The notes under the pieces are model-generated. The model was not told the origin of the DNA. It did no database searches and was given only the letters and a program-made list of their open reading frames with translations. Of a stretch of 64,000 bases of DNA, positions 1 through 64,000 are shown piece after piece. Position 1 is the stretch's first letter. Every line of letters begins with the position of its first letter. Made by a program: the position numbers and the translations under genes. Source of the DNA: Blastococcus mobilis (GTDB lineage Bacteria > Actinomycetota > Actinomycetes > Mycobacteriales > Geodermatophilaceae); assembly GCF_900188025.1 (NCBI RefSeq), contig NZ_FZNO01000014.1, forward strand, positions 62,001 through 126,000. Reading direction: 5' to 3'.

Positions 1-1142
1 ACAACCTGCCCTACGGCGTCTACTCCGTCGCGGGCTCGCCACCCCGGGTCGCCACCCGCCTCGGCGACACCGTGATCGATCTCGCCGTCCTGCTGGCTGA
101 CGACGTGTTCGCCGCCCCGTCGCTGAACGGCTTCATGGCCCAGGGGTACGACCGGTGGGTCGCCGTCCGACGGGAGATCGCCGAGCGCGTGACCGGCGAC
201 CTCCCGGACGAGGCGCTGCACGACCTCGCCGACGTCACGCTGCACCTTCCGGTCGAGGTGGCCGACTACGTCGACTTCTACGCGTCCGAGCACCACGCGG
301 CCAACCTCGGCCGGCTCTTCCGGCCGGACAACCCCGATCCGCTGATGCCCAACTGGAAGCACCTGCCGGTCGGCTACCACGGGCGTGCGGCCTCGATCGT
401 CGTCTCGGGCACCGACATCGTGCGGCCGTGCGGCCAGCGCAAGGGCAAGGACGACCCGGCCCCGGTGTTCGGGCCCTCGGTGCGGCTGGACATCGAGGCG
501 GAGCTCGGCTTCGTCGTCGGCACCGGGTCGGCGATGGGGGAGACCGTGCCGGTCGAGGAGGCCGAACGGCACATCTTCGGGGTCGTGCTGTTCAACGACT
601 GGTCTGCCCGCGACATCCAGGCCTGGGAGTACGTGCCCCTGGGCCCCAACCTCGGGAAGTCCTTCGCGTCCACCATCTCGCCGTGGGTCGTGCCGCTGCT
701 GGCGCTGGAGCCGGCCAAGGTGCCCACCCCCGTCCAGGACCCGGAGCCCCTGCCCTACCTCGCGATGGAGCGTCCGTGGGGGCTGGACGTCGACCTGTCG
801 GTGCAGTGGAACGGTCACGAGGTCAGCCGCCCGCCCTACCGGGAGATGTACTGGTCGCCGGCCCAGATGCTGGCGCATTTGACCGTGAACGGCGCCCCGT
901 CGCGCACCGGGGACGTCTTCGCCTCGGGCACGATCTCGGGTCCGGACAAGGACACCCGGGGCGCGTTCATCGAGCTCACCTGGGGCGGTGCCGACCCGGT
1001 GTCCGTCGGCGGCGAGCAGCGCACCTTCCTCGAGGACGGCGACGAGGTGACCCTCTCCGCATCGGCCCCCGGGCCGGGTGGCACCAGGCTCGGCTTCGGC
1101 GAGGCCCGCGGACGGATCCTGCCCGCGCGGAAAATCTCCTGA
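1..1142 (+). CDS. fahA: Fumarylacetoacetase, 5' end outside window
   Basis: Last enzyme of tyrosine/homogentisate breakdown: it hydrolyses fumarylacetoacetate to fumarate and acetoacetate in the cytosol. The reading frame is open from base 3 (NLPYGVYS...), so the true start lies upstream; about 379 residues are visible of a family usually 400-430 long. Family motifs are present: DYVDFY and SEHHA (active-site Asp and His), DIEAELGFVVG (metal-binding Glu pair), FNDWSARDIQ (metal Asp) and GKSFASTISPWVV (catalytic Lys region). The stop TGA is at 1140-1142. No other tyrosine-pathway gene is visible, but homogentisate dioxygenase would commonly lie upstream. The product call is firm; only the N-terminus is unknown. 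Confidence 0.95.
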   Translation, partial: NLPYGVYSVAGSPPRVATRLGDTVIDLAVLLADDVFAAPSLNGFMAQGYDRWVAVRREIAERVTGDLPDEALHDLADVTLHLPVEVADYVDFYASEHHAANLGRLFRPDNPDPLMPNWKHLPVGYHGRAASIVVSGTDIVRPCGQRKGKDDPAPVFGPSVRLDIEAELGFVVGTGSAMGETVPVEEAERHIFGVVLFNDWSARDIQAWEYVPLGPNLGKSFASTISPWVVPLLALEPAKVPTPVQDPEPLPYLAMERPWGLDVDLSVQWNGHEVSRPPYREMYWSPAQMLAHLTVNGAPSRTGDVFASGTISGPDKDTRGAFIELTWGGADPVSVGGEQRTFLEDGDEVTLSASAPGPGGTRLGFGEARGRILPARKIS

Positions 1143-1267
1143 CACCGCTGACCGGCCCGACCGGGAGGCGATGACGTGGACGTCCGAGCGGGGTGCCGAC
1201 AACCCAGGAGCGAGGCGCCCCCGAAGTCGCTGGGGCGAGCAGGGAGGTCTGTGGGTAGGGCTCGAGG

Positions 1268-1762
1268 GTGATCGAGTCGGATCAGGTGGACGTGGTCATC
1301 GAGAGTCCTCGCGGCAGCCGCAACAAGTACGAGTTCGATGAGGAACGCGGCGTCATGCGGCTCGACCGGCGCATCGTGGGCGCAGTGACCTTTCCTGCCG
1401 ACTACGGATTCGTCCCGGGGACGGTAGGGGAGGACGGGGAGCCGCTGGACGCCCTGGTTCTTCTCGACGAGCCGACCTATCCCGGCATCTGGGTGGTGGC
1501 CCGAGTCGTCGGGGTGTCGTGGATCGGTACCCGCACCGGACGCGAGGCGAAGCTGCTGTGCGTCCCTGTCGGTGACCCCGCCTACGAAGACGTCCACGAC
1601 CTCCCTGACCTTCCCCGCCATGTCGTTCAGGAGATCGGGCAGTTCTTCGACGTCTACAAGCAGCTCGACGACGGCACGACGACGACCGACGAAGGCCAGG
1701 ACGGGCGCGATGTCGCCATCCGGGTTCTCGCCGAAGCCCGCACCCGGTATCCCGGGACCTGA
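1268..1762 (+). CDS. ppa: Family I inorganic pyrophosphatase, divergent active site
   Basis: A 164-residue protein with the family I pyrophosphatase fold: RNKYEFDEE (Lys/Glu of the substrate pocket), LDRR, FPADYGFVPGT and DGEPLDALVLL. Normal enzymes hydrolyse pyrophosphate using four or more carboxylates that hold Mg2+. Here DGDPxD reads DGEPLD, and the second metal motif, normally DExGxD followed by xK, reads TRTGREAK, so two acidic residues are replaced by Thr and Arg and a third Asp by Glu. The length is normal and the frame is clean, so this looks like a diverged paralogue, not a broken gene. Its activity may be low or changed. The GTG start is the first one compatible with the family N-terminus. 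It stands alone after fahA. Confidence 0.85.
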   Translation: MIESDQVDVVIESPRGSRNKYEFDEERGVMRLDRRIVGAVTFPADYGFVPGTVGEDGEPLDALVLLDEPTYPGIWVVARVVGVSWIGTRTGREAKLLCVPVGDPAYEDVHDLPDLPRHVVQEIGQFFDVYKQLDDGTTTTDEGQDGRDVAIRVLAEARTRYPGT

Positions 1763-2123
1763 TCTCCGCGGAACAGCGGCGGCGGAGTCTTCCCGGTGGG
1801 TGCTGGGCTCCATCGGGTGGCGCGGCGCCTGGCCGCGACCGCCGGCACGGGGCACGCCTGGTCATCCATCAGGGCCGCTCCGGCCCCACGGCGTGGGAAC
1901 TGGCTGTGACAGTCGGGTATGTCCGCGGGCGGCGAGCAGATTGACGTTCACACGGCCTTCGGGCCGGGTGAACCGTGGGTGCGTGATGGTTCTGCCGGTC
2001 AGCACCCGCTCGGCGCGGACGGTGGCCCCCCTGGTGCCGCTCCTCGGCAGCTGTCCTGCTCGGCCACGGCCGTCCGCGTACGCAAGTGGAGAGCACGGGG
2101 GGCTCGAGGGTCCCTACACAGGA

Positions 2124-2154
2124 CAGCGGCGACACCGCTCGGGTGTCGCCGCTG
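2124..2154 (-). terminator. Hairpin, probable displaced tRNA-Lys terminator
   Basis: A perfect 13-bp stem, CAGCGGCGACACC at 2124-2136 and its complement at 2142-2154, with a 5-nt loop. It lies 17 bp beyond the tRNA-Lys 3'-end copy at 2171. Before any element inserted, this would have sat directly downstream of the minus-strand tRNA-Lys gene now at 36447, so it is probably that gene's original terminator. It could also end the pyrophosphatase transcript. Bases 1763-2123 hold no gene that I can support, and 2210-2424 are featureless up to the integrase relic. Confidence 0.6.
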
Positions 2155-2170
2155 GTCAGGATCGTGCGTG

Positions 2171-2209
2171 GTGCGCCATCAGGGACTCGAACCCCGAACC
2201 CGCTGATTA
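2171..2209 (-). repeat. Left att site: tRNA-Lys 3'-end copy
   Basis: This 39-bp stretch is identical to the 3' half of the complete tRNA-Lys gene at 36447-36519, from GTGCGCCATCAGGGACTCG through the T arm to CTGATTA in the anticodon arm. It then diverges (GAAGTC in place of AGAGTC). It has no anticodon 5' half or acceptor 5' strand, so it cannot make a tRNA. Same-orientation copies occur at 17694 and 36446. Duplicated tRNA 3' ends of this kind mark the outer ends of elements inserted by tyrosine integrases, and this one is the outer left end of the 34-kb mobile region. Confidence 0.9.
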
Positions 2210-2424
2210 GAAGTCGCGTGAGTTGATCACTCCTGGATCTTGTGGAGAAGTGTTGTAAACGGGCAGGTCAAGGCATGCATCGATTGATGGCCAAGGTCGA
2301 AGATCGTCGGTGGATGCCGGGCGTTTCTGATGAGTAAACGGTGACTAACCGATGGCCGACGTCCGTATGCTGTGGCCCCCGAACGTCGCTCTCCGGCGCG
2401 ACCGTGACTCCGAGCGGGGGCCTC

Positions 2425-2940
2425 GTGGCAAGACCCGCATCTGGAACTCGGCACCCACGGGCGCGTCCGGATCTACCCGGACCCCGGCCGGATACCGCGC
2501 CGTGTGCCGCTACCGGGACTGGGACGGAGTCACGCGCCTGGTCCAGCGGCAGGCCAAGACCAAGGGCGCGGCTGAGCGCGCCCTCGCCCGGGCTGCGAGA
2601 CCGGGGGCGATCGGGGAGGGACCACGCGATCACGCCCGACACCAAGATGGCCGTGCTCGCGGAGAAGTGGTTCAGCGAACTCGAGGGCAGAAGTCCGTCG
2701 ACCATGCAGGCATACCGCGATCGGCTCGATCGCCAGGTCCTCTCGGCGCCAGGCAACGTGCGGGTGCGTGAGATCAGCGTCGGTCTGCTCGATCGTCACC
2801 TGGCGGCCGTGCGGGCATCGCACGGCGCGGCGCTGGCGAAGATGACCAAGTCCGTCATCAGCGGCATGTGTGGCCTGGCCTGCCGCCACGATGCCATGAA
2901 GTCCAACCCCTGCCGGGACGTGGCCCGCATCCCCAGCCGG
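2425..2940 (+). pseudogene. Tyrosine integrase, N-terminal half, multiply frameshifted
   Basis: Three reading frames must be joined to read one integrase N-terminus: LELGTHGRVRIYPDP, then AGYRAVCRYRDWDGVTRL, then DRGRSGRDHAITPDTK and a core-binding domain (AVLAEKWFSEL, SPSTMQAYRDRLDRQVL, ALAKMTKSVISGMCGL, NPCRDVARI). This needs at least three frameshifts. At about 2935-2945 the homology stops and the 3' end of the opposing relaxase gene begins, so the whole catalytic domain (Arg, His-x-x-Arg, Tyr) is missing. It sits next to its att site, as the better preserved integrase of element B does. The product is certainly non-functional. Confidence 0.85.
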
Positions 2941-5900
2941 GCGTGCTCGCGGGCATGCTGGGTGGTGTCGGCGGCGGCGCGCAGCGCGGCGTGCTCGGGG
3001 TGGGCGTGTTCGGCGGCGCGGCGCGCGGAGGCGTTCAGCGCCGCCGACAGTGCGGGTCGATCGTCGAACCAGCCGGCGACCCGGGCGAGCTGCCCGGGCT
3101 CAGTCGGCAGCGCCGGCACGTGCGGGCGCCACCGGTTGGCCCAGTCGACCATCTGCTCGCCCGCTCGCGCGACGGCGGCCCGCCGGAGTCCGAGCCGGCC
3201 GGGCCCGTCGAGTACGACTCGCGCCGCCGCGTGGGCGGCGCCGCGTTCCTTGTCCCAGCGGCGGAGCAGCGTGTCGCGGAGCCGGTCTGCCTCGGCGGCG
3301 ACCCTCGCCCCGCTGGTCTCAGCTCGCTGCTGCGCCTGTTCTGCGGCGAGGGCGGCCCGCCGGTAGGTGCCGGTGAGGGCGGCCAGCCGGTGGGCCCAGT
3401 CTGGCTGGAGCACGATGAGCTCCCGCAGCGCCTCGCGGATCGGCTCCTGGTAGGCGAGCCGGTCCCGGCAGCGCTGCTCGGCCGTCCATGCCGCGTGCAG
3501 CTCGGTGAGTATCTGGACGAGCGGTCGGGGTGGGGCGTAGCGGGCGGCCTCGTCGGCGGCGAGCTCGGCGGCGAGCTCGGCGGCGTGGGCGGGGCCGAGG
3601 TCGGCGCGGTGGCGGGCGAACACCGCCATCCACTGCCTGCGGGCCTCGGCGAGATCAGGAGCGACGAGGTGGGCGGTGTTGGCGGTGCGCCCGCGGGTCA
3701 TGCCGACGTAGGCGGCCGCGGCGCCGGTGTGCTCGCCGATGACTACGTGCGCCGCGGTGACGGTCCAGGTGTCGCGGTTGGCCACGCCCAGGTCCCGGTC
3801 GTTGCGGCGGGTGGCGATCTGGTCCCCGGCGCCGATCCGCTGTCCCGCCTTGGTCGCGACAACGCTCGTGTCGTCGACGCGGCCGTCGGCCACCCGCCGG
3901 GCCCGAATGGCGGCGTTGAGCGCGGCGGCCTGCTCGCGGGTGTCCACCACCACGGCCACCGCCCCCCGTCGGCATCCGCGGCCGAGGCAAGCAGGGCCAG
4001 CGACTCCTGCCGGGCGACAGGATCGGCGTGCAGGCAGATCTGGCCTCGAGGTGCAGCGCGTCGAACACCGCCTTCGGGTCGTCGTCGCGGCGCATGGCCA
4101 GGGTCAGCTCGGCGTAGTCGGTGTCCGGCACCGTCCGACCGGCATCGTCGGTGCGGACGAACCGGTGCACCGCATCCAGGGTCAGGCAGGCGGCCGGGTC
4201 GGCTGCGCGGAGGGCGAGGTCGAGGACGCCGCCGCGGCCGACCGCGGGCAGCTGGTGGCGGTCGCCGAGCAGGGCGACCCGGACCTGGCATTCGTCGGCC
4301 ACGGTCAACAAGCCGCGGGCCGTGTCCTGGTCGAGCATGCCCGCCTCGTCCACCACCAGAAGATCCCCCGGCCGCAGCCGTGCTCCGTCGCCCGTCCCGG
4401 CGTAGACGGTGCCGGTGACGGGGTCGGCCTGCCCGACGGTGAGCCGAGTCCAGGCGCCGTCGCCGGTCCAGCGCCAGCCGTGCTGGAAGGCCAGCCAGGC
4501 CGCCGAGCCGGTGGCCACGCCGACCTCTCCGGAGGCGACCTTGGCCGCCTTCAGCGTCGGGGTGACCACCATCAGCCGGCGTCCCCGGTCGGCCATCAGC
4601 TTCCGGGTGGCGGCGAGGGTGGTGGTCTTGCCGGCGCCCGCCGCGCCCTCCACCACGACCAGCGGCCGGTCGCCGGCGAGCGCCGCCGCGGTGGCGGCCT
4701 GCCCGGCATCCAGCTGGTCCCGGCCGGCCGCCAGGTCCGGCCGGAGGTCGGCGTCAGACCCGCGATGGGTGCCGCGGGCGGCGAGCCGGGCGGCCAGGTC
4801 GGCCTCGACCTCGACCACCGCCGGCGAGGTCCACGCCCGGACGTGCTCGGGCAGGGCAGCGTGCTCCAGCAGCGGCACGCAGCGGGTCAGGGCGCGGGCG
4901 GTGAGGTCCTCGGCCAGCTCGGCGCGGACCCCGGCCTCGACCACCATGCCCGCGCCGGCGATGAGCCGTTCGGCCTCGACGCGGAGGTCGGCGGCGTTCC
5001 ACGCCGAGCGGCCCGCGGCCAGCCGGATGAGGATCTGCTCCACGGTGCGGTCGCGGTCCAGCGCGCCGACCGAAGTAGGCCGCAGGGCGACCGGCTGCTC
5101 CGGGTCACGGTAGCCGAGCGCGGCCAGTTCGCCCCGCCACCGCGCGATCAGGTCGGCGCTCGAGCGGGGGGTGACCTTGTCCGGGCGGCCGTCGGCCCAC
5201 GCCCGGGTATCCCACGCCCACCGCCGCGCCGGGCCCGGGTGTTCGCCGGGGTGCGCCGTCATCCAGTCGCGTTCGTAGCGGTCCCGATTGCGGCCGATCT
5301 GCGCCGCCCGCGCGCTGAACGGACCGATGTACTCGGCGAGCTCCAGTATTTCTCCAGTTGCATCAACGGTGTAGCCGTGGGCGGCCAGCGCGGCCTGGAA
5401 CTGCGGATCGCAGGCGACCGCGGCGTGGCCGATCCCGTTGACGGCAGCGAGGAAGTCGCGGACGCCGACGGTGTGCAGGCCGCGCCATTGCCCGGCCGCG
5501 AAGACTCGCGCGTTGATCTGCAGGTGCAGGTGCAGGTGCAGGTGCAGGTGCAGGTGCAGGTGCAGGTGCATATGCCGGTGCGGATCTCCGGCGCGGGAGG
5601 TGTAGTGTCGCACTGTCACCGCCTCCAGCACCTCGACGGGTACCTGCACCTGCCCGCCCCGCGGGCCCACCCGGGTGGTCGCATGCCCAGTGAGCCAGCC
5701 GATGATCTCGGTGGCAGCATGATCTTGGGCCGCGTCGTAGGCGGCGGCGATGTCCGGGTGCACCGCCGCCGCCAGCGACCAGGATTTCGGGCCGTTGACC
5801 ACCACCTCGACGAACCGCACCGCCCGCTCATCGGTCCGCAGCCGCCCGCGCGGCTCACTGGTGTCAGGATCCCGGCCGGCCACCCAGGTCTCGTAGGTCT

Positions 5901-6069
5901 CGCCGGTCAGCGCCGCCCGCTCCTCCACTCGCCCGCCGAGGCCCGCGAAACGGCGGGCCAGGCCGCTCCCCTCGGCCAGGTAGTAGTCATCCGCCCGGCC
6001 CCGGTCGGCCTCCAGGTACTGCCGGGCGGCGGCCGGCGGGCCGGCGTAGACCTTCATTCCGCCATGCAA
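2941..6069 (-). pseudogene. MobF (TrwC-type) relaxase-helicase, frameshifted and 3'-truncated
   Basis: A conjugative relaxase that nicks oriT and unwinds DNA. It starts MHGGMKVYAG. The relaxase domain carries GPKSWSLAAAVHP and the histidine triad region RHYTSRAGDPHRH, followed by an (HL)8 run (see repeat at 5521). The RecD-like helicase domain has a Walker A motif EGAAGAGKTTT, Walker B VVDEAGML and LLGDRHQLP. Two losses of frame, near 4050 and in a G6 tract near 3965, separate VFDALH, RGQICLHADPVARQ and VAVVVDTREQAAALNAA. The C-terminal coiled region ends abruptly near 2941 at the junction with the integrase relic. A close paralogue lies at 30330. The product call is strong; it is inactive as written unless the shifts are sequencing errors. 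Confidence 0.9.
5521..5568 (-). repeat. CAGGTG x8 hexanucleotide repeat in relaxase active site
   Basis: Eight perfect tandem copies of CAGGTG. Read on the minus strand within the relaxase, they encode eight His-Leu dipeptides between DPHRHM and QINARV. The paralogue at 30330 has only DPHWHLHLQ at this place. The family's metal-binding motif is histidine-x-histidine here, so the repeat inserts about seven extra HL units, in frame, into the catalytic metal site. It is a coding microsatellite, not a CRISPR: there are no spacers. Confidence 0.97.
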
Positions 6070-6120
6070 TTACCAACGCCACCCAACAACGGCCATCACA
6101 TCACCCCGTTAAATGCCGGT

Positions 6121-6172
6121 GGGCCCCGCCAGGCGGGCCCGAACTACCCATATTGGTAGCATGCGTGCCGTC
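6121..6172 (-). other. Candidate oriT/control region upstream of relaxase A
   Basis: On the minus strand, before the relaxase start, are GACGGCACGCATGCTA (6157-6172), an inverted repeat CTACC/GGTAG (6144-6159, overlapping it by 3 bp), and a GC hairpin (6121-6140). The same order (the 16-mer, a short inverted repeat overlapping its end, then a GC hairpin) precedes the relaxase of element B at 30229-30279. MobF relaxases usually nick an oriT next to their own gene, so this conserved block is the best candidate for oriT or a relaxase operator. The nic position cannot be placed from sequence. Confidence 0.5.
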
Positions 6173-6175
6173 GGG

Positions 6176-6483
6176 AAGTGAAGGCTTGAATGCTGACGGA
6201 AATGATTGTGACTCTTGGTTGACGGGGCCGGAAGGAGGTCAGCCTATTGGCTATTTATGGCGGCTTTCGATTGTTTCGGGAGCTGCCGGGCCTGGCAGAT
6301 AGGGTGTCTCGGCGGACACAAACCCCGGTCTGGGCCCGTCTGGGCCCGGATGCGACCGGACTCCGAGGGGCGGACGAGGAGGGCATCGCGTCCAATTGAC
6401 CGGAGAGAAGTCGTCGGCGGGTCGGGGGCTCGAGTCGGCCCCGGGTAGACCGCGCGCTCGGGGAACGACGAGCAGGGGGAGCG
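6176..6483. other. Intergenic region before capA
   Basis: About 300 bp between the relaxase control region and capA, less GC-rich than its surroundings over 6180-6290. It holds a TTGACG hexamer on the plus strand near 6217 and a doubled TCTGGGCCCG at 6330-6350. It probably contains the capA promoter, but I cannot pick convincing -35/-10 pairs. No open frame here resembles a gene. Confidence 0.4.
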
Positions 6484-8568
6484 ATGAAGCGCTGGTGGCT
6501 GCCGCTCGCGGCGGTCTTCGTCGTCGCACTCGCCGCCACGGTCGTGGTCCTCACCCGGTCCGGCGAGGCGTCCGGTCCGGCCGAGGACGGAACCGGGTTG
6601 GTGGCGAGGATCGTCGATGAGCAGGGTCGCCGGCTCGCGCGGACAGAGGTACGCCTTGGCACGGGCGAGACACTGACCACCGACGACGACGGCCACGTCC
6701 GTGCGCCCCTGTCCGGCGGCGCCCAACTCGTGACCGTCACGGCGGAGGGCCACCTGCCGAGGACACAAGCGGTGGCGCCGGGGACACCGACCGAGGTCCG
6801 GCTCACCTCGGACCCCGAGGGAACCGTCTCGCTCCGCTTTGGCGGGGACGTGATGTTCGGTCGCCGGTTTTATGACTACAACGACGACGGGGACCGCAGC
6901 GACGGCCTGCTTCGAGACGGCGCGTCCGTCGCCGAACACGCCGCGCTCCTCGCCGAAGTCCGCCCCCTGCTCGAGGACGCCGACGTCACCGTGGTCAACT
7001 ACGAGACGCCTGTGGCGGACCAGCCCTGGGTCGACCCGACCCAACCGCGACCGCCGAGCTCTCACCCGACCAAGGACTACGTCTTCGCCAGCGCGCCCGC
7101 CTCCGCGCAGGCACTCGTCGACTCTGGAGTCGACGTGGTCTCCCTGGGCAACGACCACGTGTTCGATGCCCTCGCGGGGGGCCTGGATCAGACCCTGGCA
7201 ACGCTCGACGAGGCCGGACTTCCACACTTCGGGGCCGGGCGCACGGTCGGCGAGGCCTGGACGCCTGCCGTCATCGAGCGCAAGGGCCAGCGCCTGGCCT
7301 TCCTCGGGTGTACCACGATCACCGGCACCGAGCACCCCATTCCCTACGTCGCCGGCGAGGGGCAAGGCGGCGCCGCCCAGTGCAGCACCGAACGCCTGCA
7401 GCGCGAGGTCCGCAACGCCCGCGCCGAGGCCGACGTCGTCGTCGTGATGATCCACGGAGGCGGGGAGTACGAGGCTCGACAGACCGAACACGTCCGGCAG
7501 CTCTCCGCCGTGGCCACCGCTGCGGGAGCAGCGATGGTGGTCGACGGGCATCCCCACGTGGTCGGTGGGGTGCGCCTGGAGGGCGGAGCGCTGGTTGCCG
7601 AGACGATGGGCAACCTGCTGTTCGACCAGACTGTGTGGCCGACCTTCCTGTCCTATCTGCTGAGGGTGGACGTCCGCGGCGGCCGGCCGGTCCAGACGAC
7701 CGTCGACCCGACCTTCAACGAGGGCTACCTCCCGCGTCCCACGGTCGGCGCCCTCGCCGACGCGGCCGCCCGCCGGGCCGTCGGCCTGACCCCCGGGCCC
7801 AGCGCCCACTTGCAGCCTCCGGGAGCGGTCTTCACCGCCGCCGAGCCCCCACCGGCCGAGACCGTCGAGTACGACCTCGACGGCGGGACCGTGGCCCGTC
7901 TCGCACGAGGATGGTGGGTGCAGGGCGTCCGTGGGGAGGCCGGCTCGCAGGTGGGGATGGGTGAGGACCTGCTGTGGACGGGGTCGTTCGAGGACATGGA
8001 CACCGACCCGCAGACCGACGGCGCACACGGCTGGTCCCTGAGCCCGACCGCCCAGGTAACTGCCGCGGCCGCCTGCTCCGGTGCGGTCGGCGTCGAACTG
8101 AGTCGGAGCCCGGTCAGCACGGAGGACGCCATCGCCACCCCCGAGCACCGACAACTGGTCACCCCCGGGGCCCAGCTGTCCCTCCTCGCCGACGTCCGCG
8201 ACGCCTCGGAGGGAGCCACGCTCGAGCTGCGGTGGTATCCCGACACCAAGGGAGGCAGCACGTCCACCACCACCGTGTCCGTCCCCGCCGGGTCCTACGA
8301 CGAGGGCTGCCGGCAGGTCCGGATCGACGCGACGGTGCCCGAGGGGATCGTCGCGGTGCAGCCGATGGTGCGCCTACCTCCCACCCTCGACGTCCAGTTC
8401 GCCGCCCATCTGGCGGTGGACGACGTCCAGCTGGTCCAGTGGACGGCGCCTGGGGAGTACGGCCGCCGGTATCCGGTCGTGGACATCCGGGCCGACGCCA
8501 CCCTGGTCCTGGCCCGCGACAGCGCGCTCTCCGACGAACCCATGGCCGGGACCTCGGCGTCGCCCTGA
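6484..8568 (+). CDS. capA: CapA/PgsA-type poly-gamma-glutamate biosynthesis protein
   Basis: A 694-residue membrane-anchored, surface-facing protein. Residues 1-25 are a signal anchor (MKRWWLPLAAVFVVALAATV). Residues 40-110 look like a small beta-sandwich (carboxypeptidase regulatory-like). Residues 120-420 are the PGA_cap metallophosphatase-like domain, with FGGDVMFGRRF, VVNYETP, SLGNDHVFD, MIHGGGEY, VDGHPHVVGGV and MGNLLFDQ. A C-terminal beta-rich region of about 220 residues is longer than usual. CapA partners CapB and CapC in making and exporting gamma-linked polyglutamate. An AGGGGGAG ribosome site precedes the ATG. It is separated from capBC by a sensor gene and lies on the other strand, unlike the usual capBCA operon. 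Product confident; the polymer made is inferred. Confidence 0.9.
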   Translation: MKRWWLPLAAVFVVALAATVVVLTRSGEASGPAEDGTGLVARIVDEQGRRLARTEVRLGTGETLTTDDDGHVRAPLSGGAQLVTVTAEGHLPRTQAVAPGTPTEVRLTSDPEGTVSLRFGGDVMFGRRFYDYNDDGDRSDGLLRDGASVAEHAALLAEVRPLLEDADVTVVNYETPVADQPWVDPTQPRPPSSHPTKDYVFASAPASAQALVDSGVDVVSLGNDHVFDALAGGLDQTLATLDEAGLPHFGAGRTVGEAWTPAVIERKGQRLAFLGCTTITGTEHPIPYVAGEGQGGAAQCSTERLQREVRNARAEADVVVVMIHGGGEYEARQTEHVRQLSAVATAAGAAMVVDGHPHVVGGVRLEGGALVAETMGNLLFDQTVWPTFLSYLLRVDVRGGRPVQTTVDPTFNEGYLPRPTVGALADAAARRAVGLTPGPSAHLQPPGAVFTAAEPPPAETVEYDLDGGTVARLARGWWVQGVRGEAGSQVGMGEDLLWTGSFEDMDTDPQTDGAHGWSLSPTAQVTAAAACSGAVGVELSRSPVSTEDAIATPEHRQLVTPGAQLSLLADVRDASEGATLELRWYPDTKGGSTSTTTVSVPAGSYDEGCRQVRIDATVPEGIVAVQPMVRLPPTLDVQFAAHLAVDDVQLVQWTAPGEYGRRYPVVDIRADATLVLARDSALSDEPMAGTSASP

Positions 8569-8771
8569 GGACCCCGACCGGACGTCCCGACCGGACCTCC
8601 GCGCAACTCTCCAGTGCGCCCCGGTGACCGGCAAACGGGACGTCCGGTGGTCGACCGCCAGGGCCCCGGGAGGCGGACCATGGTGACCGGCGCGACGGCT
8701 TGGCTCGGTCCTCGATCGGTCACACCGTCACCTCCCGCCGACGGACCCCGACACCGAGGAGTGGTGGACTC

Positions 8772-10055
8772 GTGACGATGACAGCGGGCAGGTCTGCCGA
8801 TGCGGTCCTCCCCGCACTGACGGATGCAGACCGCCTCACGGAGATCGAGGACACCGGCCTGCTGGCCGGCGCAGACCCCACCATGGACCGGCTGGCCCGG
8901 CTGGCCGCGGCCCTTGTCGGCGCGCCCCGTGCCTTCGTCACCCTGGTGACACCGGAGCGCCAGCACCTGCCCGGCATGGTCCGGTTCGACGACCCCGACG
9001 ACACGGCGCGCGAGACGCCACTCAGCGGTTCCCTGTGCCAGTTCGCGGTAGCCACCGAGGAGCCGTTGATCATCCCGGACGGTCGTGCCGACCCGCTGGT
9101 CCGCGACACCGAGCCGGTCCGCAGCGGAGACATCGGCGCCTACGCCGGCGTTCCCCTGCGTACCTCTGCGGGCCACGTCCTGGGCACCGTGTGCGTGGTC
9201 GACCCGGACGCCCGCTCCTGGGAAGAGGACCGTCTCCCGCTCCTGCAGGACCTGACGGAACTGGGCGCCGACGAGGTCAACCAGCGGCTGAGCCGGGCAC
9301 GGGAGGAGCGTCTGCGTCGCCTGGTCCAGGACATCACGCGGCAGGTGCCGCCGTTGGCCGACGCTGTCCACAGCCTCGTCGACCTCGCCGAGCAGCAGGA
9401 GGAGCCGCGGCTGCAGCGCTACGCCGCGCTGACGCGCTGCCGCATGGAGCCAGTGGTCTCACTGGGGCGCCGGCTGGAAGCGGCCGTCTCCTCCGGGACG
9501 GCCGCCGCCACGGCACGGGGACGGGCGTCGGCCGAGCTCGGGAGCGTCCTGGAGAGCTGCGTGCGCAGCGCCGGCGCGGCGACCGGGTCCAGTGCGATCC
9601 GGCTGGAGCTCCCGGACATGACTCTTACCGTCCGGTGTGACCAAGTCGGGCTGGAACGGTTCATCACGCACGTCGTGGTGACCGCGCTGCACCACTCACG
9701 CGGCGACGCATCGCTGGTGCTCCACCTGAACGGCCCCACGTCGGGCGGCGCTCATGCCGCCGACGAGCAGGACCGCCACACCGCGACCCTGCAGGTGCTG
9801 GCGGAGGACTGTCCCGTGCCGACCGGTGAGCTGGCCCGGCTCGTCGCCCGCTTCCATGGGGCCATGTGCGAGGAGGCGGCCCCGCAGAGGCAGGAGGCGC
9901 CGGCCAGCGTCCGGATGAGGAACGGCACCGTGACCGTCGAGAGCGGTTCCGTGTCCGGCCAGGTGTCCCGGGACGCGCGCCTGGTCCTGCTGGTCCGCTG
10001 GCGCCTCGACGCCGGGCCGGACGGCGTCAGGCCTCGAGGATCCCGCCCGCGATGA
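8772..10055 (+). CDS. GAF-domain protein with degenerate histidine-kinase-like C-terminus
   Basis: 427 residues. The GTG start (ATG two codons later is also possible) follows GAGGAG at 8756-8761. Residues 20-165 form a GAF domain of the type found in light or oxygen sensors (PLSGSLCQFAVA, LIIPDGRADPLV, GAYAGVPLRTSAGHVLGTVCVVD). The following helical region (LRRLVQDITRQVPPLADAVHSL) sits where a kinase dimerisation helix would be but lacks a clear phospho-acceptor His motif, and the C-terminal part has no readable N, G1 or G2 ATP-binding boxes. It is therefore probably a sensory or regulatory protein, not an active kinase. It lies between capA and capC; its 3' end overlaps the convergent capC gene by 29 bp. 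A role in capsule control is a guess from position. Confidence 0.75.
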   Translation: MTMTAGRSADAVLPALTDADRLTEIEDTGLLAGADPTMDRLARLAAALVGAPRAFVTLVTPERQHLPGMVRFDDPDDTARETPLSGSLCQFAVATEEPLIIPDGRADPLVRDTEPVRSGDIGAYAGVPLRTSAGHVLGTVCVVDPDARSWEEDRLPLLQDLTELGADEVNQRLSRAREERLRRLVQDITRQVPPLADAVHSLVDLAEQQEEPRLQRYAALTRCRMEPVVSLGRRLEAAVSSGTAAATARGRASAELGSVLESCVRSAGAATGSSAIRLELPDMTLTVRCDQVGLERFITHVVVTALHHSRGDASLVLHLNGPTSGGAHAADEQDRHTATLQVLAEDCPVPTGELARLVARFHGAMCEEAAPQRQEAPASVRMRNGTVTVESGSVSGQVSRDARLVLLVRWRLDAGPDGVRPRGSRPR

Positions 10056-11046
10056 GCGCGGCGGACAAGAGGTTCATGACCGAGAACGTCCCCAGCGCGG
10101 TCAGCGTGGCGCCCCAGGCCGTCTTCTCCCACCCCTGCCGCTGGGCGTCGTTGGCCAGCAGGGCCGGGACCATGAGCGTGATGATGGTCAATCCGCGCCA
10201 GGGCACGTAGTCGCCTCCGGTCCACGCCACGACCGCCGCCTCGGCGGCCCAGCCGAGGATGGCGCCCACCAGCACCATCGTGGCCAGCTTGCGCCGACCG
10301 AACAGCAGCAGGCGGGGCATCAGCAGGTGCACGACGACGAACCACGTGGCGACGGCGACGACGACCGCGAACACGAGGTCCAGCCAGCGGGGGGCAACGA
10401 GGGCGATGTACGCCCCGGAGATGAACCCGCCGGAGCGCAGCCCCAGGCGCGAGAAGACCAGCATGCCGATGCCCACGCTGGCCGCGGCGGCGACGACGAC
10501 GAGCTCTCGCGGGAACCCGGTGACCGAGACCAGACCGCCTACGGTCTCACCGGGTTCGAGGGGAGCGATTGCGAGCAGGGATGTGTACACGTAGATGAAC
10601 AGGCCCAGGATCGCCGTCGTCGCGAGGACGGCGACGACGGTCTTGCCTGGGCGCTGACGCGCCATGTCGTGGGCGAGGATGCCGGGGATGAGGAAGCCGA
10701 TCCCGGCGAGCCCCAGCAGGACCGGGTCCAGGGTAGCGAATCGGTGGGCGGTCAGGGTCAGGACCATGATCACCGCCAGGCCGACGAGCATCTCCACCTC
10801 GAACTTGCGGCGCCCGTAGAGGATCACCCGGCGGGCGAGGACCCGGTTGACCACAAGGTAGGTGCCGTAGGCGGCGCCCACGGTCGTCAGGATGAACAGC
10901 GGCCGGGGTATGTGCAGGGCCAGGTACGCCGGGACGATGGCGCCGCCGGTCGTGAGCTGTACGCGCTCGTAGAAGAGCATGCTGACGATGACGCCGATGA
11001 CCAGGGCGACGCGGACGACCTCGGGGCGGAAGAGGTACTCATGCAC
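10027..11046 (-). CDS. capC: CapC/PgsC, duplicated double-length form
   Basis: Polytopic membrane subunit of the polyglutamate synthase. CapC in Bacillus is about 150 residues; this one is 339 and consists of two CapC units. Unit 1 (about 10-165) has TGGAIVPAYLAL (33-44), GRRKFEVEMLVG (78-89) and IPGILAHDMARQRPGKT (120-136). Unit 2 (about 181-339) has SGGFISGAYIAL (205-216), GRRKLATMVLVG (250-261) and VPALLANDAQRQGWEKT near 285. The spacing is the same in both, an offset of 172. The GTG start overlaps the capB stop (GTGCATGA), implying translational coupling in the operon small ORF, GGDEF protein, capB, capC. Family confident; the duplication is directly visible. Confidence 0.9.
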   Translation of the reverse strand: MHEYLFRPEVVRVALVIGVIVSMLFYERVQLTTGGAIVPAYLALHIPRPLFILTTVGAAYGTYLVVNRVLARRVILYGRRKFEVEMLVGLAVIMVLTLTAHRFATLDPVLLGLAGIGFLIPGILAHDMARQRPGKTVVAVLATTAILGLFIYVYTSLLAIAPLEPGETVGGLVSVTGFPRELVVVAAAASVGIGMLVFSRLGLRSGGFISGAYIALVAPRWLDLVFAVVVAVATWFVVVHLLMPRLLLFGRRKLATMVLVGAILGWAAEAAVVAWTGGDYVPWRGLTIITLMVPALLANDAQRQGWEKTAWGATLTALGTFSVMNLLSAALIAGGILEA

Positions 11047-12418
11047 CGCCGGTGACGTCCTCCCGTCCCGGTTCGTCACCGGGGTTGCCTGCCGCTCTTG
11101 ACTGGCTGCGCCCCGTGGCGACGTGGGTGCCGGCCCGGCGGATCCGGCGGGTGCCCGCCGGCATGCGGACGGGGTCGCGGGACTCGTCGAGTTCGCTGCG
11201 GTGCTCGGCGCCCTGGAGGTGCTCGAAGTACTCGATGAGCAGCTCCGCCTGGTCCGTGTGGATGTTGACCATGCCGATGAGGACACCCTCGGGGCCGCCG
11301 ACGAGCCCGGCGATCGTGGCCAGGATCTGGTCGAGGGTGGGTTGTACCGTCTCGCCGAGCAGGTGCACCCGGTCGGCGGGATAGCCGAGCTCGACGATGG
11401 TGCGGCTGACCTGCTCCTCGTAGGCCCCAAACGTGATGACCTGGTCGAGGTACGACGAGAGGTCCGTGGGGACCATCTGGGCGAACAACTCGGCGCGGCG
11501 GCCACGGTCACGACGGTTGTTCAGGATGCCGATCACCGGTGCGTCCGGCGGGAACTGGGCCTGCAGGATCTCGAAGGTGAGCACCACGCTCTCGCGGTCA
11601 TTGGCCGCGAACAGCGGGACCCAGAGAATCCGCTTGCCCAAGACGTCGTACCAGCGCAGCCGGACGACCCCGATGTCCGGGATGGACTTCCACATCCCCT
11701 GCAGCGCGACCTGCCGCCGGATGCCCAGGAGGCGGGCGATGGCCAGGCCGATGGCGACGTTCTCCTTGAACTGCAGGTAGTCGAAGCCGCGCATGTCCTC
11801 GTCGCCGACCCCTCGCGGGTCGGCGTAGATCAGCCGGCTGCCCCGTTCCTCGGCCCGCTCCCGCAGCCGGTCCCGGAGATGCGGGCGGTCCTCGGCGGTG
11901 ATCAGGATCCCGTTGCGTGGGACGGTCAGCGCCAGGGAGTCGGCGATCTGCTCGAGGGTCTCCCCCATCTCCTCCTGGTGGTCCTCACGCACGTTGGTGA
12001 TCACGGTGATGTCGGAGCGCACCATGTAGTCCTGCGAGTACTGCTGGTAGAGCGGACGCACGGCCATGCACTCGATGACCAGCGCCTCCACGTCGGGGTC
12101 GACGTGTCGTGCGACGACGTCGATCTGCTCGTTGATCGTCGCTGCGCCGCGCCGGAAGATCGGCGTCTCCTCGCCCCGGCGCTCGATCATCCGGGCGGCG
12201 CTCCCCGTCGTCTTGGCCACGGTGACGAAGCCGCCCTCCCGGAGGACACCGGCCACCAGGCGCGTCACGGTGGACTTGCCGCGGATGCCGTTGACGTGCA
12301 CACGGACGTCGAGCTGGTCGAGTCGGGACCGGTGCCCGGAGACGGACGTGCGCCAGTACACGATCAAGGCCAGAGCCACCGCGACGAGGAAGAGGAGGCT
12401 GAACAGCCCGGCCGTCAC
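11039..12418 (-). CDS. capB: CapB/PgsB polyglutamate synthase ligase subunit
   Basis: 459 residues. An N-terminal membrane helix (AGLFSLLFLVAVALALIVYW) is followed by a Mur-ligase-like ATPase domain: VHVNGIRGKSTVTRL is the P-loop (GIRGKST), then TKTTGSAARMI, INEQIDVVARH, LVIECMAVRPLYQQ and NVREDHQEEMG. CapB activates and joins glutamates through gamma bonds at the membrane, with CapC. The GTG start is chosen because it overlaps the upstream stop as GTGA (12415-12418) and places the TM helix at the N-terminus; longer in-frame starts upstream have no such features. The C-terminal 45 residues are Arg-rich and not conserved. Confident. Confidence 0.93.
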   Translation of the reverse strand: MTAGLFSLLFLVAVALALIVYWRTSVSGHRSRLDQLDVRVHVNGIRGKSTVTRLVAGVLREGGFVTVAKTTGSAARMIERRGEETPIFRRGAATINEQIDVVARHVDPDVEALVIECMAVRPLYQQYSQDYMVRSDITVITNVREDHQEEMGETLEQIADSLALTVPRNGILITAEDRPHLRDRLRERAEERGSRLIYADPRGVGDEDMRGFDYLQFKENVAIGLAIARLLGIRRQVALQGMWKSIPDIGVVRLRWYDVLGKRILWVPLFAANDRESVVLTFEILQAQFPPDAPVIGILNNRRDRGRRAELFAQMVPTDLSSYLDQVITFGAYEEQVSRTIVELGYPADRVHLLGETVQPTLDQILATIAGLVGGPEGVLIGMVNIHTDQAELLIEYFEHLQGAEHRSELDESRDPVRMPAGTRRIRRAGTHVATGRSQSRAAGNPGDEPGREDVTGGA

Positions 12419-13308
12419 GCCGCGGTCCCCTGGGGCGAGGAGTGCCGTGGCTTCGCGGCCGCCTCGTCGACGCCGGCCGATCGCCGGGCCGCCTGCAGGA
12501 GAGCGGTCGCGTCGCTGGTCTGGCCGTCGAGGCCGGCCAGACCCACGTGCAGCTCCGCGCAGTCGACCAGGCTGCGTCGTTCGTCGGTCTCGCGCACGGT
12601 GAACGCAGCCCGCGATGCCGCGTCGAGGACCGGGCCGACGACCTCCCAGGCAGTGGCTACGTCCGTCTCCGGCAGGATGGCGCCGAACTCGTCCGGTCCC
12701 GAGGCGAAGGGCACGTCGGTCTCGCGCAGCATGCTCTCGACGAGACGGGCCACGGCGCGCTGGGCTGCTTCGCGGGCGCTGACGTCGAGGCCCAATTCGG
12801 TGATCGTCACCCGCATCACCACGACGCTGAGCGGCCGCCCGTAGCTGCGGGCGCGCAGCAGCTCCTCGTCGAGCCGGGCCACGGCGACCTCCGCGGTCAC
12901 CAGCCCCAGCGAGCCGTACGCCGGTGCCACCCTCCCGCTCTCCTCGTCCGCCGGGCCGCGCCGCGCGTGGATGCCCGCGGAGACCATGCCCACCAACCAC
13001 CCCAGCGCCACGAGGCCGAGGACGAGGGCCAGGTCCGTCACGAAGGACGCCGGCGCCCAGCGATCCCCCAGCCGCAGCGCAAGGACCGCCACGGCCGCAG
13101 CCGCCACCCCGAGAACGAGACCACCGAAGGCATCGAAGAAGAGCGCGCCGAGCCCGGTCGCAACCACCGTGGCCACCGCATACAGCGAGTAGGGCGGCGC
13201 CTCGGTCGCCGCGACGCAACCGGCGAGGGCCGCGACAACCAGGGCCAACGCCACCGGGACGTGCTGCTCAGTCCAGGCCGACATCAGCTTGCGCATCGGT
13301 CGTCTCAC
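12415..13308 (-). CDS. Membrane protein with degenerate GGDEF domain, in cap operon
   Basis: About 297 residues. Four or five hydrophobic segments fill residues 10-115 (VALALVVAALAGCVAA, LYAVATVVATGLGALFF, LVLGVAAAAVAVLAL, LALVLGLVALGWLVG). The cytosolic part, from about 140 on, resembles a diguanylate-cyclase fold with SGPDEFGAILPET in place of GGDEF/GGEEF, so the first two glycines are altered and catalysis is doubtful. It sits directly before capB with a GTGA overlap, suggesting a regulator or assembly partner of the polyglutamate synthase, possibly a nucleotide sensor. Start choice: GTG 13308 lies 4 nt after GGAGG; ATG 13296 is an alternative. The GGDEF relation is by motif only. Confidence 0.7.
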   Translation of the reverse strand: MRRPMRKLMSAWTEQHVPVALALVVAALAGCVAATEAPPYSLYAVATVVATGLGALFFDAFGGLVLGVAAAAVAVLALRLGDRWAPASFVTDLALVLGLVALGWLVGMVSAGIHARRGPADEESGRVAPAYGSLGLVTAEVAVARLDEELLRARSYGRPLSVVVMRVTITELGLDVSAREAAQRAVARLVESMLRETDVPFASGPDEFGAILPETDVATAWEVVGPVLDAASRAAFTVRETDERRSLVDCAELHVGLAGLDGQTSDATALLQAARRSAGVDEAAAKPRHSSPQGTAA

Positions 13309-13414
13309 GCTCCCTCCACCGCCACCGAGCGGCCAGGAACAGGAGGACGAACGCTGCGGCGCCCCCGCCACCACGCAGCAACGCCTCGGACCACGTCCAC
13401 AGATCGGGTCCCAT
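13268..13414 (-). CDS. 48-residue single-span membrane protein, CapE/PgsE-like position
   Basis: A short frame with an ATG at 13414 preceded by AGAGGGAG. It encodes MGPDLWTWSEALLRGGG, a hydrophobic helix (AAAFVLLFLAARW) and a charged tail (RWRERETTDAQADVGLD). The end overlaps the start of the GGDEF-like gene by about 40 bp, so it would be first in the cap operon. Polyglutamate loci in Bacillus and Staphylococcus contain a similarly tiny one-helix subunit (PgsE/CapE). Sequence similarity to it cannot be judged at this length; the role is inferred from size, topology and place. Confidence 0.55.
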   Translation of the reverse strand: MGPDLWTWSEALLRGGGGAAAFVLLFLAARWRWRERETTDAQADVGLD

Positions 13415-13515
13415 GGCTCCCTCTACCCTGCGGGGAGGATTCCAATCGGTGTCAGAGACGTTGAGGAGTGGTCACCGGGACCCTTTCCTTCGATCTCAGT
13501 GCTGGTGAGGGCCAC

Positions 13516-14412
13516 ATGCGGAGGACACGGCCGGGCATCGTCTCGCCGCGGGCGCTGAGATCGTCGGCCGTTGGGGCGGTCACGCTCCTCGTGCTCATCG
13601 GATGCGGCGGTCCGGTGGAGCTGCACGCCACCATCGAGCAGGTGCTGGACGCCGGACCGGGGCGGGGCTCCTCCGCGTACCGCGCCCCGGGTGTACTGGT
13701 GAGCCACGAGTTGGGCGGTGCGGTGCTGGCTCACCTGACGGGCGTCGAGGATCCCCCGGTCCCCGACGGTGCCCGGGACCTGGAAGTCCTCGACGCCGAG
13801 GGCCGGGAGGTCCGGGTCCTGACCGAGGACGTCGATCAGGGAACGGCACAGGGGTGGGGCCTCTACGCCGTGCGTGAGGGCGCCGGTGCACCGCCGCACC
13901 TCGTCGTCGAGGTCCCACATCCACGCGCCGACCTGTGGACGGAGGACGTCGGCGCCGAGCTCTTCGCGTCCCTCGATGCCGCGGCACTGCTCGTCGCCGG
14001 GGCGCACCGCACGGCCGGAGGGAACGCGGCCGACGTGGCGCACCAACCCACCAGCGCCTTCGCCACGGTGGACCGGGCGGTGGTCGGCCCGGGAACCGTC
14101 GTCCTTCAGGTGCACGGGTTCGACGAGTCCCGGCACCCTGGCTCGGCCCAGGTCGTCCTCTCCAGCGCCGAGTCCATGCCCGGCACCCTGGTCCAGGAGC
14201 TTGACGACGCCCTTGAGGACGCCGGTTTCGAGACGTGCGTCTACGACGGCGAGCAGTGTCATGCGCTGGCCGGCATGACAAACGTCGAGGCCGCGCACGC
14301 CAGGAGCGTCGGAGCCACGTTCATCCACCTGGAACTGGCCGAAGACCTCCGGCGCAGCGGCCCCGTCCGACAGCGGCTGGTGGACGTCCTGGCCCACGTG
14401 CTGGTCGACTGA
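13516..14412 (+). CDS. Lipoprotein, putative zinc-type polyglutamate hydrolase
   Basis: 298 residues. A lipoprotein signal ends in the lipobox LIGC (about residue 33), so it is anchored outside the membrane. Conserved-looking His/acidic patches follow: VPHPRADLWTEDVG, VAGAHRTA, ADVAHQPTSAF, QVHGFD and FIHLELAEDLR. An HPxxDxxTE stretch, a later HG and a late HLE are what one expects of a metal-dependent hydrolase of the carboxypeptidase-like type, to which phage polyglutamate hydrolase belongs. Beside the cap operon and divergent from it, a polymer-trimming or release role is plausible. I recognise no exact family, so function is inference. The ATG 13516 start is supported by the signal peptide; a strong terminator follows. 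Confidence 0.6.
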   Translation: MRRTRPGIVSPRALRSSAVGAVTLLVLIGCGGPVELHATIEQVLDAGPGRGSSAYRAPGVLVSHELGGAVLAHLTGVEDPPVPDGARDLEVLDAEGREVRVLTEDVDQGTAQGWGLYAVREGAGAPPHLVVEVPHPRADLWTEDVGAELFASLDAAALLVAGAHRTAGGNAADVAHQPTSAFATVDRAVVGPGTVVLQVHGFDESRHPGSAQVVLSSAESMPGTLVQELDDALEDAGFETCVYDGEQCHALAGMTNVEAAHARSVGATFIHLELAEDLRRSGPVRQRLVDVLAHVLVD

Positions 14413-14443
14413 TATGTGAGGCCCGGCTGTCAAGTGGCAGGGC

Positions 14444-14480
14444 GAGGCGCCGCCAGGGCTGGCTGCTCTGGCGGCGCCTC
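14444..14480 (+). terminator. Terminator of the lipoprotein gene
   Basis: A perfect 13-bp stem, GAGGCGCCGCCAG at 14444-14456 and its complement at 14468-14480, with an 11-nt loop and followed by GTTTG. It lies 32 bp after the lipoprotein stop codon. Confidence 0.75.
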
Positions 14481-14894
14481 GTTTGTGCTGGCCCGGGCGG
14501 GCGGTCGGCGGGGGTGGGCGTGTCGTGCGAGGCGCGGTCGATACTGATATTCGCGGGTTGGCTACCGCAGTACGGCGTTCGGCTGGGGCGCTTCGGCGTG
14601 TCTGGGGTCGAGCGTCACGTTGCCTCCCCGGTGTCGGGTCGACGTCGTGGCTCACAGTCGAATCGCCGGTCGGGCCCCTCGCGCTGCTGCCGGTCGGTGC
14701 TGGTGCTCGAGCCAGGTCTGTGAGTGGGCGGTGATCTTCGGTGTGTTCCCGCGCCGGTGCTGGTTCGGCGTCGCCCGCAGCCGGGGTCAAGGCTGGGCCG
14801 GAGGCCCACCCGGAGGGCTTTGGCCTTGACCGTGGCGAGGACGTCGCCACGGGTGCCGGAGGGGCGGGAGCGCGCCGGTCACGTCCCGGTGGGG
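14481..14894. other. Non-coding flank of the IS110 transposase
   Basis: No gene is supported here. It contains an inverted repeat GGTCAAGGC (14785-14793) / GCCTTGACC (14823-14831) around a GC-rich loop. Part of this stretch is probably the 3' non-coding end of the IS110-type element, but I cannot place its boundary because IS110 elements lack standard terminal repeats and target duplications. Confidence 0.4.
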
Positions 14895-15995
14895 TCAGGT
14901 ATCGGTGTCCGGCAGGGTGGCCAGCGACCAGCACCAGCCGGCCAGTTCGCGGGCGATGGCCACGCAGGCCACGGTGTGGGTCTTCTTGCGCCGGGACAGC
15001 TGGGTCCAGCGGGCGTGCAGACGCTGGTTGCCGGCGTGCTCCCGGACCCGGGCGGCCGGGGTGGCCTGGTCCCAGCGGGCGCGCATGGTCGCCCCGATGC
15101 GGTAGCCGGGCTGGTGGTGCCAGGCCCCTTCCACCAGCAGCCGCCGCACGTGGGTGTTGCCGGTCGTGGTGATTCCGCCCTGGCGGCGGGAGTTGCCGGT
15201 GGAGTGCTCGGAGGGGACGAGCCCGAGGTAGGCGCCGATGCTGGCGCCGGTGAACCGGGACCAGTCCCCGATCTCCACCGCCAGAGCGAAGCCGGTCAGC
15301 GTGGAGATCCCGCGCAGGCAGCACAGCCGGCGGGTGACCGGGGTGAACTCGCTGTCAGCGGCCATCGTGGTGATCTGCTCGTCCAGGCGCTGCCGACGCG
15401 CCAGCGTCAGCCCGAGGGCCTCCAGATCGGCGTCGTAAGCGGCCTGGGTGCCGGTCTGCTGCGGGTCGGCGAAGCGGATGCCGCGCAGCCACTGCTCGTG
15501 CTTGGCCGTCCAGGCTTCGCCGCCGTAGTAGACGTGCCCGTGCCGCAGCAGCAGTTTGGAGATCCGGTGCCGGACGCGCATCAGATCCCCGCGGGCGTCC
15601 TCGCGGGCCCGGACCAGGTCCCGGGCGGCTTCCTGAGCCACGGTGGGCACCCGCACGGCGACGATGTCATCCAGCCGCAGCAGCCGGGCCAGCAACAGCG
15701 CGTCGCGGGCGTCGGTCTTCACCCGGTCCCCCGACGGCCGAACGATCTTCGACGGCGCGGCCACCTCGCAGCGGATCCCGGCGCCGGTCAGTGCCCGGGC
15801 CAGCCCGAAGCCGGTCGGCCCGGCCTCGTAGGCCACCGCCGCCGGACCGGGCAGGCCGCGCACCCAGTCGACGATCACTCGCTGGTCGGGGACCAGTCGC
15901 TGTCTGATCAACTCCCCAGTGACGCCGTCGATCGCCGCCGCGGACACCGATCGTGCGTGCACGTCCAGCCCGACGCTCGTACGCTCCAGACCCAT
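14895..15995 (-). CDS. IS110-family transposase (DEDD recombinase)
   Basis: 366 residues. An N-terminal RuvC-like DEDD domain has GLDVHARSVSAAAID (first Asp), VAYEAGPTGFGLARAL (Glu), and SGDRVKTDARDALLLARLL (Asp pair). A C-terminal transposase_20 domain has LRGISTLTGFALAVEIGDWSRF and GAYLGLVPSEHSTG, ending with the serine-centred HVRRLLVEGAWH region. The ATG at 15995 follows GGGAGG and gives the standard N-terminus. The frame is intact, so the element may still be active. IS110 elements are guided by a bridge RNA encoded in a non-coding end; see the entry at 15996. It sits as cargo between the capsule locus and the NlpC/P60 gene. Confidence 0.93.
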   Translation of the reverse strand: MGLERTSVGLDVHARSVSAAAIDGVTGELIRQRLVPDQRVIVDWVRGLPGPAAVAYEAGPTGFGLARALTGAGIRCEVAAPSKIVRPSGDRVKTDARDALLLARLLRLDDIVAVRVPTVAQEAARDLVRAREDARGDLMRVRHRISKLLLRHGHVYYGGEAWTAKHEQWLRGIRFADPQQTGTQAAYDADLEALGLTLARRQRLDEQITTMAADSEFTPVTRRLCCLRGISTLTGFALAVEIGDWSRFTGASIGAYLGLVPSEHSTGNSRRQGGITTTGNTHVRRLLVEGAWHHQPGYRIGATMRARWDQATPAARVREHAGNQRLHARWTQLSRRKKTHTVACVAIARELAGWCWSLATLPDTDT

Positions 15996-16290
15996 CGGGG
16001 CCTCCCACACATGTCGGATAGGCCGGGCAGGGGTTTCTCCCCGGCAACCCACGAACCTGTGTGAGTGGGGCCCCGACCCGCAACCGCTCCTCACAGAGCC
16101 GTCGCGTCATACCGTCTGACCGGGCAACCGCTCACCAGGCGCGGCCGAACCCGCATACCATCCCCCCGACGAGGGGAACGGCCACCACCACAGGTGAGAT
16201 CCCGCGCCCAGCCCTCAATCCACCGTCACCGCCCCCCCGATGCACCACGACCAGTTCGGACGATCGGGCGCCTGAGGGCGCAGGACGGGG
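15996..16290 (-). other. Upstream non-coding end of IS110 element, possible bridge RNA
   Basis: About 295 bp lie between the IS110 transposase start and the next gene. On the transposase strand they contain several short stem-forming segments, such as GGGG-AGAAA-CCCC with CCGG flanks near 16020-16042, just before the gene. In the IS110 group the bridge RNA is transcribed from exactly this place. There is no open frame here. Whether an RNA is made, and where the element ends, cannot be read from one copy. The last ~100 bp probably hold the promoter of the NlpC/P60 gene instead. Confidence 0.35.
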
Positions 16291-17358
16291 ATGACGTCGA
16301 TGGCCGCGCGCATGCGCAAGGGTGAATCACGGCTGCTGCGGCCGGCGCAGGGGGCGGCACTCACCGCAGGGCTGCTCGGCTTCGCCGTCGTCGCATTCGC
16401 GGTGCCCAGCGCCGAGATGACCGCCGTCAGCGCCAGAAAGCCGTCCGCGACGTCCACCCCGACGGCGACGACCACGAACCCGGCGTCCACCGCCCCGGCT
16501 TCCGGGACCACCGGCGCACTGCGCGAGCAGCGGCTGGCCTCGCCGGACCGGGTGGTGGTCCGCGACGACCTGGGGCCGGTGGCGACCTTCACCGTCGGCT
16601 CCCGGACGGTCGGTCTGCGTGGTCCGCAGCGGACCTTCAGCGAGTCGACCACCACGGCGAGGGTCATCAGTACCACCTGGGTACGGCTCCTGGCGCAACC
16701 CTTCAAGGGGACCGTGGACTACGGCTGGCTGGCCGCGCGAATCGGGGACACCAGCGAGGACGTTCTGGAACTGGCCCGCCAGTACGTCACCGGGGCGCCC
16801 GAGCGCAGGGACGCTGCGGGGCTGCGGATCGCCGGCGATGCCTCCTACGGCCCCCTGCAGGCGGACGGGACCCGGGCGGAGGGCTCCGACTTCAACGACT
16901 ACCTCGGCATGCACTGGTCGTACCGGACCGAGGTCGACCAGCCGGAGACCGACCAGTTCGGCGCCCTGGACTGCTCGGGATACGTCCGCATGGTCTTCGG
17001 CCACCGGGCCGGGATCTCCATGACGCTGCAGCCCGATGGCCTCGCGCTTCCCCGGCGGGCCGTGCAGATGAGTGACTCCGCCCCCGGGGTCGTGGTGATC
17101 CCGGACTCCGGCACCCGCCCGACCAGCCTGGCCGCGCTCCTTCCCGGGGACCTGATCTTCTTCGACGCCAGCACCGACGACGGAACGCTCATCGACCACG
17201 TCGGCATCTACCTGGGGATCGACTCCGCTGGTGCGCCCCGCTTCCTCTCCAGCCGCAAGAGTGCAGACGGTCCCACGATGGGCGACATCCGCGGCCGCTC
17301 CACCCTGTCCGGGACCGGGCTGTACGCCACCGCCTTCCGCGCCGCCCGGCGGGTCTGA
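16291..17358 (+). CDS. NlpC/P60-family cell-wall hydrolase, exported
   Basis: 355 residues. A signal peptide or anchor (LTAGLLGFAVVAFAVPS, about 28-44) is followed by a Thr/Ser/Pro linker. A C-terminal NlpC/P60 cysteine peptidase domain has GALDCSGYVRMVF (catalytic Cys), LLPGDLIFFDAS and LIDHVGIYLGID (catalytic His). Such enzymes cut peptide bonds in peptidoglycan stem peptides or gamma-glutamyl links. A gamma-D-glutamyl hydrolase of this fold is known to act on polyglutamate too, so a link to the cap locus is possible but unproven. The middle region (LRIAGDASYGPL, YLGMHWSYR) is unassigned. Start ATG 16291; ATG 16300 is possible. Confidence 0.85.
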   Translation: MTSMAARMRKGESRLLRPAQGAALTAGLLGFAVVAFAVPSAEMTAVSARKPSATSTPTATTTNPASTAPASGTTGALREQRLASPDRVVVRDDLGPVATFTVGSRTVGLRGPQRTFSESTTTARVISTTWVRLLAQPFKGTVDYGWLAARIGDTSEDVLELARQYVTGAPERRDAAGLRIAGDASYGPLQADGTRAEGSDFNDYLGMHWSYRTEVDQPETDQFGALDCSGYVRMVFGHRAGISMTLQPDGLALPRRAVQMSDSAPGVVVIPDSGTRPTSLAALLPGDLIFFDASTDDGTLIDHVGIYLGIDSAGAPRFLSSRKSADGPTMGDIRGRSTLSGTGLYATAFRAARRV

Positions 17359-17477
17359 CCTGCTAATGGGCTGCGACTGGTCGAGACCAGCTGGTAGCTG
17401 CGTCGTCTTCCCCCATGGGGGCGGGCCTCAGCGCTTCGTGAGCGGGCGCAACCGACCGGCGGCAGTCCGGGCCGCGC

Positions 17478-17520
17478 GCACGGGCGGCGTCCATGGCGTC
17501 GACGACTTCGTCGACTCGTC
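17478..17520 (-). pseudogene. Integrase C-terminal relic
   Basis: Minus-strand coding for VDEVVDAMDAARA, matching the tail of the element B integrase (LDEVADAMDAARA) with nearly all base differences at third codon positions. Nothing else of an integrase remains around it. It lies about 170 bp from the att copy at 17694 and in the opposite orientation to the integrase relic at 2425, so it is the trace of a further, lost element. The rest of 17359-17693 holds nothing I can support. Confidence 0.65.
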
Positions 17521-17693
17521 CCCGGTCGGCGGACCCGGTGGTGCGGCACCGAGGGGCGATCTTGCCCCGAGCCCAGGAGCGCCCCCGGACGCATGGCGTT
17601 TCGATGAGTTCCGATGGCCCTCGCCAACGATGATCATCGCAGCGGAAGGTCACCTTCTAACCTCCAGGTCATAGGCGGGAAGCCTGTGGAGGA

Positions 17694-17736
17694 GTGCGCC
17701 ATCAGGGACTCGAACCCCGATCCCGCTGATTAAGAG
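17694..17736 (-). repeat. Internal att site between elements A and B
   Basis: 43 bp matching the tRNA-Lys 3' end (36446-36488) with one mismatch in the T-arm stem region (GATCCC for GAACCC). The match runs through CTGATTAAGAG into the anticodon loop, 4 bp further than the copy at 2171. Its position between two relaxase-integrase sets is the best evidence that two elements inserted one after the other at the same tRNA gene. Confidence 0.9.
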
Positions 17737-17899
17737 CCGCTATTGGACGCCATTCTGCGCCCATTTCGGATCGTGCATCCCTGCTGCTCAGGGGGCTGTT
17801 GCGCGTCGCTGACCTGCGGTAACGTCGGCGACGAGGTGGTGGCGGGAATGTTGGTGACAATTAGCCGACGTCGGCTGAGAATGGCTGGAAACGGCTCTG

Positions 17900-17920
17900 C
17901 TGCGGACTCCCTGCGGACAG
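17900..17920 (+). promoter_or_regulatory. Putative integrase arm-type site, left
   Basis: Two half-sites in tandem, CTGCGGACT then three bases then TGCGGACAG. The same arrangement occurs at 36356-36376 (18 of 21 bases identical), just inside the opposite end of element B. Matching repeats near both att sites and next to the integrase gene are typical of integrase arm-binding sites. Function is inferred. Confidence 0.5.
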
Positions 17921-17999
17921 CCGCAATTCTTCGCCCTGCTGATGGCTGCGATCGGCAGGCGGCGGCGGGCGCCTGCGGCAGCGTCGTGGGGGCCTGACG

Positions 18000-19132
18000 G
18001 TGGTCAGCATCGCCCGCCGGCCCAACGGGCAGTGGCGGCCCCGCTACCGCGATGCGGCCGGCAAGGAGCACGCCCGGCACTTCGACAAGAAGGCCGACGC
18101 GCAGGCGTGGCTGGACTCGGTCACCACCTCGGTGCTCACCGGCGCCTACGTCGACCCCAAGCGGACCCGGGTCACCCTGGCCGAGTGGGCCGGCCAGTGG
18201 CTGGAGAGCAAAGTCGACCTCAAGCCGACGACCTACCGCTGCTACGAGGTCTCGCTGCGGGTGCACATCCTCCCGACCTGGGGCCCGGTGCGGCTCGGCG
18301 ACATCACCCACCAGGGCATCGCCGCCTGGGTGGCCAAGGTGTCCAGGTCGGGGAAGAGCGCCTCCACCGTGCGCCACGCCCACCGGGTGCTGTCGCTGAT
18401 CCTGGGCCTGGCGGTGCGCGACGGCCGGCTGGCCCGCAACCCGGCGGTCGGCGTGCCGCTGCCGCGGACGGTGCGCGGAGAGCAGATTTTCCTCACCCAC
18501 GCGCAGGTCGACGACCTGGCCGCGGCCGCCGGCCGGGACCGGCTGGCCATCCTGTTCCTGGCCTACACCGGCGTGCGGTACGGCGAGATGGCCGCGTTGC
18601 GGGTGCGCAACCTCAACCTGCTGCGCCGGCGGGCGCTGATCGCCGAGGCGGTCGTCGACGTCAACGGGCACGCCGTGTTCGGCACGCCGAAGAACCACCA
18701 GCGCAGGCAGGTGCCCCTTCCGCGGTCCTCGCCGAGGAGCTGGCGGCGCACGTGGCCGGCAAGGCGCCGTCGGACTTCGTCTTCGCCGCGGAGAAGGGGG
18801 GCGTGCTGCACCTGCGCAACTTCCGCCGCAAGAGCTTCGACCCCGCCGTCCGCGCCGCCGGCCTGGACAAGCTCAACCCGCACGCGCTGCGGCACACCGC
18901 CGCCTCGCTGGCCATCGCCAGTGGCGCGAACGTCAAGGTGGTGCAGACCATGCTCGGCCACCAGTCGGCGACGATGACCCTGGACCTGTACGGCCACCTG
19001 CTGAACGACCAGCTCGACGAGGTCGCCGACGCGATGGACGCGGCGCGCGCCGCCGAGGCGTCGGCGCGTCGCCCGGCAGCAACCGTCGCGGCGCTGCCCA
19101 CGGGTCGCTCGGTCGGCGGCCCGGTCGCATGA
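18000..19132 (+). pseudogene. int: Tyrosine integrase with one frameshift
   Basis: Site-specific recombinase of the phage/ICE type, adjacent to its att. Start GTG 18000. The N-terminal arm-binding and core-binding regions read in the first frame (VSIARRPNGQWRPRYRD, FDKKADAQAWLDSV, SASTVRHAHRVLSLILGLAV). The catalytic domain begins LFLAYTGVRYGEMAALRV (Arg). Near 18718 one base is missing, and the rest reads in the next frame: VLAEELAAHVAGK, LNPHALRHTAASLA (His-x-x-Arg), TMLGHQSATMTLDLYGHL (His and Tyr nucleophile). All catalytic residues remain, so the gene is one base from functional; a sequencing error cannot be excluded. Expected length about 377 residues. Confidence 0.9.
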
Positions 19133-19500
19133 CCCGACCAGCGCGCGGTCGGTGTAGCCGTGGCTCGACCGCTTCCCACCCCCGAGCAGGATGCCGGCCG
19201 TCTTGGTCGCCGGAAGGGCGCTGCCGCGTCGCTTCTCGATGGGCCTGCGGCCCACCCTTCCCCCGACCTGCGCCAGCCGGCCGGAGGCGGGTTGTGGGAT
19301 GCGGCCAGGAGTGCGTGAGGCCACCCGGGGTTTCGCACGGAAGGTCCGGCCGCGTGCCTTCCTCGAGCCGGGCCCCCCGGAGCGGGACGCCCGCGTGTCA
19401 AGCAGGGCCGTGGACGAGGAACGAGCCGTCCACAGCTATGGGGAGGAAGCGATCCGGCGACACCGAGGCCGCCCAGGCCAGCGGGCTTGACCGCCGACAG
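19133..19500. other. Intergenic region after integrase
   Basis: No supported gene or RNA. Frames open here on both strands have arginine/proline-rich shadow composition and no ribosome sites. Confidence 0.4.
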
Positions 19501-19926
19501 TCAGGCAGCCGTCTGCCACCGCACACGGTCCGGATGCGGCATCGGCAGCGGGTCGTCGTCGAGGGAGTACACCTCCAGGCCGGACAGTCGGCCGCCATCG
19601 ACGAACAGGAGGAGCCCGCCGATGGGCTCGCCGTCCGCTCCGACCACCGTTCCCTCGACTGGCACGGGAGAGCACGCCGGTGAGCGCGGCACGGTGTCGG
19701 GCACCTGCAGGTCGAGGCTTCCGCATCCGCAGGTGCAACCGGGCGACGCGCACACCTGGTGAGCCTGCACGCGCAGTTCGTGAACGCCATGGAAGTCATG
19801 ACGAAGTAGCGCATCGAGGAGTGCAAGCTCACTGCTCGTCAGCGGCCGGACGCCGACCTCGTCGCGTTGTGAATCTCCGGTCACGTCCTCAGTGTCGTCC
19901 ATTCCGCCGTTGGTCAGCGTCAGCAT
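19501..19926 (-). CDS. Hypothetical protein with Cys-rich CxCGCG segment
   Basis: About 141 residues. Acidic N-terminus, then RPLTSSELALLDALLRHDFHGVHELRVQA, a cysteine cluster ASPGCTCGCGSL, and a beta-rich C-terminus (VVGADGEPIGGLLLFVDGGR, LSGLEVYSLDDDPLPMP). I do not recognise a named family, though the C-terminal pattern is coherent and protein-like. The start is uncertain: ATG 19926 or ATG 19902; neither has a strong ribosome site. Bases 19927-20279 upstream hold no supported gene. It points away from the plus-strand gene run that follows and belongs to element B cargo. Confidence 0.6.
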   Translation of the reverse strand: MLTLTNGGMDDTEDVTGDSQRDEVGVRPLTSSELALLDALLRHDFHGVHELRVQAHQVCASPGCTCGCGSLDLQVPDTVPRSPACSPVPVEGTVVGADGEPIGGLLLFVDGGRLSGLEVYSLDDDPLPMPHPDRVRWQTAA

Positions 19927-20279
19927 CTGACGGGGGATACGACCATCGCGTCGGCGACCGCGGCGACGAAGAAGTCCTGGCCGGCCGGAGGGCACCGGTC
20001 GACGTGGCCGCCGAGGACCACGGGTGCACAGGTCATCGTGCAACTCGACGAGGACGTCGGTGAAGCCGATGTCGCGCACCCCCGCTCGGTCTCGTCGGGC
20101 GCGGCGAACGTTCAGCCGATCGACGTGCTGTTGTCGCTGGTCACGCACCACACGCCTCGACGACGGAGGCCATACTGGAAGTTCACGGGCTACGGCGACG
20201 AGCCCGGTCGAACAGCGACGGCTCCACTCGGCTCCGCGGTCTCGGGGCCGGGTGCCCCCGGCGGAGAGAGCAGGTAGGC

Positions 20280-20579
20280 GTGCGCGAGCCGTCCGTGGTC
20301 CCGATTGACGTGCTCGAAACGGCCTTCCGCACGATCGTGGCGCATCTGCGTGAGATCGCCGGGGACGATGTCCTCGTCGAAGTGGACTACTACTGGTCGA
20401 TCCCCGAAGAGGCCGCGTACGACGTCTACCGGGAGCCGGGGAGTTTGACCATCGGCCAGCTGAGCGAATGCGTCGATCATCTGAGGCGCCTCGCGGACGA
20501 CTCCCCGGCGGTCCTGAGCTACGCGCTGGTCTGGCTGGGCGAGGTCCTCATGGCCATCGGCCGCACGGTGGTCAGATAG
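20280..20579 (+). CDS. Hypothetical 99-residue protein
   Basis: Acidic small protein starting GTG at 20280. Helical N-terminus (VLETAFRTIVAHLREIAGDDVLVEVDYYWSIP), then IGQLSECVDHLRRLADD and a hydrophobic helix SYALVWLGEVLMAIG. This helix pattern and size resemble immunity-type or sporadic accessory proteins, but I recognise no family. First of a run of plus-strand unknown genes (20280-23811). Confidence 0.65.
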   Translation: MREPSVVPIDVLETAFRTIVAHLREIAGDDVLVEVDYYWSIPEEAAYDVYREPGSLTIGQLSECVDHLRRLADDSPAVLSYALVWLGEVLMAIGRTVVR

Positions 20580-20618
20580 GGACCTCGGGGCACCGTTGCG
20601 GACGTCGAGGGAGATCTT

Positions 20619-20924
20619 GTGGGTGAGGATCGGGACGTCGGACCGCACGTCCACGTCTGGGAACGGCCTGAGGTGGTGGTGAGCCGGTGGGTGCTCACCG
20701 GCGTCGAGCCCATCAGGATGGTGGTTCACCACGAGGTCGGCGGCTGGTCGGTGGTGTGCGGCACGGTCGACTCGCCCGACGAGCTGGTCGGGATGCCACT
20801 CTCCTGGCTGCGGGACCGGCGGGACGTCGGGCATCTCGTTACAAGCTTGGCGCCCGGGCGCATGGTCACGAGGGACGACGTGCTGGAGGACTGGGTCGAG
20901 GAGGATGCCCCGGCCGACGCCTGA
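20619..20924 (+). CDS. Hypothetical 101-residue protein, possible DUF2185/immunity-type
   Basis: Start GTG 20619 preceded by GAGGGAG. It reads VSRWVLTGVEPIRMVVHHEVGGWSVVCGTVD, then SPDELVGMPLSWLRDRRDVGHLVTSLAPG and an acidic end DVLEDWVEEDAPADA. The WxVxCG.....L...SL..L...D.....L pattern is like DUF2185 proteins, some of which are immunity proteins in toxin loci. That link is a weak pattern match. It lies 39 bp after the previous gene, probably co-transcribed. Confidence 0.6.
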   Translation: MGEDRDVGPHVHVWERPEVVVSRWVLTGVEPIRMVVHHEVGGWSVVCGTVDSPDELVGMPLSWLRDRRDVGHLVTSLAPGRMVTRDDVLEDWVEEDAPADA

Positions 20925-21020
20925 GGTGCATGAAATCGCGGGGCACACGCTGGTCCTCGGTGGGTCAGCAATGAAGCTGGAGAGGGAGCCGAACGAGCAC
21001 GTGCCGGGCGGGTGGCCGTG

Positions 21021-22010
21021 ATGTCGAAGCCGAAGGTCGTGCCCATGGCGCGCACGATGCTGCGGCCGGTGATGGAAGCCTCGGGTTATCCGAAGGCGGA
21101 CAGGGCCGGGCCGGGCCTGGAATGGTCGAAGCGCGTCGGCCCGTTCGGCCTGTCCTTGGGCCTGGCCAGCGGCCCCTGGAACGAGTTGACCGGGGGGAGG
21201 CTCACCGTGGGCTTCGAGGTCGTCGAGCTGCCTCTGTGGTGGGTCTCGTTCGCCGAGCACCTGGCGCCGTCCGAACAGCAGGAGTGGCGGGCCGTGGCGG
21301 GCGCCGTCTTCGACCGGGCGCTCGGCGTCGGTGGCGCGGGAGGCGAGCTGGATGCAGAGCTGATCGACATCCGCCGCAGCATGCTGGAGATCGAGCTCGA
21401 GGGACTGGCCGCCGGTTACCTGGACGCCTTCGGCTGGCCGTGGTTCGTGGAGCAGGACCTGGTCGCGTGGTTCGACCTCATCACCCGCTACTTCGCGGAC
21501 GTCGAGTCGGCGCTCTTGGCGGGAGCCCGGTCGCGCCTCGACGAGGGCGGCTGGGGGCGAAGGGATGTCGTCGACATGCCGCCGCCCATGGTCGTCGCCG
21601 CGCGGGAGGACATCGCCGAGCAGCTGTGGCTGCACGGGGAGGAAGAGCTCGCAGTACGGATGCTCGACACGGACGACGCCACGTGGCAACGCGTCATGCA
21701 GGTGGCGGTGGACCCCGCGCAGTTGCGTGGTCGCAGCAGTGCCACCGTTGACTTCGCACTGACCCATGCCGCGGTCGAGGTGCTCACCGGCGGCTCACGT
21801 GCGCTCGCGCGCCGGCGCCGCCGTCCGTCGCGGGAGGTGGCCGGGCTCTGGCAGCAGGTGGGTGCAGCGCGCGACCGGCGCCCGGCACGCGGCCCGCTCA
21901 GCGTCCCGGGTGACGTCCTCGTCGACCTGATGACGAGATCTCCCGCGGAAGCCGACTCGGACAACGGCCTCCATCAGAAGGATGCGTCCGTGGATGAACA
22001 TGACCGCTGA
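21021..22010 (+). CDS. Hypothetical protein with DUF4304-like N-terminus and repeated C-domain
   Basis: 329 residues. N-terminal half: SKPKVVPMARTMLRPVMEASGY, WSKRVGPFGLSLGLAS, GFEVVELPLWWVSF and helices to about 185, resembling a DUF4304-type fold. C-terminal half: AREDIAEQLWLHGEEELAVR, MLDTDDATWQRVMQVA and AAVEVLTGGSRALARRRRRP. The C-terminal segment of about 110 residues recurs in the protein at 22731, so one domain has been duplicated in the cluster. ATG 21021 is preferred over GTG 21012. The gene overlaps the next by 17 bp. Function unknown. Confidence 0.65.
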   Translation: MSKPKVVPMARTMLRPVMEASGYPKADRAGPGLEWSKRVGPFGLSLGLASGPWNELTGGRLTVGFEVVELPLWWVSFAEHLAPSEQQEWRAVAGAVFDRALGVGGAGGELDAELIDIRRSMLEIELEGLAAGYLDAFGWPWFVEQDLVAWFDLITRYFADVESALLAGARSRLDEGGWGRRDVVDMPPPMVVAAREDIAEQLWLHGEEELAVRMLDTDDATWQRVMQVAVDPAQLRGRSSATVDFALTHAAVEVLTGGSRALARRRRRPSREVAGLWQQVGAARDRRPARGPLSVPGDVLVDLMTRSPAEADSDNGLHQKDASVDEHDR

Positions 22011-22734
22011 GGTCGACGTCCGGCTCCCGGACGGGGAGCGGCGCCTTCTTCAGGCCGGGATCGGCGAGTGGTCGGGGTCGGCGCGGTGCTCGCCCGGCCT
22101 GGCGCTGCTGCTCGAGTTCGGCAGCTGCGACCACATGGAGGCGTGGTTGCCCGGTGCCCAGCGGGCCCTGGCGGCCGGTGACTCGCTGCTGCCGCGGGAC
22201 TGGCGGCGGTGTCTCGTCCTGACCGAGCTCGCGTTCGCCAGCGATGTGCTGGGCTCCGGTTGCGAGTGGTCCACGACGACGGGGCTGTCGGATGCCGAAA
22301 CCGTAGTTCTGTTGCGCATCGTGCAGCGCCGGCTCGCTCCGTTCGTCTTCGACGACCGGGGGAGCGCCGCAGCGACGGGGGCCCGACGCCCGTCCGAGGC
22401 GGCGCAGGCCGTCCGACGTCGGGTGCCGTGGCCGGCACGGACGAGACATTCCGAATGGGCTGGCGTGGCACCGGACGGCTACGCAGTCCTCCTGGCCAGC
22501 GACGTGCACGAACGCAACGGTCTGGGACTCGAGCTGTACGACCCGGCCGGGCACCTGGTCATGGATGCCTTCCGCGACGACGACCGGGGCGAGCTGTCGC
22601 TGACGGTTCCGTCCGGGGAGGGCGTGCCGCTGCCGGTCGCGGAGTGGTTCATACGCTCGGCGCGTGAGCGGCTCGGGTCCCGCGGCCCCTCGCCAGCGGG
22701 GCGTCGCAGCTGGCTACGGGCGCAGCGGCGATGA
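21994..22734 (+). CDS. Hypothetical 246-residue protein
   Basis: Starts within the end of the previous gene (ATG 21994, after AAGGA at 21978; ATG 21982 is possible), so the two are translationally linked. Segments seen: AEVDVRLPDGERRLLQAGIGEWSGS, ALLLEFGSCDHMEAWLPGA, CLVLTELAFASDVLGSG, WAGVAPDGYAVLLASDVHERNG and a C-terminal AEWFIRSARERLG. No family recognised; the two halves each look globular. The stop overlaps the next start (ATGA). Confidence 0.6.
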   Translation: MNMTAEVDVRLPDGERRLLQAGIGEWSGSARCSPGLALLLEFGSCDHMEAWLPGAQRALAAGDSLLPRDWRRCLVLTELAFASDVLGSGCEWSTTTGLSDAETVVLLRIVQRRLAPFVFDDRGSAAATGARRPSEAAQAVRRRVPWPARTRHSEWAGVAPDGYAVLLASDVHERNGLGLELYDPAGHLVMDAFRDDDRGELSLTVPSGEGVPLPVAEWFIRSARERLGSRGPSPAGRRSWLRAQRR

Positions 22735-23201
22735 CCACGACGATCACGTACGCAGACCTGCAGGCCGGTGCGCGGCCGGCGGGGAGGTGGCTCCTCGGCG
22801 CAGGGTCGACCTCGCCGCCGAGGATCATCACTTCGCGTGAGGAGGTCGCCGAGCAGCTGTGGCGGCACGGCGAGGACCAGCTGGCGCTTCGCATGCTGGA
22901 CACGGATGAGGCGACCTGGGTGCGCGTGATGGAGGTCGCGATGGCCTGTCCGCAGGCACTGTCCCGCTCGTCGGCGGCCATGGTGGACACGTGTCTGGCG
23001 TACGGCGCCGTAGAGGTCCTCACCGGTGCTGCGCGAGCGCCGGCCTGGCGGCGACGCCGCCCCGAACGCGGGCTCCCCGCCTTCTGGGCGGAGGTGGGCC
23101 CGGAGCGGGACCGGCGCCCCGCCGACGGCATTCTCGGCGTACCCCTCGAGACGGTCGTCGATCTCACCATGCGGGCAGCCGACGACCGTGACCGGCCCTG
23201 A
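22731..23201 (+). CDS. Hypothetical 156-residue protein carrying the repeated C-domain
   Basis: ATG overlaps the preceding stop as ATGA. Residues 33-120 (SREEVAEQLWRHGEDQLALR, MLDTDEATWVRVMEVA, YGAVEVLTGAARAPAWRRRRPE) copy the C-terminal domain of the protein at 21021, with the same HGExxLAxRMLDTDxATWxRVM core. The N-terminal 30 residues differ. It is in effect a stand-alone version of that domain. Function unknown; intragenomic duplication is clear. Confidence 0.65.
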   Translation: MTTTITYADLQAGARPAGRWLLGAGSTSPPRIITSREEVAEQLWRHGEDQLALRMLDTDEATWVRVMEVAMACPQALSRSSAAMVDTCLAYGAVEVLTGAARAPAWRRRRPERGLPAFWAEVGPERDRRPADGILGVPLETVVDLTMRAADDRDRP

Positions 23202-23811
23202 CTGGGGCCGGCCGCGCCCCTCGCCGGGGCCCGAGAGCCCCGGGGAGGTGCTGGAGCCGGTGGTGGCCGCGGCGCTGCGCCAGCTGAGCGTGCTGGACGA
23301 TCGGGGCCTGCCGATGCTGGCGGCGTACTGGGTCGCCCAGGGCCGGGACGGCGAGGTGCTTGTCGAGCTCGCCGGCCTGCACGGCGACGAACGGAAGGTC
23401 GCCGACCTGTGGCCGGCTGCGCTGGTCGAGCTCGGGGTCACCGTGCCGGTTCCTCGTGACCGGTTGGTGGCGCTGCCCTGGGTCGCCGGTCAGGTGGCCG
23501 GCGGCCGGCGGCCCCTGAGCTGGCTGGTCACGGTGCTGTGGCCACCCGTGTACGTCGGTTCTGAGCCCGACGCCGCGGCCTCGGACGCCGAGGATGAGCT
23601 GTTGGACGAGATCGTCTACATCCTCGACGACATCCTCCAGTTCGCCGAGCGGGTCGTGGGCGATGCTGCACAGCGGACACGGTGGTGGCGGCGCCACGGG
23701 CGCGAGGAGGCGACCCGGGTGCAGGACGCGCTGCGGCAGGGCGAGCAGGCGGTCGCGGCGCTCGCCCGCAAGGACCTGACCGCAGCGAGGGCGGCGCTCA
23801 CCGGCGGATGA
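23188..23811 (+). CDS. Hypothetical 207-residue acidic helical protein
   Basis: GTG 23188 lies inside the end of the preceding gene, in a different frame. The protein reads VLEPVVAAALRQLSVLDDRGLPMLA and AYWVAQGRDGEVLVELAGLHGDERKV (split here only for length), then DEIVYILDDILQFAERVVGD and a basic end. No family recognised. Last gene of the plus-strand run; the minus-strand TPR gene overlaps its 3' end by 14 bp. Confidence 0.6.
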   Translation: MTGPDWGRPRPSPGPESPGEVLEPVVAAALRQLSVLDDRGLPMLAAYWVAQGRDGEVLVELAGLHGDERKVADLWPAALVELGVTVPVPRDRLVALPWVAGQVAGGRRPLSWLVTVLWPPVYVGSEPDAAASDAEDELLDEIVYILDDILQFAERVVGDAAQRTRWWRRHGREEATRVQDALRQGEQAVAALARKDLTAARAALTGG

Positions 23812-24469
23812 ACCGCCGCCAGGTCCGCGCCGAGGGGGCGGCGCGGCCACCGGCCCGGGCCAGCGCCCGCAGGCGGCGGAGCTGGGCGCGGGTCGGCCGG
23901 GCGCGGCCCACGCCGGGGTGGCGGAAGAACTGATCGGGCGCGTCGAGGAGATCCAGCGCCGCGCGGGCGGCGTGGGCGGCGGTGTCGCGGTCACCGAGCC
24001 CGGCCGCGGCCTCCGCCAGCACCACCCGGTAGCCGAAGACGGCCGAGTTCATGGTGAGCGCGGCGTCGTCCACGTCGTCGAGAGCCGCCAGCGCCTCCTC
24101 GTGCCGGCCGAGGCGGACGAGCGCGGACGCCAGCGAGATGCGCGCAGTCCCGGTGGTCCCGTTGAGGTCCGGTCGCCGTCCGAGCAGCCGCCGGTACCAG
24201 TCGACCGCCTCGGCCGGGCGGCCGTCCTGGGCGGCCAGGTCGCCGAGGGCCTCCATGGCCGACGGTGCGTCGAAGGCGTCCGGGTACTCCGCCAGCAGCC
24301 GTCGCAGCAGCTGTTCGGCGTCGCGGGGACGCCCGGCTCCGGCCAGCCCCCGGGCCTTGATGCGCAGGTACTGGGACCGGTTGTCGGCCCGCGCGCGGCG
24401 CAGCCGCGCCTCGAACTCCTCCCGGGCCGGAGCGTCCCAGGCGGTGGTGCGATACCACTGCGTGGGCAC
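23798..24469 (-). CDS. Tetratricopeptide-repeat protein
   Basis: 223 residues beginning VPTQWYRTTAWDAPAREEF (GTG 24469, after GGAGAGGA). Helical pairs form about four TPR units: LRIKARGLAGAGRPRDAEQL, AMEALGDLAAQDGRPAEAVD, ARISLASALVRLGRHEEALA and VLAEAAAGLGDRDTAAHA. A basic C-terminus follows. TPRs bind partner proteins; the partner is unknown. It follows the gene at 24496 on the same strand; an alternative GTG at 24499 would overlap that stop as GTGA. Actinobacterial genomes carry many such small TPR proteins with unknown jobs. Confidence 0.7.
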   Translation of the reverse strand: MPTQWYRTTAWDAPAREEFEARLRRARADNRSQYLRIKARGLAGAGRPRDAEQLLRRLLAEYPDAFDAPSAMEALGDLAAQDGRPAEAVDWYRRLLGRRPDLNGTTGTARISLASALVRLGRHEEALAALDDVDDAALTMNSAVFGYRVVLAEAAAGLGDRDTAAHAARAALDLLDAPDQFFRHPGVGRARPTRAQLRRLRALARAGGRAAPSARTWRRFIRR

Positions 24470-24495
24470 GGCGTGGTCCTCTCCGGCGGTCCCGT

Positions 24496-25038
24496 TCACA
24501 GCTCGTAGTAGCAGTACAGGTGGTGCAGGTGGTGCCCGGCCGTGGTCGCCTGGCGGGCCAGGTCGCGCAGTCGGCGCAGGAACTCCGCGTGATCTTCGAC
24601 GGAGACGTCCTTCCAGCCGTCCTGCTGCAGCTCCTCGGTGCGGCTCCACCGGCCGGCCACCTCCGCCAGCTGCGCATCGGAGACGGCGGCCAGCGCATCG
24701 CGCAGGGAGTCGGTCAGCGACACGACACCCCGGCTCTTGTCCTCGTCCGCGTCGGGGGAGGGGTCGGCGCCCCAGCGCGGGTCGGCGGTGACCTCGTCGA
24801 AGGGCCGGCCGGTCAACAGCTGCTCGAGGGTGGCCAGGAGCACCGTCGGTTCGTAGCCGCGGGCAGTGAAGCCCGGACAGGCCGGGCCCAGCTCGGCCAT
24901 CATGGGCTCCCGGCGGAACAGGCCGACCCTGCGCTGCCCGGTTACGTACGGCCAGCCCAGCGGGCCTCCGGGTCGCGCCCCGGCCTCGGTCGCGTCGGCG
25001 TCACCGGGGACGGTGAAGTACGCCAGATCCATGCCCAT
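24496..25038 (-). CDS. Hypothetical 180-residue protein
   Basis: Starts MGMDLAYFTVPGDADA (ATG 25038, or ATG 25032). It continues with PMMAELGPACPGFTARGYEP, TVLLATLEQLLTGRPFDEV, helices rich in Leu/Ala, and ends TTAGHHLHHLYCYYEL, a striking His/Tyr C-terminus. The opening resembles the start of small accessory proteins of the DUF1877 kind, but I do not claim a match. It is divergent from the DMP19-type gene and co-directional with the TPR gene. Confidence 0.6.
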   Translation of the reverse strand: MGMDLAYFTVPGDADATEAGARPGGPLGWPYVTGQRRVGLFRREPMMAELGPACPGFTARGYEPTVLLATLEQLLTGRPFDEVTADPRWGADPSPDADEDKSRGVVSLTDSLRDALAAVSDAQLAEVAGRWSRTEELQQDGWKDVSVEDHAEFLRRLRDLARQATTAGHHLHHLYCYYEL

Positions 25039-25095
25039 GCCGACACCCTGCCCGCGGCTACGCTGCTCGTCCACGCACCACACCATTGGGCCCTG

Positions 25096-25623
25096 GTGGG
25101 CGAGGTCTCGCTGCCGGCCGGGCTTGCCCTCGGACGGCCGGGCCAGGAACTCAAGGGAGGACACATCAGCGGCTTCGATGCGGTCGAGACAGCACTGCAG
25201 CCCCTGTGGCCTGCCTTCGATCACGCCGTCGAGTCGACCGGCGACTTCTCGACTCTGACCGAAGGCCAGCGAGCTGTGGCGTTCGCCTGGGTCCTGTCGG
25301 GCCTGGTCGACAACGGGGGCTTCGCGTCGTGGATCGAGTCCTTCGGCGACCGGACGCCCCAGGCGCGAGCCGCCATGGAGCACCTCGGCGCCGTCGAGTA
25401 CGTCGCGCTGCTCGACGAGGCCGTCCGCCTCTACCCGCACTGGGCTGCCGGCACGCCCGCCGAGCGATCGAGCGCCGCGGAGGGGTGGACGGACGCGGAA
25501 GAGGCCCGGCGGGACGCCCTCGATGAGGCGTTCTACCGATTGGCCGCGGAGCGGAACCTGGTCGAGCACTACGCGGCCGGATACGTCGCGGCTCATCCCG
25601 AAGAGTTCCCGACGGCCTCGTGA
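25096..25623 (+). CDS. DMP19/DUF4375-family protein
   Basis: The core AVAFAWVLSGLVDNGGFASW, ESFGDRTPQARAAMEHLGAV and EYVALLDEAVRLYPHW has the family pattern of an aromatic/GL-DNGGF helix and two helices; members are small and several are linked with DNA-mimic or immunity roles. The start is odd: a strong GGGAGGA at 25155-25161 sits just before an in-frame ATC at 25165 (ISGFDAVETALQ), while the only normal start is GTG 25096, with no ribosome site. So either an ATC start is used or 23 extra residues are made. Function unproven. Confidence 0.7.
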   Translation: MGEVSLPAGLALGRPGQELKGGHISGFDAVETALQPLWPAFDHAVESTGDFSTLTEGQRAVAFAWVLSGLVDNGGFASWIESFGDRTPQARAAMEHLGAVEYVALLDEAVRLYPHWAAGTPAERSSAAEGWTDAEEARRDALDEAFYRLAAERNLVEHYAAGYVAAHPEEFPTAS

Positions 25624-25733
25624 GGCGCCAGATGGGGGACGCGACCGGTGAACGCGTGCCCCGTGAGTGCCGTCGTCCCCGGCTGCCTCCTGTCCTGACC
25701 GGCAACTGCTCGGCAACGCCCGGAGACTGGCCG

Positions 25734-25820
25734 GGATCCCCCGTCGTACTTGTGCACGGCCGCTACGACCTCAGCAGTCCATTGGACACCGCCTGGGCGT
25801 TGCACCAGGCGTGGCCAGAC
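25734..25820 (+). pseudogene. Proline iminopeptidase C-terminal fragment
   Basis: In the frame starting at 25620, residues SPVVLVHGRYDLSSPLDTAW then ALHQAWPDSG match the segment of prolyl aminopeptidases just before the catalytic His (HGRYD carries the acidic triad residue). Neither the nucleophile region nor the final GHS/GH box is present. It is a relic of about 29 residues, between the DMP19 gene and the toxin-antitoxin pair. Confidence 0.65.
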
Positions 25821-25866
25821 AGCGGGCGCGCCGCCGCAGGCGTCATTGGCAAGCCCCATCGCATGC

Positions 25867-25903
25867 TATAAGCATTGTCAGGAAGGAGCTGGTAATGCTT
25901 ATA
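25867..25903 (+). promoter_or_regulatory. Inverted repeat over the AbiEi-like start codon
   Basis: TATAAGCATT (25867-25876) and its exact complement AATGCTTATA (25894-25903) flank the ribosome site AGGAAGGAG and include the ATG. In DNA this could be the operator bound by the antitoxin; in RNA, a hairpin that hides or displays the ribosome site. The arms are AT-rich in a GC-rich region. AbiEi antitoxins are known to repress their own promoters through inverted repeats, but the exact mode here is inferred. Confidence 0.65.
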
Positions 25904-26959
25904 CCTAAGGATGTCTGGGCGGCACTGCTCGAGTCCGGGGTCACCGTACGGCCCACGGGGCCGGCCGAGGTGGAACTCGTGGCCGCCGAGGGGGATGCGG
26001 TGGCCGTCACCGCGGTCGTGGAACGCCGGCCCACGGCGCTGTCGCCCAGCCATGTCCGCAGCCACCTGTTGCACGGTTCGCCGGCGCGGGGGGCACTGCT
26101 GCTGGTGGTCCCCTCGGCCAGTCCGGCCGCCCTGGACGCGGCCGCCGCGGCCGGCATCTCGGTACTCGTGGCCGACCCGACCGGCACGTCTGCGGTCACC
26201 GGACGGATCGTGCTGCCCGACCGGACCATCGAACTGGGCGCCGAACTACCCCGCCCGGACGCGGGGCAGCCGCCGAGCCGACCCGGTAGGCGACCGTGGG
26301 GCGCGCTCACCGTCGTCCGTCGGCTGCTCACCACCGGCCCGGCCACCCAGGTCCACCTGGGACGGTCAGCCGCGGTGTCCCAGGCGCGGGTGTCCCAGGC
26401 GCTGTCCGGGCTCGTCGCCGACGGACTCGTGCGGCGCACGGCCGACGCCGGCCGGCCCCGCTGGGCCCCCGCGGACTGGGACGCGCTGGTCGACTGGTGG
26501 CTGGCGCACTATCCGGGCCCCAGCGGCATCACCACCTACTGGTACGGACTGGCGGGCGTCCCCGAGCAGGCGCGGGCGGCCGTTGCCGCACTGAGCGCCG
26601 CCGGCATGCCGGCCGCGGTGTCCGGCGACGTTGCCGCCGACGTGATCGCGCCCTGGCGGCGGCCCGGCCGGGCAATTGTCTATGCCGACCCGTCCGGGCG
26701 GCCCGTGCACGACGAGCTGACCGCGGCCGGGCTGACGCCGTCGGGTGCCGGGGAGGCCACTCTCGAGCTGATCGTGCCGGCCGATCCCGGCGTATGGCCG
26801 GCGCCGGGCACGACCGCCGCCGAGGCCGACCCGCCGCTGGCCGACCCCCTTCAGCTGCTCTGGGACGTGGCCCGCGCCCCGGGTGCCGACGTCGACCAGG
26901 CCGTCACTGCGCTGCGGAGGGTGCTGAAGGCCCGCGCCGCGGCCGCCGCGTCGCGGTGA
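25895..26959 (+). CDS. AbiEi-like antitoxin with winged-helix domain
   Basis: 354 residues. N-terminal alpha/beta region (LIPKDVWAALLESGVTVRP to about 130). A winged helix-turn-helix at about 140-200 (TVVRRLLTTGPATQVHLG, AAVSQARVSQALSGLVADGL, VRRTADAGRPRW). The C-terminal domain resembles AbiEi (ITTYWYGLAG, AAVSGDVAADVIAPWR, AIVYADPSGR). It is followed with a GTGA overlap by a nucleotidyltransferase, the usual type IV antitoxin-toxin order. It should repress the operon and neutralise the toxin. An AAGGAG ribosome site lies between the arms of an inverted repeat covering the start. Fairly confident from domain order and partner. Confidence 0.75.
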   Translation: MLIPKDVWAALLESGVTVRPTGPAEVELVAAEGDAVAVTAVVERRPTALSPSHVRSHLLHGSPARGALLLVVPSASPAALDAAAAAGISVLVADPTGTSAVTGRIVLPDRTIELGAELPRPDAGQPPSRPGRRPWGALTVVRRLLTTGPATQVHLGRSAAVSQARVSQALSGLVADGLVRRTADAGRPRWAPADWDALVDWWLAHYPGPSGITTYWYGLAGVPEQARAAVAALSAAGMPAAVSGDVAADVIAPWRRPGRAIVYADPSGRPVHDELTAAGLTPSGAGEATLELIVPADPGVWPAPGTTAAEADPPLADPLQLLWDVARAPGADVDQAVTALRRVLKARAAAAASR

Positions 26960-27760
26960 GCGCCGCTCCACGGCTGATATTGGCGTCGGCCGGCCGGGCC
27001 AGCGACGCGGCGTTCCTCGCCGCGGGCCGACCTGGCCGCGATCGCCGCCGAACTCGACGTGCCCTACCGGCTCGTCGGCGGCAACGCCGTCACCTTGCTC
27101 GTCGCCGTGCACGGCGTCAGTGACCTGGTGCCGGCACGAGAGACCGCCGACGCCGACTTCGGCGCCGCGTACCCGGTGGTCGCCGACCCGCGGCTGCTCG
27201 CCGCGCTGCGCGAGCGCGGGTACCGACAGCAGTCCGGCAACCGGTTCCTCCGCACGCACACTCTGGGGCCGACCACCGGACGCGCGGCGCCGAGCTGGGA
27301 CCTCGTCATTGACGTGCTGGCCCCGTCCTACGTCGGCCGCCTCCTGCCCAACCAAACCCACGGCGAGCTGGTGGTCGACGAGGTGCCGGGCCTGAACCTG
27401 GCGCTGGCCCGCGAGGGCACCCCGGTCACCGTCGAGGTGACCCTGACCTCCGGCCACACCGTGACGACGGCCCTGATGCTGCCGGACGTGGTCTCCGCGA
27501 TCTGCCTGAAGGCCTACGCCTACGCCGGACGCCTCACCGAGCGGGACGCCGTCGATCTGTGGCGCCTGCTGGAGGCGGCGTACGCCGCCGGCATCACCGC
27601 CGCCCTGTGGCCGACCGGACCCACGGCCACGGAAGCGGCAGCGGTGCTGCGCCAGCACTTCGGTCGCCCCGGCGCCCCCGGCCTGGCCCGCGCCGGCGAC
27701 AGCATGCGCGCCCGCACCCGCATCGCCGCCCTCGTGACCCACGTCGTCGGTCCACCCTGA
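26956..27760 (+). pseudogene. AbiEii-like nucleotidyltransferase toxin, frameshifted near start
   Basis: GTG 26956 overlaps the antitoxin stop (GTGA) and reads SAAPRLILASAGRASDAAFLAA, after which one extra base near 27025 shifts the frame. The remainder reads DLAAIAAELDVPYRLVGGNA and then VSDLVPARETADADFGAAYP: the GG(N) and ADADFG motifs of MNT/AbiEii-type nucleotidyltransferases. Helical C-terminus with LPDVVSAICLKAYAYAG and RDAVDLWRLLEAAY. Such toxins transfer nucleotides to a cellular target and need the antitoxin. As written, the only start in the main frame is GTG 27059, which would remove the N-terminal helix. Loss of the toxin with retention of the antitoxin is a common end state. Confidence 0.75.
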
Positions 27761-27961
27761 ACCCGCGGCCTTCTTCGACGTCGCGCCGGCGCAGGACGTG
27801 GCCTGCACTTTTCACGCCAGCGATGCTTCGGCGTGAGATCCGGCCCTGCAAATTCACGCCTGCCACCACTCGATTCCAGGTCCGGCCGCGCCGGATGCGG
27901 GATCGTTCCTCGTTCCCCGCTTCGAAGCCGGGCTGCTGGCGTGCTTGCGAACAGCGGCCCT

Positions 27962-29053
27962 TCAGACGAGGTCGGCCAGCAGGGTCGCGCCGGGCAGCAG
28001 GGAGCGGGCCGACGGTCCGGCGGTCCACGCGGGTCGGGTGGTCGCGAGCAGGTCCAGCGCCTCTAGCTGGTTCTCCAGGCGGTAGAGCTCGTGTTCGACG
28101 TCCGTGACCGTGATCGGGTCGTTCCCGCGGCACCAGCCCTGGCCGAGCATCGAGAAGACCTCGGCGGCGAGATCACGGGTCGTCAGCGGTCCTCGCGCGG
28201 CGACGATAGCCACCGCGCGCTCGGCGGCCATGGTCGAGAAGCCCCGCGGCGGGAACCAGGTGCGCAGCCGGCGGACGGTCTCGACCTCGTCACCGGCGGC
28301 CTTCGTCGGGCGGAGCACGCCGCCCGCCAGTCGCAGCAGGCCGACGTGGCGGAGAATGTCGTGCAGCGCGGCCAGCGGGAGCAGGTCCTCCTCGATCGAT
28401 GCCGGCCGGCCGAGCGGATACCAGGCCGGGCGCTGTTCCTGAACGGCCCGCACCACGGCGCGGGGTAGGCGCCCGCCCGGGGTGAGCTTGACCCCGTCGA
28501 CCAGCAGGCCGAGCAGCAGCCGGACGCTCTCCGGGACCTGGCCGACCGCGTTACGCACCCGCCGGTCGGTCGCCTGCTGGTCGAACGGGCGCAGCCGGTC
28601 GCCGACCCACTCGCGCATTGCCTGGTGCTCGGGGTGCCGTGGATCGGCCAGCGCCGCCAGCAGCTCGGCGTAGCCGCCTGGGCCGCCGCAGTCCTCCGGC
28701 GGGCAGGCGCCCTGGCCGTCGACGCAGCCGGCGGCGCTGCCGCCGGGGCCGACCACTTCGACGTCGTGGGCCCACCCGTCGCCGTAGTCGTATAGATAGG
28801 TGAACTGAGACGGGAGGGCGGACAGCCGCACCCCCCACTCGTCCGTCTCGCCCTCATCGTCCCAGTCGTCGAGCGGTACCGAGTAGACAGCCGAGTCGGT
28901 GCGGTACTGGTGCAGGTGCGAGTCGGTCCAGCCGAGCGCGACCTGCAGCACCTCGTGCAGCTCGTCGAGGGTGATCGCGGCCGGGACGTCGATCACCCGC
29001 TGCGCCGCGGGCGTGACCTCGCGCAGGGTCACCCGCAGCCGGGTGGTCCTCAC
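27962..29053 (-). CDS. Plasmid pRiA4b ORF-3 family protein
   Basis: 363 residues. The N-terminal domain is the pRiA4b fold: LRVTLREVTPAAQRVIDVPA, TLDELHEVLQVALGWTDSHL (with a following HQY), SQFTYLYDYGDGWAHDVEVV and CPPEDCGGPGGYAELL. The cysteine pair CxxG...CPPEDCGG probably binds a metal. The C-terminal half (about 170-363) is helical, with RHVGLLRLAGGVLRPTKAAG and LTTRDLAAEVFSMLGQGW, resembling DUF-type extensions common in actinobacteria. Function is unknown; such proteins occur on plasmids and mobile elements. GTG 29053 overlaps the upstream stop (GTGA), so it is co-translated with the SEC-C protein. Bases 27761-27961 are empty. Confidence 0.85.
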   Translation of the reverse strand: MRTTRLRVTLREVTPAAQRVIDVPAAITLDELHEVLQVALGWTDSHLHQYRTDSAVYSVPLDDWDDEGETDEWGVRLSALPSQFTYLYDYGDGWAHDVEVVGPGGSAAGCVDGQGACPPEDCGGPGGYAELLAALADPRHPEHQAMREWVGDRLRPFDQQATDRRVRNAVGQVPESVRLLLGLLVDGVKLTPGGRLPRAVVRAVQEQRPAWYPLGRPASIEEDLLPLAALHDILRHVGLLRLAGGVLRPTKAAGDEVETVRRLRTWFPPRGFSTMAAERAVAIVAARGPLTTRDLAAEVFSMLGQGWCRGNDPITVTDVEHELYRLENQLEALDLLATTRPAWTAGPSARSLLPGATLLADLV

Positions 29054-30084
29054 CGAACCCCACCGGCGCCCGGCGCGGCGCAGCACTTCTTGTACTTGCG
29101 CCCTGAGCCGCACCAGCACGGCTCGTTGCGGCCGGGCGGCCAGTTGATCACCCGCGTCGGGTCGTTGCAGAGGTCGGCGGCGTAGCGGGCGCGCAGCTGC
29201 GCCGGTTCGCCCTCCTCCCGGCTCTCCTCCTGCCAAGCGGTGTAGTCCGCCCACCGCAGCGGCGCGATGCGGATCGCGGTCATGCCGGCATCCGACGCCT
29301 CGCGCAGCCGCCCCTCCATCCGGCGGCAGTAGGTTGCATGGCCGATCAGGCCGCCAGCCTCGTCGCGGACGGTCGAAGCGTCGGCGATGTCGGGCCAGCG
29401 CTGTTCCAGGTGCGGGTACTCGTCGGCGGGCAGCCATGCCCAGGCCACCGGCGGCTGCTCGACTCGGCCGCGCGTGACCTGCGCCGGCGCGTCGGCCGGC
29501 CTCGGTCGGGGTGCCGGCGTGCGCGCCGCCGGCCGGGGCTCGGCGGTTTGCAGCCCGTCCGGCTCTCGCCCCAGCGCGGCCAGGCTCTCCGCCCGCAGAT
29601 CCCGCAGCTGACCCACCAGCCGCTCCGGGTCCCCGGTGCGCACGGCCAGCTCGAGGCCTTTCGTCAACCAGCCGAGCGCGACCTCGTGCTCGCCCATCGC
29701 GCCGTACTCGAGCCCGGCGTTGTTGTAGAGCCACACGTCGTCCGGGGTGTCGCGGGCGACCTCGTCCCAGATCGTCGCCGCCTCCTGCAGCCGGCCGTGG
29801 CGGGTCAGGATCTCCGCCCGCCGGCAGCGCGGATCCGGTGCGCTCCGGTAGCCGCGCTCGACGAGCACGTCCGCGTGCCGCAGCGCGTCCTCCACCCGGC
29901 CCAGCCGGTCGTAGGCCTCGGCGAGCTCGTCGTGCAGCTCCAGCACGTCGAGACATTCATCCGCCGCTGGGTCGGCCGCGCAGGCCGCGAGCGCCCGCTC
30001 CAGCACCCGCGCGTACGTCTCCGGCGGGCCGGCCGCCGCCTCCCTGAGCTCGCGGTAGACACGGTCCGCCTCGTCCACATGCAC
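29050..30084 (-). CDS. SEC-C zinc-motif protein with TPR repeats
   Basis: About 344 residues. TPR-like helices occupy 30-190 (LHDELAEAYDRLGRVEDAL, AEILTRHGRLQEAATIWDE, YNNAGLEYGAMGEHEVALGW). The C-terminus carries a SEC-C motif, GRNEPCWCGSGRKYKKCC, a zinc finger also found at the end of SecA that contacts ribosomes or SecB. Proline/arginine linker in between. The start is uncertain: GTG 30084 or 30078; a longer ATG frame from 30240 runs through the relaxase control region and is unlikely. It is divergent from relaxase B. The partner gene is the pRiA4b-type protein; together they may be an accessory stress or defence pair, unproven. Confidence 0.75.
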   Translation of the reverse strand: MHVDEADRVYRELREAAAGPPETYARVLERALAACAADPAADECLDVLELHDELAEAYDRLGRVEDALRHADVLVERGYRSAPDPRCRRAEILTRHGRLQEAATIWDEVARDTPDDVWLYNNAGLEYGAMGEHEVALGWLTKGLELAVRTGDPERLVGQLRDLRAESLAALGREPDGLQTAEPRPAARTPAPRPRPADAPAQVTRGRVEQPPVAWAWLPADEYPHLEQRWPDIADASTVRDEAGGLIGHATYCRRMEGRLREASDAGMTAIRIAPLRWADYTAWQEESREEGEPAQLRARYAADLCNDPTRVINWPPGRNEPCWCGSGRKYKKCCAAPGAGGVR

Positions 30085-30228
30085 GGCGCCATCATCGCTG
30101 ACCCGGCACTGCGAACACGGCGCGCCTACATCTCCACAACCGGCAACGCTCACCAATAACTTCCGATATCGATGGCCGTCGTGCTTTCGGAAATGGCTCA
30201 GAGGAACTTCTGGAAGCCCTTTGAGAAT

Positions 30229-30279
30229 GACGGCACGCATGCTATCAAGATAGGCAGGCCGGCCCCGTTTCGCGGGGCC
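30229..30279 (+). other. Candidate oriT/control region upstream of relaxase B
   Basis: It contains GACGGCACGCATGCTA (30229-30244), identical to the block before relaxase A, then the inverted repeat CTATC-AA-GATAG (30242-30253) and a GGCCCCG/CGGGGCC hairpin (30261-30279). The conserved order in two elements, about 50-100 bp before each relaxase gene, supports a function in transfer or autoregulation. The nic site is not identifiable. Confidence 0.5.
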
Positions 30280-30329
30280 ATCGTCGTTTCTCGGGGTGAC
30301 GTGTTGGACATTGTTGGATCGCGTTGAGA

Positions 30330-32416
30330 ATGCACGGCGGAATGAAGGTGTACTCCGGCGCGCCGGCGGCCGCCCGGTGCTATGTGGAGGCCGACCGGGG
30401 CCGGGCGGACGACTACTACCTCACCGAGGGAACCGGGCTCGCCCGACGGTTCACCGCCACCGATGGCCGGGTGGCTGAACTGGGCCCGCTGAGTGGCGAC
30501 GCCTATGAGACTTGGGTGGCCGGGCGGGACCCGGAGTCCGGTCAGCCACGGGGCCGGCTGCGTTCCGACGCGCAGACGGTGCGGTTCGTGGAGGTCGCGG
30601 TCAACGGGCCGAAAAGCTGGTCGCTGGCGGCGGCTTTGCACCCGGACATCGCCGCGGCGTACGAGGCGGCGCAGGGCCGAGCCGCGGAGCAGATCGTCGC
30701 CTGGCTGTCCGAGCACGCGACCACCCGGATCGGGCCGGCCGGCGGTCAGGTGCAGGTGCCGGTGGAGGTGTTGGAGGCAGCGACGGTGCGGCACTTCACC
30801 TCCCGTGAGAACGATCCACACTGGCACCTGCACCTCCAGTTCCTGTCCAGGGTGTACGCCGCGGCCAAATGGCGTGGCCTGCACACCGTCGGCGTCCGCG
30901 ATTTCCTGAACGCGATCAACGGGATCGGGCACGCCGCGATGGGCACCGACCCGGAATTTAACGCCGCACTGGCCGCCCGCGGCTACACCAAAGACGCGAC
31001 AGGAGAAATACCGCAGCTCGCCGACTACGTGGGCCCGTTCAGCGCCCGGCACGCGCAGATCGCGCGGAATGTGGACCGCTACGAACGGGAATGGACCGCC
31101 GCGCACCCCGGCGAAACCCCCGGCCCCGCGCTGCACCGCGCCTGGGACGCCCGCGCCTGGGCCGAGGACCGCCCGGAAAAGGTCACCCCCCAGCCCGGTG
31201 CGGCCGTCAGCGAGCGCTGGCGGGCCGACCTCGCCGAGCTCGGCTTCCGCGCCGCCGCGCAGCCCGTGGTGCTGGCACCCGCCCCGGTCGGGGCCCTGGA
31301 CCGGGACGCGCTCGCGGCCCGGGCGCTGACCCGGCTGGCTGCCGCCCGCTCGGCCTGGAACGCCGCAGACGTGCGGGGAGAGGTGGAGCGGCTGATCGCG
31401 GCCGAAGGCGTCGTCGTCGAGGCGGCGGTGCGCATCGAGCTGGCCGAGGACCTCACCGCTCGCGCCATGAGCGAGTGCGTGCCGCTCCTCCAGCGGGACG
31501 CGGTGCCTGAGCACATCCGGGCCTGGACCTCGCCACTGGTCCTTGCCGTGGAGGCCGACCTGACCGCCCGACTGACCGCCCGCCACGCCACCGCGGCACC
31601 TGACACCCGCCTGACACCCCCGCGGACCGACAGCTGCAGGCCCGCCACCGGCAGGCCTGCCACGACGCCGAGCAGGCCCGGGAGCGGGCCGACGCCAGCG
31701 CCGCGACCGTCGCCGCCGACGCCGCGAAGGTGCGCGACCGGCTGCTGGCCGCCTGGGACGCCCAGCGTGGCGACGCCTCTTCTGCCGCCCGGATCGTGCA
31801 GGTCGGACCGGGCCGGTTCGGCCGCCACCGCGGCGCGGTTACTCAGGCAAGGGAGCAGCTGACCGACTGGGCCGACGGCTGGCGGGCGCAGCTGCCGGGC
31901 CTGCCCACCGACCCGCAGCAGATCGCGGCGGTGGCCGGCTGGTTCGACGACCTGCCCAAGCTGTGGCGAGCCTTCGACGTCGCCGCCCGTCGCGCCGCCG
32001 AGGCGGCGCATCCCGAACGCGCCACCTTGGCCGCGGCAGCCGAGGCCGCCCGCGCCGCCGCCGAGGTGGCGGGGCGGGCGTTGGCAGAGGCCCGTCGCGA
32101 GGACGACGAGCGCGCTGCCCGCTTCGGCAATCTGGGCGACACCGCTGACCCCGCCACCCGGCTCGACGACGCCGAACGCGATCTCAGCGCCACCCGCGAG
32201 CAGTTGGCCGCCACCCGCACGCGCATCGCCACGCTGCAGGGCGAGCCTGCAGGCCGGCGCGGCCCCAGCCAGCTCGACCGGCAGCGCCCGCGCCCGGTCC
32301 CGGCGAAGCAGCCCATCGCGCCGGAACGGCGCCTCAGCCAGCCACGGCCCGAGGACCTGCGCCACCTCGGCTACCTCCAGCACCGCTCCGGCCCCGGCCG
32401 CGGCATCGGGCGCTGA
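30330..32416 (+). pseudogene. MobF relaxase lacking its helicase domain
   Basis: Starts MHGGMKVYSGAPAAARCYV. The relaxase domain is complete and in frame: GPKSWSLAAALHP, RHFTSRENDPHWHLHLQ (metal histidines), GLHTVGVRDFLNAINGIGH. The frame continues to about 31610 (LAVEADLTARLTARHATAA). There the sequence jumps to the C-terminal coiled region in another frame (AEQARERADASAATVAADAA, VGPGRFGRHRGAVTQAREQ, AGWFDDLPKLWRAFDVAARR), with the whole RecD-like helicase (Walker A and B, about 450 residues) deleted. The first frame ends at 31862. A truncated relaxase of about 430 useful residues might still nick DNA but could not unwind it. Paralogue of the relaxase at 2941. Confidence 0.88.
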
Positions 32417-32656
32417 ACGGGCGGCAGCCGGCGCCCTGCTACCGCAGCGAGGGGGACTGACCTCACCTGCCCGGTGGGGCGGCAGTAGAACAGCAGAAAG
32501 GCGACCGGCTGGATGCGGACTGGGGGCCAACTGGACGCGTACCGAAGAAGAACCGCAGGTCGCCCCAGAAACTGGCCGTCGGGTGTCAGCAATGGCTCGA
32601 AACGGACGCCTTCTATCGGTGTCGGACCAACCACGCGATCTGCTCGGGAGACAGCC

Positions 32657-32869
32657 ATGTTCGACCACCCCGCCGGCCACGAGACCGACCTGCTCACCAT
32701 CGCCGAGGCCGCGGAACTGCGCACACCCGTCGCCACGCTCCGGTACTGGAGGCACCGCAACACCGGCCCCCGCAGCTTCCGCCTCGGCCGCCGCGTCCTC
32801 TACCGCCGCGGCGATCTCCAGGCCTGGATCGACGTGCAACGCGAACGCGCGGTGCCGACCGACGCATGA
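32657..32869 (+). CDS. xis: Excisionase / AlpA-MerR-like DNA-binding protein
   Basis: 70 residues, ATG after CGGGAG. A winged HTH of the excisionase type: LLTIAEAAELRTPVATLRYW, RHRNTGPRSFRLGRRVLYRR and GDLQAWIDVQRE. These small proteins bend att DNA and direct the integrase toward excision. It lies between the relaxase and an integrase tail (32928), the classic relaxase-xis-int order of actinobacterial elements, although the integrase itself is deleted. Intact. Bases 32417-32656 are empty. Confidence 0.88.
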   Translation: MFDHPAGHETDLLTIAEAAELRTPVATLRYWRHRNTGPRSFRLGRRVLYRRGDLQAWIDVQRERAVPTDA

Positions 32870-32927
32870 GTCGGCCGGCAGGAGTCCCGGCGGAGGTCTT
32901 GAGTCCCGTCCCAGCCCTCGGCAACCA

Positions 32928-33050
32928 TGATCCTGGACTTGTACGGGTACCTGCTGGCCGACCAGCTCGACGAGATGACCGACGCGATGAACGCGGCCCG
33001 ACGGAGGGCCTGGACCGGCGCCAGTCGCGTGGGTCGGGGTGCTCGCTGAG
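32928..33050 (+). pseudogene. Integrase C-terminal relic after xis
   Basis: Reads MILDLYGYLLADQLDEMTDA then MNAARRRAWTGASR, equivalent to the last 35 residues of the integrase at 18000 (MTLDLYGHLLNDQLDEVADA), including the catalytic Tyr. About 340 N-terminal residues are gone. It shows that a further integrase gene once stood directly after this xis, in the usual order. Bases 33051-33249 hold nothing supported. Confidence 0.85.
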
Positions 33051-33249
33051 GCGCGCCACAGCGACTCGGCGGTCCTGACGTCGTCCTCCAGTACTTCTCC
33101 GGTGTCATCGCCTGACCGGCTCCGGCGTACTGCAGAAGAACTACACGCTCGCGCTTGCCCGGGCCCATTGGCCAGGCACCAGGCCGCGGCTCTCACGGGC
33201 GCGCTCCCGTCGACCACCCGCCGGCCGTGCGCCCCGTCGCCCGGGAGGG

Positions 33250-34236
33250 TCACCAGAAAGTCTGCTGTCCCAGCTCGGTGATGCGGAGCCAGTCGCTGGC
33301 CCGATAGTCGCGCGCCCCCACCCCGTCGACGCTGCGGAAGCGGACCGGATCGAGCTGGATGTCGCTGACGCACAGCAGCCGCCGCTCCTGGGTCCGCCAC
33401 TTCCGCAGCGGCTCCATCTCTTCCGGGGAGAGCTTGTCCGCCAGCGTGACGGCCAGCACCGCCACATTCTTGGGGTGGAGCCGGTCGCCGCGGGTGATCA
33501 GTAGACGGAACTGTTCGATCTCGTCGGGCCACACCGCTCCCGCCTTCTTCGCCTGCTTGACCGCCTGCTCCAGCCCGGCGACGAGCCCCACGCTGAGCTC
33601 GTCGTGCAGTGCGGCCCGGCGGAACTTGCCGGCGACACGCTCGGCGAAGGCATGCGCGCCGGCCGGGTCGTCGAAGCCGTGGTGCCGCTCCTGCTGCAGC
33701 AGGACGGCCTTGCTGACCGGCAGGGAGATCCGCAGGTCCGCCGCCCAGCTGCCGCCGCCGGGGACCGTGGACACCGGGGCGAGGTCGACGTTCATGTGCC
33801 GGCGGATCGCGGCAACTTTGTTGGGATCGGCGCCGGTGAGGTCGAGCAGCGGGGAGACCTGCACGGTGGGATGCCGGGCGCCGGGGCCGGTGGCGACGAC
33901 GTCGCACGTCTGGGAGGTGATGATCCCCCACTCAGGTACCAGCGGCGGGCCGTCGGGCTGGTCGGCTGCGGTGCCCGCCGGTTCGTCCGCCGGTCAAGCG
34001 GCCACGCCGTCCCAGGCAACCACCGGCCAGCGGTGGCCGGGGCTGACGGGGACCTGCAGACCGGTCAGCGGGTCGTCCTCGGTGCCCGCCCAGAACAGCC
34101 CGATGTCGCGGATCAGGTCACCTTGACGCCACTCGGCGAGGCCGTCGGTGAACGCCGGTGTGCCCAGCGCTCGCGCGATGTAAGCGGCGTCGAGCCCACG
34201 GCGGATGTGGCCGGCGGACCGGTGCTGCTCCGGCAC
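33250..34236 (-). pseudogene. Third gene of TIGR04255 operon, interrupted by an in-frame TGA
   Basis: GTG 34236 lies one base after the preceding stop. Eighty codons read HIRRGLDAAYIARALGTPAF, WRQGDLIRDIGLFWAGTEDD and HRWPVVAWDGVAA; then TGA (33994-33996), then the same frame resumes with coherent protein: LVPEWGIITSQTCDVVATG, HPTVQVSPLLDLTG, WAADLRISLPVSKAVLL, HGFDDPAGAHAFAERVAGKF and IEQFRLLITRGDRLHPKNVA. The 'SQTCDV...VQVSP' pattern recurs in uncharacterised phage or defence-associated proteins. Without the TGA it would be 328 residues. It is probably one gene broken by a nonsense mutation; two separate genes are possible. Function unknown. Confidence 0.65.
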
Positions 34237-34237
34237 G

Positions 34238-35044
34238 TCAGCGGGGCCGCCGATCGATGCGTCGGCGGGGTGCGGCCACGGCCGACAACGTCCGCCCACG
34301 GGCGAACACGGGGCGCTGGTCGTCGTCGGGCTCGACGTGGTCGCCACCGACGCCGTAGGTAGCCGGGTAGCCGGGAGCATCGGCGGTGAGCGCGGACGCC
34401 GGCGGTTCGGCGACTCGCAGCAGCGCGTCGAGCTCGCCGCGGCGCAGCAGTGGGAGGCGGGCGGGATCGGCGAGCAGCCAGCCGCGCAGGCTGCCGCCGA
34501 CCAACTCTTCGAGGTCCTCCACGGCCTGCGCGAGCACCCACAGCCGCCCCTGGCTGGCGACCCGCGGTCGCCGCGCCTCGGGCGCCTTCCACGTGTAGAA
34601 GGTGCTCTTGCGGATTCCGGCGGCGGCGAGCACGTCACGGACGGGCAGGTCCAGGCGGGCGGTGAGCGCGTCGACCACTGCCACCGCGTCGTCGCGCCCG
34701 GAGATGGCGGCGTCGACCTCGTCGTCGGCTTCGGCGGCCGCGGTGCCGGCGTCCAGGGCGGCGCTCGCGGCCGTCGCCTGCGCGGCGATGGTGGAGACGA
34801 CGTCGAAGAACTCTGCTCCACGGTCCAGCAGGAAAGTCTCGGTCAGCCCGGTCGACGACTGCAGCGCCCGCACCATGCTCATCGGCGACGCCGAGACGCT
34901 GTCGAAGAGGTGCAGGGCGCCGCGCAGCGCCGGATCGGCGATCGCCCGCAGCCGGGTGTGCTGCTGGACGGACTCCATGTCATGGGCGGCGAGCCGCTCG
35001 TATTCGCCCAGCGACGCGCCGGTGGGCGCCAGGGCGAGCGTCAT
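34238..35044 (-). CDS. Helix-turn-helix protein of TIGR04255 operon
   Basis: 268 residues; ATG overlaps the upstream stop (ATGA). Long helices at 10-125 (ERLAAHDMESVQQHTRLRAI, HLFDSVSASPMSMVRALQSS). A HTH at about 135-165 (DLPVRDVLAAAGIRKSTFYT, then WKAPEARRPR) is followed by QGRLWVLAQAVEDLEELVGG and SLRGWLLADPARLPLLRRGE, a layout like the Xre-plus-MbcA/ParS antitoxin type. It probably regulates the operon or acts as an antitoxin. Partner genes: TIGR04255-like upstream, 'SQTCDV' protein downstream. The domain call is by pattern, so moderate. Confidence 0.65.
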   Translation of the reverse strand: MTLALAPTGASLGEYERLAAHDMESVQQHTRLRAIADPALRGALHLFDSVSASPMSMVRALQSSTGLTETFLLDRGAEFFDVVSTIAAQATAASAALDAGTAAAEADDEVDAAISGRDDAVAVVDALTARLDLPVRDVLAAAGIRKSTFYTWKAPEARRPRVASQGRLWVLAQAVEDLEELVGGSLRGWLLADPARLPLLRRGELDALLRVAEPPASALTADAPGYPATYGVGGDHVEPDDDQRPVFARGRTLSAVAAPRRRIDRRPR

Positions 35045-35886
35045 GGCGTCGTCTCCTCGATGCGGTCGTCGTCCTGCGCGCGCTGGAGCGTACGCAGGTA
35101 GTCGGCGGTGACCGTCGCCTGGAACAGCGAGGCAGCGGTCCGGTTGAGCACCTCGGCCCGGGTGACCAGGTCAGCAGAGCGGAAGCGGCTGGCCTCGGCG
35201 TCGTAGACGTCGATGTCGACCAGGTAGCTGATCGCGCCGCTGACGGCGAGGTCGAGGAACGGGCCGTGCCGGAGAAGGGCCCCCTGCGCGGGCCCGAGGT
35301 TGAGCTCCAGTTGCTGCTGCGCGCCCCGCACGTGCTGTCCGAACACCGGGTGCAGGACGGCGCCGAGCAGGTCGGGGTGGATGCGCTCCCGCCAGCTCGC
35401 CGGAGTTCGGGCTTCTGGGTCGGTGAACCGGTCGACGTAGCGCAGTCCGATCCTCTCCACGAGCGCAGGGGCCAACAGCTCCTCGGTGACGGTCATCAGC
35501 GCCTCGAGTACCGGGTTGAGGGTCCGGCTCCACCGCTCGTACCGGGTGGTCTGCAGAGCCACCGACCCGGGCAGGAGGGTGATGTGCCCGGTGCCGTCGG
35601 TGGCGTTCAGCTGCCAGCCGCGGGCGACCTGTTGCACCTGGGACATGGGGGCGGCGCCGGGCTGCATCTGGATCTCGATGCGCCCTTCCTGCGCCTCCTC
35701 CATCCGGGCGTAGGAGTGCCCCAGGCTGGCCAGTCGGTCCCGAGCCTGCAGTGCGACCTCGGGGGCGACGTCGGCGCCCTCGGCACGGAAGCGGACCTCA
35801 AGAATCGCCAGTTCCAGTGGCGGTCGGACGAGCAGGGTCCGGTCCGCGGGGGGCAGCCCGGCTAGCGGACCGGTCTCTTCGCTCAT
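35041..35886 (-). CDS. TIGR04255-family protein
   Basis: 281 residues from ATG 35886, which lies 10 nt after GGAGG; a GTG at 35895 has too little spacing. The N-terminus TLLVRPPLELAILEVRFRAE has the family's 'PP...v.....F' opening. Then QVQQVARGWQLNATDGTGHI, TLLPGSVALQTTRYERWSRT, APALVERIGLRYVDRF and LVDIDVYDAEASRFRSADLV, all typical of this sporadically distributed family of about 250 residues. No biochemical role is established. It leads a three-gene operon next to the tRNA end of element B, a usual place for anti-phage or toxin-antitoxin cargo. Confidence 0.75.
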   Translation of the reverse strand: MSEETGPLAGLPPADRTLLVRPPLELAILEVRFRAEGADVAPEVALQARDRLASLGHSYARMEEAQEGRIEIQMQPGAAPMSQVQQVARGWQLNATDGTGHITLLPGSVALQTTRYERWSRTLNPVLEALMTVTEELLAPALVERIGLRYVDRFTDPEARTPASWRERIHPDLLGAVLHPVFGQHVRGAQQQLELNLGPAQGALLRHGPFLDLAVSGAISYLVDIDVYDAEASRFRSADLVTRAEVLNRTAASLFQATVTADYLRTLQRAQDDDRIEETTP

Positions 35887-35919
35887 GTCCAGCACACCTC
35901 CTTCTTCGGCACGGGGGAC

Positions 35920-35944
35920 TTGGACTGTAGTTGGACACAGTGTC
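35920..35944 (-). promoter_or_regulatory. Putative operator of the TIGR04255 operon
   Basis: Two direct TTGGAC copies (35920-35925, 35931-35936), 11 bp apart (one helical turn), run into the palindrome GACAC-A-GTGTC (35934-35944). The block lies 35-60 bp before the operon start. It is a fit for a binding site of the HTH protein encoded second in the operon. Inferred. Confidence 0.45.
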
Positions 35945-36445
35945 AGCGACCAGAGCCCCGGTCGACAGGTCGCTCGCCCGGGGTGGCGCCTGCCCCGGTG
36001 CGTCCGGTGCCGCGTGCAGCATGCGGGAGCGGTGTGACAGTTCCGCGGGCCCGTACCGGATGAGCCGCCGCGGCGCTGCGGCCCGGATCAGCCGGTGCAG
36101 CGGTCAGCGCGAGTCCGCGGCGACCGCGCCGGCCGGCGCCTGCTCGTGCGCGCGGAGCACCTGTAGCAACTCGTCCAGCTGCGCGGGGAAGCGCCGGGCC
36201 GGCAGGCGGGACGCCGGCACACCCTCCGCGGTGAGACCGCCGGTGGCGACGAGGACGGGCACGGCGATCGTGAGCAGGCATGGACCGCGCCGCTCCGTGG
36301 CACCGGATCGGAGGTGGCCGCCCAGGCCGTTCCCAGAATGGCTGATCGCGGACTTCTGCGGACTGTTTGCGGACAGCTGGCCGGTCCGGCCCCTCATCGA
36401 TCTTGTCAAGCTGGCCGAAGCCGCAAGTCAGCGGCCTGTTGCTGT
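35945..36445. other. Intergenic region at right end of element B
   Basis: About 500 bp between the TIGR04255 operon and tRNA-Lys. The only recognisable item is the arm-type motif at 36356. A minus-strand frame in the middle (CLLTIAVPVLVATGGLTAEG... to about 36104) looks weakly protein-like but has no ribosome site or known match. Confidence 0.4.
36356..36376 (+). promoter_or_regulatory. Putative integrase arm-type site, right
   Basis: CTGCGGACT, three bases, TGCGGACAG; same order and orientation as 17900-17920, lying 70 bp inside the tRNA-Lys att site. The pair marks both ends of element B. Confidence 0.5.
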
Positions 36446-36519
<74 letters not shown>

Positions 36520-36696
36520 GTGTCGCCCGGCCTGCTGGGCAACGAGGGAGAACGATACCAGCGCCGCGTCGCCCGCAGGCGAGCACCCGGAGTGATGCTC
36601 GACTCCTCGATCTGTCGTCCCCTCCGTGGACACTGGGGTCTGGTCCACGGTCCGGGCGTCACCGGGTCGACATTTCCAGGGAGAGGACGGGGCAGG

Positions 36697-37869
36697 GTGC
36701 GACGGACAGCCGCCATGATCGGCGCGGGAGCGCTGATCTTCCTGACCGGGTGCGGTAACGCCGACGGCGGGTCCAAAGACGTCGCCGCCGAGGCCCCGGA
36801 CGCACAGGTGGCCCTCGCCGTGCCCGACGGCTCGGTCGACGTCTCGCCCGTGGTCCCGCTGGAGATCACGGTGACCGACGGGGAGCTCGGCGACGTCACC
36901 CTCGTCGACGGCGCCGGCGCTGCGGTTGCCGGCACGGTCGCCGCGGGGGACGGAGCGGACGGCGCCGTCTGGACGCCGGAGGCCCCTCTGGACTACGGCA
37001 CCGAGTACACGCTGACCGCCTCGGCGGTGAACGAGGACGACGAGGAGGTGACGGCGTCGTCGACCTTCACCACCGTCACCCCCGAGACGCTGTCGACGCC
37101 GTCCATCGGCCCGCTCGACGGGCAGACCGTCGGCGTCGGCATGCCGATCCGCGTCTACTTCGACGACCCGGTCGCCGACAAGGCCGCCGTGGAGAGCCAC
37201 CTGAAGGTCACCACCTCCCGGCCCACCGACGGCGTGTGGAGCTGGCTGGGCGACGCCGAGGTGCACTTCCGGCCGTCGCAGTACTGGCCGGCGGACACCG
37301 AGGTGACGCTCGACGCCAACCTGTACGGCGTCGACTTCGGCGAGGGCGTCTGGGGCGAGAAGAACCGCTCGGTGTCCTTCTCCATCGGGGCGCGGCACGT
37401 CTCGATCGCCGATGCCGCCACCCACACCCTCGAGGTCTACGACGGCGACCGGCTGGTGCAGAGCTACCCCATGAGCGCCGGCGGGCCCGAGTTCCCGAGC
37501 CGCAACGGCCCCCACGTCGTCACCGAGCTCAACCGCGAGCGCGTCATGGACTCCAGCACCTTCGGCGTGCCGGTCGACAGCCCGAACGGCTACCGCACCC
37601 CGGTCGAGTACGCCGTCCGCCTGTCCAACAACGGGGAGTTCGTGCACGCCGCCCCGTGGTCGGTGGCCCAGCAGGGCAACAGCAACGTGTCCCACGGCTG
37701 CATCAACCTCTCCACCGAGCGCGCCGCCTGGTTCTACGAGTTCTCCCAGCCGGGCGACGTCGTGGAGATCAAGAACTCCATCGGCCCGGACCTCTCCGCT
37801 GCTGACGGCGACATCTACGACTGGACGATCCCGTGGGAGGAATGGCAGGCCGGCAGCGCGCTGAAGTGA
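36697..37869 (+). CDS. L,D-transpeptidase, lipoprotein with Ig-like domains
   Basis: 390 residues. GTG start after GGACGGGG; signal with lipobox FLTGC (about residue 17). Two Ig-like domains (about 40-130 and 135-235; LEITVTDGELGDVTLVDG, LDYGTEYTLTASAV, RVYFDDPVADKAAVESHL) precede a YkuD catalytic domain at about 240-365, with FVHAAPWSV and SNVSHGCINLST (catalytic Cys). It forms 3-3 cross-links between meso-diaminopimelate residues in peptidoglycan, outside the membrane. This layout matches the mycobacterial LdtMt2 type. Monocistronic, first gene beyond the mobile region. ATG 36715 is too close to the lipobox. Confidence 0.95.
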   Translation: MRRTAAMIGAGALIFLTGCGNADGGSKDVAAEAPDAQVALAVPDGSVDVSPVVPLEITVTDGELGDVTLVDGAGAAVAGTVAAGDGADGAVWTPEAPLDYGTEYTLTASAVNEDDEEVTASSTFTTVTPETLSTPSIGPLDGQTVGVGMPIRVYFDDPVADKAAVESHLKVTTSRPTDGVWSWLGDAEVHFRPSQYWPADTEVTLDANLYGVDFGEGVWGEKNRSVSFSIGARHVSIADAATHTLEVYDGDRLVQSYPMSAGGPEFPSRNGPHVVTELNRERVMDSSTFGVPVDSPNGYRTPVEYAVRLSNNGEFVHAAPWSVAQQGNSNVSHGCINLSTERAAWFYEFSQPGDVVEIKNSIGPDLSAADGDIYDWTIPWEEWQAGSALK

Positions 37870-37943
37870 GCGCCTGACGATCTTCCGGCGTTTCGTCGGG
37901 CGACCCCGGGGCACAAGATCAGCGCTACCGAGGAGGGGTCGCT

Positions 37944-38465
37944 GTGGACACGTGGGTCATCGTCCTGATCGTGGTCGTCGCCGTCGTGCTGGTGGCAGTG
38001 CTGGCGCTCGCCCTGGCCAAGCGTTCGCGGGTGGGTAAGGCCCGTAAGCGGGAGCAGGCGCGCGAGCACCTGCAGCAGGCGCAGGTTCGCGGCGCCCAAG
38101 CGGAGAAGGAGCAGGCGCTCGCCGAGGAGCAGGCCGCCCGTGCGCGCCGCGAACGAGCCGAGGTGCAGGAACGGACGGCGCTGGCCGAGCAGGAAGCGCG
38201 TGAGCGCGCGGCGCGGGCCGGAGAGGCCCGCGCGGAGGCCGACCAGCTGCGCGCCAAGGCCGAGAAGCTGGCGCCGGACGTCGTCCACGACGGGCACTCC
38301 CGACACGACGCCGACCGGGCCGGTCACTCCGGCCAGACGGGTCACTCGGGGCAGACCGGTCAGCCGGGTCAGCCCGGTCAGCCCGGTCAGCCCGGTCAGC
38401 CCGGTCAGCCGGACCGGACCGCGCACCCCGAGCAGCCTGGAGGAAGCGGCGCGACCCGCCGCTGA
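37944..38465 (+). CDS. Membrane-anchored coiled-coil protein with GQP repeats
   Basis: 173 residues, GTG after GAGGAGGGG. One N-terminal helix (WVIVLIVVVAVVLVAVLALA), then about 75 residues of Ala/Glu/Gln/Arg coiled coil (KRSRVGKARKREQAREHLQQ...), then a His/Gly-rich tail with six Gly-Gln-Pro repeats. No enzyme motif. Such proteins are common in actinobacteria and resemble envelope stress or DivIVA-like scaffolds only in general form. Function unknown. Confidence 0.7.
   Translation: MDTWVIVLIVVVAVVLVAVLALALAKRSRVGKARKREQAREHLQQAQVRGAQAEKEQALAEEQAARARRERAEVQERTALAEQEARERAARAGEARAEADQLRAKAEKLAPDVVHDGHSRHDADRAGHSGQTGHSGQTGQPGQPGQPGQPGQPGQPDRTAHPEQPGGSGATRR
38358..38411 (+). repeat. 9-bp coding repeat, GGTCAGCC(C/G) x6
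   Basis: Six tandem 9-bp units encode Gly-Gln-Pro in the tail of the coiled-coil protein. The inner four are identical. In-frame unit length means copy number can change without breaking the gene. Confidence 0.95.
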
Positions 38466-38592
38466 GTTCCGGCGCGCCGGACGGTCTGTCTCTCCGTGAG
38501 GGCGTCCGGGACCACCCCGGCAGGTCCCGTTCCTGTCGGCACCCGGCCCTACGGTCGCCCTCACGTCGATCCGTCGACCTCGGAGGGGCGTC

Positions 38593-39675
38593 ATGACAGA
38601 CCTGCTGGCCATCGGTACGCGCAAGGGGCTGTGGCTCGCCCGCAGTGACGACGGCCGCCGTACGTGGACGGTGGACGGCCCGCACCTCCTCGCGCAGGAG
38701 GTCGCGGCCGTCTCGATCGACACCCGGCGGCCGCAGCCCCGCCTGCTGGCCGGCATCCAGTACGGGCACTGGGGCCCGACCGTCATGTGGTCCGACGACC
38801 TCGGGGCCACCTGGCAGGAGACCGACCACGGGGCGACCCGCTTCTCCGAGGGTGAGGACGCCGCGCTGGCCCGGATCTGGCAGCTCCGGCCGGACAGCGC
38901 CGACCGCGCCGACGTCGTGTGGGCCGGCTGCGAGCCGCACTCGCTGTGGCGCAGCACCGACGGCGGCTGCTCCTTCGACCTGGTCCGGGGGCTGTGGGAC
39001 CACCCGCACCGGAGGACGTGGGAGCCCGGCGGCGGGGGAGGTGCGGTGCACACCGTGCTGCCTGACCCGGCGTCGGACCGGGTGACCGTCGCCATGAGCA
39101 CCGGCGGGGTCTACGTCAGCGAGGACGGCGGGAACGACTGGCAGCCGCGCAACCGAGGGGTCACCGCGGTCTTCCTGCCCGATCAGCTGCCCGAGTACGG
39201 GCAGTGCGTCCACAAGGTGGCGGTCGACGCGAGGGGCCCGGACCGGCTGTACGCGCAGAACCACTTCGGGGTCTTCCGCACCGACGACGGCGGTGGCTCG
39301 TGGACGTCGATCGCCGAGGGCCTCCCCGCCGACTTCGGATTCCCGATCGTCGCCTCCCCGCACGCCCCGGGCACCGTCTGGGTGATCCCGCTGGTCGCCG
39401 ACATGCAGCGGGTGCCGCCGGGCGGCCGGCTGCGGGTGCACCGCAGCCGTGACGCGGGGGAGACCTGGACCGAGCTGGGCGCGGGCCTGCCCGACGGCAA
39501 CTGGAGCGCCGTCATGCGGGACGCGTTCTGCGCCGACGGCCACGACGCGACCGGTCTCTACTTCGGCACGCGCGACGGCTGCGTCTACGCCAGCGCCGAC
39601 GAGGGCGACTCGTTCACGTTGCTCGTCGACCACCTGCCCGACGTCCTCACCGTCCGCGCGGCCCGGCTGGCGTGA
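38593..39675 (+). CDS. BNR/sialidase-like beta-propeller protein
   Basis: 360 residues, ATG after GGAGGGG. Several Asp-box-type repeats: SDDGRRTWTVDG, SDDLGATWQETD, STDGGCSFDLVRG, SEDGGNDWQPRN, TDDGGGSWTSIAEG, SRDAGETWTELGAG, SADEGDSFTLLVD. These form a six- or seven-bladed propeller as in exo-sialidases and photosynthesis-assembly factors, but the sialidase catalytic Arg triad is not evident. No signal peptide, so cytosolic. It is followed 11 bp later by a MoaD-like gene; the two probably act together. Exact role unknown. Confidence 0.85.
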   Translation: MTDLLAIGTRKGLWLARSDDGRRTWTVDGPHLLAQEVAAVSIDTRRPQPRLLAGIQYGHWGPTVMWSDDLGATWQETDHGATRFSEGEDAALARIWQLRPDSADRADVVWAGCEPHSLWRSTDGGCSFDLVRGLWDHPHRRTWEPGGGGGAVHTVLPDPASDRVTVAMSTGGVYVSEDGGNDWQPRNRGVTAVFLPDQLPEYGQCVHKVAVDARGPDRLYAQNHFGVFRTDDGGGSWTSIAEGLPADFGFPIVASPHAPGTVWVIPLVADMQRVPPGGRLRVHRSRDAGETWTELGAGLPDGNWSAVMRDAFCADGHDATGLYFGTRDGCVYASADEGDSFTLLVDHLPDVLTVRAARLA

Positions 39676-39685
39676 GGCGAGCGGG

Positions 39686-39967
39686 ATGAGCGTGGAGGTG
39701 GTGCTGCCCGGCGTCCTGGCCGACCTGGCCGGCGGGGCGAAGCATCTCGACCTGGAGGTGGGCGGCGGTACCGTCGCCGACCTCCTCGACGTGCTGGCCA
39801 CCGAGCACCCGCTGCTCGGCCGGCGGATCCGGGACGAGACCGGGCAGGTGCGCCGCTTCGTGAACGTCTACGTCGACGGCGACGACGTGCGCTTCAGCGG
39901 GGGACTGGCGACGCCGGTGGCCGACGGGACGGTGGTGCAGGTGCTGCCCTCGGTCGCCGGGGGCTGA
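39686..39967 (+). CDS. MoaD/ThiS-family ubiquitin-like protein
   Basis: 93 residues ending SVAGG, the Gly-Gly tail that is adenylated and thiolated in sulfur-carrier proteins. Fold pattern: VEVVLPGVLADLAGG, TVADLLDVLATEHPLLGRRI, RRFVNVYVDGDDVRF and DGTVVQVLPSVAGG. It would deliver sulfur to molybdopterin, thiamin or another product, or be conjugated to proteins. No E1-like MoeB gene is adjacent. It is coupled to the propeller gene. Confidence 0.88.
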   Translation: MSVEVVLPGVLADLAGGAKHLDLEVGGGTVADLLDVLATEHPLLGRRIRDETGQVRRFVNVYVDGDDVRFSGGLATPVADGTVVQVLPSVAGG

Positions 39968-39970
39968 GGC

Positions 39971-40213
39971 TCAGAGCGCGGCGAGGGTGGCGCAGTTCGG
40001 GCAGAGCTGCTGCTCGTGGTATCCCTCCGGCGGCCACGGCTGCTGCTCGTCGATGGAGACGTAGGCGCCGCACAGCGCCTTGCGGCTCTGCCCGCTGACC
40101 CGGCCGATCGTGGCGTGTGCCGGGCCGATCTGCCGCGGTTTGAGGCCCTCTGCGCCGTACGAGCCGACCATCACGACCGCGTGGGCGGTTCCGTACGCGT
40201 AGACGCTGGTCAT
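39971..40213 (-). CDS. Hypothetical 80-residue protein with Cys motif
   Basis: Starts MTSVYAYGTAHAVVMVGSYG and ends YHEQQLCPNCATLAAL, with LCGAYVSIDEQQPWPPEG between. The pattern Cys...CPNC could bind zinc. It is convergent with the MoaD gene (3 bp apart) and divergent from the acyl-CoA dehydrogenase gene. The coherent N- and C-termini suggest a real small protein; I recognise no family. Confidence 0.6.
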   Translation of the reverse strand: MTSVYAYGTAHAVVMVGSYGAEGLKPRQIGPAHATIGRVSGQSRKALCGAYVSIDEQQPWPPEGYHEQQLCPNCATLAAL

Positions 40214-40403
40214 GTCGACCAGAGTCCGAGCCTTCCGGCCGTCGCGCCAGCACCGCCGGTTCCGTGTCCACCGCTCCCGTCACACGCGTCGCACCAGTTG
40301 CCGTGTGCGCACCCAAGCACCGATCGGCGCCGGCGGTCAGGTGCTCTCGGGCGCAACGGCACCGATCGGGGATGGGTGCGGCTGTGTGACGCGGCTCGCG
40401 CAG

Positions 40404-40423
40404 ATACAGAACGAACGGTCTGT

Positions 40424-40425
<2 letters not shown>
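40404..40425 (+). promoter_or_regulatory. TetR-type operator at start of beta-oxidation operon
   Basis: ATACAG (40404-40409) and CTGTAT (40420-40425) are exact complements around AACGAACGGT, giving the AGAACG/CGGTCT half-sites common in TetR-family operators. It overlaps the ATG of the first gene, so binding would block transcription or a leaderless start. The likely binder is the TetR protein at the end of the operon. Inferred from symmetry and context. Confidence 0.6.
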
Positions 40426-41623
<1,198 letters not shown>

Positions 41624-41655
41624 GCCCCCACTCCCAGGAAGACGAGAGGTCCAGC

Positions 41656-42870
41656 ATGTCCGCTGAGGCGTTCATCTACGACGCCGTGCGCACGCCGCGC
41701 GGCAAGGGCAAGAAGACCGGGTCGCTGCACTCGGTGAAGCCGATCAGCCTGACCACGGGACTGATCGACGAGGTCCGCCGTCGCAACCCCGGCCTGGACC
41801 CCGCGCTGATCGACGACGTCGTCCTGGGTGTCGTCTCGCCCGTCGGCGAGCAGGGCGCGGTCATCGCCAAGACCGCGGCGCTCGCGGCCGGCCTGCCCGA
41901 GACCGTGCCGGGCGTGCAGATCAACCGGTTCTGCGCCAGCGGCCTGGAGGCGGTGAACCTGGCCGCGCAGAAGGTCCGCTCCGGCTTCGAGGACCTGGTC
42001 CTGGCCGGGGGCGTCGAGTCGATGTCGCGGGTGCCGATGGGTTCCGACGGCGGGGCCTGGGCCATGGACCCGGAGACGGCGGCGCGGACGGGCTTCGTGC
42101 CGCAGGGCATCGGCGCCGACCTCATCGCCACCCTCGCGGGCTGGAGCCGTGAGGACGTCGACGCCTACGCCGCCGAGTCCCACGCCCGCGCCGCGAAGGC
42201 CTGGTCCAACGGCTGGTTCCAACGCTCGGTCGTCCCCGTGACCGACCGCAACGGCACCGTCGTGCTCGCCACCGACGAGCTCGTCCGTCCGGGGACGACG
42301 GTCGAGTCACTGGCCGGGCTGCCCTCGGCCTTCGCCGGCATCGGCGACATGGGCGGCTTCGACGCGGTCGCGCTGCAGAAGTACCACTGGGTCGAGCGGA
42401 TCGACCACGTGCACACGGCCGGCAACTCCAGCGGCATCGTCGACGGCGCCGCGCTGGTCGTCGTCGGCACCGAGGAGGCCGGGACGCGCAACGGGCTGAC
42501 CCCCCGCGCGCGGATCGTGAGCACCGCCCTGTCCGGCGCCGACCCGGTGATCATGCTGACCGGTCCCGCGCCGGCGACGCACAAGGCGCTGGCCAAGGCC
42601 GGTCTGACCGTCGGTGACATCGAGCTGGTCGAGATGAACGAGGCGTTCGCCGCCGTCGTCCTGCGGTTCATGAAGGACACCGGTTTCGACCACGAGCAGG
42701 TCAACGTCAACGGCGGCGCGATCGCGATGGGGCATCCGCTGGGGGCGACCGGCGCGATGATCCTGGGCTCGCTGGTCGACGAGCTCGAGCGGCGCGACCT
42801 GCGCTACGGCCTGGCCACCCTGTGCGTCGGCGGCGGGATGGGCATCGCCACCGTCGTCGAACGAGTCTGA
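41656..42870 (+). CDS. fadA: Acetyl-CoA C-acyltransferase (thiolase)
   Basis: 404 residues, ATG after GAGAGGT. It cleaves 3-ketoacyl-CoA with CoA to give acetyl-CoA. Catalytic residues: Cys in [17 protein letters not shown], His in [18 protein letters not shown], and the C-terminal Cys in [20 protein letters not shown] is also present. It is 32 bp after the acyl-CoA dehydrogenase and directly before the FadB-type gene, with which it should form the trifunctional complex. Confidence 0.95.
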
Positions 42871-42895
42871 GCGCGAAGGCTGAGGAGCACCCCGC

Positions 42896-45046
42896 ATGAG
42901 CAACAGCACCATCCGCTGGGAGCAGGACGCCGACGGAATCGTCGTCCTCACCCTCGACGACCCCGCGTCGTCGGCCAACACCATGAACGACGCCTACGTG
43001 CGGTCGATGGGGGAGACCGTCGACCGGCTGGAGCGGGAGAAGGACGCGATCCGCGGCGTCGTCCTCACCAGCGCCAAGAAGACGTTCTTCGCCGGCGGCA
43101 ACCTGGGCAGCCTGATCCAGGCGACGCCGGAGACCCGCGGCGACGTGCTCGAGCAGGTCACGCTGGTCAAGAGCCAGCTCCGCCGGCTGGAGACCCTCGG
43201 CATCCCGGTGGCCGCCGCGATGAACGGCGCCGCGCTCGGCGGTGGCCTGGAGATCGCGCTGGCCTGCCACCACCGGGTCGTCCTCGACGACCCGAGGGTG
43301 AAGCTGGGCTTTCCCGAGGTGACCCTCGGCCTGCTGCCCGGCGGCGGCGGGATCGTCCGTTCGGTGCGGCTGCTCGGGCTGACCACCGCCCTGCTGGAGC
43401 TGCTGCTGCAGGGCCAGCAGCTCCGGCCGGAGAAGGCGATGGAGCTCGGGCTGGTGCACGAGCTGGCCGCCGACCGCGACGAGCTGATCGCCAGAGCGCG
43501 GGCCTGGGTGCTGGCGAACGAGACCGCGCAGCAGCCGTACGACGTCAGGGGCTACAAGGTCCCCGGCGGCACGCCCTCCTCGCCGTCGCTGGCCGGCAAC
43601 CTTCCCGCCTTCCCGGCGAACCTCACCAAGCAGCTCAAGGGGGCGCCCTACCCGGCGCCGTACTCGATCCTGTCCGCGGCGGTGGAGAGCCTGCAGGTCG
43701 ACGTCGACACCGCGTTCGTCGTCGAGGGCCGGTACTTCGTCGACCTGGTGGTCGGTCAGACCTCGACCAACATGATCCAGGCGCTGTGGTTCGACCTGAA
43801 CGCCGTCAACGGCGGCGCCTCCCGCCCCGAGGTCGCCGAGACGTTCCGCGCGACCGAGGTCGGGGTCCTCGGCGCCGGGATGATGGGCGCCGGCATCGCG
43901 CACGCCTTCGCCAAGGTCGGCGTCGAGGTGGTCCTCAGGGACGTCAGCGTCGAGGCGGCCGAGAAGGGCAAGGCGCACGTCGCCGGTCTGGTCGGCAAGC
44001 AGGTCTCCCGCGGCCGGATGGCCCAGGAGCAGGCCGACGCCTTCCTGGCCCGGATCACGCCGACCGCCGACGCGGCCGACCTGGCCGGCTGCGACGTGAT
44101 CGTCGAGGCCGTCTTCGAGGACACCGCACTCAAGCACCGGGTGCTGCGCGAGGCGGAGGCGCACGCCGCGCCGGACGCGCTGCTGGCGTCGAACACCTCC
44201 ACGCTGCCCATCACCGGTCTTGCCGAGGGGGTGCAGCGGCCCGCCGACGTCGTGGGCATGCACTTCTTCTCGCCCGTGGACAAGATGCCGCTCGTCGAGC
44301 TGATCGTGGGGGAGCGGACCAGCGACGCCGCGCTCGCCCGCGCCTACGACGTCGTCCGGCAGATCGGCAAGACTCCGATCGTCGTCCAGGACAGCCGCGG
44401 GTTCTTCACCAGTCGGGTGTTCGGCACCCTCGTGCTGGAGGGCGCCGCGCTGCTGGCCGAGGGACTGGCGCCGATGAGCATCGAGCGCGCGGCGCTGCAG
44501 GCCGGCTTCCCCGCCGGGCCGCTGACGCTGCTGGACGAGGTAACCCTAAGCCTGCCGCTGAAGATCAGCGACGAGGCCGCCAAGGCGGGGTCGGTCGAGG
44601 ACCACCCGGGCCTGGAGGTGCTGCGCGCGCTGGTCGAGCGGGGCCGGACCGGCAAGTCCGCCGGCCGCGGGTTCTTCGACTGGGAGCCGGAGAAGCGGGT
44701 GTGGCCGGGCCTGGGCGAGCTCTACCCCGCGCACGACGGCGTCCCGTTCACCGACGCCCAGGAGCGCCTGCTGTTCGCCATGGCCGTGGAGACGGCGCGC
44801 TGCGTCGAGGAGCGGGTGCTGACCAGCGTCGAGGACGCCAACATCGGCTCGATCATGGGCATCGGTTTCCCGCCGCTGTACGGGGGAGTCCTGCAGTACG
44901 TCGACCAGTACGCCGGCGGGGTGGCCGGGTTCGTGGCACGGGCCGACGAACTCGCTGACGCCTACGGGGAGCGGTTCCGGCCGCCGGCGATCCTGCTGGA
45001 GCGGGCCGTCCCGGCGGGCAGCCTCCGGGCCGCGGTCGGCGCCTGA
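42896..45046 (+). CDS. fadB: Enoyl-CoA hydratase / 3-hydroxyacyl-CoA dehydrogenase
   Basis: 716 residues. The N-terminal crotonase domain (1-300) has KKTFFAGGNLGSL and AAMNGAALGGGLEIALACHH (oxyanion hole) and FPEVTLGLLPGGGGIVRSVR (catalytic Glu pair region). The central NAD-binding domain has VGVLGAGMMGAGIAHAFAK and the C-terminal dehydrogenase domain GMHFFSPVDKMPLVELI (catalytic His). It hydrates enoyl-CoA and oxidises the 3-hydroxy product. Normal length for the FadB/HadH alpha subunit. It pairs with the thiolase just upstream (26 bp). Confidence 0.96.
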   Translation: MSNSTIRWEQDADGIVVLTLDDPASSANTMNDAYVRSMGETVDRLEREKDAIRGVVLTSAKKTFFAGGNLGSLIQATPETRGDVLEQVTLVKSQLRRLETLGIPVAAAMNGAALGGGLEIALACHHRVVLDDPRVKLGFPEVTLGLLPGGGGIVRSVRLLGLTTALLELLLQGQQLRPEKAMELGLVHELAADRDELIARARAWVLANETAQQPYDVRGYKVPGGTPSSPSLAGNLPAFPANLTKQLKGAPYPAPYSILSAAVESLQVDVDTAFVVEGRYFVDLVVGQTSTNMIQALWFDLNAVNGGASRPEVAETFRATEVGVLGAGMMGAGIAHAFAKVGVEVVLRDVSVEAAEKGKAHVAGLVGKQVSRGRMAQEQADAFLARITPTADAADLAGCDVIVEAVFEDTALKHRVLREAEAHAAPDALLASNTSTLPITGLAEGVQRPADVVGMHFFSPVDKMPLVELIVGERTSDAALARAYDVVRQIGKTPIVVQDSRGFFTSRVFGTLVLEGAALLAEGLAPMSIERAALQAGFPAGPLTLLDEVTLSLPLKISDEAAKAGSVEDHPGLEVLRALVERGRTGKSAGRGFFDWEPEKRVWPGLGELYPAHDGVPFTDAQERLLFAMAVETARCVEERVLTSVEDANIGSIMGIGFPPLYGGVLQYVDQYAGGVAGFVARADELADAYGERFRPPAILLERAVPAGSLRAAVGA

Positions 45047-45063
45047 GCAGGGAACCGGCCACA

Positions 45064-45693
45064 GTGGCCACAACGGCCGACGTCGGCCCGCCGCTTCGCC
45101 GTACCCAGGCGGAGCGGCGGGCGGGAACCCGCACGGCGCTGCTGCGCGCCACCGTGGAGGCGCTGGTCGAGCTGGGCTACGCGCGCACCACCACCCAGGA
45201 GGTGCAGCGCCGGGCCGGGGTCTCCCGCGGGGCCCTCACGCACCACTTCACGTCGAAGGCCGAGCTGATGCTCGCCGCCATGGATCACCTCTACGAGGAG
45301 TTCAGCGCGAGCGTCCGCCGGGCGGCCGCCGAGCTGCCGGAGGAGTCCACCGCCCGGGTCCGGCTCGGCGTGGAGCTGGTCTGGCAACGGTTCCACGGCC
45401 CGCTGTTCGTCGCGGCCATGGAGCTCTGGACCGCGGCCCGCACCGATCCGGAGCTGCGCGCCGCGCTCCTCCCGCACGAGCGGCGGCTGGGTGCGCAGCT
45501 GCGGCAGCTGGCGTTCGAGGTCTTCGGCGAGCAGGTGGCCCGGCACCCCGCTGCGGAGGCGATGTACCAGGTCCTGCTCACCTCGATGCGCGGTCAGGCG
45601 CTGACCTACGCCCTGCAGCCGGACGCGCCCCGCGACCAGTTTCTGCAGCACTGGCTGACGATCATCGAGGCGTTCACCCGCCCGGCCGCCTGA
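45064..45693 (+). CDS. TetR-family regulator of the beta-oxidation operon
   Basis: 209 residues, GTG start. The N-terminal TetR HTH at about 18-65 reads RTALLRATVEALVELGYART, TTQEVQRRAGVSRGALTHHF, TSKAELMLAAM. The ligand domain is helical, ending HWLTIIEAFTRPAA. It lies 17 bp after fadB as the last operon gene, so it probably represses its own operon and is released by an acyl-CoA. The likely site is the palindrome at 40404. Confidence 0.9.
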   Translation: MATTADVGPPLRRTQAERRAGTRTALLRATVEALVELGYARTTTQEVQRRAGVSRGALTHHFTSKAELMLAAMDHLYEEFSASVRRAAAELPEESTARVRLGVELVWQRFHGPLFVAAMELWTAARTDPELRAALLPHERRLGAQLRQLAFEVFGEQVARHPAAEAMYQVLLTSMRGQALTYALQPDAPRDQFLQHWLTIIEAFTRPAA

Positions 45694-45704
45694 GGAAAGG
45701 TGTC

Positions 45705-45908
45705 ATGACCAGCGTCGCGATCATCGGATCGGGCTTCGGTGGGCTCGCCGCCGCGGTGCGGCTGAAGCAGTCGGGCGTCGAGGACCTCGTGGTCTTCGAG
45801 AAGAGCCACGACGTCGGCGGCGTCTGGCGGGAGAACACCTACCCCGGCGCGGCCTGCGACGTGCCGTCGCACCTGTACTCGCTGTCGTTCGCGCCGAAGG
45901 CCGACTGA
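45705..45908 (+). pseudogene. Flavin monooxygenase, N-terminal fragment
   Basis: 67 residues: SVAIIGSGFGGLAAAVRLKQ is the FAD-binding GxGxxG region, then FEKSHDVGGVWRENTYPGAA and CDVPSHLYSLSF, as in Baeyer-Villiger/flavin-containing monooxygenases of about 500 residues. It stops at 45906-45908, right where the sequence changes into a 2-hydroxyacid dehydrogenase tail, so about 430 residues have been deleted. A ribosome site (GAGGAAAGG) is retained. It may have been the last gene of the fad operon. Confidence 0.9.
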
Positions 45909-46080
45909 AGACGAGCCGCACGTCCATCCGCGGCTGCTGGCCGTCCGGGAACGCCTGGTCCTCGCCCCGCACGTGGGTAGCGCGACCCTCGACACCCGGC
46001 GGCGCATGGCCGACATCGCCGCTCGGGACGCACGGGCGGTCCTGGAAGGGCGGCTCCCGCCCATCCGGTGCAGGTCTGAG
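45907..46080 (+). pseudogene. 2-hydroxyacid dehydrogenase, C-terminal fragment
   Basis: Frame reading EDEPHVHPRLLAVRERLVLA, then PHVGSATLDTRRRMADIAAR and DARAVLEGRLPP. This is the end of D-isomer 2-hydroxyacid dehydrogenases (glyoxylate/hydroxypyruvate reductases), with the catalytic His in PHVGSAT. It begins exactly where the monooxygenase fragment ends and has lost its N-terminal 250 residues. Its original place fits the sugar-acid locus that follows. Confidence 0.88.
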
Positions 46081-46195
46081 CGCGCGACGCGCCGCCGGCA
46101 CGGCGGGAGCTCATCGCCACGACGGGGGAGATGTCGACTGTCACCAGGTCACTGTCGACACCCTGTGTCTAGGCTGACGGCTGAGGAGGTGCGTC

Positions 46196-46858
46196 GTGAG
46201 CATCGAGCCACTGGCCAGCTTGGATCGCAGCACGCTGCGGGAACGGGCCCTGGAGTCGGTCCGATCGGCGATCATCTCCGGTCAATACCGCCCGGGCGAC
46301 CATCTCGGTGAGGTGGAACTGGCCAACTCTCTCGGGGTCAGCCGCGGCACGGTGCGCGAGGCACTGCGGCATCTCCAGCAGGAAGGTCTGGTCACTGCCG
46401 GCAATCGCGGAATGCTCCGGGTCAACAGCCTGACCCCTACCGAGGTCCGTGAGCTGTTCCAGGTCCGGGCGGCCCTCGAGGGGATGGCGGTCCGCGAGAT
46501 CATCTCGTCCCCGCGACGCGAGGCCGCCGTCGCTGCGCTGCGCACGGCCCTCCAGGAACTGCGCGACGAGGACGAGGACTTCCGGGCGCGGATCGACGCG
46601 GACCTGGCGTTCCATCACGAGCTGTGCCGGCAGGCCGGCAACTCCATGCTCGTCGAAGCGTGGCGGCACCTCGAGGGCCGGATGAGAGTCGCCATCCTCA
46701 ACGGTGCGGCGTGGCAGTCGCCCATGATGGCGCGCGACAGGCACGCCCCGATCGTCGACGCCATCGAGCGCGCCGACCTGACCGCCGCTCTGCATGTCGT
46801 CGAGGAGCACATGGCGTCCGCGGCGGAACGCTTCGCCCAGTCGCCCGAGTCCGCCTGA
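46196..46858 (+). CDS. GntR-family regulator (FCD type)
   Basis: 220 residues, GTG 5 bp after GAGGAGGT. Winged HTH at 10-75 (LRERALESVRSAIISGQYRP, GDHLGEVELANSLGVSRGTV, REALRHLQQEGLV), then an all-helical FCD ligand domain (ELFQVRAALEGMAVREI, DLAFHHELCRQAGNSMLVEA, HAPIVDAIERADLTAALHVV, EEHM) with metal-binding Asp/His positions. It would sense a sugar acid or similar ligand and control the permease-transketolase genes. A matching palindrome lies at 47038. Confidence 0.92.
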   Translation: MSIEPLASLDRSTLRERALESVRSAIISGQYRPGDHLGEVELANSLGVSRGTVREALRHLQQEGLVTAGNRGMLRVNSLTPTEVRELFQVRAALEGMAVREIISSPRREAAVAALRTALQELRDEDEDFRARIDADLAFHHELCRQAGNSMLVEAWRHLEGRMRVAILNGAAWQSPMMARDRHAPIVDAIERADLTAALHVVEEHMASAAERFAQSPESA

Positions 46859-46999
46859 TCTCCGGCGGCCGCAGCACTGCTGCGCGCGCCGCCGTTTCCG
46901 CGCAACCGACCTCGGCCGCCGCGTCATTCCGCCTGGCGGCCGCCTCCCGGCGCTGCCCCCCGGGCGGCAGGCCGTCGGCGAGCTGCGACGGAGTGACCC

Positions 47000-47055
47000 T
47001 TGACACTGTGACGCGGGCCATTCACACTCGTTGCCAGTTGACTGTTAACAGTTAA
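47000..47055 (+). promoter_or_regulatory. Promoter and GntR-type operator before gntP
   Basis: TTGACA (47000-47005), 17 bp, CACACT (47023-47028) form a good -35 and a fair -10. The near-perfect palindrome TTGACTGTT/AACAGTTAA (47038-47055, 8 of 9 positions) would then overlap the start of transcription. It is a likely target of the adjacent GntR protein. Inferred from layout. Confidence 0.6.
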
Positions 47056-47097
47056 CGACAGCGGGGATCGACGCCCATACGCTCACCGGAGGTCACC

Positions 47098-47262
47098 ATG
47101 ACCGAACGGCCCCCACCTCTCCGCGACCCTCGATGGGAAGAAGCCGCGGAGTGCCACCCGACCGAGAACTCGCCGGAGACGGTGAGCGCCGGGTGCGCGG
47201 TCCCGCCGATCACCATCGGGACCTGCGGCTTCATCAGCTCCGGCGAACCGGAGGGAAGCTGA
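47098..47262 (+). CDS. Small 54-residue protein upstream of gntP
   Basis: ATG 5 bp after a perfect GGAGG, and its stop is one base before the gntP ATG (TGA-C-ATG), so translation of gntP should be coupled to it. Sequence: MTERPPPLRDPRWEEAAECH, PTENSPETVSAGCAVPPITI, GTCGFISSGEPEGS, with three Cys and no membrane helix. I know no family. It may be a leader or regulator peptide, a small subunit, or the remnant of a longer gene. The gene signals are better than for most hypotheticals here. Confidence 0.65.
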   Translation: MTERPPPLRDPRWEEAAECHPTENSPETVSAGCAVPPITIGTCGFISSGEPEGS

Positions 47263-47263
47263 C

Positions 47264-48730
47264 ATGGCCGGCACCACGGCGCTCCTGCTCCACACCGCGA
47301 TCACGGTTGCCCTCGTCGTCGGGCTCATCGTCTTCGCGAAGATCAACCCGGTCATCTCGCTGGTGATCGGCGCCCTCTATCTCGGCATCGCCGCAGGACT
47401 CGGCTACGAGGCGACGACGACCGCCGTCACCGAGGGCTTCGGCAACCTGATGGCCGAGGTGGGGCTCATCATCGGGTTCGGCGTGATGCTCGGGACGCTG
47501 TTGTCGGCGATGGGGACGCTCCACCGCGTCGTCGACGGGATGCTGCGGCTCGTCGGAGCCAAGCGTTCCCCCTACGTCATGGGCCTGACCTCGGGCATCG
47601 TCTTCCCCGCGATCTATTTCGACGTCGCGCTCGTGATCCTGGGGCCCATGGCCCGGTCGATCGCCCTGCGGACCGGGCTCAGCATCGCCCCCCTGGCCGG
47701 CGCCTTGGCCATCGGCCTCGAGGTGGCGCTGCTGATGGTTCCGCCCGGGGCCGCCGCGCTGGCCATCGCGGCCGCCCTCGACATCCCGCTCGGCACCATG
47801 CTGGTGTGGGGCATCCCGTTCGGCATCGTGGTGATCGTCGTCAGCATCGCCCTGCACGTCCTGCTCATGCGCTACACGTGGAACGAGGAGCGGGATGACG
47901 ACCCGCTGACCGACCCGCAGCACACGGGTGAGATCGCTGGCTACGGTGGCCCGTCCGCCGCTGAGCCCACCGGTGGACAGCCGGCCGCCCCGGGTGGCCA
48001 GCCGGCCGGGGAGCCGGGCCGCGGCGGGGGAACGACGGCCGTGGCGCGTGACCCGCAGCCCGTCAGCACCGGGACGCCGGGCAGGCAGTTGCCGCTGATC
48101 GTCGCCCTGCTGCCGCTGCTGGTGCCGCTGGTGCTCATCGTGCTCGACACCACCACGAGTGCCTTGGGTGCGGAGGTGGCCCTGCTCGGGTTCCTCGGCA
48201 ACCCCGTGGTGGCCCTCCTCATCGGACTGCTCATCGGCGCCGCCCTCGCCGTGCCGTCGCTGGGCCGACTCGGCCTCGAAGAGGTGGTCGTCAGGGCCGC
48301 TGGGACCAGCGGCGTCATCCTGTTGTTCACCGGCGTCGCGGGGTCGCTCGGGCAGGTCATCGCGGAAACCAACATCGGGGACCTGGTGGCCGGCCTCTTC
48401 AGCGCCAACGCCGCCTATCCGCTGGTGCTGGCCTGGCTGGTCGCGGCAATGCTGCGCCTCGCCCAGGGTTCCGGGTCCGTGGCCGCCATCACCGCGGCGG
48501 CCCTGCTGGCGCCGGTCGTCGGGAGCCTGGGCCTCTCCCCGGTGCTGATCTGGCTGGCTGCCGCGTCCGGGGCCGCCTTCGGCGGGCACGTCACCGACAA
48601 CACCTTCTGGATCTTCAAGACGCTGCTGGGCCTGTCCGTACGCGGCACCTTCCAGGTGTACACGGTCGCCCAGGCGCTGTTGTCCTTCGTCGGCCTGGGC
48701 GCGGTCCTCGTGCTCGGCATCTTCGCCTGA
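47264..48730 (+). CDS. gntP: GntP-family gluconate/sugar-acid permease
   Basis: 488 residues, about 12-14 membrane segments. GntP features: INPVISLVIGALYLGIAAGL, MLGTLLSAMGTLHRVVDGML, GLTSGIVFPAIYFDVALVIL, LIVALLPLLVPLVLIVLD, AGTSGVILLFTGVAGSLGQV, AAMLRLAQGSGSVAAITAAA and GGHVTDNTFWIFK. It imports gluconate or a related acid with protons. An unusual 60-residue Gly/Pro/Ala-rich cytosolic loop lies at about 220-280. Regulated by the neighbouring GntR, by inference. Transketolase genes follow. Confidence 0.93.
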   Translation: MAGTTALLLHTAITVALVVGLIVFAKINPVISLVIGALYLGIAAGLGYEATTTAVTEGFGNLMAEVGLIIGFGVMLGTLLSAMGTLHRVVDGMLRLVGAKRSPYVMGLTSGIVFPAIYFDVALVILGPMARSIALRTGLSIAPLAGALAIGLEVALLMVPPGAAALAIAAALDIPLGTMLVWGIPFGIVVIVVSIALHVLLMRYTWNEERDDDPLTDPQHTGEIAGYGGPSAAEPTGGQPAAPGGQPAGEPGRGGGTTAVARDPQPVSTGTPGRQLPLIVALLPLLVPLVLIVLDTTTSALGAEVALLGFLGNPVVALLIGLLIGAALAVPSLGRLGLEEVVVRAAGTSGVILLFTGVAGSLGQVIAETNIGDLVAGLFSANAAYPLVLAWLVAAMLRLAQGSGSVAAITAAALLAPVVGSLGLSPVLIWLAAASGAAFGGHVTDNTFWIFKTLLGLSVRGTFQVYTVAQALLSFVGLGAVLVLGIFA

Positions 48731-48770
48731 CGGAAATCGAGCAAGAAATCGAGCAAGGGAGACATCCAGC

Positions 48771-49652
48771 ATGAACACATCCACGAGCCCGGCCGTCTCC
48801 GGCACGGCCGGCGCGGTCGACCAGGCGGAACGGATCGAGCGGATCCGCCAGGCCGCCTACCGGGTCCGGCGCAACGCCCTGGACATGGGGGAGGTGCAGG
48901 GGCAGGGCTACATCGGGCAGGCGCTGGGCGTGGCCGACGTCCTCGCCGTGGTCTACACCGACCAGCTCCGGTACCGCCCGGAGGACCCGCACTGGCCCGA
49001 CCGGGACCGCTTCCTGCTCTCGATCGGCCACTACGCCATCGCGCTGTACGCGGCGCTGGCCGAGGCCGGGACCATCCCGGCCGACGAGCTGGAGAGCTAC
49101 GGCTCCGACGACTCGCGGCTGCCGATGTCGGCCATGGCCTCCTACACCCCGGGTGTGGAGATCTCGGGCGGCTCGCTGGGCCACGGGTTGGCCGTGGCCG
49201 CCGGGATGGCGCTCGGGTTGCGCCACCTCGGCAACGGGGCGCGGGTGTTCAACCTGCTCTCCGACGGCGAGCTGGACGAGGGGTCGACCTGGGAGGCGGC
49301 GCTGGCCTGCGCCCACCACGGCCTGGACAACCTCACGGCGATCGTCGACGTCAACGCGCTGCAGGCCGACGGCCCCACCGTCGGTGTGCTGCGCACCGAA
49401 CCGGTCACCGACAAGTGGCAGGCCTTCGGCTGGCACGCCCTGCGCGTCGACGGCAACGACGTCGCCGCCCTCGTCGACGCCTTCGACGAACTGCGCGCGC
49501 ACCGCGGCTCGCCGTCGGTGCTGATCTGCGACACCCGGATCGGGCGCGGCGTGCCGATGCTCGAGAGCCGGGAGAAGGCCCACTTCATGCGGGTGGAGGA
49601 GCACGAGTGGCAGCTCGCCCGCGACCAGCTGCAGGAGGGGACGACCCGATGA
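48771..49652 (+). CDS. Transketolase, N-terminal (TPP) subunit
   Basis: 293 residues, ATG after AAGGGAG. Contains the thiamin diphosphate motif LLSDGELDEGSTWEAALACA ending in NALQAD, plus GQGYIGQALGVADVLAVVYT and ISGGSLGHGLAVAAGMALG. It is the N-terminal half of transketolase; the other half is the next gene, overlapping by 4 bp (ATGA). Split transketolases serve in specialised sugar catabolism (for example branched or sulfonated sugars) more often than in the central pentose phosphate route. The substrate here is unknown. Confidence 0.93.
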   Translation: MNTSTSPAVSGTAGAVDQAERIERIRQAAYRVRRNALDMGEVQGQGYIGQALGVADVLAVVYTDQLRYRPEDPHWPDRDRFLLSIGHYAIALYAALAEAGTIPADELESYGSDDSRLPMSAMASYTPGVEISGGSLGHGLAVAAGMALGLRHLGNGARVFNLLSDGELDEGSTWEAALACAHHGLDNLTAIVDVNALQADGPTVGVLRTEPVTDKWQAFGWHALRVDGNDVAALVDAFDELRAHRGSPSVLICDTRIGRGVPMLESREKAHFMRVEEHEWQLARDQLQEGTTR

Positions 49653-50692
49653 CCAGCGCCGCGCCCAAGAAGAGGCTCACCACCTCGGCGATGATCGCCT
49701 CGTTCGCCGACCCCGGCCAGCGCACCGCCAGCGCGCCGTTCGGGCACGCACTCAACCGGCTGGCCGAGGAACGGCCCGAGATCGTCGGGCTGTCGGCCGA
49801 CCTGGCCAAGTACACCGACATGCACGTGTTCCGCGACGCCCACCCGGACCGCTTCTTCCAGATGGGCATGGCCGAGCAGGCGCTGCTCGGGGCGGCGGCC
49901 GGGATGGCGGAGGTGGGGCTGGTGCCGTTCGCGTCCACCTACTCGGTGTTCGCCACCCGGCGGGCCTACGACTTCCTCTGCCTCGACATCGCCGAGCCGA
50001 ACCTGAACGTCAACGTCGTCGGCGCCCTGCCCGGCCTCACCACCGGGTACGGGCCGAGCCACCAGGCCACCGAGGACCTCGCCATCCTCCGCGGCTGCCC
50101 GAACCTCACGATCGTCGACCCCTGCGACTCAGTCGACATCGAGCAGGCGGTGCCGGCGCTCGCGGCAGCATCCGGTCCCACCTACCTGCGGCTGCTGCGC
50201 GGAGCGGTGCCCACCGTGCTCGACGAGTACGACTACCGGTTCGAGCTCGGCAAGGCCGCCGAGCTGCGCACCGGCCGGGACGTCGTCCTCATCTCCACCG
50301 GGCTGATGACCATGCGGGCGCTGCAGGCCGCGGCCCGGCTCGAGGCCGACCACGTCGACGTCGCCGTGCTGCACGTCCCCACGATCAAACCGCTGGACAC
50401 CGAGGCGATCCTGCGCGCGGCACGTACCGACCGGCTCGTGGTCACCCTGGAGAACCACACCCTGATCGGTGGGCTGAGCGAGTCGGTGGCCTCCACGCTG
50501 GCCTACGCCGGCGTCGGCAACCGGGTGGTCCCGATCGCGCTCCCCGACGAGTTCCTCGCCGCCGGCGCCCTACCCACCCTGCACGACCGCTACGGCCTGT
50601 CCACCGACGCCGTCGTCGCCAAGGTCAAGGCCGAGCTGGGCGGCGGCAAGCACGCCCCCTGGGCCGCCGACCCCGAACCGGCCACTGCCTGA
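49649..50692 (+). CDS. Transketolase, C-terminal (pyrimidine-binding) subunit
   Basis: 347 residues. Pyr domain: EIVGLSADLAKYTDMHVFRD, FFQMGMAEQALLGAAAGMAE (catalytic Glu in MAEQ), PFASTYSVFATRRAYDFL, GYGPSHQATEDLAILRGCPN. C-terminal transketolase domain: RDVVLISTGLMTMRALQAAA and VTLENHTLIGGLSESVASTL. It forms the active heterotetramer with the preceding subunit. A hairpin follows at 50733. Confidence 0.93.
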   Translation: MTSAAPKKRLTTSAMIASFADPGQRTASAPFGHALNRLAEERPEIVGLSADLAKYTDMHVFRDAHPDRFFQMGMAEQALLGAAAGMAEVGLVPFASTYSVFATRRAYDFLCLDIAEPNLNVNVVGALPGLTTGYGPSHQATEDLAILRGCPNLTIVDPCDSVDIEQAVPALAAASGPTYLRLLRGAVPTVLDEYDYRFELGKAAELRTGRDVVLISTGLMTMRALQAAARLEADHVDVAVLHVPTIKPLDTEAILRAARTDRLVVTLENHTLIGGLSESVASTLAYAGVGNRVVPIALPDEFLAAGALPTLHDRYGLSTDAVVAKVKAELGGGKHAPWAADPEPATA

Positions 50693-50732
50693 CCGACAGC
50701 TCTCCGCCCGACCACAGGGCGGCCGGCTGCCT

Positions 50733-50760
50733 GGCGGCGGTCACCTCGCTGACCGCCGCC
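50733..50760 (+). terminator. Hairpin after transketolase genes
   Basis: An 11-bp stem, GGCGGCGGTCA (50733-50743) and its complement (50750-50760), with a 6-nt loop and no T-run. It may end the gntP-transketolase transcript or attenuate reading into the dehydrogenase gene. Confidence 0.55.
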
Positions 50761-50861
50761 GGGCGAGCCCAGGCCCTGCCGATCCTTCATCTCCACCGCG
50801 CTGCAGGGACTCAGACCTGCCGCTGCACCTTCCATCCCCTTCGCACACCCGGAGAAGACCC

Positions 50862-51623
50862 ATGTCCGTGTCCGACAAGACCGCCGTCATCACCGGAGCC
50901 GGCTCCAAGCGCGGCATCGGCCGCGCCACCGCCCACACCCTGGCCGCCGCGGGCTGGAACGTAGCAATCCTCGACCTGGACGAGACCAGCGCCAAGGACG
51001 CCGCCCACGAGGTCGCCGAACGCAACGGCGTCCAGGCCGTCGGCGTCGGCTGCGACATCACCGACGAGACGTCCGTCCAGAACGCGCTCGCCGTCCTCGA
51101 CGACTCCATGCCCCCCGTCGGTGCGCTGGTCAACAACGCCGGCATCACCTCGCCGACCCCGTTCCTCGAGGTCACCGGCGAGGAGTGGGACCGCTTGTTC
51201 GCCGTAAACGTCCGTGGCGCCTTCAACGTCACCCGACGCATCGCGCCCGGCATGGCCGAGCGTGGCTTCGGCCGCATCGTGTTCCTGTCGTCGGTCTCGG
51301 CGGAACGGGGCGGCGGGGTGTTCGGTGGTGTCGGCTACTCCGCGGCGAAGGCCGCCGAGCTCGGCTTCACCCGGGCACTGGCGCGCGAGCTGGGCCCCCG
51401 GGGATTGACGGTGAATGCCGTCGCCCCCGGGCTGATCGACACGGACATCACCGGCGGAGCGCTCGAGGGCGAGCGCAAGACCCAACTCCTCGCCGGGATC
51501 CCCGTGGGCCGCAACGGCAACGTCGCCGATGTCGCCGACCTCATCACCTACCTGTGTCGCGAGGAGTCCGGCTACATCACCGGAGCGACCTACGACGTCA
51601 ATGGCGGCGCGCACATCCATTGA
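50862..51623 (+). CDS. Short-chain dehydrogenase/reductase
   Basis: 253 residues. NAD(P) motif AVITGAGSKRGIGRATAHTL (variant TGxxxxxGIG with one extra residue), VGALVNNAGITSPTPFLEV, active site S (SSVSAERGGG), YSAAKAAELGFTRALAREL (Tyr-x-x-x-Lys), and C-terminal TGATYDVNGGAHIH. This is the classical FabG/gluconate-5-dehydrogenase type. In this locus it probably oxidises or reduces a sugar or sugar acid brought in by GntP. The acidic residue after beta-2 (AILDLDET) favours NAD. Confidence 0.9.
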   Translation: MSVSDKTAVITGAGSKRGIGRATAHTLAAAGWNVAILDLDETSAKDAAHEVAERNGVQAVGVGCDITDETSVQNALAVLDDSMPPVGALVNNAGITSPTPFLEVTGEEWDRLFAVNVRGAFNVTRRIAPGMAERGFGRIVFLSSVSAERGGGVFGGVGYSAAKAAELGFTRALARELGPRGLTVNAVAPGLIDTDITGGALEGERKTQLLAGIPVGRNGNVADVADLITYLCREESGYITGATYDVNGGAHIH

Positions 51624-51662
51624 CCGACTGGGCGTCCTGGCGCCGTCGCGGTCAGCCGCGGC

Positions 51663-51703
51663 CCGGACCGACTGCCCCAGCAGCGCTGGGGCAGTCGGTC
51701 CGG
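51663..51703. terminator. Long perfect hairpin between SDR and pyc
   Basis: A 19-bp perfect stem, CCGGACCGACTGCCCCAGC (51663-51681) and its complement (51685-51703), with a 3-nt loop. There is no T-tract. It lies 40 bp after the dehydrogenase stop and 270 bp before pyc, so it is probably a terminator. The rest of 51624-51973 holds no supported gene and probably includes the pyc promoter. Confidence 0.65.
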
Positions 51704-51973
51704 CCGCGCACACCGCCGGATGACGATCGACACCAACCCCGGCACGGGTCCCCGGTGTATGCGACGGTGGCCGCGCGTGCGCCGGGCGTCCCACGGACGA
51801 CGGTGTTCCTACACGAGAGAGGACGCCGGGCGAGCCCGACATCGTGCAGGCTGTCGTGCCTGAGGAAGTCTGTCGGCCACGAGGACCCAGCCGGCGTCCG
51901 CCGGGCGCATCGCCGTCGAGGCTCACGCCGGATCCCGCTGCAACGCGGTGTCACCGAGTGAGGAGAGAACGTC

Positions 51974-54900
51974 ATGTTCGACAAGGTGCTCGTGGCCAAC
52001 CGGGGCGAGATCGCCATCCGGGCGTTCCGCGCCGCCTACGAGCTGGGTGCCGGCACGGTCGCCGTCTTCCCGTGGGAAGACCGCAACTCGGTCCACCGGC
52101 TCAAGGCCGATGAGAGCTATCAGATCGGCGAGGAGGGCCACCCGGTCCGCGCCTACCTCTCGGTGGAGGAGGTCGTCGGTGCCGCCCGCCGTGCCGGCGC
52201 CGATGCCGTCTACCCGGGCTACGGATTCCTGTCGGAGAACCCCGAGCTGGCCGAGGCCTGCGCCAACGAGGGCATCGCCTTCGTCGGCCCGACCGCCGAG
52301 GTGCTGGAGCTGACCGGCAACAAGGCCCGGGCCATCGCCGCCGCCCGGGACGCCGGCCTGCCGGTGCTCGCCTCCTCGGAGCCCGGCGACGACGTCGACG
52401 CGATGCTGGCGGCGGCCGAGTCGATCCCGTTCCCGCTCTTCGTCAAGGCCGTCGCCGGGGGCGGCGGCCGCGGGATGCGCCGCGTCGAGGACCCCACCGA
52501 GCTGCCCGGGGCACTCCAGGCAGCCATGCGCGAGGCGGAGTCCGCCTTCGGCGACCCCACCGTCTTCCTGGAGCAGGCGGTGATCGATCCTCGGCACATC
52601 GAGGTCCAAATCCTCGCCGATGGCGCGGGCAACGTCATCCACCTGTTCGAGCGGGACTGCTCGGTGCAGCGGCGGCACCAGAAGGTGGTGGAGCTGGCGC
52701 CGGCGCCGAACCTGGACCCGACTTTCCGCGAGCGGATCTGCGCCGACGCGGTCGCCTTCGCCCGCGCGATCGGCTACACCAACGCCGGCACCGTGGAGTT
52801 CCTCGTCGACGCCGAGGGCCGGCACGTCTTCATCGAGATGAACCCGCGCATCCAGGTGGAGCACACGGTCACCGAGGAGGTGACCGACGTCGACCTGGTG
52901 CAGAGCCAGCTGCGGATCGCGGCGGGGGAGACCCTGGCCGACCTGGGGCTGTCCCAGGAGAGCATCCAGCTGCGCGGAGCCGCGCTGCAGTGCCGGATCA
53001 CCACCGAGGACCCGGCCAACGGCTTCCGTCCCGACACCGGGCGGATCACCGCCTACCGGTCACCCGGCGGGGCCGGCATCCGGCTGGACGGCGGGGCGTC
53101 GCTGGGCGCGGAGGTGGAGGCGCACTTCGACTCGCTGCTGGTGAAGCTGACCTGTCGCGGGCGGGACTTCGCCACCGCGGTGGCCCGGGCGCGGCGGGCG
53201 GTCGCCGAGTTCCGCATCCGCGGGGTGGCGACCAACATCCCGTTCCTGGCCGCGGTGCTCGACGACCCGGACTTCCGCGCCGGACGGGTGACGACGTCGT
53301 TCATCGAGGCACGCCCGCACCTGCTCACCGCCCGCTCGTCGGCCGACCGCGGCACCCGTCTGCTGACCTATCTGGCGGACGTGACGGTGAACAAGCCGCA
53401 CGGCGAGCGCCCGCGTGTGGTCGACCCGCTGGAGAAGCTGCCCTCGGTCGATCTGCGGCAGCCTCCGCCCGAGGGATCGCGTCACCGGCTGAGGGAGCTC
53501 GGGCCAGAGGGGTTCGCCGCCGGTCTGCGCGAACAGGCGGCGCTGGCCGTCACCGACACCACGTTCCGCGACGCGCACCAGTCGCTGCTGGCCACCCGGG
53601 TGCGTACCAGGGACCTGCTCGGCGTCGCCGGCCACGTCGCCCGCACCACCCCAGAGCTGCTGTCGATCGAGGCCTGGGGTGGCGCCACCTACGACGTCGC
53701 GCTGCGATTCCTGCACGAGGACCCGTGGGACCGGCTGGCCGGCCTGCGGGAGTCGGTGCCCAACATCTGCCTGCAGATGCTGCTGCGCGGCCGCAACACC
53801 GTCGGCTACACGCCCTACCCGCAGGAGGTGACGACGGCCTTCGTCCAGGAGGCGGCGCGCACCGGCATCGACATCTTCCGGATTTTCGACGCCCTCAACG
53901 ACGTCGACCAGATGCGCCCGGCGATCGACGCCGTCCGGGAGACCGGCACGGCGGTGGCGGAGGTGGCGCTCTGCTACACCGGCGACCTGGCCGACCCCGC
54001 CGAGGAGCTCTACACCCTGGACTACTACCTGCGGCTGGCCGAGCAGATCGTCGACGCCGGGGCGCACGTGCTGGCCATCAAGGACATGGCCGGCCTGCTC
54101 CGCCCGCCGGCGGCTGCCCGCTTGGTGACGGCGCTGCGGGAGCGCTTCGACCTGCCGGTGCACCTGCACACCCACGACACCGCCGGCGGCCAACTGGCCA
54201 CGCTGCTCGCGGCCTGGTCTGCCGGGGTCGACGCCGTCGACGGGGCCATCGCGAGCATGGCCGGCACCACCAGCCAGCCACCGCTGTCGGCGATCGTCGC
54301 GGCCACCGACCACACCGAGCGGACCACCGGCCTCGACCTGGCCGCGGTCAACGACCTGGAGCCCTACTGGGAGGCCGTCCGCCGGTTGTACGCACCCTTC
54401 GAGTCCGGCCTCCCCTCACCGACCGGACGCGTCTACACCCACGAGATCCCCGGCGGCCAGCTGTCCAACCTGCGCCAGCAGGCCATTTCCCTCGGTCTCG
54501 GCCAGCGGTTCGAAGATGTCGAGGACGCCTACGCAGCCGCCGACCGGCTCCTCGGTCGCCTGGTCAAGGTGACCCCGTCGTCGAAGGTCGTCGGCGACCT
54601 GGCGCTCCAACTCGTCGGGTCCGGAGTTCCGGTCGAGGACTTCGCCGCTGAACCCGGCAAGTACGACCTGCCCGACTCGGTGATCGGGTTCCTGCGGGGC
54701 GAACTCGGCGACCCGCCCGGCGGCTGGCCCGAGCCGTTCCGCAGCCGGGCGCTGGAGGGGCGCCGGCCGGCCGAGCCGCCCGCGGAGCTGTCGGCCGACG
54801 ACCTCGACGGGCTGGTCAAGGAGCCCCGGACGACGCTGAACCGGCTGCTGTTCCCGGCACCGACCCGCGAGTTCGCCGCACACCGCGAGCAGTTCGGCGA

Positions 54901-55360
54901 CACCTCGGTCCTGCCGACGAAGGACTTCCTCTACGGCCTGCGACAGGGCGTCGAGCACGCCGTCGATCTCGAGCCCGGCGTCCGCCTGCTGATGGGCATC
55001 GAGGCCGTGGCCGAGCCCGACGAGCGCGGCATGCGCACCGTGATGTGCACCCTGAACGGTCAGCTCCGGCCGGTCTCGGTCCGTGACCGCTCCATCGACG
55101 CGCACGTCAAGGCCGCGGAGAAGGCCGATCGTGGCGACCCCGGCCAGGTGGCCGCGCCGTTCGCCGGCGTCGTCACGCTCCAGGTCGCCGAAGGAGACAC
55201 CGTCGAGGCCGGGCAGAGCATCGCCTCCATCGAGGCGATGAAGATGGAGGCCGCCATCACCACTCCGGTCGGCGGCACGGTGTCCCGGGTCGCCATCGGT
55301 GCGGTGCAGCAGGTCGAGGGCGGAGACCTGTTGGTCACGGTCACCGCCGCGACGGCGTAG
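51974..55360 (+). CDS. pyc: Pyruvate carboxylase
   Basis: 1128 residues, ATG after GAGGAGAG. Makes oxaloacetate from pyruvate, bicarbonate and ATP. Biotin carboxylase domain 1-450 (VLVANRGEIAIRAFRAAYEL, KAVAGGGGRGMRRV, HIEVQILADGAGNVIHLFER, EMNPRIQVEHTVTEEVTD). Carboxyltransferase domain about 510-800 (TDTTFRDAHQSLLATRVRT, LHTHDTAGGQLATLLAAWSA, with LAIKDMAGLL). Biotin carrier domain 1055-1128 with the lysine in EAMKMEA. Full length, single-chain type. It refills the TCA cycle; the neighbouring sugar genes may share the need but operon linkage is doubtful because of the hairpin. Confidence 0.97.
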   Translation: MFDKVLVANRGEIAIRAFRAAYELGAGTVAVFPWEDRNSVHRLKADESYQIGEEGHPVRAYLSVEEVVGAARRAGADAVYPGYGFLSENPELAEACANEGIAFVGPTAEVLELTGNKARAIAAARDAGLPVLASSEPGDDVDAMLAAAESIPFPLFVKAVAGGGGRGMRRVEDPTELPGALQAAMREAESAFGDPTVFLEQAVIDPRHIEVQILADGAGNVIHLFERDCSVQRRHQKVVELAPAPNLDPTFRERICADAVAFARAIGYTNAGTVEFLVDAEGRHVFIEMNPRIQVEHTVTEEVTDVDLVQSQLRIAAGETLADLGLSQESIQLRGAALQCRITTEDPANGFRPDTGRITAYRSPGGAGIRLDGGASLGAEVEAHFDSLLVKLTCRGRDFATAVARARRAVAEFRIRGVATNIPFLAAVLDDPDFRAGRVTTSFIEARPHLLTARSSADRGTRLLTYLADVTVNKPHGERPRVVDPLEKLPSVDLRQPPPEGSRHRLRELGPEGFAAGLREQAALAVTDTTFRDAHQSLLATRVRTRDLLGVAGHVARTTPELLSIEAWGGATYDVALRFLHEDPWDRLAGLRESVPNICLQMLLRGRNTVGYTPYPQEVTTAFVQEAARTGIDIFRIFDALNDVDQMRPAIDAVRETGTAVAEVALCYTGDLADPAEELYTLDYYLRLAEQIVDAGAHVLAIKDMAGLLRPPAAARLVTALRERFDLPVHLHTHDTAGGQLATLLAAWSAGVDAVDGAIASMAGTTSQPPLSAIVAATDHTERTTGLDLAAVNDLEPYWEAVRRLYAPFESGLPSPTGRVYTHEIPGGQLSNLRQQAISLGLGQRFEDVEDAYAAADRLLGRLVKVTPSSKVVGDLALQLVGSGVPVEDFAAEPGKYDLPDSVIGFLRGELGDPPGGWPEPFRSRALEGRRPAEPPAELSADDLDGLVKEPRTTLNRLLFPAPTREFAAHREQFGDTSVLPTKDFLYGLRQGVEHAVDLEPGVRLLMGIEAVAEPDERGMRTVMCTLNGQLRPVSVRDRSIDAHVKAAEKADRGDPGQVAAPFAGVVTLQVAEGDTVEAGQSIASIEAMKMEAAITTPVGGTVSRVAIGAVQQVEGGDLLVTVTAATA

Positions 55361-55513
55361 GCGTCAGCACCCGAACTGTCTCGCGGGGACCCGGCGCCAC
55401 CGCGAGAGAGTCGGCGGCCGGCAGCTGGGGGCAGCGCCGGGCAGGCGTGCCCCCGCGCCTACCTGGACTTCGAGAGGGGCTCTGGTCAGCGAACGGCCAG
55501 ATGCTGCCCGAGC

Positions 55514-57055
55514 TCATGGGAGGACGCCGCGGCGGCCGTCGGACGCCGCCGCAGGTCCGGCGACCGCTGCATCCGTCTCGTCGGGGAGGTCGGCGAGCTC
55601 GGTGAGGGTGGCGCGCGCGCCGCGTTCGCGCAAGCACGTCAGTGCCCGCCGGTAGGGCGTGACGAACCGCTCGTCGTCCACCAGGTCGCCGAAGATGTCC
55701 CGGTCGGACACGAACGCGAGGGGGTCCTCACCGAGCCGGCTGGCGTTGGCACGTAGCCGGCCGGCATGCCGGTCGACGAGGGGGATGGGACGACCGTGGT
55801 CGTCCCATCCCTCCGCGAACCGGGCCCAGCTGGCGACGACGGCCGCTGCGCGGTGCACCTCGCCACCGGAGGCGAGGCCGGCCCGAAGCACCGGCAGCAC
55901 GTACTTGGGGATCAGTGCCGACGTCTGCACGCACAGCCGCGCGACCGTGTCGGCGACGGCGGCGCTGGCGAAGCGGTCGAGGAGTGTCCGCTTGTAGTTC
56001 TCGAGATCCACTTCCGGCACAGCTGCCAGTGTCGGTGCGACCTCGCGGTCCATGTAGTCCCGTAGGAACCCGATGAACAGCGGGTCCTGGCATGCTTCGT
56101 GCACGTGCTGGTAGCCGGCGAGACCGGCGAAGTAGGCCATCGCCTGGTGGCTGCCGTTGAGCAGCCGCAACTTCATCGCCTCGTAAGGAGTGACGTCGTC
56201 GACCAGTTGGACACCGGCCTCCTCCCACGGTGGACGGCCGGTGGGAAAGCGGTCCTCGACGACCCATTGGGCGAACGGCTCGCACATCACTGGCCATGCG
56301 TCCTCTATGCCGAAGTGGTCCCGCACCATCGCGACGTCGTCGGCAGTGGTGAACGGCGTGATCCGGTCCACCATGCCGTTGGGGAAGGACACCTCGCGTT
56401 CCACCCACGCACCGAGGTCCGCACCGCGCAGGGTGGCGAAGGCGGTGAACGCCCGCCGGGCGACGTCGCCGTTGCCTGGCAGGTTGTCGCAGGAGAGCAC
56501 GGTGAAGGGCGGGAGTCCGCGCGTCCGACGGCGCGCGAGCGCTTCGGTGACCAGTCCGAAGGTGGTGCGGAAGACGGCATCGGGTCGTACGTCCGCTCGC
56601 ACATCGGGCGTGTCGCCGTCGAAGACGCCGGTCACCGGGTCGGTGTTGTAGCCGCGCTCGGTGATCGTGAGGGAAACGATCCTGGTATCGGGGTGGGCCA
56701 TCTTCTCGACCACGGCGTCCGGGTCGTCCGGAGCCAGGAGGTACTCGACGATGGAACCGATGATGCTGGGCTCCAGGGAGCCGTCGGGGTGTTTCACCAC
56801 GAGGGTGTAGAGACCGTCCTGCGCGGCGAACGCATCGCGCACCCGGCGGTCCGCGGGGAGGACGCCGACTCCGCAGATTCCCCAGTCGTGGGCCAGACCG
56901 GCGTTCATGAGCCGGTCCAGGTACATCGCCTGGTGCGCCCGGTGGAAGCCGCCGACCCCGATGTGGACCATGCCGGTGCGAACGCGGCGGCGATCGTAGG
57001 TGGGAATGGCGACCGTTCCGGCGAGTGTCGGGAGGGTGTCGGCGTTCAGTGTCAA
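55514..57055 (-). CDS. Mannitol dehydrogenase / fructuronate reductase family
   Basis: 513 residues from TTG 57055, placed 7 bp after AAGGAG; a GTG at 57094 would add 13 residues across that ribosome site. Long-chain polyol dehydrogenase: MVHIGVGGFHRAHQAMYLDR (NAD site), SLTITERGYNTDPVTG, LSCDNLPGNGDVARRAFTAF, SFPNGMVDRITPFTT, MKLRLLNGSHQAMAYFAGLA (catalytic KxxxxN..H). It reduces fructose, fructuronate or a related keto-sugar. It ends on the opposite strand to pyc (convergent). A small inverted repeat (57104) precedes it. Confidence 0.92.
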   Translation of the reverse strand: MTLNADTLPTLAGTVAIPTYDRRRVRTGMVHIGVGGFHRAHQAMYLDRLMNAGLAHDWGICGVGVLPADRRVRDAFAAQDGLYTLVVKHPDGSLEPSIIGSIVEYLLAPDDPDAVVEKMAHPDTRIVSLTITERGYNTDPVTGVFDGDTPDVRADVRPDAVFRTTFGLVTEALARRRTRGLPPFTVLSCDNLPGNGDVARRAFTAFATLRGADLGAWVEREVSFPNGMVDRITPFTTADDVAMVRDHFGIEDAWPVMCEPFAQWVVEDRFPTGRPPWEEAGVQLVDDVTPYEAMKLRLLNGSHQAMAYFAGLAGYQHVHEACQDPLFIGFLRDYMDREVAPTLAAVPEVDLENYKRTLLDRFASAAVADTVARLCVQTSALIPKYVLPVLRAGLASGGEVHRAAAVVASWARFAEGWDDHGRPIPLVDRHAGRLRANASRLGEDPLAFVSDRDIFGDLVDDERFVTPYRRALTCLRERGARATLTELADLPDETDAAVAGPAAASDGRRGVLP

Positions 57056-57103
57056 CGCTGGACTCCTTCCCGCCTGACGGGGGAGATTCGACACCGATCT
57101 ACT

Positions 57104-57118
57104 CTAACGTGAGGTTAG
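57104..57118 (-). promoter_or_regulatory. Inverted repeat upstream of mannitol-type dehydrogenase
   Basis: CTAAC-GTGAG-GTTAG, perfect 5-bp arms with a 5-nt spacer, about 50 bp before the TTG start and in a locally AT-richer stretch. A possible repressor site; short enough to be chance. The rest of 57119-57279 is empty. Confidence 0.35.
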
Positions 57119-57279
57119 GGTTGTTGCCGTCGTGGGAGGCCGTCGTCCAGTCAGGCCGGGTCCGGGGAGCTCGCCCGGACCGGAGGACCGGCGGCCCGAT
57201 CACGCCGGAGCGCCCATGGCGTAGGCGTACGGCCCGTGGCGCAGGGGTGCTCGGCATGGCCCCCGCTGTGGTCGGCACG

Positions 57280-58569
57280 TCACCCGGTCAACGGGAGCGC
57301 CCGCTCGTCCCGAACTCGCCCCCAGGGGTAGACCTTCAGATCCCGAGGGAGGACCCCTGCCACGGCTAGGGCCAGCGCCCCGCCGAGCGCGGCCGTCGCC
57401 ACCGGCTCCCCGGTCGAGGAGGCATCAGTGAGCACGACTGCCGACATCAGGCCGACCAGGGCGAGCCCCCACCAGCGCCGGAAGTCGACACCCGCTGCGG
57501 ACAGTGCCGCACCGACAAGCGCATGCGCGGTGACCAGCGAGGAATACCAACTCCCGGCACCCGAACTGAGCAGCTTCTTCAGCACCCGGGCCGTGAGGAA
57601 GTAGAAGCCGGCCCAGACTGCGGAGGACAGCACGATGGGGGTTCGCCCGAACAGGCGAAAGTATGCGAGGTTCTCGACGAATCCCCGGTTCAGGGCGGCA
57701 AGCGCATCGCCGATGGGACCGGCGGGTCGCACGCCCGCTCGCAGCGCCTCGGCTCGGGCGGTACTCAGTGCGTTCGCGGGAACGGGAGTCAGCAGACTCG
57801 CCCCTGCCACGGCAACTCCGGGTGCCAGAACCCCTCCCAGTAGCTGGAGCTCATGGTTCCGGCTGAGGTCGTGGTGGCGGCTGAGCAGGTGGACGGCCGC
57901 GGCCACCGTCGGAGCGAGGGCAGCGAGGAGGAACTCCTCGCTCGCTACTGCGACGGAGACGGCGCCGGCAATCAACACCGCGCTCGCCGGGAGCGGCAGG
58001 CGAAGCCAGGCCGACCGGGCAGTGGACAGGAGAGCGAGGGCGAGGACGCCGATGGCGTCGTACCGACCGACGTCGTGCAGCAGGAGGGAGCACGTGAGCG
58101 GAGAGGACATGAGCAGTCCAGTCGCCACCATGCGTGGCAGCGTGCCCGGTGCGCGCAGCGCGACGTCGACCGCCATGGGCACGATCGAGACCGCTGCCGC
58201 GCGCGACAGGGCGACCCCCATGCGCTCCATCTGGCGATACGTCGGGCGTCCGGCCGTGAGGCGCCGCAACACCTCACCTGGCAGGCCCCTGCGCACGAAT
58301 CCGGAGCGATAACCCAGCCAGTAGTTCGGGGCCTTGTAGTCGGCCACCGGCCGGGCCATGCCGCCTCGGCCGGCCGGCGGCAGCAGTCTGACGACGGGTC
58401 GCGCGAGGCGCACCACCATGCCTGCGGCGCGCATGCACCCGCTGGCGACGCGCCGACCGGACGTCGCGGCCAGCCGGCGAACGGCGACCGGTCGTTCGCC
58501 GGCCCACGGAGGACGACCTGTCCCGCGGCACTGCCACGTGTGCTTGTCCCAGGCATGAAGGCGAGTCAC
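57280..58569 (-). CDS. Polytopic membrane protein of unknown function
   Basis: 429 residues, GTG 7 bp after GAGAGGAA. The N-terminus is basic; near 80 comes YKAPNYWLGYRSGFVRRGLP then GEVLRRL, and about nine hydrophobic segments follow (MVATGLLMSSPLTCSLLLH, AIGVLALALLSTARSAWL, LIAGAVSVAVASEEFLLAAL, GVLAPGVAVAGASLLTPV, VLSSAVWAGFYFLTARVL, and three more). The NYWxGYRSGFxRRGLxGE segment is found in uncharacterised membrane proteins near polysaccharide genes, which fits the glycosyltransferase close by. No catalytic motif seen. Confidence 0.75.
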   Translation of the reverse strand: MTRLHAWDKHTWQCRGTGRPPWAGERPVAVRRLAATSGRRVASGCMRAAGMVVRLARPVVRLLPPAGRGGMARPVADYKAPNYWLGYRSGFVRRGLPGEVLRRLTAGRPTYRQMERMGVALSRAAAVSIVPMAVDVALRAPGTLPRMVATGLLMSSPLTCSLLLHDVGRYDAIGVLALALLSTARSAWLRLPLPASAVLIAGAVSVAVASEEFLLAALAPTVAAAVHLLSRHHDLSRNHELQLLGGVLAPGVAVAGASLLTPVPANALSTARAEALRAGVRPAGPIGDALAALNRGFVENLAYFRLFGRTPIVLSSAVWAGFYFLTARVLKKLLSSGAGSWYSSLVTAHALVGAALSAAGVDFRRWWGLALVGLMSAVVLTDASSTGEPVATAALGGALALAVAGVLPRDLKVYPWGRVRDERALPLTG

Positions 58570-58674
58570 GGGCGGTTCCTCTCTGGGTCACGGCAGTGAC
58601 CGCGCCGCGGACGGCGCGGGCGCGCCTCTGGCCGGATCTGGGGCGGCCGCAGAGCAGGTGTGGCGCGGGTCCGC

Positions 58675-59688
58675 TCAAGCCGCTTGGGTCCGCGCGGCCT
58701 TGTCGGCGGGCAGGAAGACCTGGTCGGGGTTCTTCTCGACCACGTCACCGAGGACGTCGTCGATGCGTCGTAGGACGTCGTCATCCAGTCGGACGCCGGC
58801 CGCCTTGACGTTGTCCCGAACCTGCTCGGGGCGGCTGGCGCCGATGATCGCTGCAGCCACGTTGGTGTTCTGGAGCACCCAGGCGAGCGCGAGCTGGGCC
58901 ATGGTGAGGCCGAGGTCATCGGCGATGGGGCGCAGCTGCTGCACGCGGGCGAGGACGTCGTCGGCGAGGAATCCCTCGACCTGGAAGCCCACGCCCGAGT
59001 GGCTCGCGCGGCTGTCGGCTGGGGGCTGCTCGCCGGGCCGGTACTTGCCGGTGAGCACGCCCTGGGCCAGGGGGGACCAGACGATCTGGGACAGCCCCTC
59101 CTTCTCGCAGGTGGGAACGACCTCGGCCTCGATGACCCGCCACAGCATCGAGTACTGCGGCTGGTTGCTGATCAGCTGCACGCCGAGCTCCCGGGCCAGG
59201 GCGGCCGCGGCGGCGATCTGGTCAGCCTGCCACTCCGAGACGCCGAGGTAGAGAACCTTGCCGGCTCGCACGAGGTCGGCGAAGGCGGTCATCGTCTCCT
59301 CCAGCGGCACCGTGGGGTCGTAGCGGTGCGCCTGGTAGAGGTCGATGTAGTCGGTGCCCAGCCGGCGCAGGGAGGCGTGGCAGCTCTCGACGATGTGCTT
59401 CCGGGACAGCCCCCGGTCGTTGGGGCCCGGCCCGGTCGGCCAGTACACCTTCGTCGCGATCTCCAGTCCCTCCCGGCGCTGGCTGGCCAGGGCGCGGCCG
59501 AGCACGGACTCGGCGGCCGTGCCGGCGTAGACGTCGGCGGTGTCGAAGGTGGTGATCCCGACATCGAGGGCCGCCTGCACGCAGGCCAGCGCGGCGTCCT
59601 CCTCGACCTGGCTGCCGTGGGTCAGCCAGTTGCCGAAGGCGATCTGCGAAACGTTCAGGCCCGACCGGCCCAGTCGACGGAACTCCAC
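58675..59688 (-). CDS. Aldo/keto reductase
   Basis: 337 residues from GTG 59688 (VEFRRLGRSGLNVSQIAFG, the normal family start). Catalytic set: Asp and Tyr in FDTADVYAGTAAESVLGRAL, Lys in EIATKVYWPTG, His in LYQAHRYDPTVPLEET. NADPH site near IIGASRPEQVRDNV. It belongs to the voltage-gated K-channel beta/YghZ-like group, which reduces aldehydes and ketones. It is divergent from the glycosyltransferase (152 bp apart) and in line with the membrane protein gene. Confidence 0.93.
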   Translation of the reverse strand: MEFRRLGRSGLNVSQIAFGNWLTHGSQVEEDAALACVQAALDVGITTFDTADVYAGTAAESVLGRALASQRREGLEIATKVYWPTGPGPNDRGLSRKHIVESCHASLRRLGTDYIDLYQAHRYDPTVPLEETMTAFADLVRAGKVLYLGVSEWQADQIAAAAALARELGVQLISNQPQYSMLWRVIEAEVVPTCEKEGLSQIVWSPLAQGVLTGKYRPGEQPPADSRASHSGVGFQVEGFLADDVLARVQQLRPIADDLGLTMAQLALAWVLQNTNVAAAIIGASRPEQVRDNVKAAGVRLDDDVLRRIDDVLGDVVEKNPDQVFLPADKAARTQAA

Positions 59689-59840
59689 GCCGTCCGACCG
59701 TAGTGCCGGTGACGAGACCCGGCGCGTGGAGACGACCACCCGCGCCGGCGAACACCGGTCGGTTGCGAGCCGCGGTTGCCGTTGCGTCATCCCTCGCTCC
59801 CTGCCACGGTGCGCCAACGAGGGCGAAGGAGAGGTGGTTC

Positions 59841-61082
59841 ATGGCGAGCGCGACCGGCGAGGTGACCGAGGACCCCGACCGCTCAGCAGTGGGGGAGGCG
59901 TCCCCCACATCCGGGTTCACGGCGTGGCCTCGCCGCCGGCTGTCCATCTGCCTCTACACCCCGTCGGCCGACCCCTCCGGCATGGGCGCCCACATGCTCG
60001 ATCTGGCCGCGGAGTTCCGGTCGCAGGCCGACGTCTCCGTGCTCTGCTGGGGGACGCCCAGCGGACGACGGGTCCTCGAGCGCGCCGCTGCGCTGGGAGT
60101 CGCCACCTGTGCTCTTCCGCCTCCGCGCGACCCCGCGTTCGCGCACGCCATCGTCGAGTTCCTCACCGCCCACCCGGCGGATGTCTTCCACATCCACGTG
60201 GGCAGCGGCCGGGAGAACTTCGACGGCGCCCGGGCGGCCCGACGGGCCGGCGTGCCCGCTGTCGTTCAGACGCAGCACCAACCGTGGCTGCTGAACCCGC
60301 GCAAGAAGGCCGCGTTCTTCCGGGCCATCGCGCCGGTGGATCGGCTCATCGCCGTCTCCGAAGGCGTGCGGCTCACCCACGAGCGCATCGGCGTGCCTGC
60401 TGAGCGCCTGGTGACCGTGCCGAACGGCATCGTCCCCCGAGGACGGGGGCCGGGGCGGCTGGCCGCGCGCGCCGCGCTGGGCCTGGAGCCGGATCACCTC
60501 GTGGTGATGAACGTGGGTCGGCTCATGGTGCAGAAGGGCCAGTGCTACCTGGTGGCGGCGATGCCGGATCTCGCGGCCCGCTTCGCGCGCCTGGCAGTGG
60601 TCATCGTCGGCGGCGGCTACCTGGCCGACGACCTGGCGCGGCAGGCGGCCGACCTCGGCGTGGCCGCCTGCCTCCACCTGCCCGGCCACCGGACCGACGC
60701 CCGGATGCTCCTGGACGCAGCGGACGTGTTCGCCTTGCCGTCCCGGCAGGAGGGCATGCCCCTGGCCGCCCTCGAGGCGATGGACGCCGGCCTGCCGGTG
60801 GTGGCCACCGACGTCATCGGAACGGCGGAGGTCGTGATCTCCGGGGTGACCGGCACGCTGGTTTCGCCGGAGGACCCGCCCGCCCTCGCCGAGGCGGTCG
60901 CCGAACTGCTCGCCGACCCGGACCTGCGCCAGCGCTACGCCCGCGCCGGGAGGCATCGCTACGTCGCGCACTTCACGGCCCGGCGGATGGCGGAGGACAC
61001 CCTGCGGGTCTACGAGGACGTCCTCGCGGGGGCCGCCCCGCCGGTCCACGGAAGCGTGCCGTCAGGCCGGGCGGTCCGCTGA
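59841..61082 (+). CDS. GT4-family glycosyltransferase
   Basis: 413 residues, ATG 9 bp after AAGGAG. GT-B fold. The N-terminal domain has LSICLYTPSADPSGMGAHML and VFHIHVGSGRENFDGARAAR. The C-terminal nucleotide-sugar domain has VVMNVGRLMVQKGQCYLVAA, GHRTDARMLLDAADVFALPS and RQEGMPLAALEAMDAGLPVV (the EGMPLAALEAMA-type Glu motif). It transfers a sugar from a nucleotide or lipid donor to a glycan. No signal or membrane span, so cytosolic. The acceptor is unknown; the membrane protein at 57280 may take part. Followed by a strong hairpin. Confidence 0.92.
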   Translation: MASATGEVTEDPDRSAVGEASPTSGFTAWPRRRLSICLYTPSADPSGMGAHMLDLAAEFRSQADVSVLCWGTPSGRRVLERAAALGVATCALPPPRDPAFAHAIVEFLTAHPADVFHIHVGSGRENFDGARAARRAGVPAVVQTQHQPWLLNPRKKAAFFRAIAPVDRLIAVSEGVRLTHERIGVPAERLVTVPNGIVPRGRGPGRLAARAALGLEPDHLVVMNVGRLMVQKGQCYLVAAMPDLAARFARLAVVIVGGGYLADDLARQAADLGVAACLHLPGHRTDARMLLDAADVFALPSRQEGMPLAALEAMDAGLPVVATDVIGTAEVVISGVTGTLVSPEDPPALAEAVAELLADPDLRQRYARAGRHRYVAHFTARRMAEDTLRVYEDVLAGAAPPVHGSVPSGRAVR

Positions 61083-61151
61083 CCTCCTCCTCGACTCCGG
61101 CGTGTCCCTGTCCGCCAGCACGTTGCGCGCCGAGACCTGACAGCACCGCAC

Positions 61152-61187
61152 GGGCCCGCCGTCGTCGGTGGTGACGACGGCCGGCCC
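61152..61187. terminator. Bidirectional terminator
   Basis: Fifteen-base arms, GGGCCCGCCGTCGTC (61152-61166) and GACGACGGCCGGCCC (61173-61187), 14 of 15 paired, with a 6-nt loop. It lies between the convergent glycosyltransferase and MerR genes and could serve both. Confidence 0.7.
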
Positions 61188-61230
61188 GCGCGCTGCATGT
61201 CCGTTTGTCGGGCGGCGCCGCCTTGCGGAC

Positions 61231-61629
61231 TCAGCGACTGGCGTCCAGGCGTTCGGCAAGGGTGGTGGCGAACCCCTCGGCCACGGCGAGCTCCTTCTTC
61301 AGCGCGGTGACCCGGGCGGTGGCCGCCTCGTGGAACATCCGCAGCCGGTCCACCAGCTGTTCCCGGTCACCGGTCGCTGCGTTGAGGTCGGCCAGCAGGG
61401 TGAGCAGCTCCTGCATCTCCTCGAGGCTGAACCCCAGCGGCTTCATCCGCTTGATCACCTCGAGGCGGGCCACCTCGTTCTCGCTGTAGAGCCGGAAGCC
61501 GCCCTCGGAGCGGGCAGTGGGGATGACCAGCCCGTTCTCCTCGTAGAACCGGATGGTCCGCAGGCTCAGACCCGTGCGCTCGGCGACCTGGCCGATCTGC
61601 ATCAGCTCGCCGCGAGGTGTCCCGGTCAC
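61231..61629 (-). CDS. MerR-family regulator
   Basis: About 132 residues. HTH MQIGQVAERTGLSLRTIRFY, then EENGLVIPTARSEGGFRLYS and ENEVARLEVIKRMKPLGFSL, followed by a coiled-coil dimer helix. No cysteine metal site is present in the C-terminus, so it is not a CueR/ZntR type. It lies 47 bp after the SulP gene on the same strand and probably regulates it. GTG 61629 or ATG 61602 may be the start; AAGGAGG is only one base from the GTG. Confidence 0.88.
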   Translation of the reverse strand: MTGTPRGELMQIGQVAERTGLSLRTIRFYEENGLVIPTARSEGGFRLYSENEVARLEVIKRMKPLGFSLEEMQELLTLLADLNAATGDREQLVDRLRMFHEAATARVTALKKELAVAEGFATTLAERLDASR

Positions 61630-61676
61630 CCCTCCTTCATAGGCCACCGGGTGCCGCGCTGCCGACGCGCCGCGCA

Positions 61677-63167
61677 TCAGTGGGCTCCGGCGAGCTGGCC
61701 GGTGTGCCGGTCGTACCGGTCGGCGGAGTGACCCTGCAGACCGACGATCTCGACCCTCTTGCCGCGGATGGCGTACTTGTGCGTGATGGCGTCGAGGGCA
61801 GCGACGGTGGAGGCGTCCCAGACGTGGGCGTTCGACAGGTCGATCACCACGTTCTCCGGGTCACCGGCGTAGTCGAACTGGGTGTAGAGGTCGTTGCTGG
61901 AGGCGAAGAACAGCGCGCCGTGCACCGAATACACCCGGGTGTCGCCGTCGGGGTCGGTGACGCTGGTGACCTCGGCCAGGTGCGCGACCCGGCGAGCGAA
62001 CAGCACGCAGGCGGCGAGGACCCCGGCGCCGACGCCGATCGCGAGGTTGTGGGTGACCAGCGTGCCGGCGACAGTCGTGAGCATCACGATCGTCTCGCTC
62101 CTGGGCATCCGGTGGATGGTGCGCAGGCTGTGCCAGTCGAACGTGGCGATCGACACGAAGATCATCACTGCGACGAGCGCGGCCATCGGAATCACGGCGA
62201 CGACATCGCCGAGGGCGACGACCAGGATCAGCAGGAAGACCCCGGACAGGAAGGTCGACAGCCGGGTCCGGGCGCCGGACTTCACGTTGATCATCGTCTG
62301 GCCGATCATGGCGCAGCCGCCCATGCCGCCGAAGAACCCGGAGGCGACGTTGGCCACGCCCTGGCCCCAGGATTCACGGGTCTTGTCGGAGTGGGTGTCG
62401 GTGATGTCGTCGACCAGCTTGGCGGTCATCAGCGACTCCATCAGCCCGACGAGGGCCACCCCCAGGGCGTAGGGCGCGATGATCCTCAGGGTCTCGAGGG
62501 TGAGCGGGATGTCGGGCAGGCCGAAAAACGGCAGGCTGTCGGGGAGATCCCCTTCACCGCCCACGTTCGGCACGGTGAACCCGGCGGCGACGGTCAGGCC
62601 GGTGAGCACGACGATCGACAGCAGCGGCGCCGGAACGGCGGTGGTCAGCCTCGGCAGCAAGAAGATGATCGCCAGGCCGGCGGCGACCAGCGGGTAGACC
62701 AGCCACGGCACGTCGACCAGCTGCGGCAGCTGCGCGGTGAAGATCATGATGGCCAGGGCGTTGACGAAGCCCACCATGACGCTGCGCGGGATGAACCGCA
62801 TCAGCCGGGCGAAGCCGGACACGCCGAGCAGCACCTGGAACACGCCACCGAGGACGACCGCGGCCAGCAGGTACTCGAGGCCGTACTCGCGGGCGAGCGG
62901 GGCCACGACCAGGGCGATGGCCCCGGTGGCGGCGGTGATCATCGCCGGGCGGCCGCCGGTGAAGGCGATGACGACGGCCATCACGAAGGACGAGAAGAGG
63001 CCGACCCGAGGGTCCACCCCGGCGAGGATGGAGAAGCTGATCGCCTCGGGGATGAGCGCCAGGGCGACGACGAGGCCGGCGAGCACCTCGGTGCGGGCGA
63101 CCTTCGGCGACAGCCAGGCGGGCCGGGACAGACGCGGGATGGGTAGGGCAGGGGGGGCTGAGGACAT
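61677..63167 (-). CDS. SulP-family anion transporter with STAS domain
   Basis: 496 residues. About 11-12 membrane helices with SulP marks: EVLAGLVVALALIPEAISFS, ILAGVDPRVGLFSSFVMAVV, FTGGRPAMITAATGAIALVV, GFVNALAIMIFTAQLPQL and GGMGGCAMIGQTMINVKSGA. The cytosolic C-terminal STAS domain (about 400-480) has VYSVHGALFFASSND and VIDLSNAHVWDASTVAALDA. Known members carry sulfate or bicarbonate; the short STAS and overall sequence resemble the bicarbonate-type BicA group, but substrate cannot be fixed. ATG start. Co-directional with the MerR gene. Confidence 0.92.
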   Translation of the reverse strand: MSSAPPALPIPRLSRPAWLSPKVARTEVLAGLVVALALIPEAISFSILAGVDPRVGLFSSFVMAVVIAFTGGRPAMITAATGAIALVVAPLAREYGLEYLLAAVVLGGVFQVLLGVSGFARLMRFIPRSVMVGFVNALAIMIFTAQLPQLVDVPWLVYPLVAAGLAIIFLLPRLTTAVPAPLLSIVVLTGLTVAAGFTVPNVGGEGDLPDSLPFFGLPDIPLTLETLRIIAPYALGVALVGLMESLMTAKLVDDITDTHSDKTRESWGQGVANVASGFFGGMGGCAMIGQTMINVKSGARTRLSTFLSGVFLLILVVALGDVVAVIPMAALVAVMIFVSIATFDWHSLRTIHRMPRSETIVMLTTVAGTLVTHNLAIGVGAGVLAACVLFARRVAHLAEVTSVTDPDGDTRVYSVHGALFFASSNDLYTQFDYAGDPENVVIDLSNAHVWDASTVAALDAITHKYAIRGKRVEIVGLQGHSADRYDRHTGQLAGAH

Positions 63168-63503
63168 GGATCCGTCTCATTCGGTGCGCCGTGGCCGGCG
63201 CAGGCGGGCAGCACCGGAGGCGGTGCCGATTCAGGGGCGGGCGCGGCGGTGCACCCGGGAGGCGAGGCGTCGTCGGAGCGCGCGATGCTGGTTGGGACCT
63301 GTCGACCAAGGGCCATCGGTGCCGCAGACGGCGTTGCTCAGGTCAACGACAGTCTGCCGGAAACTCGTCCCTCACGTCAGGGTTGGTTGCTGAGCCGTTC
63401 GTCACTGCCAACGGATGAGGCCCTGGTCAGCGGTGTCCGTCGAGCGACACGAGCCGCACCCTCCGTGCGGCGAACGACTTCGTGAGTCGGTGCTAGTGCC
63501 GGG
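63168..63503. other. Intergenic region between SulP and IS630 gene
   Basis: About 330 bp, no supported gene. It should hold the sulP promoter. Near the transposase, TA at 63493-63494 followed by GTGCCGGGTCAGGCAACC could be the outer end of an IS630-type element (these insert at TA), but the other end lies outside the window. Confidence 0.4.
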
Positions 63504-64000
63504 TCAGGCAACCTTCGCCCTCTTGATGGTTTCGGCTCGGCGGATGACCTTGCGGAGCCTGGGGTCGGTGACGTGCCGGTTCCGCCAGGCGATGTAGCGG
63601 CGGATCATGCTCGCCTGCTCGCGGTGGGACTCGTGGTCGGTGCCGTCGGGGGCGAAGTAGCGCAGTGCGGTGAACTGGGCCTCGATGCGGTTGAGCCACG
63701 AGCCGTAGAACGGGGTGTAGGCCAGCTCGACGTTGTTCGCCGCCGCCCACTCACCGACCCGCGAGTCGGTCCTGGTCGACAGGTGCGGACTGAAGTTGTC
63801 CAGCACGATCGCGATCCGCACCTCGGCTGGGTGCAGCGAGCGCAAGTAGCGGCAGAAGGCGAGGAACTCGGTGCGGCCCTTCCGGGCCTTGACGTGGCCG
63901 TAGAGCCGGTCGGTGGACAGGTCGTAGCCGGCGATCAGGTGCCGCACGCCGTGCGGACGGGTGTAGGTGGCCCGCCGGCGACGCCGCCGCGGCCGCTGCT
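63504..64000 (-). CDS. IS630-family transposase, 5' part outside window
   Basis: The reading frame continues to the window edge (RATYTRPHGVRHLIAGYDLS), so only the C-terminal 165 or so residues are seen. DDE features: IVLDNFSPHLSTRT (second Asp), ELAYTPFYGSWLNRIEAQFT (catalytic Glu), then ALRYFAP and SMIRRYIAWRNRH. It cuts and pastes the element at TA dinucleotides. The stop is at 63504 (TGA). Without the N-terminus it is unknown whether the gene is intact. Confidence 0.92.
   Translation of the reverse strand, partial: QRPRRRRRRATYTRPHGVRHLIAGYDLSTDRLYGHVKARKGRTEFLAFCRYLRSLHPAEVRIAIVLDNFSPHLSTRTDSRVGEWAAANNVELAYTPFYGSWLNRIEAQFTALRYFAPDGTDHESHREQASMIRRYIAWRNRHVTDPRLRKVIRRAETIKRAKVA

Follow-up and report, generated by a model that had tools for sequence, protein, structure and literature searches.

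An expanded in-frame CACCTG repeat beside the metal site of a broken MOBF relaxase gene in Blastococcus mobilis

Results

The relaxase gene and its lesions

The window, a 64,000-nucleotide stretch of the Blastococcus mobilis genome (contig NZ_FZNO01000014.1, positions 62,001 to 126,000), carries on its minus strand an 804-aa ORF with a TTG start (3655..6069), which is the N-terminal part of a disrupted MOBF/TrwC relaxase-helicase gene. The product matched the Pfam TrwC relaxase profile (PF08751, E=3e-52), as expected of a MOBF protein, and scored above the cut-off of NCBIfam MobF model NF041492. A TraA-like C-terminal part continues out of frame on the same strand (2796..3959). Comparison with intact relatives showed two deletions of one base each, near 4050 and near 3965 (3954..4059, minus strand), that break the frame, which is lost after residue ~670; intact relatives have the C-terminal helicase in one frame with the relaxase, and this copy does not. 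These deletions place the gene among pseudogenes or decaying genes and, judged from its sequence, it is a broken MOBF relaxase rather than a working one. We considered a programmed frameshift and rejected it: the two deletions in the window and the one in a related copy (genome G058) affect different bases, and the site is not conserved. In pairwise comparisons, the relaxase domain of the window copy had a dN/dS of 0.17, equal to that of intact pairs; the decay, or any loss of function, would therefore be recent. Like TrwC of R388 and TraI of F and pKM101, the protein has the TrwC domain, a histidine triad with 11+2 spacing and a DPxxHxH motif; however, it is only about 20% identical to them. 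After the ligands, the window family has HLHLQ where TrwC/TraI have an HTHxVV-type strand, and the window copy differs further by 14 extra residues at this point and by its broken helicase.

The hexanucleotide array

An in-frame (CACCTG)8 array (5521..5568, minus strand) encodes (HL)8 at residues 168-183. On the plus strand, it reads as eight perfect CAGGTG units followed by CATATG at 5569-5574. The protein sequence is VRH155YTSRAGD162PHRH166MH168L(HL)7Q, i.e. D162-P-H-R-H166-M-(HL)8-Q184. Compared with the usual DPHRHLHLQ, the DPHRHM(HL)8Q of the window copy contains seven additional units, or 14 additional residues. Among 100 dinucleotide-preserving shuffles of the window, none had four or more tandem CACCTG units. 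The preliminary description had reported both this eight-unit repeat with its product and a paralogue of short form in the same window, and both observations hold. The paralogue at 30330 (30231..31862, plus strand) is internally deleted, and its motif is DPHWHLHLQ.

Position of the insert relative to the metal site

The HUH metal-site segment (5566..5607, minus strand) includes H155 (5607-5605), D162-P163, H166 (5574-5572) and H168 (5568-5566). It aligned with F TraI H-DTSRDQEPQLHTH, and in the alignment of the family profile with F-plasmid TraI, H155/H166/H168 matched the HDTSRDQEPQLHTH ligands. The 11+2 spacing of these residues, a further MOBF feature, is the same as that of ligand histidines H149/H160/H162 in TraI of pKM101 (PMC9868005). 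Because this spacing is kept, the seven extra units follow the last ligand and do not lie between ligands; by alignment, they are placed in the beta-strand after the last metal ligand. Since the repeat is H-L, any later His pair of the array could equally occupy the ligand positions. The repeat had been described as lying exactly inside the catalytic histidine motif; it does adjoin the metal site, but the insert comes after the ligands and leaves their spacing unchanged.

A short-form relative is predicted to form a beta strand at residues 163-172 (pLDDT about 80). The window copy was modelled with pLDDT below 50 across residues 157-178, and its strand resumes at 181. TrwC/TraI was the first match of both models in a PDB comparison; both were built from shallow alignments (34-35 rows) and are silent on enzyme function. 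A single-sequence query of the PDB gave no match, and a profile query gave a match.

Surroundings of the gene

A block (6070..6170, minus strand) containing CGGCACGCATGCTACC and hairpins extends to the start codon. It is common to the family copies compared and is a candidate oriT or leader. The block was observed at 6070-6170 (minus), 30231-30330 (plus) and loci L071-L184 and L199-L218, with a sharp start CGGCACG[C/A]ATGCTACC and two hairpins, followed by a MOBF relaxase. Chromosomal units of conserved block plus MOBF relaxase are multi-copy, and a single genome has as many as 10. A tyrosine integrase follows the relaxase in most of the longer loci that were read, and a tRNA (Arg, Ala, Lys or Met) frequently lies beyond it. 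These units look like a family of integrative and mobilizable elements (IMEs) with MobF relaxases. They resemble IMEs in having a relaxase and tyrosine integrase near a tRNA and many chromosomal copies; however, a review from 2017 names no canonical IME whose relaxase is MobF (PMC5704250), and transfer and the full ends of the units described here are putative. No direct att repeat was found at distances up to 600 bp from the conserved left block, so the block can be regarded only as a possible element end.

In the window, a tRNA-Lys (CTT) gene (36446..36519, minus strand) is a likely integration target. Its 3' end constitutes att-like copy 3 (36446-36491). Att-like direct repeat copy 2 (17694..17739) is identical to the tRNA 3' end at 43/46 positions, as is copy 1 (2171..2216; 39 bp perfect), which adjoins the relaxase remnant at its 3' end. 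A frameshifted tyrosine integrase (17942..19132, plus strand) belongs to the same family as those adjoining intact relaxases, and tblastn for the family integrase gave this frameshifted gene as its sole match (18000-18979). An integrase fragment near att copy 1 (2440..2900, plus strand) matched Phage_int_M weakly. The window relaxase has no adjoining integrase of the type found in family elements. Of the features of an IME, att-like repeats and a tRNA are present, the integrases are frameshifted or fragmentary and the boundaries are putative. The threefold direct repetition of the tRNA-Lys 3' end points to elements accumulated in tandem, and the region is read as a probable wrecked accretion of elements at tRNA-Lys. 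A tandem array of CCGGTCAGC (about 10 copies) is present at 38320-38410.

Census of relaxase copies

We searched 115 genomes of the same bacterial family (probably Geodermatophilaceae), with each species represented by a single genome, and obtained about 140 relaxase-domain matches in 51 of them; the window genome has five related copies. A copy was scored as intact if it had a single open frame of 900 aa or more. The motif was readable in 124 unexpanded copies, of which 106 were intact and 18 disrupted. The motif was exactly DPH[RW]H[LV]HLQ in every intact copy, and length variation among these was 0/106 (upper 95% bound about 2.8%). One disrupted copy (L118) has DPHWHLYLQ, with Tyr in place of a ligand His. 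In genome G019, a relaxase (L056, L057) is apparently split by an insertion sequence with an 8-bp duplication GGTCTACG and ends GGCTCTTC/GAAGAGCC.

Only four expanded copies were found. The window copy has seven additional units and the two single-base deletions. A second copy in the window genome (G000:C45) has one additional unit and three frame changes, and the G058 copy has one additional unit and one frame change. In Geodermatophilus obscurus (G049; NZ_FRDM01000039.1; G049:C14), two contigs stop within the array, each with at least five units; they probably belong to one gene, as one covers positions 1-181 and the other positions 180-943 of a single reference relaxase. The remaining relaxase frame of G049 is open and the adjoining integrase is frameshifted; expansion is thus not always paired with other lesions of the relaxase. 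Of the four, all but the G049 copy are frameshifted. Disruption in expanded versus unexpanded copies gave Fisher p=0.004 without G049 and 0.014 with G049 counted as intact, values that are indicative because the copies are related. The preliminary description had taken invariant length in all relatives as evidence against its reading; three relatives do vary, but these variants lie in damaged genes or elements, and intact copies are invariant.

With the motif columns left out, a FastTree phylogeny showed the expanded copies scattered. Four changes were needed, at least three of them forced by well-supported branches, and all four copies fell within one 28-copy clade (hypergeometric count 0.002). 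When 84,980 species were scanned for the expanded motif, leaving out records near the window, there were four matches, of which only that of G. obscurus was a relaxase; those in Rubrivivax, Arthrobacter and Cellulomonas do not resemble relaxases. (CACCTG)4 occurred at four loci in the 115 family genomes: two are the relaxase motif, one is a stretch read as noncoding and one encodes a PAPAPA linker. Contig breaks at the motif in genome G016 were considered as a further array and rejected; the contigs share end sequence and have opposite ends at residue 95, indicating a collapsed repeat. A search for literature on relaxase repeat expansion or Geodermatophilus relaxases found nothing relevant.

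Discussion

The array is probably a coding microsatellite that formed when replication slipped in a relaxase gene undergoing decay; we infer both slippage as the mutational step and the loss of activity. The normal codons CAT-CTG-CAC-CTG-CAG contain two near-identical hexamers. Because the short motif already amounts to two near-copies of the unit, a single slippage event could seed an array, and slippage would add CACCTG units in frame. Each unit contains a TGCA palindrome, through which a looped-out strand may pair with itself, aiding slippage; the single strands of the array were predicted to fold through TGCA with -6.8 and -8.4 kcal/mol (z -3.6 and -1.4). A search for MutS_III gave no match in the window genome and was positive in 11/14 control genomes, and actinobacterial NucS is reported to be unable to correct indels (PMC8228993). 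With no MutS found and NucS blind to indels, such loops would escape mismatch repair. The product would keep its metal ligands, but nicking is most likely weakened or lost through the 14 extra His-Leu residues in the HUH strand. The expansion may be tolerated because the gene was dying or was killed by the expansion itself, and a length change would last only in copies that are no longer maintained.

Two readings had been offered at the outset, namely that the repeat tunes relaxase activity in 6-bp steps or that it is drift in a dying gene. The second is supported by the constant length of the 106 intact copies, by the frameshifts in three expanded copies, by the position of the fourth, in G049, beside a frameshifted integrase, and by the two further deletions in the window gene. 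The first finds a precedent in mutL of Salmonella and E. coli, in which GCTGGC x3, encoding LALALA, is a 6-bp repeat that switches mismatch repair via slipped-strand mispairing (PMC2955026). Both mutL and the window array are in-frame hexanucleotide repeats that encode a dipeptide repeat in a catalytic region and can change copy number without a frameshift. A contingency locus, whose unit number reversibly switches or tunes relaxase activity as in mutL, would also fit the position of the in-frame hexamer next to the catalytic motif, the independent expansion of the same codons and the otherwise open G049 relaxase. However, in mutL the three-copy state is conserved and functional and switching has been demonstrated, whereas in the window family functional copies have one fixed short form and variants occur in damaged genes or elements. 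The main test of the dial is variation among functional alleles, and unit number was constant in the 106 intact copies; moreover, a normal form of two imperfect units would make a poor switch, and most expanded copies are in frameshifted genes. A reversible in-frame dial is not supported, and we consider a contingency locus highly improbable. The same low likelihood applies to a broader version, in which these relaxases have an inherent slippage site in their HUH codons, in-frame expansion turns element transfer off or adjusts it reversibly within host populations, and the frameshifted copies were damaged only afterwards. Because every intact relative has the normal length, the pattern looks like the outcome of slippage as mobile-element genes decay, and not like an activity dial.

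An assembly or PCR artefact, the true array being shorter, is scarcely more probable. The draft assembly comprises 88 contigs and includes five related relaxase copies, and short arrays are prone to stutter; however, the 48-bp array lies inside a 127-kb contig with unique flanks, contigs of a different genome record are interrupted at the same array, and there are two further copies with one additional unit. Equally unlikely is an expansion tolerated or selected in a still working truncated relaxase, e.g. through extra metal binding or altered substrate choice. Retained ligand spacing, the low dN/dS of the relaxase domain and a frame open across this domain and the helicase start agree with such a protein, but no intact relative uses the insertion, the helicase is frameshifted, no intact integrase adjoins the gene and the array is modelled at low confidence. 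The number of expanded copies, only four, the G049 relaxase, open apart from its array, and the low dN/dS (0.17) of the window domain count against the reading of slippage in a decaying gene.

Slippage in a decaying gene would make this locus a clear natural case in which a coding microsatellite has arisen several times at a single catalytic motif, in a host without detected MutS, because the codons were pre-seeded with repeats. A census of intact versus broken copies offers a way to sort such expansions into adaptive or neutral. The case also advises caution, since His-rich expansions in catalytic motifs of mobile elements can mean decay, not regulation.
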